Source: Myxococcus stipitatus DSM 14675 (GTDB taxonomy: Bacteria; Myxococcota; Myxococcia; Myxococcales; Myxococcaceae). Taken from it: a stretch of DNA of 64,000 bases. Below, one piece after another: positions 1 through 64,000 of the stretch (the stretch's first letter is position 1; every line of letters starts with the position of its first letter). Where the stretch lies: NCBI RefSeq assembly GCF_000331735.1, contig NC_020126.1, positions 8,993,501 through 9,057,500 on the forward strand, given 5' to 3'. Below the pieces are notes generated by a model that had not been told where the DNA came from, made no database searches, and was given only the letters and a program-made list of their open reading frames with translations. Both the position numbers and the translations under genes were made by a program.

Positions 1-69
1 TTCGATGCCTCGTTGGCGTGCGTTGCGGAGCAACCGCACGATGCATCTCTCCAGTTCATCGATGGTCAC
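1..69 (-). CDS. N-terminus of an unknown protein, cut by the left edge
   Basis: Only the first 23 codons lie in the window. The reading frame starts with GTG at 67-69 and runs off the left edge without a stop; it encodes a mainly helical, charged stretch (TIDELERCIVRLL...). A GGAG ribosome binding site (complement of 77-80) sits 7 bases before the GTG, which is the main support for the start. Nothing about its function can be read from so short a piece. A strong hairpin at 87-110 lies just upstream. Confidence 0.4.
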   Translation of the reverse strand, partial: MTIDELERCIVRLLRNARQRGIE

Positions 70-86
70 GCCCTGACTCCACGTTG

Positions 87-110
87 GGTGAGCTTCTTTT
101 GAAGCTCACC
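87..110. terminator. Perfect 10-bp hairpin, TTTT loop
   Basis: Bases 87-96 and 101-110 are exact reverse complements (GGTGAGCTTC / GAAGCTCACC) around a TTTT loop. It lies between the gene at 361-747 and the partial gene at 1-69, both on the - strand. It could end transcription of the first or shape the leader of the second. There is no U-tract on either side, so it is not a classical intrinsic terminator. Confidence 0.4.
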
Positions 111-360
111 ATCATATCGGACAAGGAGTATGGCGAATCGAAACCCTCGCACAAGGTTCCATCAGGACGAGGGCGCTCAGCGCACTCGCGGCTCCGTCAT
201 GGGTTTTCGGCTCGGGCCTTCAGGATGCTGCGCTGCTGGCCGTGCCGCCTCCCTCAACTGGCGCTTGAACCTCTCGCAGGGAGCGTCGTACCCCACCGAG
301 GAGTTCCCTCTTTCCACTCAGCTGGTCTCTCCTGCGACAGGATTAGAAGGAGACACCCAT
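111..360. other. Non-coding stretch with insertion-sequence debris
   Basis: I see no convincing gene here. Several short open frames exist on both strands, but none has a ribosome binding site and recognisable protein together. Bases 296-315, read on the - strand, match bases 853-873 of the IS256-type remnant on the + strand at 20 positions with a single one-base insertion, so part of this stretch is probably a second, inverted end of a related element. Confidence 0.35.
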
Positions 361-747
361 TCAGGCGGGCTCGAAGAAGAGGATGGAGATGTCCCCACAG
401 ACGCATCGAAAAGCTCGCTCGTAGTGAGAAATCACCTCGAACCGGACGCCCTCCATCATCCGCTCATGCACGTCTTCAATCTCCAGTTCAGACAGGAATA
501 GAGACTGTACAATGGGCGGAAGCTCCAACTCTCGCACACCCGCCAAAAGCAGACCCAACCGATAGCGCTTTGCCCCTGAGACATAGGCAAGCTCCATCTT
601 GAGTGAATGCCAGCCTTCGGGCGTCTCGTCGAAATCGACCTCGAGCTTCAGGACCTTCTTCGCACGGAAGAAGTCAAAGTCGGGTTCCAGAGTGAGCACC
701 GGTTCACGCCCGCTGATGGGGAGTTGCTTCAGAAAGTGCGTTCTCAT
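361..747 (-). CDS. Hypothetical protein, 128 aa
   Basis: I do not recognise a family. The product is a soluble, acidic protein without signal peptide or membrane segment. It has alternating strand-like and helix-like stretches (for example LEVDFDETPEGW, VISHYERAFRCVCGD), a pattern common in small immunity-like or effector-associated proteins, but that is only a resemblance. Codon use is less GC-rich at third positions than the neighbouring genes, and the gene is flanked on both sides by insertion-sequence debris (296-315 and 811-1392), so it may have arrived by transfer. The start ATG (745-747) has no strong ribosome binding site. Confidence 0.6.
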   Translation of the reverse strand: MRTHFLKQLPISGREPVLTLEPDFDFFRAKKVLKLEVDFDETPEGWHSLKMELAYVSGAKRYRLGLLLAGVRELELPPIVQSLFLSELEIEDVHERMMEGVRFEVISHYERAFRCVCGDISILFFEPA

Positions 748-810
748 GGCTCTAATAGTTGGGGTGGACGCCTGGAAGCGGGTCGCTGACCTCGCCCGTC
801 TTTGGAGTGG

Positions 811-1392
811 GTCGTGTCCCTATAAGTGTGTAGTCGGCGAACAGGGCAAGCGGGAAAGAGGGAAGCTCCTCGGAGAAACCAACCGAGACGGTCTCCCCCT
901 GGCAGGGGAGCCGAGGAGTTCCCACCGTGGACGATACCGAGTTTGCCGCGCCCGCGCACGAGGAGGTGCGTACCGACGTGCGCGCGCTCTTCCTGGGAGC
1001 CATCCGGATGACGCTGGAGATGCTGCTGGAGGAGGAGATTCGAGGCTTGGTGGGAGCCGGGCGCTGGCAGCAGGTGGCGGGGCGCAAGGACCAGCGCAAT
1101 GGGAGCTCCCTGCGAGGCCTGCTGACGTCCATGGGGCACCTGGAGGTGGCGGTGCCTCGGACGAGGGCGAGCGGCTCCGCGAAGGCCGTGCTGGGCCACT
1201 ACAAGCGGCGCAGCGAGGAACTCGACGAGGCGATAACCAGCGCGTACGTGCAAGATGGGCCGAGTCACACGGGCGCTCATGGGCGAGGAGGTTTCGCGCT
1301 CGACGGTGAGCCGGGTGACGAAGTCCCTCGAAGAGAAGGTGGAGGGCCTGCGCACCCAGTCCCTCACCCAGGCCTTCCCCTACGTGTACCTG
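811..1392 (+). mobile_element. IS256-family (mutator type) element, truncated remnant
   Basis: The left part of an element is present: a candidate terminal sequence near 811-836 (GTCGTGTCCCTATAAGTGTG), a leader, then a broken transposase frame from 927. Similarity to transposase stops near 1392, in the middle of the protein, and I cannot find an inverted copy of the left end downstream. The right end and the catalytic core have therefore been lost and the element cannot move by itself. Confidence 0.6.
927..1392 (+). pseudogene. IS256-family transposase, N-terminal fragment, frameshifted
   Basis: The first about 108 codons read like the N-terminus of a mutator-type transposase: an acidic LEEEI segment, a GRKDQRNG-type motif, a VPR motif and a YKRRSEELDEAI motif. 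Near 1250 the frame shifts by one base and about seven residues are missing. The second frame (from 1255) continues with the conserved stretch RALMGEEVSRSTVSRVTKSL and ends near PYVYL, exactly before the first catalytic Asp expected in this family (usually YVYLDA). The DDE core and C-terminus are absent. It is a dead fragment. Confidence 0.7.
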
Positions 1393-1703
1393 CTGGCTTC
1401 AGCACACCGCATGGCCGAGCGGCGGTTCCCGGAGGTTCATACAGCCAAGCATTACCTCTCGCGGACCATCGACGGGAGCCTGCCAAGAACTCCCTTCAGC
1501 TGGCTCCCCGAAGAGCGGGGCGGGTCGATTCCGGGGTGGGGAAGCACGGCCATGCACCAACGTGAGTTGCGGCCTTCGCGGCGCCAGGCACCGGAACCCC
1601 ATCGGTCAAACGACCGACCTCGGATGGATGACGGACGCGCGGGGTGGTCTCCCCGTGCGACGAATCCCTCGCATCACCGCTTCCGTCCACACCCCGAGGG
1701 TTC

Positions 1704-3350
1704 ATGAGCAAGCGCGCGTTCAAAGTCCTCGCCGTCCTGACGTTCGTCCTGCTCGCCTTCGTGGGCACTGTCACCTTCTTCGGTGACAACCTCCGCAGGC
1801 TCTTCGGCTCAGGCACCGTGTGCCTCGCGGGTGATGTGGACCCGCATCCGGCCGCCATGGCTCTCGCCGCGAACACCCCACGTCCCGCGCCCGCCGACAG
1901 CCTCCAGCGCAAGTCCCTGCGCAACTTCGGCGCCTACGACGAGCCCGAGGCAGCCCCGCCTCCGCCCCCCGCCGGCCGCACCACCTCCAATCCCTACACC
2001 CTCACCTCCGACGACACCCTCTCCACCTTCGCCGTCGACGTGGACACCGCCTCCTACGCCCAGTTCCGCCGCTCCGTGAAGAGCGACCGCATCCCCGCCG
2101 ATGCCACCGTGCGCGTCGAGGAGTGGGTGAACTACTTCCGCTACCGCGTCCCCGAGCCCACCCCCGCCGAGGGCCCCTTCCACGTCGCCCTCGAGGCCGC
2201 CCCCTCCCCCTTCTCCCCGCGACAACACCTCCTCAAGGTCAGCCTCCAGGGCCGCCACCTCACCCAGGCCCAGCGCAAGCCCACGCACCTGGTCTTCCTC
2301 GTCGACATCAGCGGCTCCATGTCCGGCGATGACCGGCTGGGCCTCGCCAAGAAGTCCATGAAGCTGGCCGTCGCGGGCCTCAACCCCACCGACACCGTCG
2401 CGCTCACCACCTACGCCGGCGACGTGCGCACCGTCCTGGAGTCCACCCCCGTCAGCCAGCGCAAGGACATCGACGCCGCCATCGACGCCCTCGCCACCGG
2501 CGGCGGCACCAACATGGGCGATGGCCTGGAGCTCGCCTACCAACACGCCGTCCACAAGGCCGGCTCCAAGAACGTCGCCCGCGTCGTCGTCCTCACGGAC
2601 GGCGACACCAACCTCGGCCGCGACCAGAGCGCCGACGCCATGCTGGCGCGCATCGGCAAGTACGTGAAGGAAGGCGTCACCCTCTCCACCATCGGCTTCG
2701 GCATGGGCAACTACCGCGATGACCTCATGGAGCGTCTGGCCAACCGAGGCAACGGCAACTGCTACTACATCGACTCGGAGCGAGAGGCCCGCCGCGTCTT
2801 CCAGGAGCAGCTCGGCGGCACCATGGAAGTCATTGCCCAGGACGTCAAAATCCAGGTGGAGTTCGACAAGGTCGCGGTGAAGGGCTACCGCCTCCTCGGC
2901 TACGAGAACCGCGCCATCGCCGACAAGGACTTCCGCAAGGACTCCGTCGACGCGGGCGAGGTCGGCTCCGGCCACACCGTCACCGCCCTGTATGAGCTGG
3001 ACCTCACCGGCGAGGGCTCGCGCGTCGCCACCGTCCGCGTCCGCGCCAAGAAGCCCGGTGGCTCCGAGGCCGCCGAGCAGCCCTTCCACCTGGAGCGAAG
3101 CCAGGTGCGCGACTCCCTCTCCTCCGCCTCCGCGGACCTGCGCTTCGCCATCGCCGTCGCGGGCACCGCCGACCTCCTGCGCGGCACTACGCCCAACGAT
3201 GACCGCAGCTTCGCGCGCCTCCACGCCCTCGCCGCGGACGCCGTCGACGGACAGGAGGACCGCGAGGAGTTCCTCACGCTGCTCGGCAAGCTGCGCGAAT
3301 TGCTCGCGCCTCGCGGCGCCGTCCAGAGCGCCCAGCGCCCGCCGTACTGA
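1704..3350 (+). CDS. VWA domain-containing protein with DUF3520 (YfbK type), 548 aa
   Basis: The protein starts with a membrane segment (residues about 8-28, FKVLAVLTFVLLAFVGTV) that would anchor it in the inner membrane. A proline-rich linker follows, then the YfbK-type N-terminal domain (STFAVDVDTASYAQFRR, VRVEEWVNYF), then a VWA domain with an intact metal-ion site (DISGSMS; later TDGDTN), then DUF3520 (IQVEFDKVAVKGYRLLGYENR). This is the full family architecture. The family is linked to protein binding in the envelope, but substrates are unknown. The start at 1704 is chosen because GAGGG precedes it and the 20 codons before it are out of character. A paralogue lacking the VWA core lies at 20555-21952. 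A hairpin follows at 3425-3440. Confidence 0.9.
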   Translation: MSKRAFKVLAVLTFVLLAFVGTVTFFGDNLRRLFGSGTVCLAGDVDPHPAAMALAANTPRPAPADSLQRKSLRNFGAYDEPEAAPPPPPAGRTTSNPYTLTSDDTLSTFAVDVDTASYAQFRRSVKSDRIPADATVRVEEWVNYFRYRVPEPTPAEGPFHVALEAAPSPFSPRQHLLKVSLQGRHLTQAQRKPTHLVFLVDISGSMSGDDRLGLAKKSMKLAVAGLNPTDTVALTTYAGDVRTVLESTPVSQRKDIDAAIDALATGGGTNMGDGLELAYQHAVHKAGSKNVARVVVLTDGDTNLGRDQSADAMLARIGKYVKEGVTLSTIGFGMGNYRDDLMERLANRGNGNCYYIDSEREARRVFQEQLGGTMEVIAQDVKIQVEFDKVAVKGYRLLGYENRAIADKDFRKDSVDAGEVGSGHTVTALYELDLTGEGSRVATVRVRAKKPGGSEAAEQPFHLERSQVRDSLSSASADLRFAIAVAGTADLLRGTTPNDDRSFARLHALAADAVDGQEDREEFLTLLGKLRELLAPRGAVQSAQRPPY

Positions 3351-3424
3351 GCCCGCACACAAGACAAGTCGAGACACCGCGACTATCCACTCCTGTACAA
3401 ACGCAACGCGTCATACACCAGGGA

Positions 3425-3440
3425 GCCCCCGTGCGGGGGC
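3425..3440 (+). terminator. GC-rich hairpin after the VWA gene
   Basis: GCCCCC (3425-3430) pairs with GGGGGC (3435-3440) around a four-base loop. It lies 75 bases after the VWA stop and 28 bases before the amidase start. There is no U-tract, so termination efficiency is uncertain. Confidence 0.4.
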
Positions 3441-3467
3441 GTCGAGGGAACGGGGTAGAGTCCACCC

Positions 3468-4895
3468 ATGGACCCCTTCGTCAGCCTCGACGCCACCGCC
3501 CAGGCCGAGCTCGTCCGCCGCCGGGAAGTCTCTCCGCTGGAGCTCGTGGACGCGGCCATCACCCGCATCGAGCGCTGCAACCCCAAGCTCAACGCCGTCG
3601 TGCAGACCCAGTTCGACACGGCCCGGCTGCGCGCGAAGAATCCACTGCCCCAGGGCCCCTTCACCGGCGTGCCCTTCCTCCTCAAGGACCTGCACGCCGC
3701 GCAGGAAGGCTATCCGCTCACCTCCGGCTCGCGCTTCACGCGGGACTTCTCGCCGAACCACGACAGCGAGCTCGTCAAACGCCATCTGCGCGCGGGCCTC
3801 ATCGTGCTGGGCAAGACGAACACGCCGGAGCTGGGCCTCCTGCCCACCACGGAGGGCGAGCTCCACGGCCCCTGCCGCAACCCGTGGGACCTGACGCGCT
3901 CTCCCGGAGGCTCCAGCGGCGGCGCGGCGGCGGCGGTCGCCAGCGGCATGGTGCCCTTCGCGCACGCCTCCGACGGCGGTGGCTCCATCCGAGGCCCCGC
4001 GTCCCACTGCGGCCTCTTCGGCCTCAAGCCCAGCCGAGGCCGCAACCCCACCGGCCCGGAGCTGGCCGACCCCTTCCACTGGCTCATCGGAGAACACGCC
4101 CTCACCCGCTCCGTACGAGACAGCGCCACCCTGCTCGACGCCACCGAGGGCCCCGACGTCGGTGCGCCCTCCATCGCTCCACCGAAGACGCGGCCCTATC
4201 AGCTGGAAGCCGGCGCGCCTCCGGGACGCCTGCGCATCGGCCTCACGCTGCGCAACGCGATGGGCGCCCCCATCCACCCCGAGTGCCTGGCCGCCGTCAC
4301 CGCCACCGCGCGCAAGCTGGAGGGCCTGGGCCACGCCGTGTCGGAGGGCCACCTCCAGACAGCCGGCGACGAGGATCTGGGCCAGCACTTCATGACGGCC
4401 TGGGCGTGCGGCGTCGTGTCCAGCATCGAAGGGCTCGCGCGGCGCACCGGCCGCCCCCCCTCCTCCGAGCACTTCGAGCCCTTCACCTGGGCGCTCTACC
4501 AGTTCGGACAGGGCCAGGGCCTCTCCGCCTACCTGCACGCGCAGGCGGAAATCCTGCGCTTCAGCCGCGCCTTCGCCCGGCACTTCGAGGACGTGGACGT
4601 CTGGCTCCTGCCCACCACCACGGAGCCCGCGCTGGCGCTGGGGCAGTTCCCCGCTCCGCCGGATGACCCGCTCGCGCCGCTGTTCCGCGCCGCCACGCTC
4701 GTCCCCTACTGCCCCATGGCCAACATGGCGGGCAACCCCGCGATGAGCGTGCCACTTCATTGGACCCCAGAGGGACTGCCCGTCGGCGTGCAGTTCATCA
4801 GCCGCTTCGGAGACGAGGCCACGCTCTTCCGGCTGGCCGCGCAGTTGGAGGCCGCGCATCCGTGGACGCATCGCCGCCCCGCCGTGTTCGGCTAG
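3468..4895 (+). CDS. Amidase (amidase signature family), 475 aa
   Basis: This enzyme hydrolyses a carboxamide bond; its substrate is not predictable. The Ser-cisSer-Lys triad is visible: Lys in PFLLKDLHA (about residue 71), the glycine-serine stretch [16 protein letters not shown] (about 145-160) and the nucleophile region [21 protein letters not shown] (positions about 168-188). Length is normal for the family. It could be an acylamidase or an aminoacyl-tRNA amidotransferase-like paralogue; the absence of gatB/gatC neighbours and the divergent C-terminus favour a stand-alone amidase. No signal peptide, so cytoplasmic. It may share a transcript with pfk, 81 bases downstream. Confidence 0.9.
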
Positions 4896-4976
4896 GGGTC
4901 GGCGTGTTCCACGGTGGGCGCTCGGGCAAAACTTACTCAGCACGCATCAGGTCGGGCGCGCTAGAACCCAGGTCCT

Positions 4977-6014
4977 ATGAAAGTCGCCGTGCTCACGGGC
5001 GGGGGTGACTGCCCCGGCCTCAACGCCGTCATCCGTGCCATCGTCCGCCGCGCCACCGCCCACGGTTTCGAGATGATGGGCCTTCGAGACGGCTGGAAGG
5101 GCCTGCTCGAGGACAACCACTTCCGGCTGACCCGGGAGACGACGTCCGGAATTCTCCACCGGGGTGGCACCATCCTGGGCACCTCGCGCGTCAATCCCTT
5201 CAAGGTCGAGAACGGCCTGGAGCGCGTCAAGCGCGCCATCGAGCGCAATGGCATCCACGCCGTCATCGCCATCGGTGGCGAGGGCACGCTGTCGGCGGCC
5301 ACGCGCATGTCGCAGGAGGGGCTGCGCATCGTCGGCGTGCCGAAGACCATCGACAACGACCTGAACGGCACGGACTTCACCTTCGGCTTCGACACCGCCG
5401 TGGCCATCGCCACCGAGGCCGTGGACCGGCTGCACTCCACCGCCGAGTCCCACAAGCGCGTCATCGTCTGCGAGGTGATGGGCCGCCACGTCGGCTGGAT
5501 TGCCACCTATGCGGGCATCGCCGGGGGCGCGGACGTCATCCTGGTGCCGGAGATTCCCGCCGACCTGGAGCGCGTCGCCGAGCACATCCAGCGCCGTCAC
5601 GCGGGTGGGCGCAGCTTCTCCATCGTCGTGGTGGCGGAAGGCACGCGCATCAAGCTGGCCCCCGAGCAGGGCGAGCAGTTGGTCACCAGCGGCGCGCTGG
5701 ACGAGGCGGGCCGGCCGCGCCTGGGCGGCGTGGGCAACATCGTCGCCAACGAAATCGAGCGGCGCACGGGCTTCGAGACGCGCGTGTCCGTGCTGGGCCA
5801 CATCCAGCGCGGCGGCGCGCCCACCGCGCATGACCGCGTGCTGGCCACCCGCTACGGCGTGCACGCCTGCGACATGGTCGCGAACGGCGAGTTCGGGAAG
5901 ATGGCCGCGCTCAAGGGCAACGAAATCGTCAGCGTGGACCTCTCCGCCGCGACGAAGGAGCTCAAGCGCGTGCCCAAGGAGTTCTTCGAGGTCGCCCAGG
6001 TCTTCTTCGGCTGA
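4977..6014 (+). CDS. pfkA: 6-phosphofructokinase, 345 aa
   Basis: The enzyme phosphorylates fructose 6-phosphate, the committed step of glycolysis. Motifs seen: TGGGDCPGLN at the N-terminus (phosphate loop), AIGGEGT (about residues 98-104), PKTIDND (about 121-127) with the catalytic TIDND, and MGRHVGW. The residue pair that separates ATP- from pyrophosphate-using enzymes is mixed: Gly at the E. coli 104 position (ATP-like) with Lys at the 124 position. That combination is found in the G104/K124 group, of which some members use ATP. In M. xanthus a phosphofructokinase is activated by kinase Pkn4 (known); no kinase adjoins this gene. The 3' end is 77 bases from the acyl-CoA ligase. Confidence 0.95.
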   Translation: MKVAVLTGGGDCPGLNAVIRAIVRRATAHGFEMMGLRDGWKGLLEDNHFRLTRETTSGILHRGGTILGTSRVNPFKVENGLERVKRAIERNGIHAVIAIGGEGTLSAATRMSQEGLRIVGVPKTIDNDLNGTDFTFGFDTAVAIATEAVDRLHSTAESHKRVIVCEVMGRHVGWIATYAGIAGGADVILVPEIPADLERVAEHIQRRHAGGRSFSIVVVAEGTRIKLAPEQGEQLVTSGALDEAGRPRLGGVGNIVANEIERRTGFETRVSVLGHIQRGGAPTAHDRVLATRYGVHACDMVANGEFGKMAALKGNEIVSVDLSAATKELKRVPKEFFEVAQVFFG

Positions 6015-6097
6015 CCCGGGGGGCCCCCCCACGCGGGAGCACGTCGACATCCGGTAGCATCGGTGGCCTTCACCCTCGCAGCGAAGGGACGGTGCCG

Positions 6098-7738
6098 ATG
6101 CTTCCCGGACGCATGATGGACTTCCCGCTCACGCTGACCCACTTCCTGGAGCGCGCTCGCTCGTACTACCCGCGCTCGGAAATCGTCAGCCGCAACCCCG
6201 ACAAGTCCCTCCATCGCTACACCTACGCGGACTTCCACCGGCGCACGTGTCAGTTGATGAACGCGCTGAAGCGCCTGGGGGTGAAGCCGGGGGACAGGGT
6301 CGCGACGCTGAGTTGGAACCACCACCGTCACCTGGAGGCCTACTTCGGCATCCCGACGATGGGCGCGGTGGTGCACACGCTGAACCTGCGGCTGCACCCG
6401 AATGACCTGGCGTACATCGCGCGGCACGCGGAGGACTCGGTGGTGCTGGTGGACCGCTCGCTCCTGCCGCTGTTCGAGAAGTTCGCGGCGCAGGTGCCCA
6501 GCATCCGCCACGTCATCGTCATCCCCGACGCGGGACCCACGCCCGAGGGAATGCTGGACTACGAGAAGCTGCTGGCGGCGGAGCCCGGGCACTTCGACTG
6601 TCCCGCGCTCGATGAGAACAGCGCGGCGATGCTCTGCTACACCTCCGGCACCACGGGCAATCCGAAGGGCGTGCTGTACAGCCACCGCTCCATCGTCCTG
6701 CACACGCTGGTGTGCTGCATGAAGGACGTGACGGGGATTGGCGAGCAGGACTCGGTCCTCCCGGTCGTCCCCATGTTCCACGCGGCGGCGTGGGGTCTGC
6801 CGTTCGACGCGCTCCTCACGGGGGCGCGCATCGTGATGCCCGGGCCGAACCTGGACCCGCTGTCGCTGTTGGACTTGATGGCCCAGGAGAAGGTGACGGT
6901 GGCGGGCGGCGTGCCGACCATCTGGCTGGGCATCCTGGCGCTCCTGGACCAGGAGCCCAAGAAGTGGGACCTGAGCGCGGTGCGCACCATGTTGATTGGA
7001 GGCTCCGCGGCTCCGCCGGCGATGATTGACGGCTTCCGCAAGCGCCATGGACTCCTCGTGACGCACGCCTGGGGCATGACGGAGCTCAACCCCGTGGGGA
7101 CGATGGCCAAGCTGAAGCAGCAGCTGGTCCAGGCGGATGCGCAGACTCAGTTGGAGGCGCTCAGCACCCAGGGCTTCGCGCTGCCTTACGTGGAGACCCG
7201 GACGGTGGGCGAGGACGGCCAGACGCTGCCCTGGGACGGGAAGACCATGGGCGAGCTGGAGGTGCGCGGCCCCTGGGTGGCTCGCTCCTACTTCGGCGAC
7301 GAGGGCGCGGACCGCTTCACGTCCGACGGCTGGTTCAAGACGGGCGACGTCGTCACGCTGGACGAGGGCGGCTATGTCCGCATCTGCGACCGGAGCAAGG
7401 ACGTCATCAAGTCCGGTGGCGAGTGGATTTCGTCGGTGACGCTGGAGAACGCGCTGATGAGCCACCCGTCCGTGCTGGAGGCCGCCGTGTTCGCCGCGCG
7501 CCATCCACACTGGGGCGAGCGCCCCCTGGCGGCGGTGGTGCTCAAGCCGGGTCAGTCCGCGACGAAGGAGGAGCTGACCGAGCACCTGTCGAAGCAGTTC
7601 GTGAAGTTCTGGCTGCCGGATGACTACGTCTTCATGGCCCAGATTCCACGCACGTCCACGGGCAAGTTCCTGAAGACGAAGCTGCGCGAGGAACACGGGG
7701 ACCACCTGCTCAAGGGCGCCCACACCTCGGCGAGCTAG
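6098..7738 (+). CDS. Long-chain fatty acyl-CoA ligase (AMP-forming), 546 aa
   Basis: Activates a fatty acid to its CoA thioester through an acyl-adenylate. The adenylating-enzyme motifs are clear: the phosphate loop YTSGTTGNPKG (about residues 182-192), THAWGMTE, the adenosine-binding DGWFKTGD, the hinge DRSKDVIKSGGEWIS and the C-terminal Lys in PRTSTGKFLK. Size and sequence fit the medium/long-chain FadD-like branch. An in-frame GTG at 6092 is also possible, but GAAGGGA at 6082-6088 is better spaced from the ATG at 6098. A strong terminator hairpin follows. Probably feeds beta-oxidation together with the acyl-CoA oxidase at 45045 and the glyoxylate pair at 54838-57802. Confidence 0.93.
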   Translation: MLPGRMMDFPLTLTHFLERARSYYPRSEIVSRNPDKSLHRYTYADFHRRTCQLMNALKRLGVKPGDRVATLSWNHHRHLEAYFGIPTMGAVVHTLNLRLHPNDLAYIARHAEDSVVLVDRSLLPLFEKFAAQVPSIRHVIVIPDAGPTPEGMLDYEKLLAAEPGHFDCPALDENSAAMLCYTSGTTGNPKGVLYSHRSIVLHTLVCCMKDVTGIGEQDSVLPVVPMFHAAAWGLPFDALLTGARIVMPGPNLDPLSLLDLMAQEKVTVAGGVPTIWLGILALLDQEPKKWDLSAVRTMLIGGSAAPPAMIDGFRKRHGLLVTHAWGMTELNPVGTMAKLKQQLVQADAQTQLEALSTQGFALPYVETRTVGEDGQTLPWDGKTMGELEVRGPWVARSYFGDEGADRFTSDGWFKTGDVVTLDEGGYVRICDRSKDVIKSGGEWISSVTLENALMSHPSVLEAAVFAARHPHWGERPLAAVVLKPGQSATKEELTEHLSKQFVKFWLPDDYVFMAQIPRTSTGKFLKTKLREEHGDHLLKGAHTSAS

Positions 7739-7759
7739 CGGCTCGCTCCTCGAGCCTCA

Positions 7760-7788
7760 CGCCGGCCCGGAGCACTCCCGGGCCGGCG
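7760..7788 (+). terminator. 11-bp perfect hairpin after the acyl-CoA ligase
   Basis: CGCCGGCCCGG (7760-7770) pairs perfectly with CCGGGCCGGCG (7778-7788) over a 7-base loop, 22 bases after the stop codon. It separates the + strand ligase from the convergent lipoprotein gene. There is no long U-tract. Confidence 0.6.
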
Positions 7789-7807
7789 CGGTGTCACTCG
7801 CTACACG

Positions 7808-7968
7808 TCAGTTCGTCGTGCCCAGGAAGACGCCTCACCTGGTGGCCGCGGCGTCTCATCGGGCCGGGGGAAGGGCCCCCACTCCACCTCAGTTCGTCGT
7901 GCCCAGGCAGACACCGCCGCAGGTGGCCTCCACCTTGCCATCGGGCCGCAGGAAGAGGTCCACCTGCT
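7808..7968. repeat. Decayed 81-bp tandem duplication of a gene's 3' end
   Basis: The last 27 codons and stop of the lipoprotein gene at 7889-9892 (bases 7889-7969) recur immediately downstream at 7808-7888. The first 19 bases are identical and the first 40 match at 34 positions; a second conserved block (CATCGGGCCG ... GGAAG) keeps the same offset. Read in the gene's frame the outer copy still ends in GVFLGTTN-stop against GVCLGTTN-stop, but carries two internal stops, so it is a decayed copy. Confidence 0.7.
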
Positions 7969-9892
7969 CCCGTCCCTTCGCCTCGCGGCGCACGCGCTCG
8001 TGCACGGGGTTGTCGTCGGCCGGCGGGGTCGCCACGCTGCCCGGCAGCGGCGAGGGCAACCCGTAGTCGAACTGCACCAGCGCGGAGCCCTCCACCGCGC
8101 TCTCCTGCGTGGGCAGCTCCGGCACCCGCCACGTCGCGGGGAGCTGCTGCGTGAGCCCCATGGCGCGGGCGTGGAGCTCCGTGGCGACGTTCGGCACCTG
8201 CGCGTCACCCAGGCCGTACTGCACCAGGACCCGACGCGACGACGGACCTCCGGTGTAGGGGGCCGTCAGCACATGAGGCGCATAGGTGAGCGGGTCGATG
8301 CGGTCGAAGCTCGTCTGCGTCATCGCCGCGAACTTCTGCTGGTCCAGCGCGTCCGGCACCGACTGCGCGATGGCCTGGAGGAACGGCGCGAAGGGCTTCG
8401 CCCGGAACATCATCAGCGAGAAGTCCGCCCCACCCACGCTGAACGCCGCGCGCGACACGTGCGGCGACAGCGCCACATACGTGCCACCCAGGATGTGACC
8501 CTGGCTGATGCCGTAGAAGTACGTCTGGTCCGGGTCATAGACGAGCACCCCGTTGTCCTTCAGCTCCGCCAGGTCCTTCAGCGTGCTCCGGGCCGCGTAG
8601 GTGACGGCCATCTGGTTGACCATGCCCTGGTGGACCCGGTCGGTGAAGCGCAGCGTCTGCGCCGGCTGCTGCATCATCGCCCCAATCACCCCGGGCGCGT
8701 CCGCCTGCGACATGCCCCACCAGTCCACCGTCATCACCACCATCTTCGTCGCCTGCACGAAGGGCCGGACGAAGGAGCCGTCCGACTCCGCCTGGCCGCC
8801 GAAGAAGCCGTGCCCGTACTGGAGGAAGCGCACCGGCGCCACTCCCTGGCCCCACACACTCCGGGGAACCTGGAGCGTGAACGGCACCTCCGCCTCACCG
8901 TTGCGCTTCACCCTGCCCTGCGCGTCGCGCGACAGCAGCGCCCCCGGCTGCGCCGTCTCCGTGAAGAGCGGCACGCGCAGCGTCCCCTTGATGCGGCGGA
9001 AGATGTTCGCGTCCACCTCATCCTTCACCTCCGTCACCGTGACGACGGGCGGCGTCGCCGACATCGCCTCCATCGCCAGACGCCGGACATCGAGCATGTC
9101 CCGGGTGACGTTCTCCTCCGTCTCCGTGGTGAAGTCCCACGCGAGCTGGAGCTCGGCGCGCGGGACACCGGCCGCCTCGAGCGCGGGGAAGATGTCCGCC
9201 TCGTAGCGCTGGGCCAGGGGCGCCAGCAGCGGGTCGCCCTCCGTCTGGCCGTCACGGATGCGGCGGAAGCCCTCTGGCACCGGCACCGGCGCACCGCTCT
9301 TCGTCTTCAAGCCTCGCAGCGCGACGATGTAGCGCGTCCCGCCGCGCAGCCGCTCCACGGGCCGCAGCAGCAGCGCCCGCCGCGAGTCATCCACCGCGCG
9401 CGGGTCCATCTCCGCGAAGTGGAGCACGCCCGTGCGCGCCTGCGCGTCCAGCAGCACCGTGGCGCCCGTCGTCTTCGCCGTGGGCTGCGTCACCGTCGGC
9501 AGGCTCGCCGCGTCCACGCCGCCCGGGAACAGGGCCAGCACCTGCGTCCCATGCGAGTAGCCATCCGCCGGGTGCAGGTCCGTGAAGTCGAACGGCGCCC
9601 CCGCCGGCGTCTTCAGCTTCGCCGCGGCGGTGAGCCTCACGCGCTGCCCCGACGGCAACGCCGAATCCGCCTGCATGAAGTAATTCGATGGATACGGCAA
9701 CAGACAGTCATGTTCCGAGGCCAGGGGGTTGCAGCCCTCGGGCACCTGGAGCGCAGGAAGCGTGCCTCCGGCGTCAGGCTGTCCTTGGCCTCCATCCGGC
9801 AACCCGGGCTCATCCGAATCCGAGCACGCCGTCAGCGCCAGCACCGACAATGCCAGCACCCACGCGCCACGCTTTCTCCACTGTTCCCACAT
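7889..9892 (-). CDS. Alpha/beta-hydrolase-like lipoprotein, 667 aa
   Basis: A signal peptide with a lipobox (VLALTAC, Cys about residue 23) followed by an Asp/Gly/Pro-rich tether points to an envelope lipoprotein. The middle region has hydrolase-like features: a hydrophobic strand, GHGFFGGQ (about 363), and GISQGHILGG (about 465-475), where Ser in G-x-S-x-G is the likely nucleophile. The region before it (about 90-230) is beta-rich and resembles N-terminal domains of large secreted bacterial hydrolases. The substrate is unknown. Direct GTGACAC repeats lie upstream (9927-9944), and the 3' end is duplicated in decayed form downstream (7808-7888). Confidence 0.8.
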   Translation of the reverse strand: MWEQWRKRGAWVLALSVLALTACSDSDEPGLPDGGQGQPDAGGTLPALQVPEGCNPLASEHDCLLPYPSNYFMQADSALPSGQRVRLTAAAKLKTPAGAPFDFTDLHPADGYSHGTQVLALFPGGVDAASLPTVTQPTAKTTGATVLLDAQARTGVLHFAEMDPRAVDDSRRALLLRPVERLRGGTRYIVALRGLKTKSGAPVPVPEGFRRIRDGQTEGDPLLAPLAQRYEADIFPALEAAGVPRAELQLAWDFTTETEENVTRDMLDVRRLAMEAMSATPPVVTVTEVKDEVDANIFRRIKGTLRVPLFTETAQPGALLSRDAQGRVKRNGEAEVPFTLQVPRSVWGQGVAPVRFLQYGHGFFGGQAESDGSFVRPFVQATKMVVMTVDWWGMSQADAPGVIGAMMQQPAQTLRFTDRVHQGMVNQMAVTYAARSTLKDLAELKDNGVLVYDPDQTYFYGISQGHILGGTYVALSPHVSRAAFSVGGADFSLMMFRAKPFAPFLQAIAQSVPDALDQQKFAAMTQTSFDRIDPLTYAPHVLTAPYTGGPSSRRVLVQYGLGDAQVPNVATELHARAMGLTQQLPATWRVPELPTQESAVEGSALVQFDYGLPSPLPGSVATPPADDNPVHERVRREAKGREQVDLFLRPDGKVEATCGGVCLGTTN

Positions 9893-9908
9893 GATTCCTG
9901 GACTCCTC

Positions 9909-9944
9909 GTGTGAACACAATGATTCGTGTCACGCGAGTGTCAC
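9909..9944 (-). promoter_or_regulatory. Paired repeats upstream of the hydrolase lipoprotein
   Basis: GTGTCAC occurs at 9927-9933 and again at 9938-9944, exactly 11 bases apart (one helical turn). A short palindrome TGTG-AA-CACA occupies 9910-9919. They lie 18-52 bases before the start codon at 9892, where an operator would be expected. No regulator can be named. Confidence 0.35.
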
Positions 9945-10050
9945 AGGAGACGGCACTTCATCAAAGCATTGTCTTACGACACGCCGCGCCAGACACTCAT
10001 AGCAACAGCGCCAGCCCTTGTCAGGGCTGACGCCGAATTCCTTGCTTGCT

Positions 10051-10404
10051 TCAGATGCCGCAGATTTCGCGTGCGAGCGAGATACACGCCTCGATGAACT
10101 GCTGCGTCGTACAACCGCCGTTCTGGGTGCACACGATGTCACCGGTTCCCGGCTCGCTGCACCACTCGAGCGTCACCCAGCAGGCGGCCTGGGACACCGT
10201 GCGCTCTCCCTCGATGTTCTGCTGCGACGTCAGGTTCGCTTCATCCGTGGCATCCCGCACCATCACGGGCTTTCCATGCAAGGTGGCCTCGTAGCGCGGT
10301 CCCTTGTCCCCGGCGGCGACTTCCGGTGAAGACATCTCAGGACCACACCCCGCGAGGATTCCAGCGGCAAACCCCGCGACAACCCACAGCGACAACACTT
10401 TCAT
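10051..10404 (-). CDS. Small lipoprotein, unknown function, 117 aa
   Basis: The start ATG at 10402-10404 follows a good ribosome binding site (GGAGA, 5 bases before it). A signal peptide with lipobox ILAGC (Cys about residue 20) makes it a lipoprotein. The mature part contains seven Cys residues including the lipid-bearing one (CWVTLEWC, CTQNGGC, ACISLAREIC), suggesting a compact disulfide-stabilised periplasmic or surface domain. I do not recognise the family. It follows the hydrolase lipoprotein in reverse order with about 160 bases between them, so it is probably transcribed separately. Confidence 0.75.
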   Translation of the reverse strand: MKVLSLWVVAGFAAGILAGCGPEMSSPEVAAGDKGPRYEATLHGKPVMVRDATDEANLTSQQNIEGERTVSQAACWVTLEWCSEPGTGDIVCTQNGGCTTQQFIEACISLAREICGI

Positions 10405-10711
10405 CGGGTTCTCCTGGCTGTTGGAGCTCACGGACTCGAGCTCCGATGCCGATATGCAGTGTCTGATTTATTCCCTCCATCGTTGACATCCACTATCTGA
10501 ATTCATTCCAGTCTCACCTCTCAAACCCTGCAATCATTTCAGCCACACCCCCTGCTTGCGATTACAGTCCATCCCAATCCCTGCACAAGGATTGCGGGTC
10601 GCGGCCCGTGGGACCTCCGTCCGCGCACAAGCGTTGCCTGTTGGACGACAGGGGGTGCCGAGGTGGCACCACGGGCGTCCTCCCAAAAATTCAGGGTAAG
10701 GTCCCGCCACC
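10405..10711. other. Divergent intergenic region with spaced direct repeats
   Basis: This 307-base region separates the - strand lipoprotein from the + strand FHA gene and is locally AT-richer (10440-10520) than anything near it, so it should hold both promoters. The 13-base sequence GCACAAGGATTGC (10583-10595) recurs as GCACAAGCGTTGC (10625-10637), 42 bases apart, close to four helical turns. The unit loosely resembles a sigma-54 -24/-12 element but lacks the GG of the -24 box. I see no gene here. Confidence 0.5.
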
Positions 10712-11248
10712 ATGCCGTCCGTGAAGCAACTGCGCCCGTTCGCCCTGGCAACCCTGGAAGCCTTCCTCGACGCTTCCGGGCCGGTGGTCCTCGTCCAGCA
10801 GCCGCCCGAGCCTGTCTTCCAGCAGGTGGCGATGCGGCTGGGCGAGGCGCGCACCGTCGGCATGGCCCACCGCAGCCGGCTGGTGGACCGGCTCTTCGTC
10901 ATGCTGCGCGGGTTCGACGCCCTGGAGGTCCACTTCCTCCGCCCCTCCACGGACCTCCAGGAGTTCACCGTGGGCCGCATCGAGGGCTGCACCCTCGTCG
11001 TCCCGGACCCGTCCGTCTCCAAGCACCACGCCACGCTGCGGTGGCATGAGGCGGCGGGAGACTGCTCGGTCCGGGATGTGGGTTCGATGAACGGCACCTG
11101 GGTCAACACCAACGCGCTCACCGCCGAGCAGGACGTGCTGCTCACGGATGGCGACGCCCTGGGCTTCGGCGACGCCCAGTTCCTCTACCTCCGCACGGAG
11201 ACGCTGCACGCCCACCTGCGCATGGCGAGTCCCGGCGCGCGGCGCTGA
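10712..11248 (+). CDS. FHA domain protein, 178 aa
   Basis: The C-terminal half (about residues 85-155) is a forkhead-associated domain, which binds phosphothreonine peptides. The expected residues are present: VGR, the SxxH motif in SVSKHHATL, and DVGSMNGTWVN. The N-terminal 80 residues are helical and not recognised. Such proteins act downstream of Ser/Thr kinases, which are numerous in myxobacteria; the nearest kinase in the window is at 33627. The next gene is a membrane metallophosphoesterase 138 bases downstream on the same strand, possibly co-transcribed. Confidence 0.88.
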   Translation: MPSVKQLRPFALATLEAFLDASGPVVLVQQPPEPVFQQVAMRLGEARTVGMAHRSRLVDRLFVMLRGFDALEVHFLRPSTDLQEFTVGRIEGCTLVVPDPSVSKHHATLRWHEAAGDCSVRDVGSMNGTWVNTNALTAEQDVLLTDGDALGFGDAQFLYLRTETLHAHLRMASPGARR

Positions 11249-11386
11249 GGCAAGGCAGGCGGGCGGGTGCGCGAAGCCCCCCTGCTCGCCCGGTGACAGG
11301 GGTCTCCACTACATTCGCGGACTTCGTGCGGCGAAGCCCTGGGCTCCGCGCTATGACGATGTCTCCTCCGCGATAGGGAGTCTTGG

Positions 11387-12589
11387 ATGGTCCGGGCGCT
11401 GATCTTCTTCCTCGTCTATGTGGCCGCCGGAGCCACCCTGAAGTCCCTGTGGCCCACCCTGCCTCGAGGGTGGCGCGCGTGGGCGCTCCTGGGAGGCTCG
11501 GCGGTGTCCCTGGGCATCCTCGCGATGCCCCTGGTGCTGCCCACCGCGGACCTGCCCCTCGTCGCGCGCATCTTCGCGGTGGGGTGGACCCTCTCCGCCG
11601 TCATCCTCCTGCTCGCGGGCCTCCCCGTGCTGCTCGTGCGCCGGTGGGTGGAGGGGCGCTCGCGGAAGGCTCCGGAGGCCGCGCCCCTGCTGGAGGTCCC
11701 CCCGGCGACCGCCCCGCTGGCGGGGGTCATGAGCCGGCGCGCGCTCCTGACGAACGCGGGGAGAGCGGTGCCCATGCTCGCGGTGGGGACGAGCACCGCG
11801 GGCCTCGCGGGAGGCTCCACGGGCTTCAAGGTGAAGACGGTGGAGGTGCGCCTGCCCAACCTGCCCGCGGCGATGGATGGGTTTCGCATCGGCCAGATTA
11901 CCGACGTGCACGTCGGCAACTTCATCGACACGCAGTACCTGCGCGACGCCGTGGCGGCGATGAACGACGCGAAGGTGGACCTCCAGGTGATGACGGGGGA
12001 CCTCATCGACGACCTGGAGCAGCTCGACGGCACCATGGCCGCGCTGGAGACCTGCCAGGCGCCGCACGGGATGTTGGCCATCCTGGGCAATCACGAGCAT
12101 TGGCGCGGACTGGAGGAGATTGTCGCCGCCTACGAGGCCTCGCGCGCTCGGGGCAGCCCGGTGCGGTTGCTGGTGGACGAGTCCCACACCTTGGAGCACG
12201 CCGGGCAGCGCGTGCGTGTCGTCGGCGTGGACTACCCCATCTCCGGCCGCCGAGGCATGCGCGTGAAGCTGGAGCGCATGCTCGAGTCCGCGCGGAAGGC
12301 GTTCCAGGGTGTCTCACCGGACGAGGTGCTGCTGTGCCTCACGCACCATCCGGACTTCTTCGACCTCGCCGCGGAGAGAGGCGCCCGGCTCACGCTGGCG
12401 GGCCACACCCACGGCGGTCAGGTGGCGTTCTTCGGCCTGCCCCTCTTCTGGTTCGTCTTCCAGTACATGCTCGGCCGCTACCGGCGAGGGGACCACCAGC
12501 TCTACGTGTCCGGGGGCACCGGACACTGGCTGCCCTTCCGCCTGGGCGTGGCGCCCGAGGTGACGGTGCTCACCCTGCGCGCGGTGTGA
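11387..12589 (+). CDS. Membrane-anchored metallophosphoesterase, 400 aa
   Basis: Three or so membrane segments occupy residues 1-90. A twin-arginine-like stretch (SRRALLTNAG) follows near residue 115, and then a calcineurin-like phosphoesterase domain with every metal-binding motif: ITDVHVGN, MTGDLID, LGNHEHW, THHPD and AGHTHGGQ. It resembles YkuE/YaeI-type enzymes that act on lipid phosphates at the outer face of the membrane. The substrate here is unknown. GGGAG six bases before the ATG supports the start. Its last 20 bases overlap the 3' end of the convergent aldolase gene. Confidence 0.9.
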   Translation: MVRALIFFLVYVAAGATLKSLWPTLPRGWRAWALLGGSAVSLGILAMPLVLPTADLPLVARIFAVGWTLSAVILLLAGLPVLLVRRWVEGRSRKAPEAAPLLEVPPATAPLAGVMSRRALLTNAGRAVPMLAVGTSTAGLAGGSTGFKVKTVEVRLPNLPAAMDGFRIGQITDVHVGNFIDTQYLRDAVAAMNDAKVDLQVMTGDLIDDLEQLDGTMAALETCQAPHGMLAILGNHEHWRGLEEIVAAYEASRARGSPVRLLVDESHTLEHAGQRVRVVGVDYPISGRRGMRVKLERMLESARKAFQGVSPDEVLLCLTHHPDFFDLAAERGARLTLAGHTHGGQVAFFGLPLFWFVFQYMLGRYRRGDHQLYVSGGTGHWLPFRLGVAPEVTVLTLRAV

Positions 12590-13223
12590 GGGATTGCTGG
12601 CCGTAGGTCTTGAACTTCTCCAGCACGCGCTCCATCTCCTCCGCGTCGAGGAGCACGGGCTCTCCCACCTGGAGCGCCCGCCAGTACATGGCGGCGAGGG
12701 TCTCCACCTCGACAGCCAGCTTGAAGGCGCTGGCCAGGGTGGCGCCCAGCGACAGCATGCCGTGGTTCGCCATCAGGCAGGCCTTGCGGCCCTCCAGGGC
12801 GTGCAGTGCGTTGCGCGCGAGGTCTCCCGTGCCGAACGTCGCGTAGGGGGCGCAGCGGATGTCCACGCCTCCCGCGGCGGAGACCATGTAGTGGAAGGCG
12901 GGGATGCCTCGGCGCAGGCAGGCCAGCGTGGTGCAGAACATGGAGTGGGCGTGCAGCACGGCGCCGACTTCCGGGCGCGCGGCGAGGATGTCCCGGTGGA
13001 GCTGCCACTCGGAGGAGGGACGGCGGTGTCCCTCGTGCGTGCCGTCCATCCTCATGAGGACGAGGTCCTCCGGGACGAGCACGTCGTAGTCCATGCCGGT
13101 GGGCGTGAGCAGGAAGCCTCCGGCCACGCGCACGCTCAGGTTGCCGGAGGTCCCCTGGTTGAGCCCCGCCGCGTTCATCTTCCGGCAGGTGGCAATCATG
13201 GACTCACGCAAAGCCAGGCTCAT
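12570..13223 (-). CDS. Class II aldolase (FucA-like), probable Ald2 of a DHAP shunt, 217 aa
   Basis: A zinc aldolase of the fuculose-phosphate aldolase family: phosphate-binding GTSGNLSVR, the catalytic Glu in PSSEWQLH, the metal ligands HAHS and NHGM, a YATFGT motif and a C-terminal VLEKFKTYG closely like FucA. Its start overlaps the mtnA stop (ATGA at 13220-13223), so it is translationally coupled. With MtnP and MtnA it would cleave 5-methylthioribulose 1-phosphate or 5-deoxyribulose 1-phosphate to dihydroxyacetone phosphate and an aldehyde, as Ald2 does in the known DHAP shunt. The alternative is the dehydratase MtnB, also a family member, but the sequence is nearer FucA. Its 3' end overlaps the metallophosphoesterase by 20 bases. 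Confidence 0.85.
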
Positions 13224-14326
13224 GCGTGCCTCCTGGCACGCTCGGGGAAGAGCGAGCGCAGTCCTTCTTCCGAGGCCGCGCAGACGCCGCGCTCGGTGAT
13301 GAGGGCGGTCACCAGCCTCGCGGGCGTCACATCGAAGCCGTAGTTGGCGGTGGGGCTGCCCTGGGGTGTCACGCGCACCGTGGCGATGTCTCCCGAGGAC
13401 AGGCGTCCGGTGATGTCGCTGACCTCCGTGCCGTCGCGCTGCTCGATGGGAATCTCCTTCACGCCGTCGCGCAGGCTCCAGTCGATGGTGGGGGACGGCA
13501 GTGCCACGTAGAAGGGCACCCCGTTGTCCCGGGCCGCGAGGGCCTTGAGGTAGGTGCCGATCTTGTTCGCCACGTCGCCGTGGGCCGTGGTGCGGTCCGT
13601 GCCGACGATGCACAGGTCCACCCGGCCGTGCTGCATGAGGTGGCCCCCGACGTTGTCGGCGATGACGGTGTGCGGGACGCCGTGCTGCCCCAGCTCCCAG
13701 GCGGTGAGCGATGCCCCCTGGTTGCGAGGGCGTGTCTCGTCCACCCAGACATGCACGGGCAAGCCCGCGTCGTGCGCCAGGTAGACGGGCGACAGGGCCG
13801 TGCCCCAATCCACGGTCGCCAGCCAGCCGGCGTTGCAGTGCGTGAGGACCTCCAGACGCCCGCGCTTCCCCTTCCGCTCCCAGGCGGCCTCCAGCAGCTT
13901 CAGGCCGTGTCCACCGAGGGCGCGGTTGATGGCCACGTCCTCATCGCACAGCTCGGCGGCGCGGCGCTGGGCGGCGGCGACTCGCTCCGAGACGGCGAGC
14001 GGCGCGAGCAGCCGGCGCATCTCGTCCAGGGCCCAGTGCAGGTTGATGGCGGTGGGACGCGTGTCTCCGAGGACGGCGAGCGCCCGCGCCAGCGCCGCAT
14101 CCGAGGCGTCCGCGCGCAATGCCAGCCAGACACCGTAGGCCGCGGTGGCGCCGATGAGTGGGGCGCCTCGGACTTGCATGGCGCGGATGGCGTGTGCGGC
14201 TTCGTCGAGCGTGGTGAGGCGGGCGGTAACGAAGGCGTGAGGCAGGCGCGTCTGGTCGATGATGCCCACGGCCTGTCCATCGGGCTCCAGCCAGAGGGTC
14301 CGCGTGGGCTTGCCGTGGACCTTCAT
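13220..14326 (-). CDS. mtnA: S-methyl-5-thioribose-1-phosphate isomerase, 368 aa
   Basis: Converts methylthioribose 1-phosphate to methylthioribulose 1-phosphate; enzymes of this family also accept 5-deoxyribose 1-phosphate. Motifs of the family are present: [16 protein letters not shown] (about residues 45-60), the catalytic Cys in THCNAG (about 160) and the catalytic Asp in VGTDRT (about 240), followed by [10 protein letters not shown]. Length is typical. The start at 14326 is fixed by a 4-base ATGA overlap with the mtnP stop, and its stop overlaps the aldolase start in the same way, so the three proteins are made together. Confidence 0.95.
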
Positions 14327-15207
14327 GAGTACAGCACCCGGCCCGCGACGGTGGACAGCTTCTCCACGAGCGCGGGGTCCCGGGCGTCGGGCGCGGTGAC
14401 GAGCGCATGGTCCAGAGCGCGATGACACCCCTGCCGGCACGGGCCTTCGTGACTCCCCAGCATCGGCACCATGTGCCTCACCAGGCCCTTTGCCTTGTCC
14501 ACGTTGCGCAAGAGGACGGAGACAATCTGGTCCATGGAGACGGCGTCGTGCTCGGGGTGCCAGCAGTCGAAGTCCGTCACCATGGCGACGGTCGCGTAGC
14601 AGAGCTCCGCTTCCCTCGCGAGCTTGGCCTCCGGCATGTTCGTCATGCCAATCACATCACAGCCCCACGTCCGGTAGAGCCGGCTCTCCGCGAGCGAGGA
14701 GAAGTGCGGGCCTTCGATGGCCAGGTACGTGCCGCCCCGGTGCGCGGAGACCTTCAACGACTCACACGCGGACATCACCGCGTCCCCCAGCCGGGAGCAC
14801 ACGGGGTTCGCCATGGACACGTGCGCCACGAGCCCCGAGCCGAAGAAGCTCTTCTCCCGCGCGAAGGTCCGGTCGATGAACTGGTCCACCACCACGAAGG
14901 TGCCAGGAGGGAGCTCCTCGCGCAGGCCGCCCACGGCGGACAGGGACAGGAGGTCCGTCACGCCGCAGCGCTTGAGCGCGTCGATGTTCGCCCGGAAGTT
15001 GATGTCGCTGGGCAGGAGGCGGTGGCCTCGGCCGTGGCGCGGTAGGAAGACGACGCGGGTTCCATCGAGCGTGCCCAGACACAGCTCGTCCGAGGGCTCG
15101 CCGAACGGCGAGGACACCTTCTTCCACGTCACGTCCTTCAGGCCATCCATCTGGTAGAGACCGCTACCGCCAATGATGCCGATGACAGGCTCACGTGCTT
15201 TGGACAT
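14323..15207 (-). CDS. mtnP: S-methyl-5'-thioadenosine phosphorylase, 294 aa
   Basis: Phosphorolyses methylthioadenosine to adenine and methylthioribose 1-phosphate, the first step of salvage. Seen: GGSGLYQ at the N-terminus, PRHGRGH (phosphate site), the [12 protein letters not shown] stretch and [18 protein letters not shown], all signatures of the MtnP/PNP family; TDFDCWH fits 6-aminopurine specificity. It is the first gene of the mtnP-mtnA-aldolase operon. The start ATG (15205-15207) lies 80 bases from the divergent ArsR gene, so the two promoters share a short region. Confidence 0.95.
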
Positions 15208-15252
15208 GGCGCGCGAGCCTAGCAGTCTCGCCTCCCCGAGGCCGCCCACGGA

Positions 15253-15287
15253 TTGACAGGCGTGTGCACGGCCTCATATTGAACCGC
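15253..15287 (+). promoter_or_regulatory. Sigma-70-like promoter giving a leaderless ArsR transcript
   Basis: A perfect -35 hexamer TTGACA (15253-15258) and a -10-like CATATT (15275-15280) are 16 bases apart. The ArsR start codon begins at 15288, where transcription itself should begin, and no ribosome binding site precedes it. An imperfect inverted repeat TGAACC-GCAT-GGTTGA (15280-15295) spans the start codon and may be the operator of the regulator. Confidence 0.55.
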
Positions 15288-15650
15288 ATGGTTGAACTTC
15301 TCGCGACGCGGCTCGACAACACGTTCCATGCGCTGGCGGATCCTACCCGTCGGGCCATGTTGAGGAGCTTGTCCGTCCAGGAGCGCAGCGTCGGGGAGCT
15401 GGCCGCGCCCTTCGAGATGTCGCTGGCCGCGGCGTCCAAGCACATCAAGGTGCTGGAGAAGGCGGGGCTGGTGCGGCGGGAGGTGAAGGGCCGCGTGCAT
15501 GTCTGCCGATTGGAGGCGAAGCCCCTGTCGGACGTGCGGGAGTGGCTGCGTTTCTACGAACGGTTCTGGGGCGAGCGGGTCGACGCGCTGGAGGCGCTCC
15601 TTCGAGCGGAGGCGCCCGCCGCGCCTCGGGGAAAGGGGCGCTCGCGATGA
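15288..15650 (+). CDS. ArsR-family regulator, 120 aa
   Basis: A winged-helix DNA-binding protein: DNTFHALADPTRRAMLRSL opens the domain, and the recognition helix is MSLAAASKHIKVLEKAGLV, ending in the wing RREVKGRVHV. It belongs to the metal-independent ArsR branch that is regularly paired with an SRPBCC (AHSA1) protein, as here. The stop codon overlaps the start of the partner by ATGA (15647-15650). No metal-binding Cys pair is visible. It probably represses its own operon through the inverted repeat over its start codon. Confidence 0.92.
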   Translation: MVELLATRLDNTFHALADPTRRAMLRSLSVQERSVGELAAPFEMSLAAASKHIKVLEKAGLVRREVKGRVHVCRLEAKPLSDVREWLRFYERFWGERVDALEALLRAEAPAAPRGKGRSR

Positions 15651-16195
15651 GTCACGGTGGGGAGGATGGTTTCGGCACGGTGAGCGCGCCGGAGACGGTG
15701 CGCATCGAGCGTGTGCTCCCAGGTCCCGTGGAGCGGGTTTGGGAGTACCTCACGGATTCGGAGAAGCGGGGCAAGTGGCTCGCTGCGGGGGAGATGGAGC
15801 TGCGCGTGGGGGGCCGGGTCGAGCTGCGCTTCTTCCACTCCGGGCTCTCCCATGAGCCCGTGCCCGAGCGCTATGCGGTCATGCGGGATGGGCATGTCCA
15901 CACCGGACGCGTCACGCGGTGTGAGCCGCCGTTCGTGCTGGCCTACACCTGGGCCGAGCAGACGGGGGCTCCCTCCGAGGTCACCTTCGAGCTGAGCGCG
16001 CGGGGTGAAGAGGTGCTGCTCGTGCTCACGCATCGCAGGCTGGTCACTCGTGCGGACCGGGTCAGCGTGGCCAGTGGGTGGGATGCGCATCTGGGGATTC
16101 TGGAGGATGTGCTCTCGGGGAGAGCGCCTCGGGGTTTCTGGTCCACGCATGCGCTGCGGGAGGCGGAATACGAGCGGCGGCTTCCTCGCGACTGA
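15647..16195 (+). CDS. SRPBCC (AHSA1-like) protein, 182 aa
   Basis: An activator-of-Hsp90 (AHSA1/START-like) fold with the typical opening (IERVLPGPVERVWEYLTDSEKRGKW in form), a central ELRVGGRVELRF strand pair and the closing SVASGWDAHLGILEDVL helix. These proteins form a deep hydrophobic ligand cavity; the ligand here is unknown. It overlaps the ArsR gene by 4 bases and is surely co-transcribed and coupled. Cytoplasmic, no signal peptide. Confidence 0.9.
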   Translation: MSHGGEDGFGTVSAPETVRIERVLPGPVERVWEYLTDSEKRGKWLAAGEMELRVGGRVELRFFHSGLSHEPVPERYAVMRDGHVHTGRVTRCEPPFVLAYTWAEQTGAPSEVTFELSARGEEVLLVLTHRRLVTRADRVSVASGWDAHLGILEDVLSGRAPRGFWSTHALREAEYERRLPRD

Positions 16196-16311
16196 GGAGG
16201 GAGCGGGCGCATGGCTTCTCGCATCCCTGGGCGGGTGGCGGCGGCCACCTGTCGCTCGCGGGGAGAAGGCGCACCTTGCCGGAGAGGGGCAACCGACTCC
16301 GGGAGGCCGTC

Positions 16312-16752
16312 ATGAAGGTCGAAGAAATCATGTCCGAGAACCCCGTCACCTGCCTGGTCGACACGGGCATCGAGCAGGCCGCGCGGTGGATGGTGGAGTG
16401 TGACTGCGGGGCCTTGCCCATCATCGATGTGGATAACAGGCCCATCGGCGTCATCACGGACCGGGACATCACCTGCCGCATCGTCGCGAAGGGGAAGGAC
16501 CCCTCCATGAGCAACGTGCGCGATGCGATGTCCGCGCCCGCGGCTACGGTGTACCGGGACACGACGCTGGAAGACTGTCTGGAGTTGATGGAGCAGAACC
16601 AGGTGCGTCGGATGGTGGTGCTCGACGACGATGGGACGGTCTGCGGCATGGTGGCGCAGGCGGACCTGGTGAAGCAGCTCAGCGCGGAGGAGACCTCGGA
16701 GCTGATGCAGGAGCTCTCCGTGGATACGGCGGCGCCGTCACAGGTGCACTGA
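16312..16752 (+). CDS. CBS-pair protein, 146 aa
   Basis: Two CBS motifs fill the protein: residues about 7-65 (EIMSENPVTCL to GVITDRDITCRIVAKG) and about 73-130 (DAMSAPAATVY to CGMVAQADLVKQL). Stand-alone CBS pairs bind adenine nucleotides and act as energy or redox sensors. The partner is unknown. The start ATG follows GGGAGG; the upstream frame is out of character. It converges on the small gene at 16773 with 20 bases between the stops. Confidence 0.9.
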   Translation: MKVEEIMSENPVTCLVDTGIEQAARWMVECDCGALPIIDVDNRPIGVITDRDITCRIVAKGKDPSMSNVRDAMSAPAATVYRDTTLEDCLELMEQNQVRRMVVLDDDGTVCGMVAQADLVKQLSAEETSELMQELSVDTAAPSQVH

Positions 16753-16772
16753 GGGCCAGAGGCCGCGCTGAC

Positions 16773-17024
16773 TCACTCCTCCAGAGCATCAAAGCGAGTC
16801 AGCGCCCATTCGAACCGAGGGAAGCGCTGTGCGAGGTCGACCAACTGCCCTCGGAACTCCTCCGTCCGGTCGACGGGCTCCAGCATGAGCAGCGGAAGGT
16901 ACTCGGCGGTGTCGAGGACAACAGCGAGGTCATCGCTCTTGCCCTCGGAGGCCATGCTCCTCGCCAGGACGAGGACGCCGTTGAGGGCCTCGAGCGCGCT
17001 TCGTTGCTTGGCATCCGCAATCAC
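16773..17024 (-). CDS. Hypothetical protein, 83 aa, GTG start
   Basis: I do not recognise this family. It is a small soluble helical protein (EALNGVLVLARSMA, YLPLLMLEPVD, FRGQLVDLAQRF). The GTG at 17022-17024 is chosen because GGAGG precedes it by six bases; an in-frame GTG further up (17051) would add nine residues but has no ribosome binding site. The size and helix pattern resemble small accessory or antitoxin-like proteins, but no toxin gene is adjacent. Confidence 0.6.
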   Translation of the reverse strand: MIADAKQRSALEALNGVLVLARSMASEGKSDDLAVVLDTAEYLPLLMLEPVDRTEEFRGQLVDLAQRFPRFEWALTRFDALEE

Positions 17025-17172
17025 GCATGGCCTCCACCGACAGGACGGCACCCGGTGCTCGCCTCGACTCCTTGGGAGGACTCACTCCATCCTCTCTGGC
17101 TTCGAGTCTGGATGCTCCACACAGCCTTCGCGGTTTCCCTTGGCATCGCGACTCCTCGCTCATGCCCAGGAC

Positions 17173-17982
17173 TCACGCTCCCGTCAGGGCGAACGCCGCC
17201 ATGCGAAGGACTCGCTCCAGCCCCGAGCGCTCCAGCACATCGTTGTGCCCTGCTCCGGGCACCGTCTCCACGATGGCGCGCGGGAAGCGCGTCCCCAGCC
17301 TGCGCCCCAGCTCCACGGGGATGAGCGTGTCTTCCTCGCCGTGGATGATGAGCACCGGCAGGCCGATGTCCGGCGCCTTCGCGCTCGAGTCGAACCGGTC
17401 CCTCACCAACAGCGACGCGGGAAGAAAGGGCAACATTTCCCCCGCGACATCCGCGATGGAGGTGTAGGGCGCCACCAACATGATGCGCGCGCCGTGTCCC
17501 CTTCGTGCCATCTCCACCGCCACACCCGTGCCCAGGCTGCGGCCACTGAGCACCGTGAGCTCCGGCGGCACTCCCTGCGCCTTCAACACCGCGAGCGCCG
17601 CCTCCGCGGCTTCGTAGATGCCCTCCTCCGTGGGATGCCCGGGTGACGCGCCGTATCCCGGGTACTCGACGGCCATGAAGCCCAGCCCGCTCTGGTTCAT
17701 CACCGCCCCCAGGTCGAGCTGGTTCAACAACTGCTCTCCATTCCCATGGAAATGCACCACCGTCGGCGCGCCCTTCGGCCCCGGCAGATGCAACAGGTCC
17801 ACGAAGGACTCACCCGCCAGTGGCAATCGACGGAAGCCCTCCGATGCGGGCAATGGCACCGGTGCCTTCGGCGCCGGATAGAGCAAGGAGCGCTGGAACA
17901 CGAACGCCACCAGGCACAGGCCGAGGTAGGCGATGGCGAATATGGAGAACAGGACGGTGAGCATGCGGCGGAGACGGGGCAT
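17173..17982 (-). CDS. Membrane-anchored alpha/beta hydrolase, 269 aa
   Basis: An N-terminal membrane segment (residues about 8-28) precedes an alpha/beta hydrolase of the BEM46/YtaP type. The oxyanion region is HFHGNGEQ, the nucleophile lies in SGRSLGTG, the acid near HGEEDTLIP and the His in PGAGHNDV. The substrate is unknown. It is the last gene of a - strand cluster, 39 bases after the response regulator, so it may be a target or effector of that two-component system. Confidence 0.88.
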   Translation of the reverse strand: MPRLRRMLTVLFSIFAIAYLGLCLVAFVFQRSLLYPAPKAPVPLPASEGFRRLPLAGESFVDLLHLPGPKGAPTVVHFHGNGEQLLNQLDLGAVMNQSGLGFMAVEYPGYGASPGHPTEEGIYEAAEAALAVLKAQGVPPELTVLSGRSLGTGVAVEMARRGHGARIMLVAPYTSIADVAGEMLPFLPASLLVRDRFDSSAKAPDIGLPVLIIHGEEDTLIPVELGRRLGTRFPRAIVETVPGAGHNDVLERSGLERVLRMAAFALTGA

Positions 17983-18021
17983 GGCCCTTCCCAGTCTGCC
18001 TCATCCGCACCCTCGCGCGCC

Positions 18022-18726
18022 TCAGGGCGACTCAATCTCCATGCGGTAGCCCACACCGCGCACCGTCTGGATGGCGAAACGTGACGCGCTCGTCCACCCG
18101 AGCTTCTTCTTCAAGCTGGAGACGAAGTTGTCCACCGTGTGCGGGTCCACGACGACATCTCGCCCCCACACCGCATCCAGGATGTCGTCCCGGCGCAGCA
18201 CCCGCTCACGCTCCCGCACCAGGAACGCCAGCAGGTCGAACTCCGTGCGCGTCAGCTCCACCTGCGCCCCCTCGGGCGACTCCACCTTGCGGCGGTCCAG
18301 GTCCACGCGATAGCCCCCGAAGCGCAGCTGCTTCGCTGGAGCACTCGCCCCCGAGCGACGCACCAGCGCCCCCACCCGCGCGAGCAGCTCTCGCAGCCGG
18401 TAGGGCTTGCCCAGGTAGTCCTGCGCCCCCACCTCGAAGCCCCGCACGATGTCGTCCTCCAGCGTGCGCGCGGTGAGCATCAACACCGGCGAGGCATTGC
18501 CTTCGTCCCGCAGCGCCTTGCACAGCGAGTAGCCATCCCCGTCCGGCAGCATGACGTCCAGGATGATGAGCTGGAAGGTGCGACCGGCCAGGTGCTCGCG
18601 GGCCTCGCGCACCGTGGCGGCCTCCTCCACCGCGTAGCCTCCCTGGTGCTCCAGGCTGTCGCGCAGCGCGAGCCGCAGGTTCGGGTCGTCCTCCACGAGA
18701 AGAATCGTCGGCTGGGTCGAGGTCAT
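18022..18726 (-). CDS. OmpR-type response regulator, 234 aa
   Basis: The receiver domain (about residues 1-120) has all phospho-site residues: acidic pair in LVEDDPN, the phosphorylated Asp in ILDVMLPDGDG, and Lys in GKPYRLREL. A winged-helix DNA-binding domain of PhoB/OmpR type follows (LTRTEFDLLAFLV, DPHTVDNFVSSLKKKL, VRGVGYRME). The start overlaps the kinase stop by ATGA (18723-18726), so the pair is coupled. Targets are not known; the adjoining hydrolase and DUF3520 genes are candidates. Confidence 0.95.
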   Translation of the reverse strand: MTSTQPTILLVEDDPNLRLALRDSLEHQGGYAVEEAATVREAREHLAGRTFQLIILDVMLPDGDGYSLCKALRDEGNASPVLMLTARTLEDDIVRGFEVGAQDYLGKPYRLRELLARVGALVRRSGASAPAKQLRFGGYRVDLDRRKVESPEGAQVELTRTEFDLLAFLVRERERVLRRDDILDAVWGRDVVVDPHTVDNFVSSLKKKLGWTSASRFAIQTVRGVGYRMEIESP

Positions 18727-20546
18727 GTCGTCGCGGTCGGGGGAAAAGAGAGCTCGAAAGTCGTGCCCTCGGAACTCGAGGCCACCACACGAAGGTCGCC
18801 GCCGTGAAGGCGCATGATGCGGCGGCACAGCGCCAGGCCCAGGCCACTCCCTGGGACTTCACGCCCCTGGCCCTGCAAGCGGACGAACTCGCCGAAGACC
18901 CGCTCCCAGTCCTTCGGAGGGATGCCCACGCCGTTGTCCGAGAAGCGAACCCGCCCTCCCGGCAGCGCCTCCACGCGCAGGCGCACGGGGTTGCGCGTGT
19001 TGTACGCACAGGCATTGCGCGCGAGGTTGGACAGCAGCAGGCGCAAGAGGTGGGCATCGGCGCGCAGGGACAGCTCGCCCACCGCCACCTCCCACTCCAC
19101 GGGGACCTTGGACCAACCCTCCAAGTCCCTCCGCAGCAGCGACACCAGCTCCTCCAGCCGCACCGGCTCCAGCCGAGGCACCCATCGCCCTTTGTCGATG
19201 CGGTTGAACGACAGCAGGTTCTCCACCAGGAAACCCAGCCCATCCGCCTCACGGACGATGCGCGACGGGTAATCCCGCGCATCCGTCCCCTCCGCGAGCC
19301 GCCACTCCAGCGTCTCCGCCAGCAAGCGGATGGAGGCCAGCGGCGTGCGCAGCTCGTGCGACACCGTGGCCACGAAGTCACTCTTCAGTTCCAGGAAGCG
19401 GTACTTGCGATGCTGCGCGAGGAACGCGAGCACGGCGATGCCCAGCGCCAGCCCCGCGCACACCACCACCATGCCCGTCTTCAACCGGTAGCGTCGCTGC
19501 AGCGCCGTCTCCGCCTTCGCCCACTCCGGCGTCACCACCGACAGCGGCAGCGCGTCCAGCGAGAGCACGGCCGCGTCCCCCAACAACCCCACCGTCCCCT
19601 CCGCGTCCAGCAACCCGCGCTCACGCATCTCCTTCGTGAGCGACTCCAGGAGCGCCCCCGCGTCCACCGCCACACCGCGCACCTGATTGCCACCCCGCGG
19701 CTCCAGGTACCACCCCGCACGCACCAGTACCGGGCCGGGGAGCACCTCGGGCAGCGGCAGCGGACTTACGGCCAGCTCGCGAGCGCGCGACACGAAGTCG
19801 TCCACCGGCGCCCCCACCTTCGCGGAGAGCGCCGCCACCCGCTCGAGCAGGAACTGGAAGTCCCCGGGCGTGAAGCGCGAGCGCCTCGACAACAGCAGGC
19901 GCTGGAGTCCCTCCAGCCGCCCACCCTTCCCGTCCGCCAGGCCATCGCGCACCAGGGCCTGCATCAACTGCGGCACCGGGTCGCCTCGCTCCGCCAGCGC
20001 CTCCAACACCACGAGGAAGCCCGGCACATCCCGCGTCGAGGCCAGCACGTATTGCGAGCGGTGCTGGAGCAGCGCCATCAGCGCCACCGTGGACGCACGA
20101 CGGTCGCCTCGCGTGAGCGCCGTCTCCACCGCGCGCGTCCGCACGAGCCGCTCCGCCCACGGGTCCTCCTGGTCGTCCGCCACCTCCGTCCCCGCGCGCA
20201 GCCGCGCATAGCGCTCGCTGGCGGGAGCCATCTCCCCCGTGTCATGCAGCGCGAGCCGAGGCAGCACCTGCCCACCGCGCTCGCGCAGATAGAGCCCCGG
20301 AGCCGGAGCCAGCGGGTCCGTCACGGCCGCCTCGAGCGAGGGCTTCGCGGCCTCCAACCTGTCCCGCAGCGACTGCGCCAGCGACGCCCGCGCGTATTGC
20401 TCCAGCGCCTCGCGCCGTGACTCCAGCGAGCGCCGGGCATCGTCACGCTCGGTGGCGAAGATGCGATGGAGAGAGCCCAGGCCCCACGCCAGGCCGATGA
20501 GGCCCAGGAGGAGCGCGACGAGCATGGGCAGCAACCGGCGGAGCAT
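18723..20546 (-). CDS. Sensor histidine kinase, 607 aa
   Basis: Two membrane segments (about residues 5-25 and 352-372) bracket a large sensor region of about 325 residues outside the cytoplasm, with no recognised domain and a mostly helical, charged character. The kinase core follows: phospho-acceptor His in SHELRTPLASIRL (about 397), N-box NLARNACAYN, G1 box DNGVGIP and G2 box GSGLGLAL. It partners the overlapping response regulator. The start is 8 bases after the stop of the VWA-less DUF3520 gene, so the membrane protein upstream may deliver the signal or be part of the sensor (inference). Confidence 0.93.
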   Translation of the reverse strand: MLRRLLPMLVALLLGLIGLAWGLGSLHRIFATERDDARRSLESRREALEQYARASLAQSLRDRLEAAKPSLEAAVTDPLAPAPGLYLRERGGQVLPRLALHDTGEMAPASERYARLRAGTEVADDQEDPWAERLVRTRAVETALTRGDRRASTVALMALLQHRSQYVLASTRDVPGFLVVLEALAERGDPVPQLMQALVRDGLADGKGGRLEGLQRLLLSRRSRFTPGDFQFLLERVAALSAKVGAPVDDFVSRARELAVSPLPLPEVLPGPVLVRAGWYLEPRGGNQVRGVAVDAGALLESLTKEMRERGLLDAEGTVGLLGDAAVLSLDALPLSVVTPEWAKAETALQRRYRLKTGMVVVCAGLALGIAVLAFLAQHRKYRFLELKSDFVATVSHELRTPLASIRLLAETLEWRLAEGTDARDYPSRIVREADGLGFLVENLLSFNRIDKGRWVPRLEPVRLEELVSLLRRDLEGWSKVPVEWEVAVGELSLRADAHLLRLLLSNLARNACAYNTRNPVRLRVEALPGGRVRFSDNGVGIPPKDWERVFGEFVRLQGQGREVPGSGLGLALCRRIMRLHGGDLRVVASSSEGTTFELSFPPTATT

Positions 20547-20554
20547 GAGCGCGG

Positions 20555-21952
20555 TTACTTTCCGGGGACAGGCGACGCGTCGGGGTCCAGGTTGGACAAG
20601 GAGCCCTCGCGGTCCTTGCGCTGGTCCAGCGACCCGGCCTTCTTGATGAGCGCCCCCAGTTCCACCACGTCGGGACGGCCCGTCAGCGGCGCGCCGATGT
20701 CCTGCCACAGCGCATGCAGCCGCGCCCAGTCGAGCGACCGCGTCCAGTGAGAACCCCGCAGCTTCTCCGCGAAGGCCGCGGCCACGAAGGCCAGGCGCGA
20801 CTCCGGGGCCGCTCGCGCGCTCGACGAGCGCAGAGTGCTCGACGGCAGGTACTTGTACGCGCGGCGCCAGCTCGTGTTCTCGCCCACCTCGTAGAGCACA
20901 CGCGCGGTGGCGAAGGAGATGCCAGGGCCAATCAGCTTCACTTCGTAGATGGCCGTCACGGACGCACCCGCCTTCATCGGCACGGCCTCCGGCTCCGCGT
21001 CATCATCGAGCGGCTCCGGCGTGGCGGACGTCTGCTCGTACCCCACCAGCCGATAGCGGGCGACCACCCTCCGGTCGAACTCCACCTGCATGCCCACATC
21101 GCTGAAGTCCTCGAGGGAGTGCAGGCTCACTCGCACGAAGTGGTAGCCCTTGCGGCTGGGCGAGGGATATCCCTCCACGTGGAGCTTGAACGGGCCCACG
21201 AGCTCCCCGGGCTCGCCCAGGTCGAAGCTGTTGACGAAGTCCTCCACTCGCACGGACTCCTCGGGAGGCAGCGTGTCGCGAGCCAGGTAGCCCTTCGTCA
21301 GCACGTACGACGCGGTGCTGACCCGCAGCGGATACGTGGAGATGCGCTCCTCCTCCGTGTCGATGGTCGGATTGACGCCGAAGCCTCGCGGGTCCAAGTC
21401 CCTCAGCAGCTTGCTCCCAGGAGCCAGCATGAGGGAGTTCGCAACACTGGGAGAGGGTGACGACTCCTGCGGCAACACCCACGGCGGAGCCCTGTCTCGA
21501 ATGTCTCCACTCCGAGCCGACGCCATCCACGCGACGCCATCCGACTCCCAGCGCTGCGGTGGAGCCAATGGCGCCAGTGGCGAGAACGCGTGCGCCGGCG
21601 CGGTGCTCACCGCCCCCGTCCCCACCGACACCAGCTCCACCTTCAGGGCGAGCGCCTGCCCGGCCTCCACTCGCACGTCCGTGCGGATGACCGACTGGAA
21701 GGACTCCTTTTCGAAGCGCAGCGTGTAGCGGCCCGCGGGAAGCGCGGTGAGGGCGAAGTGCCCTCGCGCATCCGTCACCGCGCCGCGCGGCACCGGGAGC
21801 ACCGGCGACTGAGCGGAGACCTTCACCCCCTCCAGCGGCTGCTGCCCGGGTGCCTGGAGGACGGCGCCCGACACGGAACCCTCTTGTGCCCACGCCGAGG
21901 AGGCGAGGCACAGGAGGACTCCGCACAGGTATCGCAGGAAAGCGGTCTTCAT
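20555..21952 (-). CDS. Secreted DUF3520 protein lacking its VWA domain, 465 aa
   Basis: Signal peptide (LCGVLLCLASSAWAQ), then a carboxypeptidase-regulatory-like beta domain (about residues 23-105), a low-complexity linker, and then the YfbK-type N-terminal domain (STYPLRVSTASYVLTKGYL, VRVEDFVNSF, GPFKLHVEGYPSP). Where the paralogue at 1704 enters its VWA domain, this protein jumps straight to DUF3520 (MQVEFDRRVVARYRLVGYEQ) and its C-terminal helix (SRLAFVAAAFAEKLRG). About 190 residues with the metal site are absent, yet the frame and both flanks are intact. It heads the operon with the sensor kinase. It probably keeps a binding role at the cell envelope; the ligand is unknown. Confidence 0.85.
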   Translation of the reverse strand: MKTAFLRYLCGVLLCLASSAWAQEGSVSGAVLQAPGQQPLEGVKVSAQSPVLPVPRGAVTDARGHFALTALPAGRYTLRFEKESFQSVIRTDVRVEAGQALALKVELVSVGTGAVSTAPAHAFSPLAPLAPPQRWESDGVAWMASARSGDIRDRAPPWVLPQESSPSPSVANSLMLAPGSKLLRDLDPRGFGVNPTIDTEEERISTYPLRVSTASYVLTKGYLARDTLPPEESVRVEDFVNSFDLGEPGELVGPFKLHVEGYPSPSRKGYHFVRVSLHSLEDFSDVGMQVEFDRRVVARYRLVGYEQTSATPEPLDDDAEPEAVPMKAGASVTAIYEVKLIGPGISFATARVLYEVGENTSWRRAYKYLPSSTLRSSSARAAPESRLAFVAAAFAEKLRGSHWTRSLDWARLHALWQDIGAPLTGRPDVVELGALIKKAGSLDQRKDREGSLSNLDPDASPVPGK

Positions 21953-22045
21953 CGTGGAACCAGCGGCATGGGCACCCGGCGGGCTTCGCCTTGAAGCAGG
22001 CACAGCGTGCCGCAGCCGGGGCCTCGCATCATCATGGTTCCGTCA

Positions 22046-22717
22046 TCATGGGGTCTTCGTCGAGGCGAAGGGCACATCCAGCACCGGCCGCGTCTTGGCG
22101 TCCGGCAGGTCGTAGTGCCACCACTCCATGCGGTTGGGGACGAAGCCCGCCCCCTCCATCGCCTCGCGGAGAATCTCGCGGTGCTTGCGCGAGGCCTCGG
22201 TGCCTCCCGCGTAGCCGTGGTGCGCCTCGGGCGTGAAGGTGTCGAAGGGCGTGGGCATCTCGACCTCCTTCCCCTCCAGCGTCACCAGCGTCAGGTCCAC
22301 CGCGCCGCCCCGGTTGTGGTTGGAGCCCTTGCGAGGGTCCGCCACGTAGCCGGGCACGGGCATGATCTTCCACATCTCCCACTGCACCGCGCGCGGGCGA
22401 TAGCAGTCGTAGACCTTCAGCCGGTAGCCCTGGGGCCGCAGCACCTCCGCCGCCGCCTTCAGCTTGCTCGCGGACTCCGGCAGCAGCAGGCAGCGCGCCG
22501 AGTCCGGGTACACCTTCTTCTTCAAGAAGTTGTCCGCCGTCGCGTAGCGGAGGTCCAGCGCCAGGTCCTCGACCACGGAGGTCGCATCGACCAGCGGCGC
22601 GATATCCCCCGCCTTCCGCGCCTTCGCGGGCTTGCTCTTCGCGGTGCTCGGAGCCTCGGCCAGCGCCGAGGTCCCCATGCACAGCCCCAGCACCCAGACC
22701 CACCGCCGCGCGCTCAT
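22046..22717 (-). CDS. ddpX: D-alanyl-D-alanine dipeptidase, M15D family, 223 aa
   Basis: A zinc dipeptidase that cleaves D-Ala-D-Ala, as VanX and DdpX do. After a signal peptide (residues 1-21) the metal site is complete: [13 protein letters not shown] (His and Asp ligands, about residues 132-143) and the catalytic Glu plus third His in EWWHYD (about 197-201). [13 protein letters not shown]-like and [14 protein letters not shown] stretches fit the family. Export suggests a wall-recycling or nutritional role rather than vancomycin resistance, and no vanHA genes are present. The start overlaps the queC stop by ATGA (22714-22717). Confidence 0.92.
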
Positions 22718-23412
22718 CCTCGGGCCCCCGCCGCGTAGTGCGTCGGGTCCGGGACGCCCGCTTCCTCGAAGCCCTTCTTGCGCAGCATGCAGCTGTCGCA
22801 GCGCCCGCAGGCACCGCCCTGCTCATCCGGGTCGTAGCAGGAGTGCGTCATGCCGTAGTCCACGCCCAGACGCGTGCCCTCGCGGATGATGTCCGCCTTC
22901 GACATCCCCGACAGCGGCGCGTGCACGGTGAAGCGCGCACCCTCCGCGCCCGCCTTCGTCGCCAGGTTCGCCATCGCCTCGAACGAGCGGATGAACTCCG
23001 GCCGGCAGTCCGGATAGCCGCTGTAGTCCACCGCGTTGACGCCGATGTAGAGGTCCGTGGCCTCCACCACCTCCGCCAGGCCCAGGGCCAGCGAGAGGAA
23101 CAGCGCGTTGCGCGCGGGCACGTACGTCACGGGGACACCGTGGCTCATCTCATCCGCCGGGCGGTCCTTGGGCACGTCGATGTCCGCGGTGAGCGCCGAG
23201 CCGCCAATCTGCCGCAGGTCGATGCCCACCACGCGGAAGTCCTTCACGCCCAGGGCCCGAGCGACTTCACGCGCCTTCTCCAGCTCCACCGAGTGACGCT
23301 GGCCATAGGACACCGCCAGGCACACCGGCTCGAAGCCCTGGGCCTTCGCCATGGCCACACACGTCGTCGAGTCCAGGCCACCCGAGAACAACACCACCGC
23401 TCGCTTCGTCAT
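22714..23412 (-). CDS. queC: 7-cyano-7-deazaguanine synthase, 232 aa
   Basis: Makes preQ0 from carboxydeazaguanine with ATP and ammonia, on the way to queuosine in tRNA. The pyrophosphatase loop SGGLDSTTC is at residues about 9-17, a PARNALFLS motif near 111, and the zinc site is built by Cys residues in SCYDP and GACGRCDSC near the end. Length is normal. No other queuosine gene (queD, queE, folE) is in the window. The start is fixed by a one-base overlap with the lipoprotein stop upstream; its own stop overlaps ddpX. Confidence 0.96.
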
Positions 23413-24011
23413 CAGTCCCTCCGCACTCCCTGCACCTTGTACGCCGTCTTGCACGTGCTGGGAGTACACGTGCAGGGGCCCGGAAGGAAGACGTCCGTCA
23501 GCGAGCCACACGCCATCGCCACGTCGTAGCCGTTCTCCGTGGGCCCCGGCGGGCTGCCGTCCGGCGTGCCTCCGTCGAAGCGCAGGCAATCCCGGTTCAG
23601 CTCCCGCGACTGGCTGTCGCTGAAGAGCGTCACCTTGAGCGTCTCTTCAATCTTCGAGTCCTTGCAGTCCGTGCCGCACGAGGCGCGGGGCGCGGTGGCG
23701 CTCAGCGTCGAGTCCACCGTCTGCCCTTCGTACTTCGCGTCCCGGTTGAAGCCCTGGACGGTGAACCAGCCCACGCCCCCGTCTTCGTTCTTGGAGAACG
23801 TGCCCTCGAAGCGGAACACCCCCGCGTCGTCGAGCTGCGCGAACTCCGGCATGGACGCATCACAGGTGGTGCCCGCCGGGTCGAGGCGGGCCTCGAACTG
23901 GAAGGTGCCCATGAGCTGGTTGCCCGGGTACACGGGGTCCGAGATGCAAGCCACCGCCGTCACGACGGCGGCGGCGGGGAGGACAGAGAGGGCGAGGTGC
24001 TTCAGGCGCAT
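23412..24011 (-). CDS. Lipoprotein, unknown function, 199 aa
   Basis: A signal peptide with lipobox (AVAC, Cys about residue 22) leads into a beta-rich, Cys-rich mature part (for example [20 protein letters not shown]) without recognised domain. Nine further Cys residues follow the lipidated one, suggesting disulfides. It lies 21 bases after the giant TPR gene and overlaps queC by one base, so all four genes probably form one operon. The link between a surface lipoprotein and queC may be only transcriptional. Confidence 0.8.
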
Positions 24012-24032
24012 ACGGCGCGAAAGGCTACACGG

Positions 24033-27000
24033 CTACCCGGCGTCGAGCACGGAAAGGGCCACGGCCCGGAAGGCGCCTCCGCGAGCGAGCACCGCGCCCA
24101 CATCCACCCGCGCCGGGTCACTCCCACGCACCTCGGCGTCCAGCCGCGCCAGGACCCGCCCCGCCGCGAGCGACGCGGGCACCGCCTGGAAGGCCGCCAC
24201 CGCGGCGGTCTCGAAACCGGACACCTCACCAGGACGCGAGAGCTTCACGCCGGACTCACCCAGCGCCAGGGCCAGCGCGCACAGGTAGCCCAGCTCCACC
24301 GCGCCGAAGCACGAGAGGGCACCGGCGCCCAGCACCAGGTCCTCGGCGCTGGCCAGGTATGCCTCGACGCCACCGACGGGGTCCACGTTCACCCGAAGCC
24401 CGCTCGCCCCCAGCGACGAGAGCAACGGGCGCAGCGCGGCGAACAGTCGCGGGAAGCGCTCGGCCGTCACCTGCAGCGCGTTGGCGGGGAGCGGATGGTG
24501 GAAACCCACGGGTACCGGCAGCGGCGAGAGGTGAGCCGCCATCGCCGGCGCCGTGCTGGACGAGAGCGCGGCGCCCACGCCATCCGCGCGCTCGGCGGAC
24601 TCCACGCGCCCGAGGAGCCGCAGCGCCTCCGCGAAGAGCGTCCAGCCATCCACGTCCAGCGGCGAAGCGCGCAGCAGCTCCGGCCACACCCTCACGGCGA
24701 ACGGCGCGCCCTCGGGCACGGGAGAGAGGCGCTCGCAGGACAGGCGGAGTCCCTCCGTGGACAGGACCCCCGCGTCGAAGAGCCGCTCGGCGAGCCTCGC
24801 CGCGGGAGACACGAGCTGCGCGTCCAGGTAGCCGCGCAGGATGGACTCCAGCACCACCGGCTCGTCGGTGAGCCGCTCGCGCAGGGCCAGGGCCTCGCCG
24901 GTGAGGCCACGCTGCTCCGCCAATCTCGCGCGGCGGGCCAGGCGCTCCTCGGTCTCCGGCAGCGCCTCCAACTGCGCGACGGCGTCGGCCACCTGGCCCA
25001 GCGCCTCGTAGGCATCCGCCAGTCGCTCGCGATGGGGGGACGCGGCGTCCGGGCCTTCCTCCACCGTCAGCCGCTCGGCGAGCGACACGAACTCGGCGGG
25101 CTGCCGCAGCTCGTCCACCAGCGCCAGCAGGTTGCGCAGCGCGGGCATGCAGGAGGCATCCGCGGCCAGCGCGCGCTCGAAGGCCGCGCGGGCCTCTTCC
25201 GGCTTGTCCACCGGGCTGAGCAGCAGCTCGCCCTGCTCCAGGTGCAGCGTGGCGAGGACTCGCGAGTCCTCCTCCTCGTCGATGAGGCTCGACAGCGTGC
25301 GCACGGCGGCCTCGAAGCGGCCCAGCCCCAGCTCCAGGGTGTGACGCTCGCGCAGCAACGACGCGCGGCGCGACGTCCACCCTTCCGCCGCCATGGCCAG
25401 GGCTTCCACGCGCGCCGCATCCGGCAGGGCGCGGACGCGCTGGAGCACGGCCTCCGCGAGCCCCTCGGGGAGCTTCTCGAGCCCCGGCAGCAGCAGCGTG
25501 AGCCGCGCGGCGAAGGAGGCGTCGGAGGACAGCTCGTCCAGGGCGCGCAGTCGCGGGAGCAGCGAGGCCCCCGAGGAGCGAAGCACCTCGTCGCGCAGCG
25601 CCACGGCGAACGCCAGGTCCCGTGGGGCGGACAGGGCCGCGAGCTCCAACAGGCCCTCCGCGTCCTCCTCCGCGCGCAGTCCATCCGCGAGCGCGGAGGC
25701 ATGGGCGGTGTCCGCGTCCGGGTTGGCCGCCAGCGCCCACAGCGCCTCGCGAGTGCGCGCGGCATCCCCGGCCTGCGCGGCCATGGCCAGCGCGTCCGTC
25801 AGCTCACCCGCGGCCATCGCGGGCACGAAGCCCACTTCGAGCGCCCGCGTGAAGGCGCCCAGCCGGCCGAAGCGCTCCGCCAGCTCCGAGGGAGCGAGCA
25901 TGTCCGGCGCCTCGGTGGCGATGCGCTCGATGACCTCCAGCGCGTCGCCGGGGGCACCCGCCTTCTCCCAGAGGTCGGCCGCCTCCAGCAGCAGCGGCGG
26001 ACGCTCCTCCGGCGAGGCCAGCCGCGCCGCATGCAGCAGCGACTGCGCGGCCCGGGGCGCGTCACCCGAGGCGCGGTACAGGTGGGCGACCCGCAGCGAG
26101 GCGTCCACATCCGGCTCGGTCGCCGCCGCGGCCTTCGCCGCCTTCAGCGCGTCCGGCAGACGGCCCGCGCTCTCGAAGTCCTTCGCGGCGGACAGCAGGA
26201 GCACCAGCCGCTCGCGGCCCGTGCTCAGCTCCGCGCGGGCCACCCGGACCTCGGCGCGGCGTGAGGGCCCGTCGCTCGACAGCTTCTCCAGCTCCTCGAG
26301 CGCGACGGCGTAGCCGGCCCCCGAGGTGCCGCGCTCCACCACTGCCTCCAGCACCTCGCGAGCCCGCGAGGACTGGTCCGCCTCGCGCAGCAGCGCGGCC
26401 AGCTCCAGCCGCGACAGGGCCGCCTCGTCCGCATCCTCCAGACGCGGCACCAACTGCTCCAGCGCGTCGCGCAGCCGCGCGGTCTCCTTCCGCTCGCGCA
26501 GGCCCGTCACCAGGGCCTTGAGCGCGGTGACGTCCTCGGGCGCGGCCTCCGCCGCGCGCTGCGTGAGGTCCCAGGCCGCGTCCAGGTCGGCGAGCGACTC
26601 CGCGGCCACCGTCGCGGCGGCCAAGAGCAGCTCCGCGGCGCGAGAGCCTCCCGCGGCCTCCGCGCCGGACTCGTACACCGCCAGCAGGTCTCCATGGCGG
26701 CCCATCGCACGCAGGCCCGCCACCGCGCGGTCGATGACCGAGGCATCCGCGGGCCGCAGCTTCGCCAACGGCAAGAGCGCGTCGATGGCGTCCTTCGGGT
26801 CGTCGAAGAGGTCCGCCGCGCGGCGGTACAGCACCTCCGCCGTCGCCGAGTCCTCGGCCCTGCGCGCGAGCTGCAACGAAGCGCGGTACAGGCCCGGCGC
26901 GTTGCCCGTGCGCGAGTGGACCTCCGCCAGCAGCGACAGCGCCTCGCGTCCGCGCTCGCTGTCCGGCTCCAGCGCCACCACCGACTCGAAGGCGTCCGCC

Positions 27001-30000
27001 GCGTCGTGGTACGCGTTCGCGCCCAGCGAGGCATGGCCCAGTCGCAGCCACGTCCGCGTGCGCACGGCCAGGGGCAGCGCGTCTCCACCGGCCGACAGCA
27101 GGCGCCGGTCATACGGGCGCGCGGCGGCGGGGCCTCCACTCCGGGCGGCCAGCTCCGCTCGCGCGGACAGCGCCTCCACGTCCTGGCCCGCGTGAGACAG
27201 GTACGCGTCGAAGGCCTCCGCGGCCAGCAGCGCCTCGCCCGCGTCGAGCAGGCGGGTGGCTCGCTCACGCCACAGCGGCAGCGCGTCCTCGGGCGGCAGG
27301 GCGGCGGCGCGCTGGGCCAGCAGCTCCGACAACCGGCGCACGTCTCCGGCCGCGCGCTCGCGCACGCGCTCGAAGGCCTCCGCGCTCGCGGGGCTCAGCT
27401 CGAAGGCGCGGTCCTCGCACAGCAGCGCGCGCTCCCGGGCACCAGCGGCGAGGAAGGCTCGCGCGGCCGCCAGGTAGCTGTCCGCCGCGTCCACGTCCTT
27501 CTGGCGCTGGGCCCGGCGCAGCATCAGCTCCGCCAGCGACTGCGGGTCCCCCGTCTCCTCCAGGAAGTCCCGGTGACGGGTGAAGACGGGCTCGCGGAAG
27601 GGGTCGGCCTCCAGCAGCACCGCGTCGAACTCGGCGGCGTCCGCGTGCCGCTTCACCTCGTGCAGCAGCTCCGCGGCCTGCGCGGTGAGGTCCAGGTCGT
27701 CGGGCCGTGCGGAGCGCGCGGCGATGAAGGCCGCTGCCGCGGCGTCCGGACGTCCCGCCCTGTCGCGATAGAGTACGGCCGCGCGCTGCAACAGCTCCGC
27801 GCGACGCTCGTTGTCCGCCTCGCTCTCGGCACACTCCTCGTACCAGGCGGCCAGCTCCGCGAGACGGCCGTCGCGCTCCAGCAGCCGGGCCAGCAGCGCT
27901 TCGGCCTCGTCGAGCGAGCGGTCCTGTCGCAGCGCTCCGCGCAGGAAGCGCTCCGCCTCCTCCACGTCGGAGAGCACGCCCAGGTGCAGCTTCGCCAGCC
28001 GCAGCCGCAGCGAGGCCGCCTCCTTCGCGTCCTCCAGCAGCGGCAGCGCGCGCTCCAGCCAGAGCGCCTCCGCCTCGGCGTCGTCCCGGCGCTCGGCGAG
28101 CGCGGCACCCAACCTCGCGGTGCCCAGGTCCTCCGCCAACGAGAACGCCCGGTCCAGCGCGCTCTCCGCCGCTGGCAGGTCCAGCTTCACGTCGCGCAGC
28201 AGCTCCGCGCGCCGACGCTCGCACGCGGCGGCCTCCGGGGCGCGGCCGCGCGACTGCAACAGGTCTCGCGCGTCCGCCAGCGCCCGCAGCGCATCGTCCG
28301 CGCGTCCGGTGTTCTCCGCGAGCCGGGCCTCTTCCTCGTAGGCGGCCAGCGTCCCGGTCACGTCGCCCATCTGGAGGCTCAGCGCGGACACCTGGCGCAG
28401 CTCCGTGAGCAGCTCCAGCGAGCGTCCCGTCTCGCGGTAGAGCGCCGCGAGCTGGAGGCGCAGCGGCAGCGGGGACGACGCCATCTCCGCGGCGCGGGTC
28501 AGCAGCAAGGCCGCGACACCCGCGTCGGCGAGCGAGGCCCGCGCCTTCTCCGCGAGCACCACCAGCCGTCGCACCGTGTCGTCGGAAGGCGCCAGTGCAC
28601 GCGCGTGGGTGACCCGCACCTCGAACGCGCCGCGCGGGTCGTCCTTCTCCAGCAGCGCGGAGAGCCGCTGCACGGCGGGCTCGCTCAGCGGACGCTCGAC
28701 GAGCAGCTTCCGGTACGCGCTCACCGCGCGCTTCGTCTCGCCCGCGCTCTCCGCCAGGTCGCCCAGCCGCAGCCACGTCGACTCGGCCGCGTCGGGCGTC
28801 GCCGCGAAGTCCACCGTCGCGGCCAGCGTCTCCTGGAGCGGGAGCGCTTCCACCACCGCGCCTCGCAGGTAGAGCAGCTCGGCCAGCGAGGCCAGCTCCT
28901 CGCCCCGCGCGGGAACCAGGGCGTGCGCCTTGCGCGCCAGCTTCAGCGCGCGGTCCAGGTCCTGAGCGTCACGCGCATGCGCCGCGCCCTCGCGCAGCAG
29001 CGCGGCGGCCTCGGTCGTCCCGGCGCTCTCGGCGGCGGTCTCCAAGAGGGCCGCGGCCTCACGCAGCTCGCCGCGTCCCGCCACCAGCGACACCAACTGG
29101 CGCCGCGCCTGCGCATCGCCCGGGGCGAAGCGCAGGGCCTGCCGCAGCGCGGCCTCGGCGGGAGCGGGCTGGCCCAGCCGCTCCAGATAGAGCGACGCCA
29201 GCTCCGAGTACATCCGCGCGGACTCCGCGGCGCCCGCGTGAGGGGCCTCCGCGGAGAGCAGCTCCGCCAACGCGGCCCAGTCCTCCAGCGAGCGCAGGGC
29301 GCGCTGCAAGGACGCGGTGGCCTTCGCATGACGAGGCGCCAGCGCCAGCGCGGCCTCCAGGCTCTCGCGCACCTCCGCGAGCTTCCCGGCCGCCTCCAGC
29401 AACGAAGCCCGAGCGAGCAGCGCCTCCACGCGGCGGGGCGTGGGGCCCTGGCGCGCGGCCTCGGCGAGCGCGGCGGCCTCCTCGTCCGGACGCTCATCGC
29501 GACGCGCGAGGTCCGCCAGGGCGAAGAACGCATCGCAGCGCTCCGTCTCCGACGGCTCCAAGCCCACGGCCACGGTCAGCGCCTCGCGCGCCAGCTCTCG
29601 CGAGTCCTTCTCCGTCAGCACGCCGGCCAGCGCGAGCAGCCGCTCCCGGGCCCGCGTCGATAGCCGGGCATCCGCGCCCACCGCGCGACGCCACACCTCC
29701 AGCTCACCCGCGTCGTCCTGCGACTCGCGCGCCAGCTCCGCCAGCGCGAGCAGCAGCGGCGCGGGACGACGCGCCAGGCTCGCGGCCTCGGAGAAGTCAT
29801 CGCGCGCGGCCGGAGTCCGACCGGAGGCGCGGTGCAGCACGGCGCGACGCGCGAGCAACTCCGCGCGGTCCTCCCCCGTCGAGGACGCCACGAGCGCGCC
29901 CAGCAGCTCCAGACGCTCGGCCTCCTCGTCGGCGGAGCCCGTGCCCGGAGGCGGCAGCAGGTCGAGCAGCGCTTGCGCCGCCCAGGTGTCGTGCGGCTCC

Positions 30001-33000
30001 TCCAGCCTCAAGCTGCGCAGCGAGTCCACCGCCGCGCCCGCGCGTCCCAGGCCCAGCGACAGCTCCGCCAGCTCGCGCCGCGCCGCGCGCCGAGGCTCCC
30101 CCGACAGCCGGGGCCACAGCTCCACCAGCAGGTCCGCCAGGGCCTCGCGTGCGCCCGCCTTGCGGTGCAGGTTGGCCAGCTCCACGCGGGCGTCCAGGTC
30201 CTCCGGGACGCGGATGCAGTACTCGGCCAGCAGTCGGCGCGCGGAGTCCGTCCGGCCCGCGCGCACGGCGGCGCTCGCGGCCTTGCGCGTGAGCGCCACC
30301 CGCTCCGCTTCCCGAGGCGCGTCCGCGTCCACGGGAGGAAGCGCCAGCACCGCCTCGAAGTCCTCCAGCGCCGCGCGGGCATCCGTCGGCAGGCGCAGCT
30401 CACCGCGCCGCTGCCGCGCGGGCGCGAAGGTCGCATCGCGCTCCAGCGACTCGGCGAGGAACACCTCCTCGCGGCTGGTGCCCGCCGCCAACAACGACGC
30501 GCGGAAGAGCAGCTTCGCGCCAGCGCGGGCCTCGGGCACGAGCGCGGCCCGGCGCGCGTACAGCCTCGCGGCCTCCAGCTTCTCGCCCCGCTCCAGCTCC
30601 AGCTCGGCCAGCGACTCCAACACCTCGGCGGCCAGCGGCCCCTGGGGACTCGCCTCCAGCGCGGCCGACAATCGCAGCAGCGCCGCGGACTTCTCGCCCC
30701 GCTCCAGGAGCGCACGGGCGCTCTGGAGGAACAGGGGCGCGGCCTCCTCGGCGCGCTCCGCGCCCATCAGCGCCTGCGCGCGGCCCGCCCACAGCTCGGC
30801 CAGGGCCTGCGTCTCGCCCGCCTCGGTGTAGAGCGACTCCAGCCGCGAGGCCAGCGCATCGTCGAGGCGGCGAAGCGGCAGCGCCTGCGCATACGCGGCG
30901 ATGGCGCCCTCGCGGTCTCCGAGCATCTCGCACGCGCGACCCAGCCGGGCGCGCACGTCCGCCAGCTTCTCCGGCGCGGCGGTGCGAGGCAGCGTCGACA
31001 GCAGCGACTCCAGCGCCTTGCGCGCGTGCTCCGGGCGCTCGCAGCGCAGGGACAGGTCCGCCAGGTCCAGCAGCACCGCGGAGTCCGGCGCCATCCGCGC
31101 CGCCTTCTCCAGCGCCACCAGCGCGTCACCCACCCGACCCAGACGGGCCTCCAACACGCCCGCCAATTCGCGCAGCGCCGCCGCCGCGAGGCGCTTGTCG
31201 CCCTGCGCCTCCGCCACCCGCGCGCGCTCCTCCAGCGCGACGGCGAGCCCGGCCATGTCCGCGCGCTTGCGCTGCAAGGCACACAGCTCGCCCAACGCGG
31301 GCAGGTCATCCGGCTCCGCGCGCAGCACCTCCTGGAGGGAGTGCACCGCCAGGTCCAGGTCGAAGGCCAGGTCGCGCGCGGCCACCGCGAGGCGGCGGTA
31401 CTTCTGCGCGCGCTCCTTCACGTCCTGCGCCAGCCGCGCCAGCGCGGACAGGCACCGCGTCAGCAGCGGACCGGCACGCCGAGCCTCGGCCAGGGCGAGG
31501 AGGGACTCCAGCGCGGGCCGATGGTCCGCGTCCGCCTCCAGCGCGAGCAGCAACAGCCGCTCCGCCTTCTCCGGCTGCTGGAGCCGTCCACGGAACAGCT
31601 CTCCCGCCTCCGCCCAGGACGCGGCCCTCTTGGCGGGCTCCTCCTGGAGCGCGGCGGACTTCTCCAGCGCATCGGCCAGCTCCAGCGCCTTCCCGGTGAT
31701 GCGGAAGTACGGAACCAGCTCCTCCAACGCCACCGCGTCGCGCGGGTCCAGCGCCAGCGCGGACTCCAGGTGCTCACGCGCCCGAGCCGGGTCCCCCAAC
31801 CGCGAGCGGTACAGCCGAGCCAGGGCGTGGTGGCTGGAGTGCGCGGCGCGGCGAATCCCTTCCGAGCGCGGAGCGGGCCCCGCCAGCTCCAGCGCCTGCT
31901 GGTAGCCCGCGAGCGCCTCCTGCAACCGGCCCAGTCCCTCCGCCACACGCGCGGCGGCGAACAGCGGCTCGGGCTCACCCGGCAGCAGCGACACCGCCTC
32001 GCGGTAGCGAAGCAGCGCGTTCTCCGCCTGCTTCAGGCCTTCTTCCCACACGCGGCCGGCCATCAGGTCGGCGTGGCCCACCCGGTCCAGCTCGTGCCGG
32101 GCCATCGACACTTCGCGCAGGCGGTCCAACGCCTTCAGCGCGCGGAGGTGCTCACCGCCGCGATGGCACAGCTCGCCCAGGAGCAGCAGCGCATCCGGCT
32201 GGTCCGGCGACAACCGCAGCGCCGCCTCGCAGTGTAGGCGCGCTCCCGCGATGTCGTCCTCCGTCTGCGCGCACAGCCGCGCCAGATGCACATGCGCATC
32301 CGCCGCCTCATGCGGGTCCCTCGCGAGCGCCGCCAACCGGCGATAGGCGCGCACCGCCCCCGCCCTGTCGCGCGCCTGGTCCGACGCACGCGCCAGCGCC
32401 TTCAGCGAAGGCAGGTGGTCCGGCTTGAGTCCCAGCAGCTCGTGCAGCGCCTTCACCGCCACTTGCGGCGCGGTGTCGCGAGAGCAGCGCGCGGCGGCCT
32501 CGGCGGAGAAGAACGCCGCGGCCTCCTCCGACGTGCGACGCGCCAGCGCGCACAGCGCCAGGTAGCGCTCCGCCGCGCGGGCACCCTCGCCGCGACGCTC
32601 ACGCACCACCGCCTCGCCCCACAGCGCCGCGGGGCTCCGGTCGCGCCTGCGCTGGAGCGTGGCGGCCACATCCAACGCCAGCTCATGCGCCTGCGGGTCC
32701 GCCACCAGCAGCGACAACAGCCGCTCCGCGGCGAACGGATGCGCGTCCTGCGCGTCCCCCGCCTGGAGGTACAGCCGCCGAGCCTCCGCCAGCCTGCCTT
32801 GAGCGACGAGCGACTCCGCGTCCGCGAAGGCCCGCGCGCCCTCCAACGTCAGCAGCAGCTCCTCATCCGGAGGCGACGGCGGAGGCAGGCCTCCCGCGGC
32901 GAAGCGCAGACGGAGCCCCGTGCTGGAGACCTCCGCCGCGGACAGGCGCGCGGTGTCCAGCGACGGCATCTTGTAGCCCCGGCTCACCGCCGCGAGCTGA

Positions 33001-33581
33001 CACAGCGCCGGCAGCACGCGCGTGCTGAAGCCCGTGGCACCGCGGGCCTCCACATCCGGAACCAGCGCCAGTGCACCCACCGCGGCGGACAGCAGCCCCG
33101 GCACCTGCACCGACGGCGTGGAGGAAAACCCGTAGAGCCGCACGTCGTACAAGTAGACGGCGAGCTTCTCGCCATCCGCGTCGAAGGCGACCTTGAACGT
33201 GAAGGGCGTGCGCTCCGGCGCGGGCAGGCGGCCCTGTCCCTCCAGGTAGCCCGGACGGAAGTGCAGCCGCACCTCCTCGAGCCCCGCCAGACGTCCCGCC
33301 AGCTCCGCCACCCGCCGTGTCACCAGGTCCGCGTCGACGGACAGCTCCAGGAAACCGAAGTGCAGCTTCTTGCGCTGATAACGCGTAGCCCCCGCACTGA
33401 CGTTGAAGGGGAAGCTGACGTCCGGAATCTGGAGCGCGAAGTCGGAGATGCGCAGCCCCGGCATCACCTCCAGCGCGGGGAACCCCACGAAGGCCCTGCG
33501 GTCCAGCAGGCGCAGCTCGGGCGCGGCGGCGCGCGCATCGGGCGCCACGGTGGGCTTGGGGGAGTCACTCTCGTTGGCCAT
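24033..33581 (-). CDS. Giant TPR-repeat protein, 3182 aa
   Basis: One uninterrupted frame of 9.5 kb. Residues about 1-240 form a beta-rich domain that I do not recognise (FVGFPALEVMPGLRISDFALQIPD). From about 250 to 2900 it is an almost unbroken alpha-solenoid of tetratricopeptide repeats of about 34 residues, with the usual W/L-G-Y-A-P positions (ALLLLGELCHRGGEHLRALKAL; AGYQQALEL). The last about 250 residues are non-repetitive with some hydrophobic helices (GAVELGYLCALALALG). No signal peptide or clear membrane anchor is visible, so it is probably cytoplasmic. TPR solenoids assemble complexes; the partner is unknown. Divergent from the kinase at 33627, only 45 bases away. Confidence 0.92.
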   Translation of the reverse strand: MANESDSPKPTVAPDARAAAPELRLLDRRAFVGFPALEVMPGLRISDFALQIPDVSFPFNVSAGATRYQRKKLHFGFLELSVDADLVTRRVAELAGRLAGLEEVRLHFRPGYLEGQGRLPAPERTPFTFKVAFDADGEKLAVYLYDVRLYGFSSTPSVQVPGLLSAAVGALALVPDVEARGATGFSTRVLPALCQLAAVSRGYKMPSLDTARLSAAEVSSTGLRLRFAAGGLPPPSPPDEELLLTLEGARAFADAESLVAQGRLAEARRLYLQAGDAQDAHPFAAERLLSLLVADPQAHELALDVAATLQRRRDRSPAALWGEAVVRERRGEGARAAERYLALCALARRTSEEAAAFFSAEAAARCSRDTAPQVAVKALHELLGLKPDHLPSLKALARASDQARDRAGAVRAYRRLAALARDPHEAADAHVHLARLCAQTEDDIAGARLHCEAALRLSPDQPDALLLLGELCHRGGEHLRALKALDRLREVSMARHELDRVGHADLMAGRVWEEGLKQAENALLRYREAVSLLPGEPEPLFAAARVAEGLGRLQEALAGYQQALELAGPAPRSEGIRRAAHSSHHALARLYRSRLGDPARAREHLESALALDPRDAVALEELVPYFRITGKALELADALEKSAALQEEPAKRAASWAEAGELFRGRLQQPEKAERLLLLALEADADHRPALESLLALAEARRAGPLLTRCLSALARLAQDVKERAQKYRRLAVAARDLAFDLDLAVHSLQEVLRAEPDDLPALGELCALQRKRADMAGLAVALEERARVAEAQGDKRLAAAALRELAGVLEARLGRVGDALVALEKAARMAPDSAVLLDLADLSLRCERPEHARKALESLLSTLPRTAAPEKLADVRARLGRACEMLGDREGAIAAYAQALPLRRLDDALASRLESLYTEAGETQALAELWAGRAQALMGAERAEEAAPLFLQSARALLERGEKSAALLRLSAALEASPQGPLAAEVLESLAELELERGEKLEAARLYARRAALVPEARAGAKLLFRASLLAAGTSREEVFLAESLERDATFAPARQRRGELRLPTDARAALEDFEAVLALPPVDADAPREAERVALTRKAASAAVRAGRTDSARRLLAEYCIRVPEDLDARVELANLHRKAGAREALADLLVELWPRLSGEPRRAARRELAELSLGLGRAGAAVDSLRSLRLEEPHDTWAAQALLDLLPPPGTGSADEEAERLELLGALVASSTGEDRAELLARRAVLHRASGRTPAARDDFSEAASLARRPAPLLLALAELARESQDDAGELEVWRRAVGADARLSTRARERLLALAGVLTEKDSRELAREALTVAVGLEPSETERCDAFFALADLARRDERPDEEAAALAEAARQGPTPRRVEALLARASLLEAAGKLAEVRESLEAALALAPRHAKATASLQRALRSLEDWAALAELLSAEAPHAGAAESARMYSELASLYLERLGQPAPAEAALRQALRFAPGDAQARRQLVSLVAGRGELREAAALLETAAESAGTTEAAALLREGAAHARDAQDLDRALKLARKAHALVPARGEELASLAELLYLRGAVVEALPLQETLAATVDFAATPDAAESTWLRLGDLAESAGETKRAVSAYRKLLVERPLSEPAVQRLSALLEKDDPRGAFEVRVTHARALAPSDDTVRRLVVLAEKARASLADAGVAALLLTRAAEMASSPLPLRLQLAALYRETGRSLELLTELRQVSALSLQMGDVTGTLAAYEEEARLAENTGRADDALRALADARDLLQSRGRAPEAAACERRRAELLRDVKLDLPAAESALDRAFSLAEDLGTARLGAALAERRDDAEAEALWLERALPLLEDAKEAASLRLRLAKLHLGVLSDVEEAERFLRGALRQDRSLDEAEALLARLLERDGRLAELAAWYEECAESEADNERRAELLQRAAVLYRDRAGRPDAAAAAFIAARSARPDDLDLTAQAAELLHEVKRHADAAEFDAVLLEADPFREPVFTRHRDFLEETGDPQSLAELMLRRAQRQKDVDAADSYLAAARAFLAAGARERALLCEDRAFELSPASAEAFERVRERAAGDVRRLSELLAQRAAALPPEDALPLWRERATRLLDAGEALLAAEAFDAYLSHAGQDVEALSARAELAARSGGPAAARPYDRRLLSAGGDALPLAVRTRTWLRLGHASLGANAYHDAADAFESVVALEPDSERGREALSLLAEVHSRTGNAPGLYRASLQLARRAEDSATAEVLYRRAADLFDDPKDAIDALLPLAKLRPADASVIDRAVAGLRAMGRHGDLLAVYESGAEAAGGSRAAELLLAAATVAAESLADLDAAWDLTQRAAEAAPEDVTALKALVTGLRERKETARLRDALEQLVPRLEDADEAALSRLELAALLREADQSSRAREVLEAVVERGTSGAGYAVALEELEKLSSDGPSRRAEVRVARAELSTGRERLVLLLSAAKDFESAGRLPDALKAAKAAAATEPDVDASLRVAHLYRASGDAPRAAQSLLHAARLASPEERPPLLLEAADLWEKAGAPGDALEVIERIATEAPDMLAPSELAERFGRLGAFTRALEVGFVPAMAAGELTDALAMAAQAGDAARTREALWALAANPDADTAHASALADGLRAEEDAEGLLELAALSAPRDLAFAVALRDEVLRSSGASLLPRLRALDELSSDASFAARLTLLLPGLEKLPEGLAEAVLQRVRALPDAARVEALAMAAEGWTSRRASLLRERHTLELGLGRFEAAVRTLSSLIDEEEDSRVLATLHLEQGELLLSPVDKPEEARAAFERALAADASCMPALRNLLALVDELRQPAEFVSLAERLTVEEGPDAASPHRERLADAYEALGQVADAVAQLEALPETEERLARRARLAEQRGLTGEALALRERLTDEPVVLESILRGYLDAQLVSPAARLAERLFDAGVLSTEGLRLSCERLSPVPEGAPFAVRVWPELLRASPLDVDGWTLFAEALRLLGRVESAERADGVGAALSSSTAPAMAAHLSPLPVPVGFHHPLPANALQVTAERFPRLFAALRPLLSSLGASGLRVNVDPVGGVEAYLASAEDLVLGAGALSCFGAVELGYLCALALALGESGVKLSRPGEVSGFETAAVAAFQAVPASLAAGRVLARLDAEVRGSDPARVDVGAVLARGGAFRAVALSVLDAG

Positions 33582-33626
33582 CGCGGGAGCCCGGACGCTA
33601 CCACGGGGTCCAAGCCCCCGAAATTT

Positions 33627-36329
33627 ATGACAATCCCTCGCCCGGACAGCAGGCAGCGGGGCGGCGAGGCCCCAGGGGCACCCTCAGATGTTCGTCATGC
33701 GCGCCGGACGGAGTTCGGACAAGATGCGCCCGGCGTGCTGGCTCCCGACTCTCTCGTCCTCGACGGTCGCTTCCGGGTCCTCCGTCCGTTGGGCTCGGGC
33801 GGCATGGGGGAAGTGTACCTGGGTGAACAGGTCTCCTTGGGCCGCAAGGTGGCCATCAAGGTCCTTCACCATGACCTCAACGCCCAGCCCGGCATGGCCG
33901 AGCGCTTCAAGCGCGAGGCCCGCCTCCTCTCCGCCGTCGAGCACCCCGCCGTGGTGCGCATCGTCGACTTCGGTGAGTCCGGCGACCACGCGTGTCTGGT
34001 GATGGAGTTCGTGGAGGGCGAGAGCCTCTTCGACGTCCTCGCCCAAGGCCCCATGGCCCCGGGGCGCGCGCTGCCGCTGCTGCACCAGCTGGCCGAGGGC
34101 CTCGCCGCCATCCACGACAAGGGCATCATCCACCGGGACCTGAAGCCGGAGAACGTCTTCATCTCCCCGGGCGCGAGAGGTGAGCAGGCCCGCCTCCTGG
34201 ACTTCGGCATCGCGCGCCTGGTGGAGCCGGACGCGCAGAGCAACGTCAGCCAGGTGGGCGTGGTGCTCGGCACCCCGGAGTACCTGTCACCGGAGCAGGC
34301 GGTGGGCGCGAAGGTGGACACGCGCAGCGACCTCTACACCTTCGGGGTGTTGATCTACCGCGTGCTCGCCGGCCGCCTTCCCTTCGATGGGCCCCAGGCG
34401 CGCCACTTCCTCGCGCAGCATGCCTCGCACGCCCCGCTGCCGCTGGACCGGGCCGCGCCGTCGCTGTCGCGCTACATCGGCCTGCTGTCGCTGGTGATGC
34501 GGCTGCTCGAGAAGAACCCGACGAAGCGGCCGCAGAACGCGCACGAGCTCGCGGACGCCCTGGCCGCCGCCCACGCGTCCCTCTCCGTCCTCACCCCGGG
34601 CCTGGGCACGCCCGTCTACACAAGCCCCGTCCCGAGCAACACCACGCCGTCGGGCACGTCCGTCTTCGGCGCGGGAGGCGCGGTGGCCACGGGCACCCCG
34701 AGCCCCAGCGGCACCGCGGTCTTCGGCGGCGCGGACGCGGTGGCGGCGATGCCCTCGGGCCCCACCGGGACCTCCGCCTTCGGAGCCCTGGACGCCCCGG
34801 CCCCCATGCCCCAGCGCGCCAGCCAGGGCACGGCCGCGTTCGGCGTGGAGCCGGTGGCGCGCTCGAACACGGCCACCTTCGGGACAGCGCGCCCCGCCAT
34901 CACCGGGCCCTCGCTGTCGAGCAGCAACTCGGTGGTGCGACCGCAGAACCTGACGGTGATGCTCACCGACATCCAGGGCTTCACCGAGCGCACCAGCCGG
35001 CAGACGCACGAAGAGAACGCGCGGATGCTGGAGACGCATGACCGGCTCCTGATGCCGCTGGTGCGAGACCACGAAGGACGGCTCGTGCAGAAGCGCGGAG
35101 ACGCGCTGCTCGTGGTGTTCCGCTCGCCCACCGCGGGCCTGCTGTGCGGCATGGCCATGCAGGACCGCCTGTGGCGGCACAACCAGACGCTCCCGGAGGA
35201 GGAGCGGCTCCACGTGCGCGTGTGCTTGCACGCGGGCGAAGTGCTGCTGACCTCGGACACCGTGCTGGGCGAGCCGATGGAGGTGCTCGAGACGGTGGAG
35301 CACGTCGCCGCCGCGGGCGAGGTGACCTTCACCGAGGCGGTGAACCTGGCGCGCAACCGCGCCGAGGCGGACGTGGAGCCGTGTGGCTCCATCACCCTGC
35401 CCGCCCGCGAGGAGCAGCTCCAGCTCTACCGCTGCCTGCGCGCGGCGGAGGGACTCCCCTTCGGCGGACGCTTCGAGAAGCAGAGCGCCCTCGCGCTGCG
35501 CGTGGCCCCGGCGCTGCGCAAGACGGGCGCGGCCCTGGCCTCCTTCAAGGCGGGCCTCCGCGCCTTCTCGCTGAAGGACACCCTGCGCTCGGGCCTGTCC
35601 CCCGCGAGCCTCGAGCAGGGTCTGGCGCGGACGGTGGCGTTCACTCGCGCGAAGCCCCGGCAGGCCGCGGCGGTGTTCGGCGCCCTGGTCCTCCTGGGCG
35701 GTGGCGTGGCGTGGGTCGTGTACCGCAGCAGCCCCGCCGTACACGCCATGTCCCTGCTGAAGGACGGCAACAAGACCGAGGCGCTCGCGGTGCTCAACGC
35801 GACCTCCAACGAGGAGCAGAAGCAGGCCCCCGTGCGGCGCGCGCTGGCGGCCACGCACCATGCGCTGGGCAACCACGACAAGGAGCGGGTGCTGCTCGCC
35901 ACGCTCGACGTGGAGGGGCGCGCGGCGGTGGAGGACTCCGTGCTGGATGGGCTCGCGGAGGACTTCGGCCGCGGTGACACCGAGGACCTCGCGCGCCTGC
36001 TGGGCACCTTCCCCAAGGAGCGCATCCGCCCGCACTTCCTGGACCGCGTCGAGGAGGACTTCTCTCCCACGCAGTGGGGCGCGCTGCGCTACCTGGATGC
36101 CATCAAGGCCACGGAGGGAATCGACCTCGTGGTGGCGTACACCAAGGCGCTGGACGGCAAGGATTGCGGCGTGCGCCGCGTCGCCGCCAGACGCCTGGGA
36201 CAGCTGGGGAACATGGACGCCGTCCCCGCGCTCATCCGGCTGGCCGAGCTGACCGAATCCAAGAGCGGCGACTGTGGCCAGGACGAGGCGAACCGGGCCA
36301 TCCAGAAGCTCAACAAGAAGGGCGGCTGA
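33627..36329 (+). CDS. Ser/Thr kinase fused to a degenerate class III cyclase domain, 900 aa
   Basis: Kinase domain, about residues 50-320: GSGGMGEVYLG, VAIK (Lys about 77), IIHRDLKPENV, DFGIA and GTPEYLSPEQ, all needed for activity. A linker (about 343-418) carries five repeats of the form GT-x-x-FG. A class III nucleotide cyclase fold follows (about 440-590) with both metal Asps (LTDIQGFT, KRGDALL), but the catalytic Asn and Arg positions are Glu and Thr (GEPMEVLETVEH), so cyclase activity is doubtful. A membrane segment (about 680-702) leads to a HEAT-like C-terminal part. The first 36 codons have weak codon bias and no ribosome binding site; the GTG at 33735 may be the true start. Confidence 0.9.
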   Translation: MTIPRPDSRQRGGEAPGAPSDVRHARRTEFGQDAPGVLAPDSLVLDGRFRVLRPLGSGGMGEVYLGEQVSLGRKVAIKVLHHDLNAQPGMAERFKREARLLSAVEHPAVVRIVDFGESGDHACLVMEFVEGESLFDVLAQGPMAPGRALPLLHQLAEGLAAIHDKGIIHRDLKPENVFISPGARGEQARLLDFGIARLVEPDAQSNVSQVGVVLGTPEYLSPEQAVGAKVDTRSDLYTFGVLIYRVLAGRLPFDGPQARHFLAQHASHAPLPLDRAAPSLSRYIGLLSLVMRLLEKNPTKRPQNAHELADALAAAHASLSVLTPGLGTPVYTSPVPSNTTPSGTSVFGAGGAVATGTPSPSGTAVFGGADAVAAMPSGPTGTSAFGALDAPAPMPQRASQGTAAFGVEPVARSNTATFGTARPAITGPSLSSSNSVVRPQNLTVMLTDIQGFTERTSRQTHEENARMLETHDRLLMPLVRDHEGRLVQKRGDALLVVFRSPTAGLLCGMAMQDRLWRHNQTLPEEERLHVRVCLHAGEVLLTSDTVLGEPMEVLETVEHVAAAGEVTFTEAVNLARNRAEADVEPCGSITLPAREEQLQLYRCLRAAEGLPFGGRFEKQSALALRVAPALRKTGAALASFKAGLRAFSLKDTLRSGLSPASLEQGLARTVAFTRAKPRQAAAVFGALVLLGGGVAWVVYRSSPAVHAMSLLKDGNKTEALAVLNATSNEEQKQAPVRRALAATHHALGNHDKERVLLATLDVEGRAAVEDSVLDGLAEDFGRGDTEDLARLLGTFPKERIRPHFLDRVEEDFSPTQWGALRYLDAIKATEGIDLVVAYTKALDGKDCGVRRVAARRLGQLGNMDAVPALIRLAELTESKSGDCGQDEANRAIQKLNKKGG

Positions 36330-36332
36330 GAA

Positions 36333-36357
36333 GCCCGGGGAGCCACGCCCCCCGGGC
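36333..36357. terminator. Hairpin between convergent kinase and lipoprotein genes
   Basis: GCCCGGGG (36333-36340) pairs exactly with CCCCGGGC (36350-36357) over a nine-base loop. It starts 4 bases after the kinase stop and 16 bases before the end of the convergent lipoprotein gene, and could serve both strands. Confidence 0.55.
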
Positions 36358-36372
36358 CGTCATCAGCCCCCG

Positions 36373-36810
36373 TCAGTCGTCGTGCTTCGCGTGGCCGCGC
36401 TTCTTGCCCCGGCCGCGCCCGTGACGGTGGTCATCATCATCGTCGTCGTCATCCCAGTCGTCGTCATGGTCCCGGTCTCGACGGGCCTTCACCTTCTCGT
36501 CCACGCGGAGCAGGTCGCGCGAGTAGGCGTCGAACTCGAGGTGGAGATGGCCTCGCGCGCCGGGAGCGGAGGCGAAGAACTTCACCTTCCAGATGTCGCG
36601 TCCCGTCTGGTGCGCCTCCTTGAGACGGCACTCGTAGCGGCGCGCGCGACACTCACCGAAGCCTCGGTCCACGGCCTCGTTGTAGGACATGGCGGAGGGA
36701 CGCGGCGGCGGTGGCGGAGGCCCCGGGCGAGGACGAGGGCGCGTATGCACGACACAGCCCGAGGCGAGGAGCACGACACCAACGAACAGGGCGATTCGCA
36801 TGGCCGTCAT
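36373..36810 (-). CDS. Lipoprotein with an Asp/His-rich tail, 145 aa
   Basis: Signal peptide with lipobox (LLASGC, Cys about residue 19), a Pro/Arg-rich tether (PRPRPGPPPPPP), then a small domain (about 40-105) with two Cys (GECRARRYECR) and a beta-rich part. The last about 35 residues are extremely polar: a run of eight Asp, further Asp pairs and several His, mixed with Arg and Lys. The tail looks like a metal- or calcium-binding or phase-forming segment, but that is inference. Two close Met codons (36810 and 36801) are possible starts and neither has a ribosome binding site. Confidence 0.75.
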   Translation of the reverse strand: MTAMRIALFVGVVLLASGCVVHTRPRPRPGPPPPPPRPSAMSYNEAVDRGFGECRARRYECRLKEAHQTGRDIWKVKFFASAPGARGHLHLEFDAYSRDLLRVDEKVKARRDRDHDDDWDDDDDDDDHRHGRGRGKKRGHAKHDD

Positions 36811-36869
36811 GACGCAACAACCGCGTGGAGCTTCAAAGCCACGCGGGGTACGGGGTGATGACTGGAAAA

Positions 36870-37880
36870 CTACAGCCCTTCGGGAGAGGCGAAGGCGACG
36901 AAGAGCTCGCCCGTGAGGTACGCCCGCGAGCGCTTGGTGGCGGGGCGCAGGAAGTCATTCACCACGGGGCCGCCCTGCGCGAGCTGGTGCTTCTCGGGAT
37001 GCGTGAGGTTCATCCGGCTGCGCGCCACACCCTTGCTGCCTCGGTGGATGAAGGTGACGGTGCCATCCGAGGCCATCCCCTCCACCACGCCCACGTGGGT
37101 CATCCCATCATTGCGGCGGCCGTCGCGGTTGCGGTCATACGTCTCGCGGAAGAAGACGAGGTCACCGGGGCGAGGCGCGTTGTGGTGGATGCGTCCACCC
37201 GTCGTGGCGCGACGGAAGATGGCGGAGACGGCGTTCTCTCCCGCGAGGAAGCCGTGCGCCACCAGGTCGATGCCCGCGGAGAGATAGGCCAGGCGCACGA
37301 AGCCCGAGCAGTCATTCGGCATGCCCCGGCTGAGCCGCGCCAGGTTGCGCTCCCCCACGAGCTGCGAGGAGCGCGACACGATGAGCCGCGCCATCTGCAT
37401 GGGCGTGCGGTACGCATCCCAGAAGCCATCCTCGCGCGAGCCCGGAGAGACGACGAGCGCGACAGCCTCCAGCGCCGCCGCGACGACCCCCGTCACCAGC
37501 GGCCGGTTCTTCTCTTCCGACACGACGGTGGACACCACCTCGGGCGTCACGACGAGGCGCGGGGACGCCGCGGCTTCGACCTTCGACACGGGCGGCGGAC
37601 CTTCGCCCCCCGCCTCCGGCTTCGCCACCGTCTCCGCGGAGACCTCACCCGTGGGCGGAGTCACCACCGCCACGGGTGCGTCCACCGCGAGTCCCTCGCC
37701 CACCGCAGGAGCCGGTGCGGCGGGCTCCGGGGAGTGCACCGCCACGGGGGATGGAGCCTCCAGCGAGGTCTCCACCGGGTGGGACTTCACAGTGGCGCAG
37801 CCGATGAGGGCACACAGCGGAACGGTGGCGAACAGGTGAAGACGAGACAACCGGCGGCCCTCCAAATGTTGGGGCCGCAT
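36870..37880 (-). CDS. NlpC/P60-like lipoprotein, 336 aa
   Basis: Lipobox near residue 28 (ALIGC), a Pro/Ala/Val-rich tether of about 80 residues, then a papain-like NlpC/P60 domain: nucleophile Cys in NDCSGFVRLAYLSAG (about residue 190), His in MTHVGVVEG (about 257) and a further polar position in FIHRGSKG. Such enzymes cut peptidoglycan stem peptides. The domain GDLVFF motif (RPGDLVFFRE) is typical. It is the first of two lipoproteins in the same direction after the giant membrane protein. Confidence 0.85.
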   Translation of the reverse strand: MRPQHLEGRRLSRLHLFATVPLCALIGCATVKSHPVETSLEAPSPVAVHSPEPAAPAPAVGEGLAVDAPVAVVTPPTGEVSAETVAKPEAGGEGPPPVSKVEAAASPRLVVTPEVVSTVVSEEKNRPLVTGVVAAALEAVALVVSPGSREDGFWDAYRTPMQMARLIVSRSSQLVGERNLARLSRGMPNDCSGFVRLAYLSAGIDLVAHGFLAGENAVSAIFRRATTGGRIHHNAPRPGDLVFFRETYDRNRDGRRNDGMTHVGVVEGMASDGTVTFIHRGSKGVARSRMNLTHPEKHQLAQGGPVVNDFLRPATKRSRAYLTGELFVAFASPEGL

Positions 37881-37921
37881 TCAATCCCATCTTTTGGGGG
37901 CCTCGCCAAGCACTGGAAGCG

Positions 37922-40900
37922 TCAACCCTCCCAGGTAGACAACAGGTCTCGCACCCGCGCGTACCTCTGGAGGAGTGCGGCGCGATGGGCGGTGAACATC
38001 ACCATCGAACCGATGACGAGCAGCCCCAGCACGAAGAACGAGGCCGCGGCGATGCGATGGTCCCGCATGCCGAAGCGCACGAGGTTCGCCGCGATGCACG
38101 TCACCATGAACGCGGTGCCCAGGTACACGTAGGAGCGGATGCGCAGCGCGATGCCGAAGCCCACGCCCACCAGGCAGAGCACCACGCACAGGAGCATCGC
38201 CAGGCTGTCGTTGAACATCAGCGGCTTCCACGCCCCCGCCACGTAGATGAGCGTGACGGCGACACCGCGCAGCTGCGCGTACGCATCGCTCTCCAGCCCG
38301 GTCCGGAAGACCCGCAGCAGCGCCAGCAGCGAGAGGCCCGCGGGGATGACGTAGAACTGGGGCTCGCCCTCGCCCGTCGCGTGCCAGACCAGGAGCAGCG
38401 CCAGGTTGAAGGCCGCCACCGACGCGATGGACGCCACGCCCCGGCGAGAGGGATGCGACGCCAGCGCCGCGAAGTGCGCCGCATGGCCCACCAGCAACGC
38501 GGCCACCGTGAGCGGCTCGTGCCAAGGCGCGGAGAGCAGACCCGCGAGCGGGAAGAGGAACGCGCCCCACAGCGCCGGCCCGCGGAAGACCGTCAGGCCC
38601 GAGCCCTCGCGCTGCACCAGCAGATACAGGCCCGTGAAGAGCGCGCCACCGACCAGGGCCGCGAGCGTGTCCCCCGTCCCCGGCTCCGCGCCCATGCCCA
38701 ACAGGCGCACGGACAGGTAGCCCAGCGCGAGCACCGCCTGCGACAGGTACGCGGCGACTTCGTCCTGCTCCCGCACCGCGCGACGCACGAGCGCGAACAG
38801 CAACCCCACGAACGCCGCGCTCACGACGAGCGCCTCGCGCAGCGCATCGTCATGGGCCCCCAGGGCGGACAGGCCCGCGAAGACCTCCGCGAGGGCGATG
38901 ACGGTGAAGCCCAGCCCCACGATTCGACGCCACTTCACGCTCGCGAGGAACAGCGCGAGCGTGGCCAGCACGGCACTCGCCGCGCCGAAGTACGGGAGGA
39001 TGAACGCCGAGCCCCGGCCCGACGAGTACACCGCCCCCAGGTGCATCAGCGCGCCATGCAGCGACACGAGCGAGGCCAGCCACCCCACCACCTCACGCGA
39101 GGGCCGCCGCCACACCACCGTCCACGCGGAGCCCAGGCCCAGGAGGAAGCACAGCGGCGTGCCCACGTGCTCCAAGTCGCGCAGCGCCGCCAGCGACAGG
39201 AGCGCCAGCACCCAGCCGCCGTGATGCAGCGCCGCCCCCACGCGCACGCCACGCGCATCCAGCACCATGCCGCCCACGCACAACACCAACCCCGCGCCGC
39301 TCACGACCACCGGAACCCAGGGCAGCGGCACGGTGGCCACCAGCGCCGCCGCGAGCAACCCCGTGGCCACGTTGGCCATCCACCGCTCGCGCGCCACCAT
39401 CAGCATCAGGGACGTCACCAGCGCGCCCAGCGCCACGGCGGGCTCCAACACGCCCGGCCCGGACTCCACCAACCGGCCCAACAGCAGCAGCGCGAGCGTG
39501 CCCGCGCCCCCGACCCACAGCGGCTCGCTCCAGGTGCCGTCCAGCCCCGGCGTCAGCCTCGAAGCCACCGCGTCGAGCGTGCGCTGCACCGCGCCCACCT
39601 GGCAGAGCGCCGACAGCACCGCCGCCCCCAGCGCCACGCCGACGAGGGCCAGCCCCGCCTCGGGCCGCCACTCCAGGAATGCATGCGTGTCCGTCTGCCC
39701 CAGCATCGCGAGCGCGAGCGCCCAGACCGCGGGCACGAACAGCCACCGCCGCGACAACAGGAACGCGGCCATGGTCAACACGCCCGCGATACCCGCCAGC
39801 CTCCAGGGCGACGGCTCATCCACCACCGGCAGCGCCGCGATGACGAGCGCCGTGAGGACCGTGCCCCACCGGAATTGCACATCCGGAGGGCTCCGGAAGA
39901 ACGCCCACACCGCGGAGGGCGCGTGGTGCTCGGCGAGCGCCAGCACCAGCAGCAGGCCGGTGACGACGGGCCGGGCCTCTGGAACGAAGATGAGCAACAG
40001 CGCGGCGCCACACACGCGCAAGCTCGGACGCGGTCCGGGCATCAGCGCGAGCGCGCCGGCGAGGACGTACAGGACCTCCGGCGCCACCCACGGCCGCAGC
40101 ATCACCAAGGGGGTGATGCAGGCGAGGCTGACCTGCATGCCCAGCGACAGCGCGTTGCGCGCGGACACCTCACGCGAGCGCAGCAGCAGGGAACTGAACG
40201 CGGGGACGTGCTCGGCGGCGCGAGCCACGGCCAGCGCCACCAGCGGCCACACATACAGCCAGGCCGGAGACGCGCCGCCGACGGCCAGGAGGCCCACGAA
40301 GACGTAGGGCCCCGAGAGCGCCGCGAGGTACGGCAGGCGGTTGGCGCGAGTCCACAGCAACGGAAGCACCATCGCGCCCGAGACCATCCACGCCGGATGC
40401 GCGTCGTCCCAGCGGAGCACCGCGAACAGCAGCACCAGGCCCGACGACACGGTGGCCACCCACGCGAAGCGGCGGCCTCCGGCGCCAATCCTCAGCACCG
40501 CGGGAATCTCCTCGGCCACCGCGAGCAGCGCGAACACCGCCGCCAGGCCCAGCAGCGCCACGGGCCCCACCGTGTACAGCCCCGCCGTCGCATACAGCGC
40601 GGACACCGCGAGGCTGAGCCCCGCGGGCAACGCTCGCGCGGTGAACAGGACAGCGAGCGCCACACCCGTCAGGAACAGGCTCTCCCACGACGCGGACGTC
40701 GCCTTGACGGCCACCAGGGGGAAGACCCACGTCACCAGCGCCGCGGTGGTGGTGCTCGCACTGCGTCCCCAGCGAGCCGCCGCGACGGATGACCCCAAAC
40801 CCCAGAGGATGAACAGCCCCAGGGACATCCCCGGCAGCATCAGCCCACCCCACTGCACGGAGAGGGACGGGACGTCGGGGAGCAGCGCGAACGCGGCGAT

Positions 40901-43462
40901 GACCACGGCCAGCGGCCGGACGCGCGGCAGCAGCCGCGATGCCCATGCGACCGAGGCCGCCGCCACGAGCACCGCCACACCCAACCCATCCACCTGCTCC
41001 ACGATGCCGCCGACGAAGCCGCACAGGGCGAAGAAGACGGCCGGCAGGCCCAGCTTGCGCAGCAACGGGGAGCGCTCGCTCGAGACCGCCAGCCCCAGCG
41101 CCACCAGCACCAGCGAGAACACCCCCGCCGTCTCCGACGCCTGGAACATCACCTTGGGAACCAGGAGCGCCACCAACCAGGCGGCGTACGCCATGACGAA
41201 TTCGCTGCGGAGGGTCCACGCGACGATGAGCGCGCTGGCGCCACACAGCACCATGCCCGGGATGGACATGAAGTTCAGCGTGGCGCTGAGCCCCATGAAG
41301 AAGCCCAGCGAGCCCACCACCAGCGTCACGGGCGCCAGGACCTTCCGGGTCCGCGCGGTGCACACCGTGCAGACGCCCGCGAGCACGAGCGCCAGCACTC
41401 CGGAGATGAAGGCGGACACCGAACCCAACAGCCCGTGGAACGCGAGGAGGGGCACCAGGGGCGCGAGGAACGCGCCCACGAGCGTCAGGTAGAAGCGCTC
41501 CACCAGCAGGCCCGTGAACAGACACACCAGCGACAGGCCCAGCACGCACCAGAGCGCCGGGCGCGAGTCCGGCCCGGCCATCCCGTAGAAGCTGAAGAGG
41601 ACGCTGGCCACGGCCGTGGACCGGAACAACACCTCCGCGAGCGCGACCTCCCGCGCGTTGCCGGTCCGCTCACCACGCCACAGCCGGGACACCGCGAACA
41701 CCACCCCCGCGAGGATGAAGGGCAGCGCCGTCACCGCGCCGTACTGGACCGGCAGCTTGACGTCCGTGGCGTAGCCCATCGACGCCTTGAACGAGGCGAT
41801 GAGCGCCTTCACCGGGCCGGGGACGAGCTGCCCCATGGTGGCATAGGCGAAGTAGGAGGCCGCGTAGGCGGGATACACCCAGGGCAGCCGGTTGAGGCCC
41901 CCTCGCGCCAGCGACACCATCGTCCAGGTGATGATGGCGGCGGTGACGAAGAACATCGGCCCGCGCGCGCCCACCGTGGTGAGCAGACACATCAACTGGA
42001 GCGAGGCCACCCACAGCGCCAGCGGGTCCACCGCCTTCTCCGGCGGCAACGTCCTGAAGCGCAGGGCACAGGCCAGCAGGAACGCGACGAGCGGCGCGTA
42101 GAGACTCCAACCCGGAGAAGCCCCTTCCCCGCCGAGCGCCACGTGCAGCCGCACCGCATACGCCATGAGCAGGTAGAGCGGAGCCCCCAGCGCGAACACC
42201 AGCGTGCCGCCCTCTCGCGGCTCGTCCACGGACTTCCTCGACAACAGGAAGAAGAGGACACACGGCAGGACGTTGAGCCACGGCGCGACCTCCCCCAGCT
42301 TCGCGGCCAGCGGCGCCAGTCCCATCATCAGCGTGGTGGAGATGAGCCCCAGCTGGACGAAGGGCCGCGAGGGCGCGTCGAACGCATCCGCCGGCTTGCG
42401 CACGAGCCACGCCGCGCCCAGCGCCCACACGAACAACAGCGGGATTCGCAGCGCCAGTCCCACGCCTTCCAGCAGCGACGCCTCGCCCAGGCCGATGGGC
42501 CCGAGCGCGATGCCCACCAGCGGCGCGGACGCGGAGCCGATGAGGCCCAGGATGTTCCCCGAGTCCCGCAGCGCCTCGCGCTTGGCGAGATAGCGCCCCA
42601 TCAGGGAGAAGCCCGCGGACACGCCCGCCGTCATGCCGAAGACGATGAGCGAGCGCGTGTTCGAGGAGATTCCCGCCCAGCTCTCGAAGACGAGATAGAG
42701 GGTGCTCGACAGGATGAGGATGGCACCGATGAACCACCAGAGCGTCTCCGCGAGGAACGGCTTCCACACGCGGCTCCAGGTGGAGACCTTCTCGACGAGC
42801 CGGGCCGACGCATGGCTCGGCGGAGGCGGTGCCTCGAACAGCGGCTCCAGCGGATTCTCGGGCAGCGGATGCGCCGAGGCGTCAGGCTCGCGCTCCTCGG
42901 ACCGCGCGTGGGCCTCGCTCCCCAGGTACCTCGCGGCCTCGTGCGCCGCCTCTTCCCGGGACACCCCCGAGGCCACCTCGGCGGCGGCCCCGACCGCCGG
43001 GACCTCCGACGCCGCAGCCTGCTCCAGCGGCGTCTCCGCGAGGACCACGGCCGGGTGCTCGTGGGGCAACGCGACCGCTTCCACGGAGGCCGCGGGCAGC
43101 TCCTCGCGCGCGGTGGCCTCGTGAGCCACGGGCGATTCCTCGCGCACCACGGCCTCGGGCACCTCGGGCGTGGCCGGGGCCACCGCCGCGTGCTCCCAGG
43201 GGACCGCGGGCGCGTGACTCTTCGACTCGGCGAGCACGGAGAGGAGGATTCGAGCCTGGCGCTCGTAGCGCTCGGAGAGGAAGCGCCGCACGTGAGGCGG
43301 CACCTCGGAGGGCTCCCAGCGACTCATCTCGGCCAGGAGGAAGTGGACGTGAGCAAGCTCCGTCTCCACTTCCAGGCGCGTTCGCGCGGACATCGCCGTG
43401 CCGCAGAGTGCACAGTGGCTGGAAGCCCCCAGGCGCTCCTGCCTGCATTCAGGGCAGTACAT
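37922..43462 (-). CDS. Giant multi-spanning membrane protein with zinc ribbon, 1846 aa
   Basis: The N-terminus is a zinc ribbon (CPEC and CALC, residues 3-20) followed by an amphipathic helix and an acidic, low-complexity stretch to about residue 230. From there to the end the protein is a series of some 45 or more hydrophobic segments with short loops (for example TLWWFIGAILILSSTLYLVF). The architecture resembles DUF2157/DUF2339-type proteins, large membrane proteins without known function. I see no transporter or enzyme motif. A GAGGGGG ribosome binding site supports the start. The gene is in one frame without interruption. Confidence 0.88.
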   Translation of the reverse strand: MYCPECRQERLGASSHCALCGTAMSARTRLEVETELAHVHFLLAEMSRWEPSEVPPHVRRFLSERYERQARILLSVLAESKSHAPAVPWEHAAVAPATPEVPEAVVREESPVAHEATAREELPAASVEAVALPHEHPAVVLAETPLEQAAASEVPAVGAAAEVASGVSREEAAHEAARYLGSEAHARSEEREPDASAHPLPENPLEPLFEAPPPPSHASARLVEKVSTWSRVWKPFLAETLWWFIGAILILSSTLYLVFESWAGISSNTRSLIVFGMTAGVSAGFSLMGRYLAKREALRDSGNILGLIGSASAPLVGIALGPIGLGEASLLEGVGLALRIPLLFVWALGAAWLVRKPADAFDAPSRPFVQLGLISTTLMMGLAPLAAKLGEVAPWLNVLPCVLFFLLSRKSVDEPREGGTLVFALGAPLYLLMAYAVRLHVALGGEGASPGWSLYAPLVAFLLACALRFRTLPPEKAVDPLALWVASLQLMCLLTTVGARGPMFFVTAAIITWTMVSLARGGLNRLPWVYPAYAASYFAYATMGQLVPGPVKALIASFKASMGYATDVKLPVQYGAVTALPFILAGVVFAVSRLWRGERTGNAREVALAEVLFRSTAVASVLFSFYGMAGPDSRPALWCVLGLSLVCLFTGLLVERFYLTLVGAFLAPLVPLLAFHGLLGSVSAFISGVLALVLAGVCTVCTARTRKVLAPVTLVVGSLGFFMGLSATLNFMSIPGMVLCGASALIVAWTLRSEFVMAYAAWLVALLVPKVMFQASETAGVFSLVLVALGLAVSSERSPLLRKLGLPAVFFALCGFVGGIVEQVDGLGVAVLVAAASVAWASRLLPRVRPLAVVIAAFALLPDVPSLSVQWGGLMLPGMSLGLFILWGLGSSVAAARWGRSASTTTAALVTWVFPLVAVKATSASWESLFLTGVALAVLFTARALPAGLSLAVSALYATAGLYTVGPVALLGLAAVFALLAVAEEIPAVLRIGAGGRRFAWVATVSSGLVLLFAVLRWDDAHPAWMVSGAMVLPLLWTRANRLPYLAALSGPYVFVGLLAVGGASPAWLYVWPLVALAVARAAEHVPAFSSLLLRSREVSARNALSLGMQVSLACITPLVMLRPWVAPEVLYVLAGALALMPGPRPSLRVCGAALLLIFVPEARPVVTGLLLVLALAEHHAPSAVWAFFRSPPDVQFRWGTVLTALVIAALPVVDEPSPWRLAGIAGVLTMAAFLLSRRWLFVPAVWALALAMLGQTDTHAFLEWRPEAGLALVGVALGAAVLSALCQVGAVQRTLDAVASRLTPGLDGTWSEPLWVGGAGTLALLLLGRLVESGPGVLEPAVALGALVTSLMLMVARERWMANVATGLLAAALVATVPLPWVPVVVSGAGLVLCVGGMVLDARGVRVGAALHHGGWVLALLSLAALRDLEHVGTPLCFLLGLGSAWTVVWRRPSREVVGWLASLVSLHGALMHLGAVYSSGRGSAFILPYFGAASAVLATLALFLASVKWRRIVGLGFTVIALAEVFAGLSALGAHDDALREALVVSAAFVGLLFALVRRAVREQDEVAAYLSQAVLALGYLSVRLLGMGAEPGTGDTLAALVGGALFTGLYLLVQREGSGLTVFRGPALWGAFLFPLAGLLSAPWHEPLTVAALLVGHAAHFAALASHPSRRGVASIASVAAFNLALLLVWHATGEGEPQFYVIPAGLSLLALLRVFRTGLESDAYAQLRGVAVTLIYVAGAWKPLMFNDSLAMLLCVVLCLVGVGFGIALRIRSYVYLGTAFMVTCIAANLVRFGMRDHRIAAASFFVLGLLVIGSMVMFTAHRAALLQRYARVRDLLSTWEG

Positions 43463-43665
43463 GAGTGGCCCCCTCTACAACGGACATGCCACGCAGAATG
43501 CCTTGAAGAATCACCAGTTGGAAATCGCCGACCCTTCTCCAGGCGTGTCGGCCGGGTGGCACCTGTGCAAGGGGGTGCACAACCGCTGCATCACACCCGA
43601 CGCACCTGTCAGTTCCGCTGGGCGTGCTGGCCCCCACCCCTCGTCCATGGAAGGGTGGACCTCCC

Positions 43666-44172
43666 ATGAGCACCGAAAACCTGCAGCTCCGCCCCATCCA
43701 GCCCCACGACGACGCGGCGGTGGCCGCCCTCATCCGCGCGGTGATGCCGGAGTTCGGCGCCGACGGGCCGGGCTTCGCGATTCACGACGCGGAGGTGTCC
43801 ACGATGAGCGCCGCCTACGCCCCACCCCGTCACGCGTACTTCGTGGTGGAGCGTGCGGGCCGCGTCGTGGGCGGGGGCGGCATCGCGCCACTCCAAGGCG
43901 GTGACCCGGGCGTGTGCGAACTGCGCAAGATGTACTTCCTCCCCGAGGCACGAGGCCAGGGAGCGGGCGAACGCCTGCTGCGCCAGTGCCTCGCCTTCGC
44001 GCGCGAGGCGGGCTTCCAGCGCTGCTACCTGGAGACGCTCTCCGCCATGAAGCAGGCCCAGAAGCTCTACCAACGACTGGGCTTCGAGCGGCTCTCCGCG
44101 CCCCTGGGCAACACGGGGCACTTCGGCTGCAATCACTTCTACGCGCTCGACTTGACGAAGCCCGCGCCCTGA
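43666..44172 (+). CDS. GNAT-family N-acetyltransferase, 168 aa
   Basis: Acetyl-CoA-dependent N-acetyltransferase fold: the acetyl-CoA pyrophosphate loop is EARGQGAGERLL (about residues 100-111), preceded by the strand CELRKMYFL and followed by YLETLSAMKQAQKLYQRLGF. The acceptor is unknown. The start at 43666 removes 14 residues of Pro-rich sequence read from the upstream ATG. A 204-base divergent region separates it from the giant membrane protein. Confidence 0.88.
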   Translation: MSTENLQLRPIQPHDDAAVAALIRAVMPEFGADGPGFAIHDAEVSTMSAAYAPPRHAYFVVERAGRVVGGGGIAPLQGGDPGVCELRKMYFLPEARGQGAGERLLRQCLAFAREAGFQRCYLETLSAMKQAQKLYQRLGFERLSAPLGNTGHFGCNHFYALDLTKPAP

Positions 44173-44223
44173 GGCGCCTCGCTCCCCTGCCCTACCGCCG
44201 GGCCCACGCGCCGCACCGGGCAC

Positions 44224-44258
44224 CCTCCTCTCCAGGCCGCACCTTTCCGGAGAGGAGG
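44224..44258 (+). promoter_or_regulatory. Hairpin over the nth ribosome binding site
   Basis: CCTCCTCTCC (44224-44233) is the exact complement of GGAGAGGAGG (44249-44258), with a 15-base loop. The second arm is the ribosome binding site of the endonuclease III gene, whose ATG is 6 bases further on. When folded, the site is hidden. The hairpin could also act as terminator for the GNAT gene 51 bases upstream. Confidence 0.5.
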
Positions 44259-44264
44259 CAGCCC

Positions 44265-44966
44265 ATGGTGGCCCGAGTCCACCCCACCGCGCCGAGCCAC
44301 GACGACAAGCGCCCCTTCGACATCGACGATGTGCTCGCACGCGTGCGCGAGGCGGTGCGCGACCTCCCGGACGCGGCGATGTTCGCGCTCGCGGCGCGAG
44401 GACACGACAGCCTCTTCGAGCAGCTCGTGGCCTGCGTGCTCTCCATCCGCACCCTCGACGAGGTGAGCCTGCCCGCGTCGCTCGCGCTGCTCCAGAAGGC
44501 CTCCACCCCGGACGCGCTCGCCCGCATGAGCCCCGGTGACATCGACGCCCTCATCCAGCCCGTGACGTTCCACGAGGCCAAGGCGCACCAGCTCCACGCC
44601 ATCGCCGTGAGGACCCGCGACGAGCTCGGCGGCGCGCTGCCCTGCGATGCCCAGGTGCTCCAGTCCTTCAAGGGCGTGGGCCCCAAGTGCGCGCACCTGG
44701 CGCTGGGCATCGCGTGTGGGCACGACGTCATCAGCGTGGACATCCACGTGCATCGCGTCACCAACCGCTGGGGCTACGTGAAGACGCGCACGCCCCAGGC
44801 CACGCTGGAAGCGCTGGAGGCCCGGCTGCCGCGCCGCTACTGGGTGGAAATCAATCGCCTGCTGGTGCCGTTCGGCAAACACGTCTGCACGGGCGCGCGT
44901 CCGCGCTGCTCCACCTGTCCAGTGCTGAAGCAATGCCGACAGGTCGGCGTGACGAACCCGCGTTGA
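44265..44966 (+). CDS. nth: Endonuclease III-like DNA glycosylase, 233 aa
   Basis: Base-excision repair glycosylase/AP lyase for oxidised pyrimidines. The helix-hairpin-helix reads FKGVGPKCAHLAL, with the catalytic Lys, and the catalytic Asp is in VDIHVHRVTNRWG. Four Cys near the end have the exact C-x6-C-x2-C-x5-C spacing of the [4Fe-4S] cluster (CTGARPRCSTCPVLKQC). The N-terminal 20 residues are an extra extension. The ribosome binding site lies in a perfect 10-bp hairpin (44224-44258), so translation may be controlled. Confidence 0.92.
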   Translation: MVARVHPTAPSHDDKRPFDIDDVLARVREAVRDLPDAAMFALAARGHDSLFEQLVACVLSIRTLDEVSLPASLALLQKASTPDALARMSPGDIDALIQPVTFHEAKAHQLHAIAVRTRDELGGALPCDAQVLQSFKGVGPKCAHLALGIACGHDVISVDIHVHRVTNRWGYVKTRTPQATLEALEARLPRRYWVEINRLLVPFGKHVCTGARPRCSTCPVLKQCRQVGVTNPR

Positions 44967-45044
44967 CGCGGCGCTCTTCCGTTGCCGATGGGAGGCAGGC
45001 TGGACACACTGGGCCTGTTTCCTCGCAGCCTGGAGTGCCCACAC

Positions 45045-47387
45045 ATGGTGGAAGAGACCCGTCCAACCGCGAAGGAGCTGCTGTCGCTGCCGCGGCTCGC
45101 ACCCCTGGTGCCCATGCTGTACGTGGCCTGGACGGACGGGGAGCTGACGCCCGCGGAGATTCGGATGCTGGGCACGGCGGCGCGCGCACAGCCCTGGCTG
45201 GACCTGCGCTCCACCACCGTGCTCGCGCGCTGGCTGGACCCCTTGATGCCGCCCGCGCCGCATGAGCTGGCGCTCGTGCGCGAGCACATCCGCTCCGCCG
45301 CGCAGCGCCTGTCGCTCAGCCCCCAGGAGAGCCTCGCGGAGCTGGGCGCGAAGCTGGCAGAGGTCGCGTCCGAGGCGCAGGTGCTGCATCCGTCCCTCCC
45401 CGAGCTGGTGAGCGCGCTCGCGACGGTGGAGGCCGCGCTGGGCGTCTCCGGCCGCGAGGCGGTGCGCGCCCTCGTCCCCTCCGCCGCGCACGAGCCCCGC
45501 CGCATCGGCCCGAGTGAGCCCACCTCCTTCGCCCCCGAGGCCCTGCGCGCGGTGCTGGACCGCACGTACCCGGAGGTCCGCTCGAAGGTGCGCGAGTGGC
45601 TGGAGGCCCCGGCGTTCCGCTATCCCACCTCCCCGCAGGACACGGGCAAGCAGCGCGAGCAGGTGTTCGACTGGATGAAGCAGCTCGCGGACCAGGGCCT
45701 GGGCCGCATCGCCTTCCCCGAAGGCAACGAGACCGGCGCGGACCTGGGTGCCTTCATCGCCGCGTTCGAGACGCTGGCCTTCTTCGACCTGAGCCTCGTG
45801 GTGAAGGTGGGCGTCCACTTCGGCCTGTTCGGCGCGAGCGTCCTCTTCCTCGGCACCGAGCGGCACCACCGCGAGTACCTGCCGAAGGTCGCCTCGCTGG
45901 AGCTGCCCGGGTGCTTCGCGATGAGCGAGCTGGGCCACGGCTCCAACGTGCGCGACGTGAAGACGGTGGCGCGCTACGACGCGGAGGCAGGGAACTTCGT
46001 CGTCCACACGCCGTCGGACAGCGCGCGCAAGGAGTGGATTGGCAACGCGGCGAAGCACGGCCGCATCGCGACGGTGTTCGCGCAGCTGGAGGTCGGCGGC
46101 AAGGCGCTGGGGGTCCACGCGCTCCTCGTGCCGCTGCGCGACGAGCAGGGCCGCACGCTGCCCGGCGTGCGCGTCGAGGACTGCGGCCGGAAGATGGGCC
46201 TCAACGGCGTGGACAACGGCCGGCTGTGGTTCGACCACGTGAGGGTGCCTCGGGAGAACCTGCTGGACCGCTTCGGCCAGGTGAGCGCGCAGGGCGAGTA
46301 CACCAGCTCCATCCCCAGCGACGGGCGGCGCTTCTTCACCATGCTGGGCACGCTGGTGGCGGGCCGGGTGAGCGTGGCGTGCGCGTCCTTGAGCGCGGCC
46401 AAGAGCGGGCTGACCATCGCGGTGCGCTACGCGGACACGCGCCGGCAGTTCGGCCCTCCCGGCGCGACGGAGGTGCGGCTCCTGGACCACCAGACGCATC
46501 AGCTCCGGCTGCTCCGGCCACTGGCGAAGACCTACGCGCTCGACTTCGCGCTCGAGTACCTGGTGGAGCGCTACGTGAAGCGCACGGAGGAGGACGCCAT
46601 GGAGGTGGAGGCCCTGGCCGCGGGCCTCAAGGCATACGCCTCCTGGAGCGCGACGGCGGTGCTCCAGGAAGCGCGAGAGGCGTGCGGAGGCCAGGGCTAC
46701 CTGGAGGCGAACCGGCTGCCGGCGCTCAAGGCGGACACGGACATCTTCTCCACCTTCGAAGGCGACAACACGGTGCTGATGCAGCTGGTCGCCAAGAGCC
46801 TGCTGACGGACTACCGGCAGCGCTTCGAGGATGACCGCGTCTACGCGGTGCTGAAGCTCATCGCGGACAAGGCCGCGGCCATGGCGGACCGCAACCCGTT
46901 CGCCGCCCGCCGCACCGACAGCGAGCACCTGCGCGATGGGGACTTCCAGCTCCGGCTGCTGCGCTACCGCGAGGAGGACCTGCTGGCCTCGGTGGCGAAG
47001 CGGCTGCGCAAGCGGATGGCCGCGGGCGTGGAAGCCTTCACCGCCTTCAATCAGGTCCAGGCGCACCTGGTCGCGCTGTCGGAGGCGCATGTCGAGCGCG
47101 TGGTGCTGGAGCAGTTCCTCCTGGGCGTGGAGAAGGTCCAGGACCCGGGCCTGAAGACGGTGCTGGGCCGCCTGTGCGACCTCTATGGCCTGTCCTGCCT
47201 GGAGTCCGGGAGCGGCTGGTTCCAGGAACACGGACTCGTGGAGGCGTCCAAGGCGCTGGCCATCCGCAAGGAGGTCGTGAAGCTCTGCACGGAGCTGCGC
47301 CCGGACGCGGTGGCGCTGGTCGACGCGTTCGGGATTCCCGACACGTGTCTCGCGGCGCCCATCGGCCTGGGCCACCTGTCGCCTTGA
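45045..47387 (+). CDS. TerB-like domain fused to an acyl-CoA oxidase, 780 aa
   Basis: Residues about 10-145 are helical and open like a tellurite-resistance TerB fold (LVPMLYVAWTDGELTPAEIRML). The rest is an acyl-CoA oxidase of the peroxisomal ACOX type: FAD-binding GCFAMSELGHGSNVR, KEWIGNA, the CGGQGYLEANR motif and the catalytic-Glu region STFEGDNTVLMQ. It would start beta-oxidation by making enoyl-CoA and hydrogen peroxide. The start at 45045 follows GGAG and removes 21 atypical residues. The fusion to a TerB-like domain is unusual. It converges with the gene at 47398, ten bases away. Confidence 0.88.
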   Translation: MVEETRPTAKELLSLPRLAPLVPMLYVAWTDGELTPAEIRMLGTAARAQPWLDLRSTTVLARWLDPLMPPAPHELALVREHIRSAAQRLSLSPQESLAELGAKLAEVASEAQVLHPSLPELVSALATVEAALGVSGREAVRALVPSAAHEPRRIGPSEPTSFAPEALRAVLDRTYPEVRSKVREWLEAPAFRYPTSPQDTGKQREQVFDWMKQLADQGLGRIAFPEGNETGADLGAFIAAFETLAFFDLSLVVKVGVHFGLFGASVLFLGTERHHREYLPKVASLELPGCFAMSELGHGSNVRDVKTVARYDAEAGNFVVHTPSDSARKEWIGNAAKHGRIATVFAQLEVGGKALGVHALLVPLRDEQGRTLPGVRVEDCGRKMGLNGVDNGRLWFDHVRVPRENLLDRFGQVSAQGEYTSSIPSDGRRFFTMLGTLVAGRVSVACASLSAAKSGLTIAVRYADTRRQFGPPGATEVRLLDHQTHQLRLLRPLAKTYALDFALEYLVERYVKRTEEDAMEVEALAAGLKAYASWSATAVLQEAREACGGQGYLEANRLPALKADTDIFSTFEGDNTVLMQLVAKSLLTDYRQRFEDDRVYAVLKLIADKAAAMADRNPFAARRTDSEHLRDGDFQLRLLRYREEDLLASVAKRLRKRMAAGVEAFTAFNQVQAHLVALSEAHVERVVLEQFLLGVEKVQDPGLKTVLGRLCDLYGLSCLESGSGWFQEHGLVEASKALAIRKEVVKLCTELRPDAVALVDAFGIPDTCLAAPIGLGHLSP

Positions 47388-47397
47388 GTCGCACGCC

Positions 47398-48027
47398 CTA
47401 CTGAATCACGGCCGGCGCGCGGAACACCTCGCCGTCGCGGCCTTCCACGCGCAGGCTGGCGTCGTCGGCGGGACTCACGCGCAGCTCCACCCGGGGCTGC
47501 CCGCGCCGGTCCACCAGCAGCAACCCGGGCGAGCCATTCTCGTCCGCGCCCAGAATCGCGCGAGGCCGCCCGTCCGCGTCCGCCAGCTCCAGCCGCGAGG
47601 AGCCATCCACCTGGAGCCCCACCGCGAACAGGTCCACGCCTCCGCGCTTGGACAGCGTCAGCCGGGGGGCCTCGTCCGAGTACACGGTGAGCTCCGCCAG
47701 GGACTCTCCCTCGGCCGTCGCGAAGCGCAGCCGGGGCGAGCCATCCTCCGCCACGCCGAGCAGCGCGCGAGGACGCCCCTGGCCGTCATTCAGCACCAGC
47801 CCCGCGCTCCCGGAGTCATCCAGGCCCAAGAGGGCCCGCTGCTGGCCGCGCGCGTCCTGGAGCACCAGCCGCGACGCCACCAGCTCCCCTCCTACCGGCT
47901 CCGGTGAGGTCCGCAGCGCCGCGGCGCCCAGGCCCAGGCCCGCCAGCGCGAGCGCGGTGAAGGTCAGCCCCTGCATCCGCCGGCAGCGCCGCTCCAGCCG
48001 CTCCAGCCGAGTCTCCAGCGAGTCCAT
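47398..48027 (-). CDS. Membrane-anchored repeat protein, unknown function, 209 aa
   Basis: A short coiled-coil-like N-terminus (LETRLERLERRCRRM), a membrane segment (about residues 20-39) and then about five imperfect repeats of about 30 residues with the pattern L-x-D-x-x-G-x-x-R-A-x-L-G-x-x-x-x-G (RALLGLDDSG, RALLGVAEDG, RAILGADENG). The repeats probably stack as a beta structure outside the inner membrane. A good AAGGAGG ribosome binding site precedes the ATG by six bases. Function unknown. Confidence 0.82.
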   Translation of the reverse strand: MDSLETRLERLERRCRRMQGLTFTALALAGLGLGAAALRTSPEPVGGELVASRLVLQDARGQQRALLGLDDSGSAGLVLNDGQGRPRALLGVAEDGSPRLRFATAEGESLAELTVYSDEAPRLTLSKRGGVDLFAVGLQVDGSSRLELADADGRPRAILGADENGSPGLLLVDRRGQPRVELRVSPADDASLRVEGRDGEVFRAPAVIQ

Positions 48028-48108
48028 CCCAAGCCTCCTTGCCGTCGTCCGGACCCGAGCACGCGGGCTCGGACCGGGACAAGGTTAGCGGATGAGGGGG
48101 GCACGGCA

Positions 48109-48864
48109 TCAAATGTCGACGTCGCCGGTGTCGGTGAAGGCGTCCTGGCTCGGACGCGGGCTGGAGCGCCCCCGGCCGAAGAGGAAGCCCAGCTTGAACT
48201 GGACGAAGCCTCCGTTGAAGCCCGAGGCCAGCTCCGAGTCCGCGTCTCGCGAGCGGAAGGTGCCGATGACGGGGACGGAGAATCCCACTTCCGGCATCAG
48301 CCGGAAGCCCTCGGTGACGCGCAGCGCATACCCCACCGAGGTCCCCACGCTCACCAGGTTCACCGCGGCGCTCTCCCCTCCGCTCCCCGCGCCGATGCGG
48401 GTGTAGGACACGCGAGGCCCCAGCACGAACTCCGAGCCTCCCGACGTCTTGAATCCCACCAACAGGGGCATGGCGACGTTGACGTAGCTGCCCACCACCG
48501 AGTCCTCGTCCGTGCCCACGAACAAGCCCATCACCGACGGCGCCAGGGAGATGGCCAGGTCGGGGTTGTCGGGATGGGTGAGCAGGAACTTCGACTGCAG
48601 CTCCGCGAGCGAGGACCCGATGCGCACGCCCAGGTCCACGCGGTCCGACACGCCGTAACGCATCGCGAGGTCGATATGGGGGTAATAGATACCCTCCACG
48701 TCGTCCCCACTCACGACGCCGGCCCCACCCAGGCCCGGCTCCATGGCGAATTGGAACTTGCCTTGGCCCAGGGTGTCGGCGGTCTGCACGTGACTCACCG
48801 AAACACAGCCAGTCCCCCCGAAGCCCAGACACATCGCGGCAACGAATGCGAGACGCATCCCCAT
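48109..48864 (-). CDS. Outer-membrane beta-barrel-like protein, 251 aa
   Basis: A signal peptide ends near residue 20 in TGC-VSVSH, a weak lipobox, so it may be a lipoprotein. The mature part alternates short strands with glycine- and aromatic-containing turns (IDLAMRYGVSDRVDLGVRIG; NVAMPLLVGFKTSGG; VGTSVGYALRV) as in small outer-membrane barrels. The family is not recognised. AGGGGGG upstream supports the start. It is 81 bases from the repeat protein on the same strand. Confidence 0.72.
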   Translation of the reverse strand: MGMRLAFVAAMCLGFGGTGCVSVSHVQTADTLGQGKFQFAMEPGLGGAGVVSGDDVEGIYYPHIDLAMRYGVSDRVDLGVRIGSSLAELQSKFLLTHPDNPDLAISLAPSVMGLFVGTDEDSVVGSYVNVAMPLLVGFKTSGGSEFVLGPRVSYTRIGAGSGGESAAVNLVSVGTSVGYALRVTEGFRLMPEVGFSVPVIGTFRSRDADSELASGFNGGFVQFKLGFLFGRGRSSPRPSQDAFTDTGDVDI

Positions 48865-48991
48865 TGCATTCCCCCCTGAAACGTTTGGAACGATTCGGCG
48901 CCGTCTGACGTTGGGTGCTTTTGGATATTCACCCAGGACTGGAGTCCCTGGGGTGACAGCGAGCGGGGGCCGGCGAGAGAATGCACGGCAT

Positions 48992-49441
48992 ATGAGACAG
49001 CTCGACCAGGAGCAGTTGCTGGGGGCCTACCGGGCGACGCGGTATGTCATCCGACCTCACGCCTCCACGGACGGCGTGGAGCAGGTCTTGAGGGTGGGCA
49101 GACTCCACCCCTCGCTCGACGCGGCGCTGGCGGCGCGGGGCCATCGGGAGTGGGCCTTCCTGACGGCGTGGAATCCTGGCTCGCGCCCTCGGAGCAAGGA
49201 GGAGAACCAGCGCGCGCAGGAGCGGCTGGTCTCCCAGCTCATCGCGGGAGGCTGGGGCGTGGCGCCCGCCATCGGCGAGGCCGAGGACGGAAGCTGGTCC
49301 GAGCAGAGCCTCTTCGTCCCCGGCCTGCCTCGCGCGGACGCGGAGCGCTTCGGTCGCGCGCACGGGCAGGTCGCCGTCCTCGTCGGCCGCGTGGGAGGTC
49401 CCGCCGAGCTGCTGTTCTGTTCTCACGCCCCCGCCCCGTGA
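48992..49441 (+). CDS. DUF3293 domain protein, 149 aa
   Basis: A small soluble protein of the DUF3293 family: FLTAWNPGSRPRSKEENQR (about residues 50-68) is the family signature, followed by GVAPAIGEAEDGSWSEQSLFV and ending in a hydrophobic strand. Function of the family is unknown. The ATG at 48992 lies directly after GCAT without a clear ribosome binding site; the frame upstream (27 codons) has poor codon bias. Confidence 0.82.
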   Translation: MRQLDQEQLLGAYRATRYVIRPHASTDGVEQVLRVGRLHPSLDAALAARGHREWAFLTAWNPGSRPRSKEENQRAQERLVSQLIAGGWGVAPAIGEAEDGSWSEQSLFVPGLPRADAERFGRAHGQVAVLVGRVGGPAELLFCSHAPAP

Positions 49442-49552
49442 CACCCCCGCCAGACGGCGGCGAGGCAAGCGCTTCACCGGGGTCGCCATGAAGTCACGGT
49501 GGGGCCCCTGAAACCGGGTAGGGTGTCCGCCCTGCACGCAGGAGCCGCATCC

Positions 49553-51352
49553 ATGTCACAGCCCCCTCGTCCGCCGTACCGCCTGAGCGCGCGCCCCAGC
49601 GTCTTCCTCCTCGCCGGAGCCTTCATCACGGGGGGCGTCCTCTTCGCCCACGGGGGCTGCGGGAGCGAGCCCGGTGACGCGGGGCCGCCCGACGCGGGCG
49701 CGACGGTGAGCGTGCAGGTCCTCGCGTTCAATGACTTTCACGGCCAGCTGGAGCCGCCCACCGGAGGCGGCGGCCAGATTCTGACGGGCGTGGAGGACGC
49801 AGGCCCCGTGCGAGTGAACGCGGGGGGCGTGACGTACTTCGCCCGGCACATCGCGCAGCTGCGCGCGACCCAGCCCAACACCGTCGTGGTGGCGGCGGGA
49901 GACTTGATTGGCGCGACGCCCATTCTCTCCGCGCTCTTCCATGACGAGCCCACCATCGAGGCGATGAACCAGATAGGCCTGGACCTGGTCGCGGTGGGCA
50001 ACCACGAGTTCGACGAGGGCAGCACGGAGCTGTTGCGCATGCAGTCCGGCGGCTGCCACCCGGTGGACGGCTGCCAGGATGGCGATGCCTTCCCCGGCGC
50101 GAGGTTCAAGTACCTGGCGGCCAACGTGGCCACCGACGTGGACCGCACGCTGTTCCCTCGCTACGACGTGCGCGAGTTCGAGGGCGTGAAGGTGGCCTTC
50201 ATCGGCATGACACTGGAGGGCACGCCGGAGCTCGTCACGCCCACGGGCGTGAAGGGGCTCGTGTTCAAGGACGAGGTGGAGACAGTCAACGCGCTGGTAC
50301 CGGAGCTGCGGCGGCAAGGCGTGGAAACAATCATCGTCGTCGTACACGAGGGCGGCGTCCCGGCCCCGGGCTCGCTGGTGAACGAGTGCAAGGGCTCGGG
50401 CGCGGACGGCCGCATCTCCGGGGCCATCGTCAACATCGCGAAGGACCTGGACGACGCGGTGGACGTCATCGTCAGCGGCCACACGCACCAGGCCTACAAC
50501 TGCGTCATCGACGGGAAGCTCGTCACCAGCGCGGCCTCCGTGGGCCGGCTCGTCACCGACATCGACCTGACGTTGAGCAAGACCACCGGCGACGTGCTGG
50601 AGGCGAAGGCGAACAACGTCATCGTCACCCGCGACGTGGCGGAGGACAGCGTGGTGAAGGAGCTGGTGGCGAAGTACCAGCAGCGCGCCACGCCGCTCGC
50701 CAACCGCGTCGTCGGCTGGGTGTCACAGACGCTCAAGACGCCCTTCACCCAGATGGACCCCGCGGGCCAGTCCACGGTGGGCTTCGTCATCGCGGACTCG
50801 CAATGGGAGGCCACCCGGGCCGCGAATCTGGGCGGCGCCCACGTGGCCTTCATGAACCCGGGCGGCGTGCGTGAAGAGATATCCCGAGACGCCAGCAACC
50901 CCGCCGACGTGGGCGAGGTCACCTACGGCGAGCTCTTCACCACGCAGCCGTTCGGCAACACCCTGGTCACGATGACGCTCACGGGCGCGCAAATCGAGCA
51001 GCTCCTGGAGCGGCAGTGGCAGCAGTCGGGCCCCAACCTCATCACCCGAGTCCTCCAGCCGTCCGCGGGCTTCTCCTATGCGTTCAGCGCCTCGGCGCCC
51101 CTGGGCCGCCGCATCGACCCGGCCTCCATCCAACTCAACGGCGTGACGCTGGACCCCGCCGCGCCGTACCGGGTCACCGTCAACAGCTTCCTCGCCAGCG
51201 GCGGGGACGGCTTCGACGTGCTGACCGAGGGCAAGGACCGGCTGGGAGGCGCCGTCGACATCGACGCGCTGGAGGTCTTCATGAAGGCCCACAGCAGCCA
51301 GGCCACGCCGCTGCCCGCACCGGCCCTGGACCGCATCACCCAGCTTCCGTAG
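49553..51352 (+). CDS. 5'-nucleotidase / UshA-like lipoprotein, 599 aa
   Basis: Lipoprotein signal (lipobox near residue 35, AHGGC) followed by a calcineurin-like phosphoesterase domain: LAFNDFHGQLEPP (metal ligands), AAGDLIGATP, VGNHEFDEG, VVVHEGGVP and SGHTHQAYNC. The C-terminal substrate-binding domain of 5'-nucleotidases follows (FMNPGGVREEI, YGELFTTQPFGNTLV, SFLASGGDGFDV). It would hydrolyse nucleotides at the cell surface to feed nucleoside uptake. GGAG before the ATG at 49553 supports the start. No neighbouring gene has an obvious link. Confidence 0.92.
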   Translation: MSQPPRPPYRLSARPSVFLLAGAFITGGVLFAHGGCGSEPGDAGPPDAGATVSVQVLAFNDFHGQLEPPTGGGGQILTGVEDAGPVRVNAGGVTYFARHIAQLRATQPNTVVVAAGDLIGATPILSALFHDEPTIEAMNQIGLDLVAVGNHEFDEGSTELLRMQSGGCHPVDGCQDGDAFPGARFKYLAANVATDVDRTLFPRYDVREFEGVKVAFIGMTLEGTPELVTPTGVKGLVFKDEVETVNALVPELRRQGVETIIVVVHEGGVPAPGSLVNECKGSGADGRISGAIVNIAKDLDDAVDVIVSGHTHQAYNCVIDGKLVTSAASVGRLVTDIDLTLSKTTGDVLEAKANNVIVTRDVAEDSVVKELVAKYQQRATPLANRVVGWVSQTLKTPFTQMDPAGQSTVGFVIADSQWEATRAANLGGAHVAFMNPGGVREEISRDASNPADVGEVTYGELFTTQPFGNTLVTMTLTGAQIEQLLERQWQQSGPNLITRVLQPSAGFSYAFSASAPLGRRIDPASIQLNGVTLDPAAPYRVTVNSFLASGGDGFDVLTEGKDRLGGAVDIDALEVFMKAHSSQATPLPAPALDRITQLP

Positions 51353-51361
51353 TCCCCTGGC

Positions 51362-51793
51362 TCAGGGAATGGGACCGCGCCCCGCTCCGCCTCCGGAGGG
51401 GGCGTCCGCGCCCTGGCCCGGGACGACGACCGGGGGCGTGGTGGCGCCCGGGACGATTTCAATCTCCTGGGCCCGCGTCACCTTGCGGGCCAGCTCGTCG
51501 AACTCCAGCTCCACGCCCCGGCCGGGCCGGTCCTTGAGCCCGAAGCGGATGCGCCAGAAGTTGGGGCGGATCTCCACCGCCTCGCCCGACTCGGCCAGCA
51601 GCATGCTGTTGTGGCGCGCGTACTCCTGTCCCGCCTGGATGACGTCCCGCTCCCCCAGCTCCGCCTGCACGGTGGACGAGGAGGGAGGCTGAGGGGGCCT
51701 TCCCGTGGGGCCATTCCCGGCGCAGCCCCCGGCGGCCAGCAGGGCGGTGGGCAGCATGAATCGGCGGAGGGTGCGCGAGCAGGTCCAGGCCAT
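51362..51793 (-). CDS. Lipoprotein, unknown function, 143 aa
   Basis: Signal peptide with lipobox (LLAAGGC, Cys about residue 24), then a small helical/beta domain (about 40-115; ELGERDVIQAGQEYARHNSMLL; NFWRIRFGLKDRPGRGVELEFDEL) and a Gly/Pro-rich tail. No family recognised. The start at 51793 is preferred because it opens directly on the signal peptide; an upstream ATG (51829) would add 12 residues. It converges with the 5'-nucleotidase, nine bases away. Confidence 0.72.
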   Translation of the reverse strand: MAWTCSRTLRRFMLPTALLAAGGCAGNGPTGRPPQPPSSSTVQAELGERDVIQAGQEYARHNSMLLAESGEAVEIRPNFWRIRFGLKDRPGRGVELEFDELARKVTRAQEIEIVPGATTPPVVVPGQGADAPSGGGAGRGPIP

Positions 51794-51975
51794 GGGTCCA
51801 GTTTGAGCATTGGCCATGCCACCGGGCACCCGAGGGAGCGGCCTCCGTGACGCGCGAGCCTTGCGCCCGCTTGCCGCCCCGGCGCACGCCCTGCGCGAGG
51901 GGGGCCAGGGAGTCCTCCGAGGAGCAGGCGGGCGGGAATCCCCGCGCCAAGCCGGCCCACGTCAGGAGGCTTCGT

Positions 51976-52004
51976 GTCCCCGCTCCGCCATGAGGAGCGG
52001 GGAC
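51976..52004 (-). terminator. Hairpin after clpP
   Basis: GTCCCCGCTCC (51976-51986) and GGAGCGGGGAC (51994-52004) are exact complements over a seven-base loop. The hairpin starts 14 bases after the clpP stop and has no U-tract. Confidence 0.5.
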
Positions 52005-52017
52005 GTCCCCGAAGGGG

Positions 52018-52629
<612 letters not shown>

Positions 52630-52751
52630 GGCGCCCCTACCCTAATCGCCCTCGGGCCCTCGCGCCCGCCCGTTCTTCCCTCACCGTGCGCTGGCCCACG
52701 ATTGGTGCGGGCCCCGCCCCCCGGATACCCCCTTGGCGGGCATCCGGACGG

Positions 52752-52768
52752 CGGGTGTAGGACACCCG
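52752..52768 (-). terminator. Hairpin after fumC
   Basis: CGGGTGT (52752-52758) pairs exactly with ACACCCG (52762-52768) over a three-base loop, 5 bases after the fumC stop. It has no U-tract. Confidence 0.45.
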
Positions 52769-52773
52769 GGGCT

Positions 52774-54168
52774 CTACAGGCCGGTCATCTTCTCCGGGCG
52801 GACCCAGGCGTCGAACTGCTCGGCGGTGACCAGCCCCAGCGCCACGGCCACCTCCTTGAGCGTCTTGCCCTCCTTGTGCGCCTGCTTCGCGATGCGCGCC
52901 GCGTTGTCGTAGCCGATGTGCGGATTGAGCGCGGTGACGAGCATCAGGCTGCGCTCCAGGTTCTCCTGGATGCGGGCGTGGTGGGGCTGGATGCCCACCG
53001 CGCAGTGCAGCCGGAAGCTGCGCATGCCGTCCGCCAGCAGCCGGCAGCTCTGCAGCAGGTTGTGGATGATGAGCGGCTTGAAGACGTTGAGCTCGAAGTT
53101 GCCGGAGGCGCCCCCCAGCGTCACGGCCACGTCGTTGCCCATGACCTGGGCGCTGAGCATCGTGAGCGCCTCGCTCTGGGTGGGGTTCACCTTGCCCGGC
53201 ATGATGGAGCTGCCCGGCTCGTTCTCCGGGATGGTGATCTCCCCCAGGCCGGAGCGCGGGCCGGACGACAGCCAGCGGATGTCGTTGGCCACCTTGAACA
53301 GCACCGCGGCCAGCCCCTTGAGCGCGCCGTGGGCCTGGACCTGCGCGTCGTTGGCCGCCAGCGCCTCGAACTTGTTGGGCGCGGTGACGAACGCCAGCCC
53401 CGTCAGGGAGGCAATCTCCTTCGCCACGCGCTCGGCATAGCCCTTGGGCGCATTCAATCCCGTGCCCACGGCGGTGCCGCCCAGGGCCAGCTCGTGCAGG
53501 TGGGGAAGCACCCGCTCCAGGTGGGAGCGCGCCAGGTCCAGCTGCGCCACATAGCCGCTGAACTCCTGGCCCAGCGTGAGCGGCGTCGCGTCCTGCAGGT
53601 GGGTGCGCCCCACCTTCACCACGCCCATGAAGTCCCGGGACTTGTCCGCGAGCACGTCGCGCAGCGCCTTCAGCTCCGGGAGCACGTGCTCGACCAGGGC
53701 GGTGGCCGCCGCCACGTTCATCGCGGTGGGGAAGACGTCGTTGGAGCTCTGCCCCTTGTTGACGTCGTCGTTCGCGTGGACCTTGCGGCCCTCGCCGCGC
53801 TCGCCGCCCAGAAGCTCCGACGCCCGGTTGGCAAGCACCTCGTTGGTGTTCATGTTGGTCTGCGTGCCGCTCCCGGTCTGCCAGACGCTCAACGGAAACT
53901 CGGCATCGTGCTGGCCGGCGAGGACCTCGTCCGCGGCCCGAACGATGGCGTCGCCCTTGTCCTTCGCCAGGGTGCCGTTCTCCACGTTGACGCGGGCGGC
54001 GGCCTTCTTCACCAGCACCAGCGCGCGGATGAGCGCGGGCGGCATGCGCTCGGTGGAGATGGCGAAGTTCTCCAGGCTGCGCTGCGTCTGGGCACCCCAC
54101 AGCCGGTCAGCGGGGACCTCGATGGGGCCGAAGGTGTCCTTCTCGATGCGAACGTTGCGAGTACTCAC
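52774..54168 (-). CDS. fumC: Class II fumarate hydratase, 464 aa
   Basis: Interconverts fumarate and malate. The family signature [13 protein letters not shown] (about residues 316-328) and the substrate-site stretches SGTQTNMN and [10 protein letters not shown] are intact, as is [14 protein letters not shown]. The GTG at 54166-54168 is taken as start because GGAG stands eight bases before it and it gives the usual 464 residues; an ATG 14 codons upstream is less likely. It works in the TCA cycle, close to the glyoxylate bypass genes on the other strand. Confidence 0.95.
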
Positions 54169-54268
54169 GCACAAGGCTCCTGGATGAGTGAATCCGAAGA
54201 GCCCTCGCATAACAGGCTCGGGGCGCCGGCACCCGAAAGGCGTCAGCGCCCCGTCACGCCGTGAGCAC

Positions 54269-54622
54269 TCAGACGCGCCGCTCCAGGTGGCGCACGTCCG
54301 CGGACTGCCCCAGCCGGGACAGCCACTCCATCGTGCGCTGGAGCGGGGGGCGCCCCATCGCCGTCGGAGGCGTGAAGGCCCAGAGCATCACGTACACGAA
54401 GGGGAGCGTGCCGCCGGTGAACATCGTGCCCACCACCAGCAGCACCCGCACCCACGCCGCGTCGATGCCGAACTCCCGCGCCAGCATCGCGCAGACGCCC
54501 GTGAGCATCCGCCCGTCCACGCCCCGGTGCAGTCGCGTCGCGCGCGTCCCGCAGTGAGGGCACTTCGAGGCTTCCGCCTTCATCTCCTCCGCGCAACCCG
54601 TGCATCGCTTCATCGCGTCCAT
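54269..54622 (-). CDS. PspC-domain protein with zinc ribbon, 117 aa
   Basis: An N-terminal zinc ribbon (CTGC and CPHC, about residues 6-23) is followed by a PspC domain: [34 protein letters not shown], with one or two membrane helices ([26 protein letters not shown]). PspC proteins sense or signal membrane stress. The C-terminal tail is short. A start at 54613 (three codons later) is equally possible. Confidence 0.85.
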
Positions 54623-54694
54623 GCCCTGTCTACGGGCCCCCGCGCCGCCGATTGCACCCGCCCCCCTCCGGGCCAAACCCCCGCCACGTCTACT

Positions 54695-54837
54695 GATTTA
54701 CAAATTTAATACGGAGCCTGTTGACAGGATTACAGGCAAGCAGGCACAAATTGACCATCACTTCCATTACACACTCTGAAGATTCATCTTCCGAGCCGTC
54801 GAAGCAGATTTACAACGCGTCAAGCCAAGGAGTTGAG
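54695..54837 (+). promoter_or_regulatory. AT-rich leader of the glyoxylate operon
   Basis: This is by far the most AT-rich intergenic region of the window. GATTTACAA occurs at 54695-54703 and again at 54807-54815. TTGACA (54721-54726) and TTGACC (54751-54756) are 30 bases apart; neither has a good -10 element at the usual distance, so they may be repeats of a regulator site instead. A good ribosome binding site AAGGAG (54827-54832) precedes the start at 54838. Confidence 0.5.
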
Positions 54838-56463
54838 ATGACCTCGGAAGCCCCCCCTTCGAAGAGCCCGGCCCTCGGCGCCGGCGTGGCGGTGAAGGGG
54901 CCGTGGCACCCCGACTACGGGGAGGTCCTCACCCCAGACGCCCTGGCCTTCGTGGCCCGGCTGGTCCGCGCCTTCGGGGAGCGTCGGGAAGGGCTGCTCG
55001 AGCGTCGCAAGGCCGTGCAGGCCTCCTGGCGCCAGGGCGCGCGCCCCCACTTCCTGCCGGAGACGAAGGCCCTCCGAGAGGGCGACTGGACCGTGGCGCC
55101 GCTGCCCGCGGACCTCCAGGACCGTCGGGTGGAGATCACCGGCCCGGTGGACCGGAAGATGATCATCAACGCCCTCAACTCCGGGGCGAACGTCTTCATG
55201 GCGGACTTCGAGGACGCCAACAGCCCCACCTGGGACAACGTCGTCCGGGGCCAGCTCAACCTGCGCGACGCCGTCCGCCGCCGCATCTCCTTCACCGCCG
55301 AGGGCGGCAAGCACTACGCCCTCAACGACAAGCCCGCGGTCCTCTTCGTGCGCCCCCGAGGCTGGCACCTGCCCGAGCGCCACGTCGAAATCGACGGCAA
55401 GCCCATCTCCGGCTCGCTCTTCGACTTCGCCCTGTTCTTCTTCCACAACGCGAAGGAGCAGCTCGCGCGCGGCACGGGCCCCTACTTCTACCTGCCCAAG
55501 ATGCAGAGCCACCTGGAGGCCCGCCTCTGGAACGACGTGTTCGTGCTCGCCCAGGACACGCTCGGCATCCCCCGGGGCACCATCAAGGCCACGGTCCTCA
55601 TCGAGACGCTCCCCGCCGCCTTCGAGATGGACGAAATCCTCTACGAGCTGCGCGAGCACTCCGCGGGCCTCAACTGCGGCCGCTGGGACTACATCTTCAG
55701 CTTCATCAAGACGCTCCAGTCGGACACCAGCGTGGTGCTCCCGGACCGGGGCCAGGTGACGATGGACAAGGCGTTCCTCAACGCCTACTCGCAGCTGCTC
55801 ATCCAGACCTGCCACCGCCGCCACGTGCACGCGATGGGCGGCATGGCCGCGTTCATCCCCATCAAGGGCGACGCCGCCGCCAACGAGGCCGTCCTGGAGA
55901 AGGTCCGCGCCGACAAGCTGCGCGAGGTGAAGAACGGCCATGATGGCACCTGGGTCGCCCACCCCGGCCTCGTGTCCCTGGCCCGCGACATCTTCGACGC
56001 GAACATGAAGGGCGCCAACCAGCTCTCCAACAAGCGCGAGGACGTGCGCATCACCGAGTCAGACCTGCTCAAGGTCCCCTCCGGCACTCGCACCGAGGAG
56101 GGCCTGCGCCACAACCTGCGCGTGGGCATCCAGTACACCGCCGCGTGGCTGGGGGGGCTGGGCTGCGTGCCGCTCTACAACCTGATGGAGGACGCGGCCA
56201 CCGCGGAGATCTCCCGCGCCCAGGTGTGGCAGTGGCTGCACCACGGCGCCTCGCTCGAGGACGGCCGCAAGGTGACGCCCGAGCTGTTCGGCACGCTCCT
56301 GCGCGAGGAGATGGCCCGCCTGGAGAAGGAGGGCGTCCACGAGAAGTATGGCGCCGCCCACGTCCAGCGCGCTCGCGAGCTCTTCGAGCAGCTGTCCACC
56401 TCCCCCTCCTTCGAGGACTTCCTCACCCTGCCCGCCTACGAGGCGCTCGACTCCACTCACTGA
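54838..56463 (+). CDS. aceB: Malate synthase A, 541 aa
   Basis: Condenses glyoxylate with acetyl-CoA to malate. The A-type is clear from length and motifs: [15 protein letters not shown] (catalytic-site loop, about residues 120-134), [19 protein letters not shown] (about 255-273), [12 protein letters not shown] and [11 protein letters not shown]. The start at 54838 follows AAGGAG by five bases; the frame upstream is AT-rich and out of character. It forms an operon with isocitrate lyase, 52 bases downstream. Malate can go to fumarase and onwards. Confidence 0.96.
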
Positions 56464-56515
56464 ATCACCGCCCACCCGCCAACCCACCTTTCACTGCTTC
56501 ACCGAGGAGCCTGCG

Positions 56516-57802
<1,287 letters not shown>

Positions 57803-57830
57803 GAGTCCGCCTCGGCGGTGAAGTCCCCTG

Positions 57831-57884
57831 GAGGCCGTGGGAGCGGGCACCTTGCCCGTAAGCCCGCGGCCTCTGGGCGTTTTT
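57831..57884 (+). terminator. Intrinsic terminator of the glyoxylate operon
   Basis: A two-tier hairpin: outer arms GAGGCCGTGGG (57831-57841) and CCCGCGGCCTC (57863-57873) with one G-U pair, inner arms CGGGCA (57844-57849) and TGCCCG (57853-57858). A run of five T (57880-57884) follows. This is the clearest intrinsic terminator in the window. Confidence 0.75.
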
Positions 57885-58001
57885 CATGCGGGCGGTCCTT
57901 CGCTGATCCACGGGACGCAACTTTCCGGGGCCTCGGGCGATAATGTGGGCAGACCTCCGAGACTCGCGCTTCGTGCGTGCTCGGACCGCCACGGAGCAGC
58001 C

Positions 58002-58424
58002 ATGAGCCGCATCAACCATCTCACGGGTCCTCGGGTCCAGGCCCCGACGCAGCAGGCCGCCGCCGCGTCCTCGAGCGTGGGCTTCGGCTCGCGGCTCCAG
58101 CAGCAGAACAGCATGATGTCCGCCGCCGCCCGTCCGGGTGACCCGCTGATGTCCACCGGTGGCTTGGTGGTTCAGTCGGCGCTGGCCTCGGTGGGAGGCT
58201 CCTCGCACAGCGGCATGCTGAACTCCTACCTGTCGGCCGTGGGCCGCGGGCCCATCTCCCCGGAAGGGGGCGCCGCCGCTGGCGCCGGGGCCGCGAAGCC
58301 GGGCTCGCAGCAGGCCGAGGAGCAGAAGGTCATGACGGAGCTGGCGGAGCTGTCCGCGGCGACGCTGAACAACTCCATCTTCCACATGGGCAACCGCATG
58401 AAGGTGGACCTGGAGCGCGAGTAG
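58002..58424 (+). CDS. Hypothetical protein, 140 aa, low-complexity
   Basis: Not recognised. The N-terminal two thirds are rich in Ala, Ser, Gln and Gly and are probably disordered; the C-terminal 40 residues form a helix (EEQKVMTELAELSAATLNNSIFHMGNRM). The start ATG at 58002 follows a GGAG ribosome binding site, and a good terminator follows, so it is a real single-gene unit. The last helix could be an oligomerisation or partner segment, but nothing more can be said. Confidence 0.7.
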   Translation: MSRINHLTGPRVQAPTQQAAAASSSVGFGSRLQQQNSMMSAAARPGDPLMSTGGLVVQSALASVGGSSHSGMLNSYLSAVGRGPISPEGGAAAGAGAAKPGSQQAEEQKVMTELAELSAATLNNSIFHMGNRMKVDLERE

Positions 58425-58453
58425 TCGCTCTGTCCCAGCGGAAGTGGTGCAGG

Positions 58454-58476
58454 GGGCCCGTGGACCGGGCCCTTTT
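58454..58476 (+). terminator. Intrinsic terminator after the 140-aa protein
   Basis: GGGCCCG (58454-58460) pairs with CGGGCCC (58466-58472) over a five-base loop and is followed by TTTT (58473-58476). It ends 5 bases before the stop of the convergent gene. Confidence 0.65.
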
Positions 58477-58481
58477 CATTT

Positions 58482-58820
58482 TCAGTTGAGGTACTTCGGG
58501 CGAGGCGGGGACGCGGGCTGCTGGCGCATCATCTCCAGGCCCTGGCGCGTGAGGATGAAGCGCACGACGCCGGAGCCGCGCTCGGTCTCGATTTCGGCCT
58601 CGAAGGCGGGCCCGGCGATTCCGCCCAGCGCCACGTCCTTGCGCAGGTTGCGCACCTTGCCGCTCAGCATGTCCCCGGCGACCTCCTTCATCCCCTCGCC
58701 CCGCTCGTGCAGCTCGTACGCCGTCTGATGCAGCGTCATGGCGAGCGAGGGGGAGAGCGGCTGGGAGCTGAAGAGGACGGAGATGAGCAGCCAGTAGGGC
58801 GGGGTTTCGTCGGAGGACAT
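58482..58820 (-). CDS. Hypothetical protein, 112 aa
   Basis: Not recognised. A small mixed alpha/beta protein: residues 8-22 are hydrophobic (YWLLISVLFSSQPL), followed by a helix with an Arg/Glu pattern (LHQTAYELHERGEGMKEVAG) and strand segments (AFEAEIETERGSGVVRFIL). It converges on the gene at 58002. Confidence 0.65.
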   Translation of the reverse strand: MSSDETPPYWLLISVLFSSQPLSPSLAMTLHQTAYELHERGEGMKEVAGDMLSGKVRNLRKDVALGGIAGPAFEAEIETERGSGVVRFILTRQGLEMMRQQPASPPRPKYLN

Positions 58821-58984
58821 CGCACGCCCATCCTAAGCGCCTGGGCGCTCGCGGGCCCGAGGAAGTGACGGCCACCTGTCGCGGGGAGGGGGCGGCCTGG
58901 GAGCCGACCTCGGCACCGTGGCGAACCCGGTCCTGGTGGGATGACGCGAGTCGGGAGGTTTCCGAGGCGGAGCCCCAGCGGGTC

Positions 58985-59404
58985 TCATCGAGGGCCTGCT
59001 GAATCCGGAGCGTCGGCGCGGGCCGCCTCGTCGTCGTCCTCCTGGGCATCGCGACGGTTCTTCCAGCTCGCGCGCAGGCGCTGGAACTGCTGCTCGAAGT
59101 CCGCCAGCTCCTCGTCGGTCGCGTCCTCCAGGTCCGCGAAGATGTTGCGGGCGCGGATGAGCTCGTCCAGCTTCAGGTGCAGGGCCTTCGCATCGCGGTT
59201 CTGCGTCGCCTGGATGAGGAACACCATCAGGAACGTGATGATGGTGGTGGCGGTGTTGATGACCAGCTGCCAGCTGTCGCTGAACGAGAAGAGCGGCCCG
59301 AGCAGGCACCAGCCCACGATGCCGCCCAGCGCCACGAAGAACGTGACCTGGGAGCCAGAGACCATCGCGACGTGATGCGCGAATCGGTGGAAGCGCTCGT
59401 GCAT
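58985..59404 (-). CDS. Low-affinity iron permease family protein, 139 aa
   Basis: Two membrane segments (about residues 18-40 and 45-66) and the family signature NTATTIITFLMVFLIQATQN followed by RDAKALHLKLDELI. The family is named after a fungal low-affinity iron permease (FET4), but bacterial members are short and a transport role has not been shown. The acidic C-terminal 60 residues contain a coiled-coil-like helix. The start is the ATG at 59402-59404 after AGGAGG-like sequence (CAGGAGG further upstream lies on the other strand). Confidence 0.82.
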   Translation of the reverse strand: MHERFHRFAHHVAMVSGSQVTFFVALGGIVGWCLLGPLFSFSDSWQLVINTATTIITFLMVFLIQATQNRDAKALHLKLDELIRARNIFADLEDATDEELADFEQQFQRLRASWKNRRDAQEDDDEAARADAPDSAGPR

Positions 59405-59519
59405 TCACAGGAGGTCTGGCCATCGCGGGTACCGTTGGCCCGCTCAGGAGCCTCCTCGACGACCTGCCGAGACGAGCGTTCGACCTCGCGAGACGGGGGC
59501 GGCCCGAAGCGCGGCGAGG

Positions 59520-60809
59520 TCAGCCCGCACGCGGACGGCGTCGCGACGCGATTCCCTCGGCCAGCGTCACCTGCTGCTTCCAGTGGCCATACAGGCGCCC
59601 CTGCGAGGCCAGCTTGTCGAGCTTGCGGCGCGTCTCGTCATCCACCTGTCCCGGAGGCGCGTCGCGGAAGGGAGTCCCTGGCAGCGGCATGAAGGCGTGT
59701 CCGTGAACACGGGCCCCCAGCTCCGCCAGCCGCTCCATGAGGGCCACGGTGGCCTCCACGTCCGAGGCTTCTTCACCGGGCAGGCCCAGGATGAAGTCCA
59801 CGTTGGGGACGAAGCCACCCTCCACCGCGAGGCGCGTGGCACGAACGACAGTCTCCACGTCATGGCCTCGCCGAGTGCTCTGGAGGATGCGCTCGGAGCC
59901 GGACTGTCCTCCGATGATGAGGTTGTCGTTGTGGACGTAGCGCTTGAGGAGGGCGAGGGCCTCGGGGGTGACGTGCTCGGGGCGGACCTCCGAGGGGAAT
60001 GTGCCGTAGTACACGCGCCCGTCGGGGGCCATGGCCTCGCTCACCGCCGCGAGGAGCTCTTCGACGGCGGCCAGGTTCATCGTCTCGTCGGCGGTGCCGT
60101 AGGACATGGACGTGGGGGTGATGAACCGGATGTCCCGGCGCCCGGAGCGGCGCAGCTCGCGGGCCCAGTGCGCCACGTTGGCCACGGAGCGGTGGCGGAA
60201 GCGCGCCTTGCTCATGAAGGGCGTCTGACAGAACCGGCATGCGTAGATGCAGCCGCGCGTGATTTCGATGGCCCCGAACATCGCGTTCCGCGCGGCGAAG
60301 GGAGGGAAGTCATCGAGCTTCACGCCCTCGCCCCGGCCGTGCTGGACCAGCTTGCCGTCCTTCAGCCAGGCCACGCCGTGGGTGTCACGGGGCTCGTCCC
60401 CTCGCTGGACGCGAGCGAGCAGCTCACGAAGGGAGTGCTCACCCTCGCCGATGGCGATGAGGTCGAAGCCGGCATGGAGCGTCTGGAGCGGCTCGGCCGT
60501 CGCGTGGACGCCGCCGGCGATGCAGAGGACGGAGCGCCCTTCCAGTCGTTCGCGAACCCACGTCAGTTCCTCCGCCGAGGCGGCGAAGCTGGCCGAGTAG
60601 AACGACCACGCGGCCACCACGGTGTCACCCGCGTCCGCGCGCTCCTTCACCGTGGCGAGCAAGGTCTCGCGGTCTCGAGGGAAGAACAGCTTCACGTCCG
60701 CGAGCGTCGGGTCGGACTCGACGGCGCCCGCGAGCACGGTGAAGGCGTACTTGCCGGGGTACTGATAGCTGAGGACCAACGAGACGGGGCGGTGCGGCAC
60801 CATGAACAA
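59520..60809 (-). CDS. B12-binding radical SAM enzyme, 429 aa
   Basis: A cobalamin-binding N-terminal domain (about residues 1-140; GGVHATAEPLQTLHAGFDLIAIGEGE) precedes a radical-SAM barrel with the cluster motif CIYACRFC (about residues 187-194), later NVDFILGLPGEE. It lacks a recognised third domain, so it is a lone B12-radical SAM protein, a type that performs methylations or ring rearrangements. Substrate unknown and no pathway genes adjoin. A C-terminal basic tail follows. Confidence 0.9.
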   Translation of the reverse strand: MFMVPHRPVSLVLSYQYPGKYAFTVLAGAVESDPTLADVKLFFPRDRETLLATVKERADAGDTVVAAWSFYSASFAASAEELTWVRERLEGRSVLCIAGGVHATAEPLQTLHAGFDLIAIGEGEHSLRELLARVQRGDEPRDTHGVAWLKDGKLVQHGRGEGVKLDDFPPFAARNAMFGAIEITRGCIYACRFCQTPFMSKARFRHRSVANVAHWARELRRSGRRDIRFITPTSMSYGTADETMNLAAVEELLAAVSEAMAPDGRVYYGTFPSEVRPEHVTPEALALLKRYVHNDNLIIGGQSGSERILQSTRRGHDVETVVRATRLAVEGGFVPNVDFILGLPGEEASDVEATVALMERLAELGARVHGHAFMPLPGTPFRDAPPGQVDDETRRKLDKLASQGRLYGHWKQQVTLAEGIASRRRPRAG

Positions 60810-61068
60810 GGGTCATGATGCCACAGGCGCCGCCGCGCAAGGCCCGGCTTGAGCGGCCCGGGCAAGCAACGCGGCGTGCGCTGGGCACCAGCGAGCGAGA
60901 CGACAGACTCCCGGGGCCACCGCCACCCGACCCGAGATGCCACACGACCCCGCCGTCATGACCTGGCGACCATCCTCCGCAACGCGCGGCCTGAGCAACA
61001 GGCTCGGCCGTATCCTTCCGTTGCGGTCGCCATGCTCCAGCTCACATGGCGGCAGCTCGTGACGTTTC

Positions 61069-62592
61069 TCAGCCGGCCGATGATGCGAGGAGTTCCCACG
61101 CGGCACGCACGTGCCGCTCCTCCGTCGTCGTCGAGCCGATGGCCATGCGCAACACATAGCGAGGCGGCAGTCCGTCCACTCCAGGCAATACGGTGTGCGA
61201 GAGGAAGACCTTGCCCGAAGCATTCACCCGCTCCATCAGCGCACGGTTGCGCCCATCGGTGTCCGAGGGCGTCTCCCCGAGGCGAGGCTTCAAGCGGAAG
61301 CACACCAGCGCCAGGGAACGCGGCGCGGACACCTCGAAGCGCTCGTCCGCCTCGACCCAGCGCTCGAAGCACTCGCCCAGCCGCACATGCTCACGGATGT
61401 GCGCACGCAATCCCCGCGCGCCATAGTGACGCAACACGAACCACAGCTTGAGCGCACGGAAGCGGCGCCCCAGCGGCACCTGCCAGTCGCGGTAGTCCAT
61501 CACCGCCCCGCTCGCGCTCGCGGCGTTGCGCAGGTACTCCGGCGTCACGCTGAGGGCCTCGAGCAGCGCCCTGCGGTCCCGCGTGTAGAAGGCATTGCAG
61601 TCGAAGTTGGTGAGCAGCCACTTGTGAGGATTGAAGGAGAGCGAGTCCGCCACCTCCACTCCCTCGAGCAAGCCCCGATGCTCGGGACACACCAGCGCCG
61701 CCCCCGCCCACGCCGAGTCAATGTGCAGCCAGCCCCCAGCGTCGCCCACACCCGTGCGAGCCAGCACCTCCCCCACCGCACGCACGGGGTCCACCGCCCC
61801 CGAGGAGGTGCTCCCCACTGTGGCGCACACGAAGAAAGGCCGACGACCCGCGGCCAGGTCCTCGCGAATGGCAGCCTCCAGCACATCGGGCCGCATCGCG
61901 TAGCGGGCATCCGTCTCGATGAGCCGCACATGGGCCTTGTCGTCCGCCCCATGCGCGACGCCACACAACATCGCCGCCTTCAGCACGGACGAGTGCGCCT
62001 GCGTGGAGGCATAGGCCACCCACTCGGAATCCACGGGTGCGCCGCGACGACGGACACGCTCGCGCGCCGCCACCATCGCAACCAGGGTGGCCTCGCTCGC
62101 GGTGCCCTGGATGACACACCCACCCTTGTCGGACGTAGAGCGGAAGTCCTCGGGCAGCCCCGTCAGCTCCGCGAGCCAATCCAAGACGCGCGTCTCCACC
62201 TCCGTCGCGGCGGGACTCGTGGACCAGAGCATGCCCTGCACACCCAGCCCCGCGGACAGGAGCTCACCCAGCACCGCGGGCCCGGACGCATTCGCCGGGA
62301 AGTACGCGAAGAACGACGGAGACTGCCAATGCGTCAGCCCGGGCAGGAGGATGTCCTCCAGGTCCTTGAAGATGGAATCCCAGCCACTCACCCCACCCAG
62401 CCCCTCCTCGGGAGGATGCAAGGGGAGCTTCGATGCGACGTCACCCGGAGCCACCTGGGAGCGCACGGGGAAGGACTCCAGCCGCGCCTGGTAGTCCGCG
62501 ATCCAATCCACCATCCGATGCCCCAGCTCGCGGAACTCCTCCGCGCTCAGGTGAGGCACACCTCCGCCACCGCCATTCGAGTCATCGCGCAT
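61069..62592 (-). CDS. Aromatic-L-amino-acid decarboxylase (PLP, group II), 507 aa
   Basis: PLP-dependent decarboxylase: FFAYFPANASGPAVLGELLSAG (positions about 96-117), the cofactor-stacking His in TQAHSSVLKA (about 202), the catalytic Asp in HIDSAWAGA (about 285) and the PLP Lys in FNPHKWLLTNFDC (about 317). Length is normal for tryptophan, tyrosine or DOPA decarboxylases. Product and partner unknown; no biosynthetic cluster flanks it. GGAGG before the ATG at 62590-62592 supports the start over the upstream frame. Confidence 0.93.
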   Translation of the reverse strand: MRDDSNGGGGGVPHLSAEEFRELGHRMVDWIADYQARLESFPVRSQVAPGDVASKLPLHPPEEGLGGVSGWDSIFKDLEDILLPGLTHWQSPSFFAYFPANASGPAVLGELLSAGLGVQGMLWSTSPAATEVETRVLDWLAELTGLPEDFRSTSDKGGCVIQGTASEATLVAMVAARERVRRRGAPVDSEWVAYASTQAHSSVLKAAMLCGVAHGADDKAHVRLIETDARYAMRPDVLEAAIREDLAAGRRPFFVCATVGSTSSGAVDPVRAVGEVLARTGVGDAGGWLHIDSAWAGAALVCPEHRGLLEGVEVADSLSFNPHKWLLTNFDCNAFYTRDRRALLEALSVTPEYLRNAASASGAVMDYRDWQVPLGRRFRALKLWFVLRHYGARGLRAHIREHVRLGECFERWVEADERFEVSAPRSLALVCFRLKPRLGETPSDTDGRNRALMERVNASGKVFLSHTVLPGVDGLPPRYVLRMAIGSTTTEERHVRAAWELLASSAG

Positions 62593-62697
62593 GCCTCCCT
62601 CCTCGCACGCCCCCTGTGACGCATCAAGCAACACAATGCCTCGTGCGCGGGGAGCACACTTGGCGAATCCCTCACATCCCATGCTTTGCTGGGCACC

Positions 62698-64000
62698 ATG
62701 ACCCCAGACACCCCGAGACGTGCCCCGCTGCTCCGAGGGCTCGGCCTGTACGGCGTGCTCGCAGTCACCTTCACCCTGCTGTGCCTGCCGGGCGAAGCCC
62801 ATGCACAGGCGTGGTCATTGACGACCGCACAACGCCAGGCGTTTCTCCAGCACTACGCACCCATCATCCTCAAGCGAGGCAACGGGGACGATGGGAGGCA
62901 CGGCTACGACTGGGTGACGAGCTTCGACTTCGACCAGGACGGAGACTTCTCGAACAACAAGCTCCACTGGAAACAGGTTCCTCAGTACGTGGACGGAGCC
63001 CGAGCGGGGACAGGCGCCCATGCCCAATGGCGCATCCGCCCGACGCTCTACACGTCGCTCATCGAGTTCATGGACGGAGGGAGCAAGAACCTCGTCCTCA
63101 TCTACCACGTGTACCACGCGCTCGATAAGAACGCGGCGGGCGACTACCAGCTCCATGATTGGGAGCGCGTGGAGATGCTCGTGAAGAACGTGGTGGGCGC
63201 GCCAGGAAGCGGCGAGTCGGTGGCGCACGCGGTGGTCACACAGCACAAGCGCAACGTCGTGCGCCGGGCGGGCCACGTGGACCTGAACTTCATGCAGTCC
63301 TCCACGGGCAGACACCTGCTCATCTGGCAGGCGGAGTGGTCCGACAAGCTCGCCGCGGCGCACGGCCAGGAGCTGCGCTTCGTCACGGACACCTCCGCCT
63401 TCTTCGCGGGGCGGATGGCGAGCGGCGGCAAGGCGGAGGCCGGGGTCAACAACGACGGAGGACGGAAGAACGTCCACTACGCCTTCGTGCCCGAGGCATC
63501 AGCGGAGGCGGTGACGACCTTCGGAGCACAGGCACTCACGTATGCGACGGCGGATGCGCTCGCGAGCCGCTACGACAACGGGAAGACCATCACCTGGCCC
63601 AACGTGAAGCGCGTCACCTACGAACTCCAGGACCTGGCGGACATCCTGCCCACGCACTGGCAACACGGTGGCTACCCGACGCACTGGCTGAGCACCGGGC
63701 CCGTCGACTTCTACCTGGAGAGCGCCCTCGTCAACGAGGCGGGGCAGTCCGAAGTGAGCGCGGGCATGCAGCGCTTCTTCCCCCAGACGCGTGACATCGA
63801 GAACGAGGATGACCGCGAGGGCTACATCTCGAAGAAGTGGTTCGTGGGCACTCACGAGCTGAACGACAGCGCGTCGGACTTCGGAGGCGGCGGTTCCAAC
63901 GCCTTCCATGACAACGCCTACGCCAGCACCGTGGTGGACTCCCGGGGACAGACCCGAGCCAGCGCGAGCGGCCATGCGACCTCCCCCGGCTCCTTCTGGT
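62698..64000 (+). CDS. Secreted protein, cut by the right edge; distantly Vps62-like
   Basis: The ATG at 62698 opens an uninterrupted frame of 434 codons that leaves the window without a stop. A signal peptide is clear (LYGVLAVTFTLLCLPGEAHAQA, cut about residue 37), so it is exported. The mature part reads HYAPIILKRGNGDDG, then FDFDQDGDFSNNKLHW, LVLIYHVYHALD and HDWERVEMLVKN; the last motif and the later VVTQHKRN stretch resemble the Vps62/DUF946 family loosely, with GDWEHV-type motifs. It has two Asp-rich turns that could bind calcium. Divergent from the decarboxylase, 105 bases away. Confidence 0.75.
   Translation, partial: MTPDTPRRAPLLRGLGLYGVLAVTFTLLCLPGEAHAQAWSLTTAQRQAFLQHYAPIILKRGNGDDGRHGYDWVTSFDFDQDGDFSNNKLHWKQVPQYVDGARAGTGAHAQWRIRPTLYTSLIEFMDGGSKNLVLIYHVYHALDKNAAGDYQLHDWERVEMLVKNVVGAPGSGESVAHAVVTQHKRNVVRRAGHVDLNFMQSSTGRHLLIWQAEWSDKLAAAHGQELRFVTDTSAFFAGRMASGGKAEAGVNNDGGRKNVHYAFVPEASAEAVTTFGAQALTYATADALASRYDNGKTITWPNVKRVTYELQDLADILPTHWQHGGYPTHWLSTGPVDFYLESALVNEAGQSEVSAGMQRFFPQTRDIENEDDREGYISKKWFVGTHELNDSASDFGGGGSNAFHDNAYASTVVDSRGQTRASASGHATSPGSFW

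Follow-up and report, generated by a model that had tools for sequence, protein, structure and literature searches.

How can a protein lose a domain that is built into the middle of its fold, and what might the remaining protein do when its gene lies directly ahead of a sensor kinase? The question is raised by a gene of Myxococcus stipitatus DSM 14675, found in a window of 64,000 nucleotides that is the whole stretch of DNA analysed here (contig NC_020126.1, positions 8,993,501 to 9,057,500). YfbK/DUF3520-type VWA proteins are common in myxobacteria, and we know of no function assigned to them in Pfam. The first-pass annotation of the window described this gene as a member of the family that has lost exactly its VWA domain, together with the metal site, that has acquired a new domain at its front, and that stands first in an operon with a histidine kinase, a response regulator and a hydrolase.

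Domain organization of the short protein

The short gene is intact, with its ATG at 21952 and its stop at 20555 on the minus strand. The gene and the parts of its product are as follows (positions of the window).

20555..21952, minus strand: VWA-less YfbK-type protein, 465 aa (open reading frame and translation, Pfam, alignment of 21 orthologues)
21887..21952, minus strand: putative Sec-type signal peptide, residues about 1-22 (ending ...SSAWA, before QEG), without lipobox (read by eye, and N-terminal helix of the model)
21632..21877, minus strand: CarboxypepD_reg (transthyretin-like) domain, residues 26-107 (Pfam 60.7 bits, cut-off 32.3)
21134..21376, minus strand: PF12450, the YfbK N-terminal half of the beta-sandwich, residues 193-273 (Pfam 44.9 bits, cut-off 25; model strands 255-263 and 270-279)
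21098..21118, minus strand: junction, residues 279-285, site of the missing 190-aa VWA domain (alignments; in the model a tight turn between strands 270-279 and 286-292)
20921..21103, minus strand: PF12034 (YfbK_C/DUF3520), the rest of the beta-sandwich, residues 284-344 by Pfam (51.7 bits, cut-off 25; model strands 286-370)
20627..20806, minus strand: C-terminal helical part, residues 383-442, with the motif AEKLRGSxW (model; conserved columns)

From its putative signal sequence the short protein appears to be secreted. No VWA family matches it in Pfam at E<=1, and the DxSxS metal site is absent. The comparator from which the first-pass annotation had deduced the loss is a full-length protein of the same window.

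1704..3350, plus strand: full-length VWA paralogue (Pfam; tree)

In this paralogue PF12450 and PF12034 flank a PF00092 VWA domain (3e-21 in Pfam). BLASTP aligns residues 194-278 of the short protein with 96-182 of the paralogue, and residues 285-438 with 380-529, so that 197 residues of the paralogue stand opposite six of the short protein. The paralogue is a distant comparator, with 34-37% identity by BLASTP; in the same genome, a single contig of 10,350,586 bases, a full-length relative that is closer lies at 3.08 Mb (41-46% identity, front domain included). When the short proteins are aligned with 14 kinase-linked and nine unlinked full-length proteins, the missing block measures 190 residues in nearly all rows (190-193) and lies between KARE and DVxxQ. 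The exact loss between conserved flanks is borne out, given that the 190 residues are absent at the join in 21 orthologues and that both PF12450 and PF12034 score above their cut-offs, and the metal site has gone with the block. Retention of a VWA-like fold in the linker is ruled out, as the join consists of six residues only, which in the model form a turn between two strands. In six full-length relatives we find no repeats that could have guided the deletion, identical runs spaced 570 bases apart being no longer than 5 bases; this absence says little because the loss is old.

The claim of an added front domain does not hold. The CarboxypepD_reg domain, which in the model resembles the TTR domain of human carboxypeptidase D (5aq0; Z 14.4, rmsd 1.2, 81 residues aligned), is also carried by full-length relatives, kinase-linked as well as unlinked, and its gain along with the VWA loss is thereby ruled out. 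Its presence in the kinase-linked full-length protein of Archangium (L092) makes it older than the VWA loss; likewise, the full-length relative at 3.08 Mb has it, and therefore it was not added when the VWA domain was lost. Distant kinase-linked proteins (e.g. L076, L077, L118, L121) have shorter front parts, with lipobox-like signals at their start by inspection.

The short form is genus-wide

Among 96 genomes searched in the family, all 27 that belong to the genus, which named records identify as Myxococcus including Pyxidicoccus, have the short orthologue, and a profile search across the order (145 genomes) again gives 27 of 27. In the other genera (118 genomes of the order) none of the matches listed spans the join, and the profile match breaks at 287/288; the weakest matches fall outside this listing. 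The first-pass annotation had held that homologues bearing a VWA domain in the same gene would point to a local deletion in this strain. Such homologues do exist at the locus, yet the loss is not local to the strain: it is genus-wide and old. That a local deletion, a frameshift or an assembly artefact in the M. stipitatus strain explains the missing domain has a practically negligible probability; we found no supporting point for it, and the short form in 27 of 27 genomes, complete and draft, rules it out.

Predicted structures of the short and full-length forms

Structure prediction, suggested by the first-pass annotation as a check, was run with AlphaFold on the short protein and on the full-length Archangium orthologue. 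The short model has a mean pLDDT of 77.5, with 242 residues at >=90 and values of about 90 or more around the join; the mean of the full-length model is 85.2. Outside the VWA domain the order of strands and helices is nearly the same in the two models. In the full-length protein a strand (263-272) leads into the VWA domain (283-462), which is followed by a second strand (464-475), whereas in the short protein strand 270-279 passes through a turn into strand 286-292. The beta-sandwich is predicted to close intact without the inserted domain, and the cut would be tolerated because the VWA domain is inserted between two strands of a sandwich that closes without it. Three confident helices of the short model lie within residues 383-442.

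The list of fold matches for the whole short model is filled by the front domain, so that absence of a family from it does not count against that family. The full-length model aligns with 4fx5 over 341 residues (Z 22.2) and with ArnB (8s05) over 330 residues (Z 21.5), and both alignments cover residues 244-629 of the orthologue, comprising sandwich, VWA domain and helical part. Strand order and these alignments place the full-length orthologue in the split-sandwich architecture with inserted VWA domain, the core of ArnB and Sec23/24. In the ArnA-ArnB structure the eight-stranded sandwich of ArnB is split by its vWA domain, and the zinc finger of ArnA sits on the sandwich and C-terminal domains of ArnB; E. 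coli YfbK is counted among the proteins of ArnB-type architecture (PMC12852372). By analogy with that work, the sandwich rather than the VWA domain could be the docking part.

Descent and selection

In a maximum-likelihood tree of 286 host-domain columns, from which the VWA columns were excluded, the 21 short proteins form one clade (100/100) inside the kinase-linked full-length group; this nesting marks their descent from VWA-bearing members of the YfbK family. The window paralogue 1704-3350 lies far outside the kinase-linked group. Several unlinked full-length paralogues cluster with kinase-linked genes from Corallococcus and Citreicoccus, and close full-length paralogues occur elsewhere in the own genome and in most genomes of the genus. 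Both observations fit a reading in which the VWA function is supplied in trans, the short protein pairing with an unlinked full-length paralogue of the same genome. We consider such pairing quite improbable, as the unlinked copies keep a sandwich of their own and lie in varied neighbourhoods without this kinase.

The stem of the short clade is long, with 0.54 changes per column against 0.08 for the corresponding stem of the kinase tree. For nine pairs, dN/dS is 0.12-0.38 in the host domain, 0.24-0.53 in the whole short gene and 0.08-0.14 in the kinase. These ratios indicate purifying selection on the short gene, which looks functional but less constrained than the adjoining kinase. The long stem and the dN/dS above that of the kinase could also be those of a remnant, a gene that has been decaying since the domain loss and is kept chiefly as a translational lead-in to the kinase. 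Decay of this kind is very improbable: the frame is open in 27 of 27 genomes, residues are invariant throughout the sandwich and the helical part among the short orthologues, and the host-domain dN/dS stays within the low range given above.

The motif AEKLRGSxW is conserved in both short and full forms. Positions 308-330 are conserved in the full forms and changed in the short ones, and our guess is that this loop faces the VWA domain. Residues special to the kinase-linked proteins, as compared with their nearest unlinked paralogues, were considered as a docking site and set aside, since a single column, H271, stood out.

The kinase-regulator cassette

The genes on either side of the short gene are the following.

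18723..20546, minus strand: histidine kinase of 607 aa, in which a large unnamed region (about residues 25-345) precedes HisKA (Pfam HisKA, HATPase_c)
18022..18726, minus strand: OmpR/PhoB-type response regulator (Pfam Response_reg, Trans_reg_C), in ATGA overlap with the kinase
17173..17982, minus strand: alpha/beta hydrolase (Pfam), starting 39 bases after the regulator
22046..22717, minus strand: M15 D-Ala-D-Ala dipeptidase (Pfam, NCBIfam PRK10178 above cut-off; synteny)
22714..23412, minus strand: gene that we take, by recognition of its sequence, to be QueC-like (open reading frame; synteny), in ATGA overlap with the M15 gene (22714-22717)

The position directly before a kinase-regulator pair, as first described, is confirmed: the gap from the short gene to the kinase is eight bases, kinase and regulator overlap, and throughout the genus (27 of 27 genomes) 10-16 bp separate the end of the short gene from the kinase match. 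The hydrolase is not borne out as a conserved member of the unit, given that by synteny it adjoins the regulator only in the closest relatives of the window. The M15 gene lies 93 bases upstream of the short gene, a position conserved in the genus, and the pair formed by the QueC-like gene and the dipeptidase keeps its place ahead of the short gene in the whole genus. In Citreicoccus and a relative (L109, L072) the M15 and QueC genes are also upstream, as in Myxococcus. In some genomes of the genus one more gene lies between the M15 and short genes (L055 7182-7517, L056 8456-8785, L057 7461-7748, L050 10508-11020); its product has a signal peptide, a stretch resembling CarboxypepD_reg and a linker similar to the one in the short protein, so that the gene is apparently a tandem copy of the front part only.

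Synteny further reveals that in sister genera a full-length VWA protein stands ahead of the orthologous kinase-regulator pairs. Among the named loci, this arrangement recurs in Archangium, Corallococcus, Citreicoccus, Hyalangium, Paraliomyxa, Nannocystaceae, Polyangiaceae, Nitrospinota and an Acidobacteriota MAG. Because the short form is genus-wide and a full VWA protein stands before the orthologous pair in other lineages, the comparison indicates that an old cassette of VWA protein, kinase and regulator lost the VWA domain once, on the Myxococcus/Pyxidicoccus stem.

The own genome has, at 4042022-4043119 (L176), a second kinase-regulator pair that shares the unnamed sensor-domain family, and relatives have it too (L177-L186). 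This pair coexists with the first in nearly all Myxococcaceae genomes and has no YfbK-type neighbour, and in the kinase tree its clade sits beside the Myxococcaceae kinase-linked clade. Therefore, either the partner was lost there or it is not essential, and the kinase family does not strictly need it. In one genome (G001, locus L187) the gene just upstream of the kinase encodes a 215-aa CarboxypepD_reg-like protein without the YfbK halves. It might be a further reduction of the short form; a common origin is not established, because its tail resembles a TonB-receptor plug.

Does the short protein act on the kinase or under its control? The conserved adjacency makes a sensor or ligand-binding partner of the kinase plausible, and doubt about this role arises mainly from the second kinase, which has the same sensor-domain family and no such neighbour. 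The short protein may instead be the output of the pathway, an envelope protein under the control of its own kinase-regulator pair that does not touch the kinase, the adjacency being due to autoregulation and translational coupling. Adjacency alone fits this, as do the partnerless paralogous kinase and the faster evolution of the short protein relative to the kinase. Yet the 10-16 bp spacing throughout the genus and the placement directly upstream of the kinase in several phyla are more than a mere target needs, and we regard the output reading as rather unlikely.

VWA decay in distant kinase-linked relatives

Three distant kinase-linked relatives (L134, L135, L138) keep a PF12034 match, which in L135 scores 22.8, just below the cut-off of 25; L135 and L138 also match PF12450, and all three are without a VWA match in Pfam. 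The stretch between the two halves is shortened in them and devoid of the metal-site motif. The N-terminal half of L134 fell outside the Pfam query because its frame was read from an internal start, and the host profile matches both halves. Judging from these rows, the VWA domain has here decayed and was not excised. Elsewhere the metal-site motif is changed, to DTSAA in L128, and L127 has DASAT. On the kinase tree the decayed rows occupy two places. The number of independent decay events is uncertain, because several of these branches are long and the starred support forces only one. These rows are metagenome bins.

Discussion

We propose that three genes made up the ancestral cassette, encoding a secreted protein with the ArnB/YfbK architecture, a sensor kinase whose predicted membrane segments enclose a large region, and an OmpR-type regulator. 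The inserted VWA domain was cut out whole on the Myxococcus/Pyxidicoccus stem, and in the model its two carrier strands have closed into a short turn. The short protein would reside in the periplasm and bind or tune the kinase through its sandwich and helical part, for which the ArnA zinc finger, docked on the sandwich and C-terminal parts of ArnB, may serve as a model. The VWA domain would be a ligand module, dependent on metal and dispensable for the kinase pathway, and the Myxococcus version would work without a metal-site ligand, perhaps with the CarboxypepD_reg domain binding one. A periplasmic partner role of this kind is the mechanism that we favour; location, binding and signal are inferred in it, and the exact excision, its single origin in Myxococcus, the gene order with its conserved adjacency, the purifying selection and the modelled closure of the sandwich are shown. 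Taken as a whole, from the excision on the stem to a periplasmic partner acting through sandwich and helical part, the proposal stands in our judgement evenly balanced between right and wrong. A wider generalization is possible, albeit somewhat doubtful: a sensory cassette spread across phyla, in which the split beta-sandwich would be the kinase-docking subunit and the VWA domain an optional ligand head that would have disappeared repeatedly, through exact excision in Myxococcus and through decay in other kinase-linked lineages.

The domain families are already known, whereas for the kinase-linked cassette and the VWA excision we found no match in a limited search of open-access papers, which also gave no paper on DUF3520. 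Like the YfbK family (PF12450, VWA and PF12034/DUF3520; E. coli YfbK), the short protein has both sandwich halves above the Pfam cut-offs and, by the tree, descends from a VWA-bearing member; unlike that family, it has neither VWA domain nor metal site, and it has a front CarboxypepD_reg domain and kinase-regulator neighbours. The full-length orthologue shares sandwich, inserted VWA domain and helical part with the ArnB/Sec23-Sec24 core (8s05, 5a8j, 4fx5), while the Myxococcus form differs from ArnB in being without the inserted domain, apparently secreted, and linked to a histidine kinase rather than to ArnA/ArnC. The pilus-tip VWA proteins PilY1 and ComC are likewise proteins of the bacterial surface, with a VWA region that differs among lineages. 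In ComC, apparent gain and loss of the Pfam VWA domain is sequence divergence with the fold kept (PMC10374093), and PilY1 paralogues of M. xanthus are regulated by the two-component system HsfBA (PMC9109919). The short protein belongs to another family, and in its gene the VWA DNA is truly gone, because the linker has six residues.

The conserved kinase-regulator neighbour gives YfbK/DUF3520-type proteins a testable role, and the natural series of intact VWA domain, changed metal site, decayed VWA domain and clean excision allows one to ask which part carries the signal. The locus also offers a clear natural example in which an inserted domain has been removed whole and the host fold has apparently survived, in an architecture common to archaeal ArnB and eukaryotic Sec23/24.

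Some minor observations concern the records and the surroundings of the locus. A search for a phage relative found none. Two BNCN01 records titled Comamonas sp. KCTC 72670 (L090, L117) have Myxococcus-type genes at the locus, and their title is probably wrong. On the minus strand of the window, positions 24033-33581 hold an open frame of 3182 aa with TPR-like repeats by inspection.
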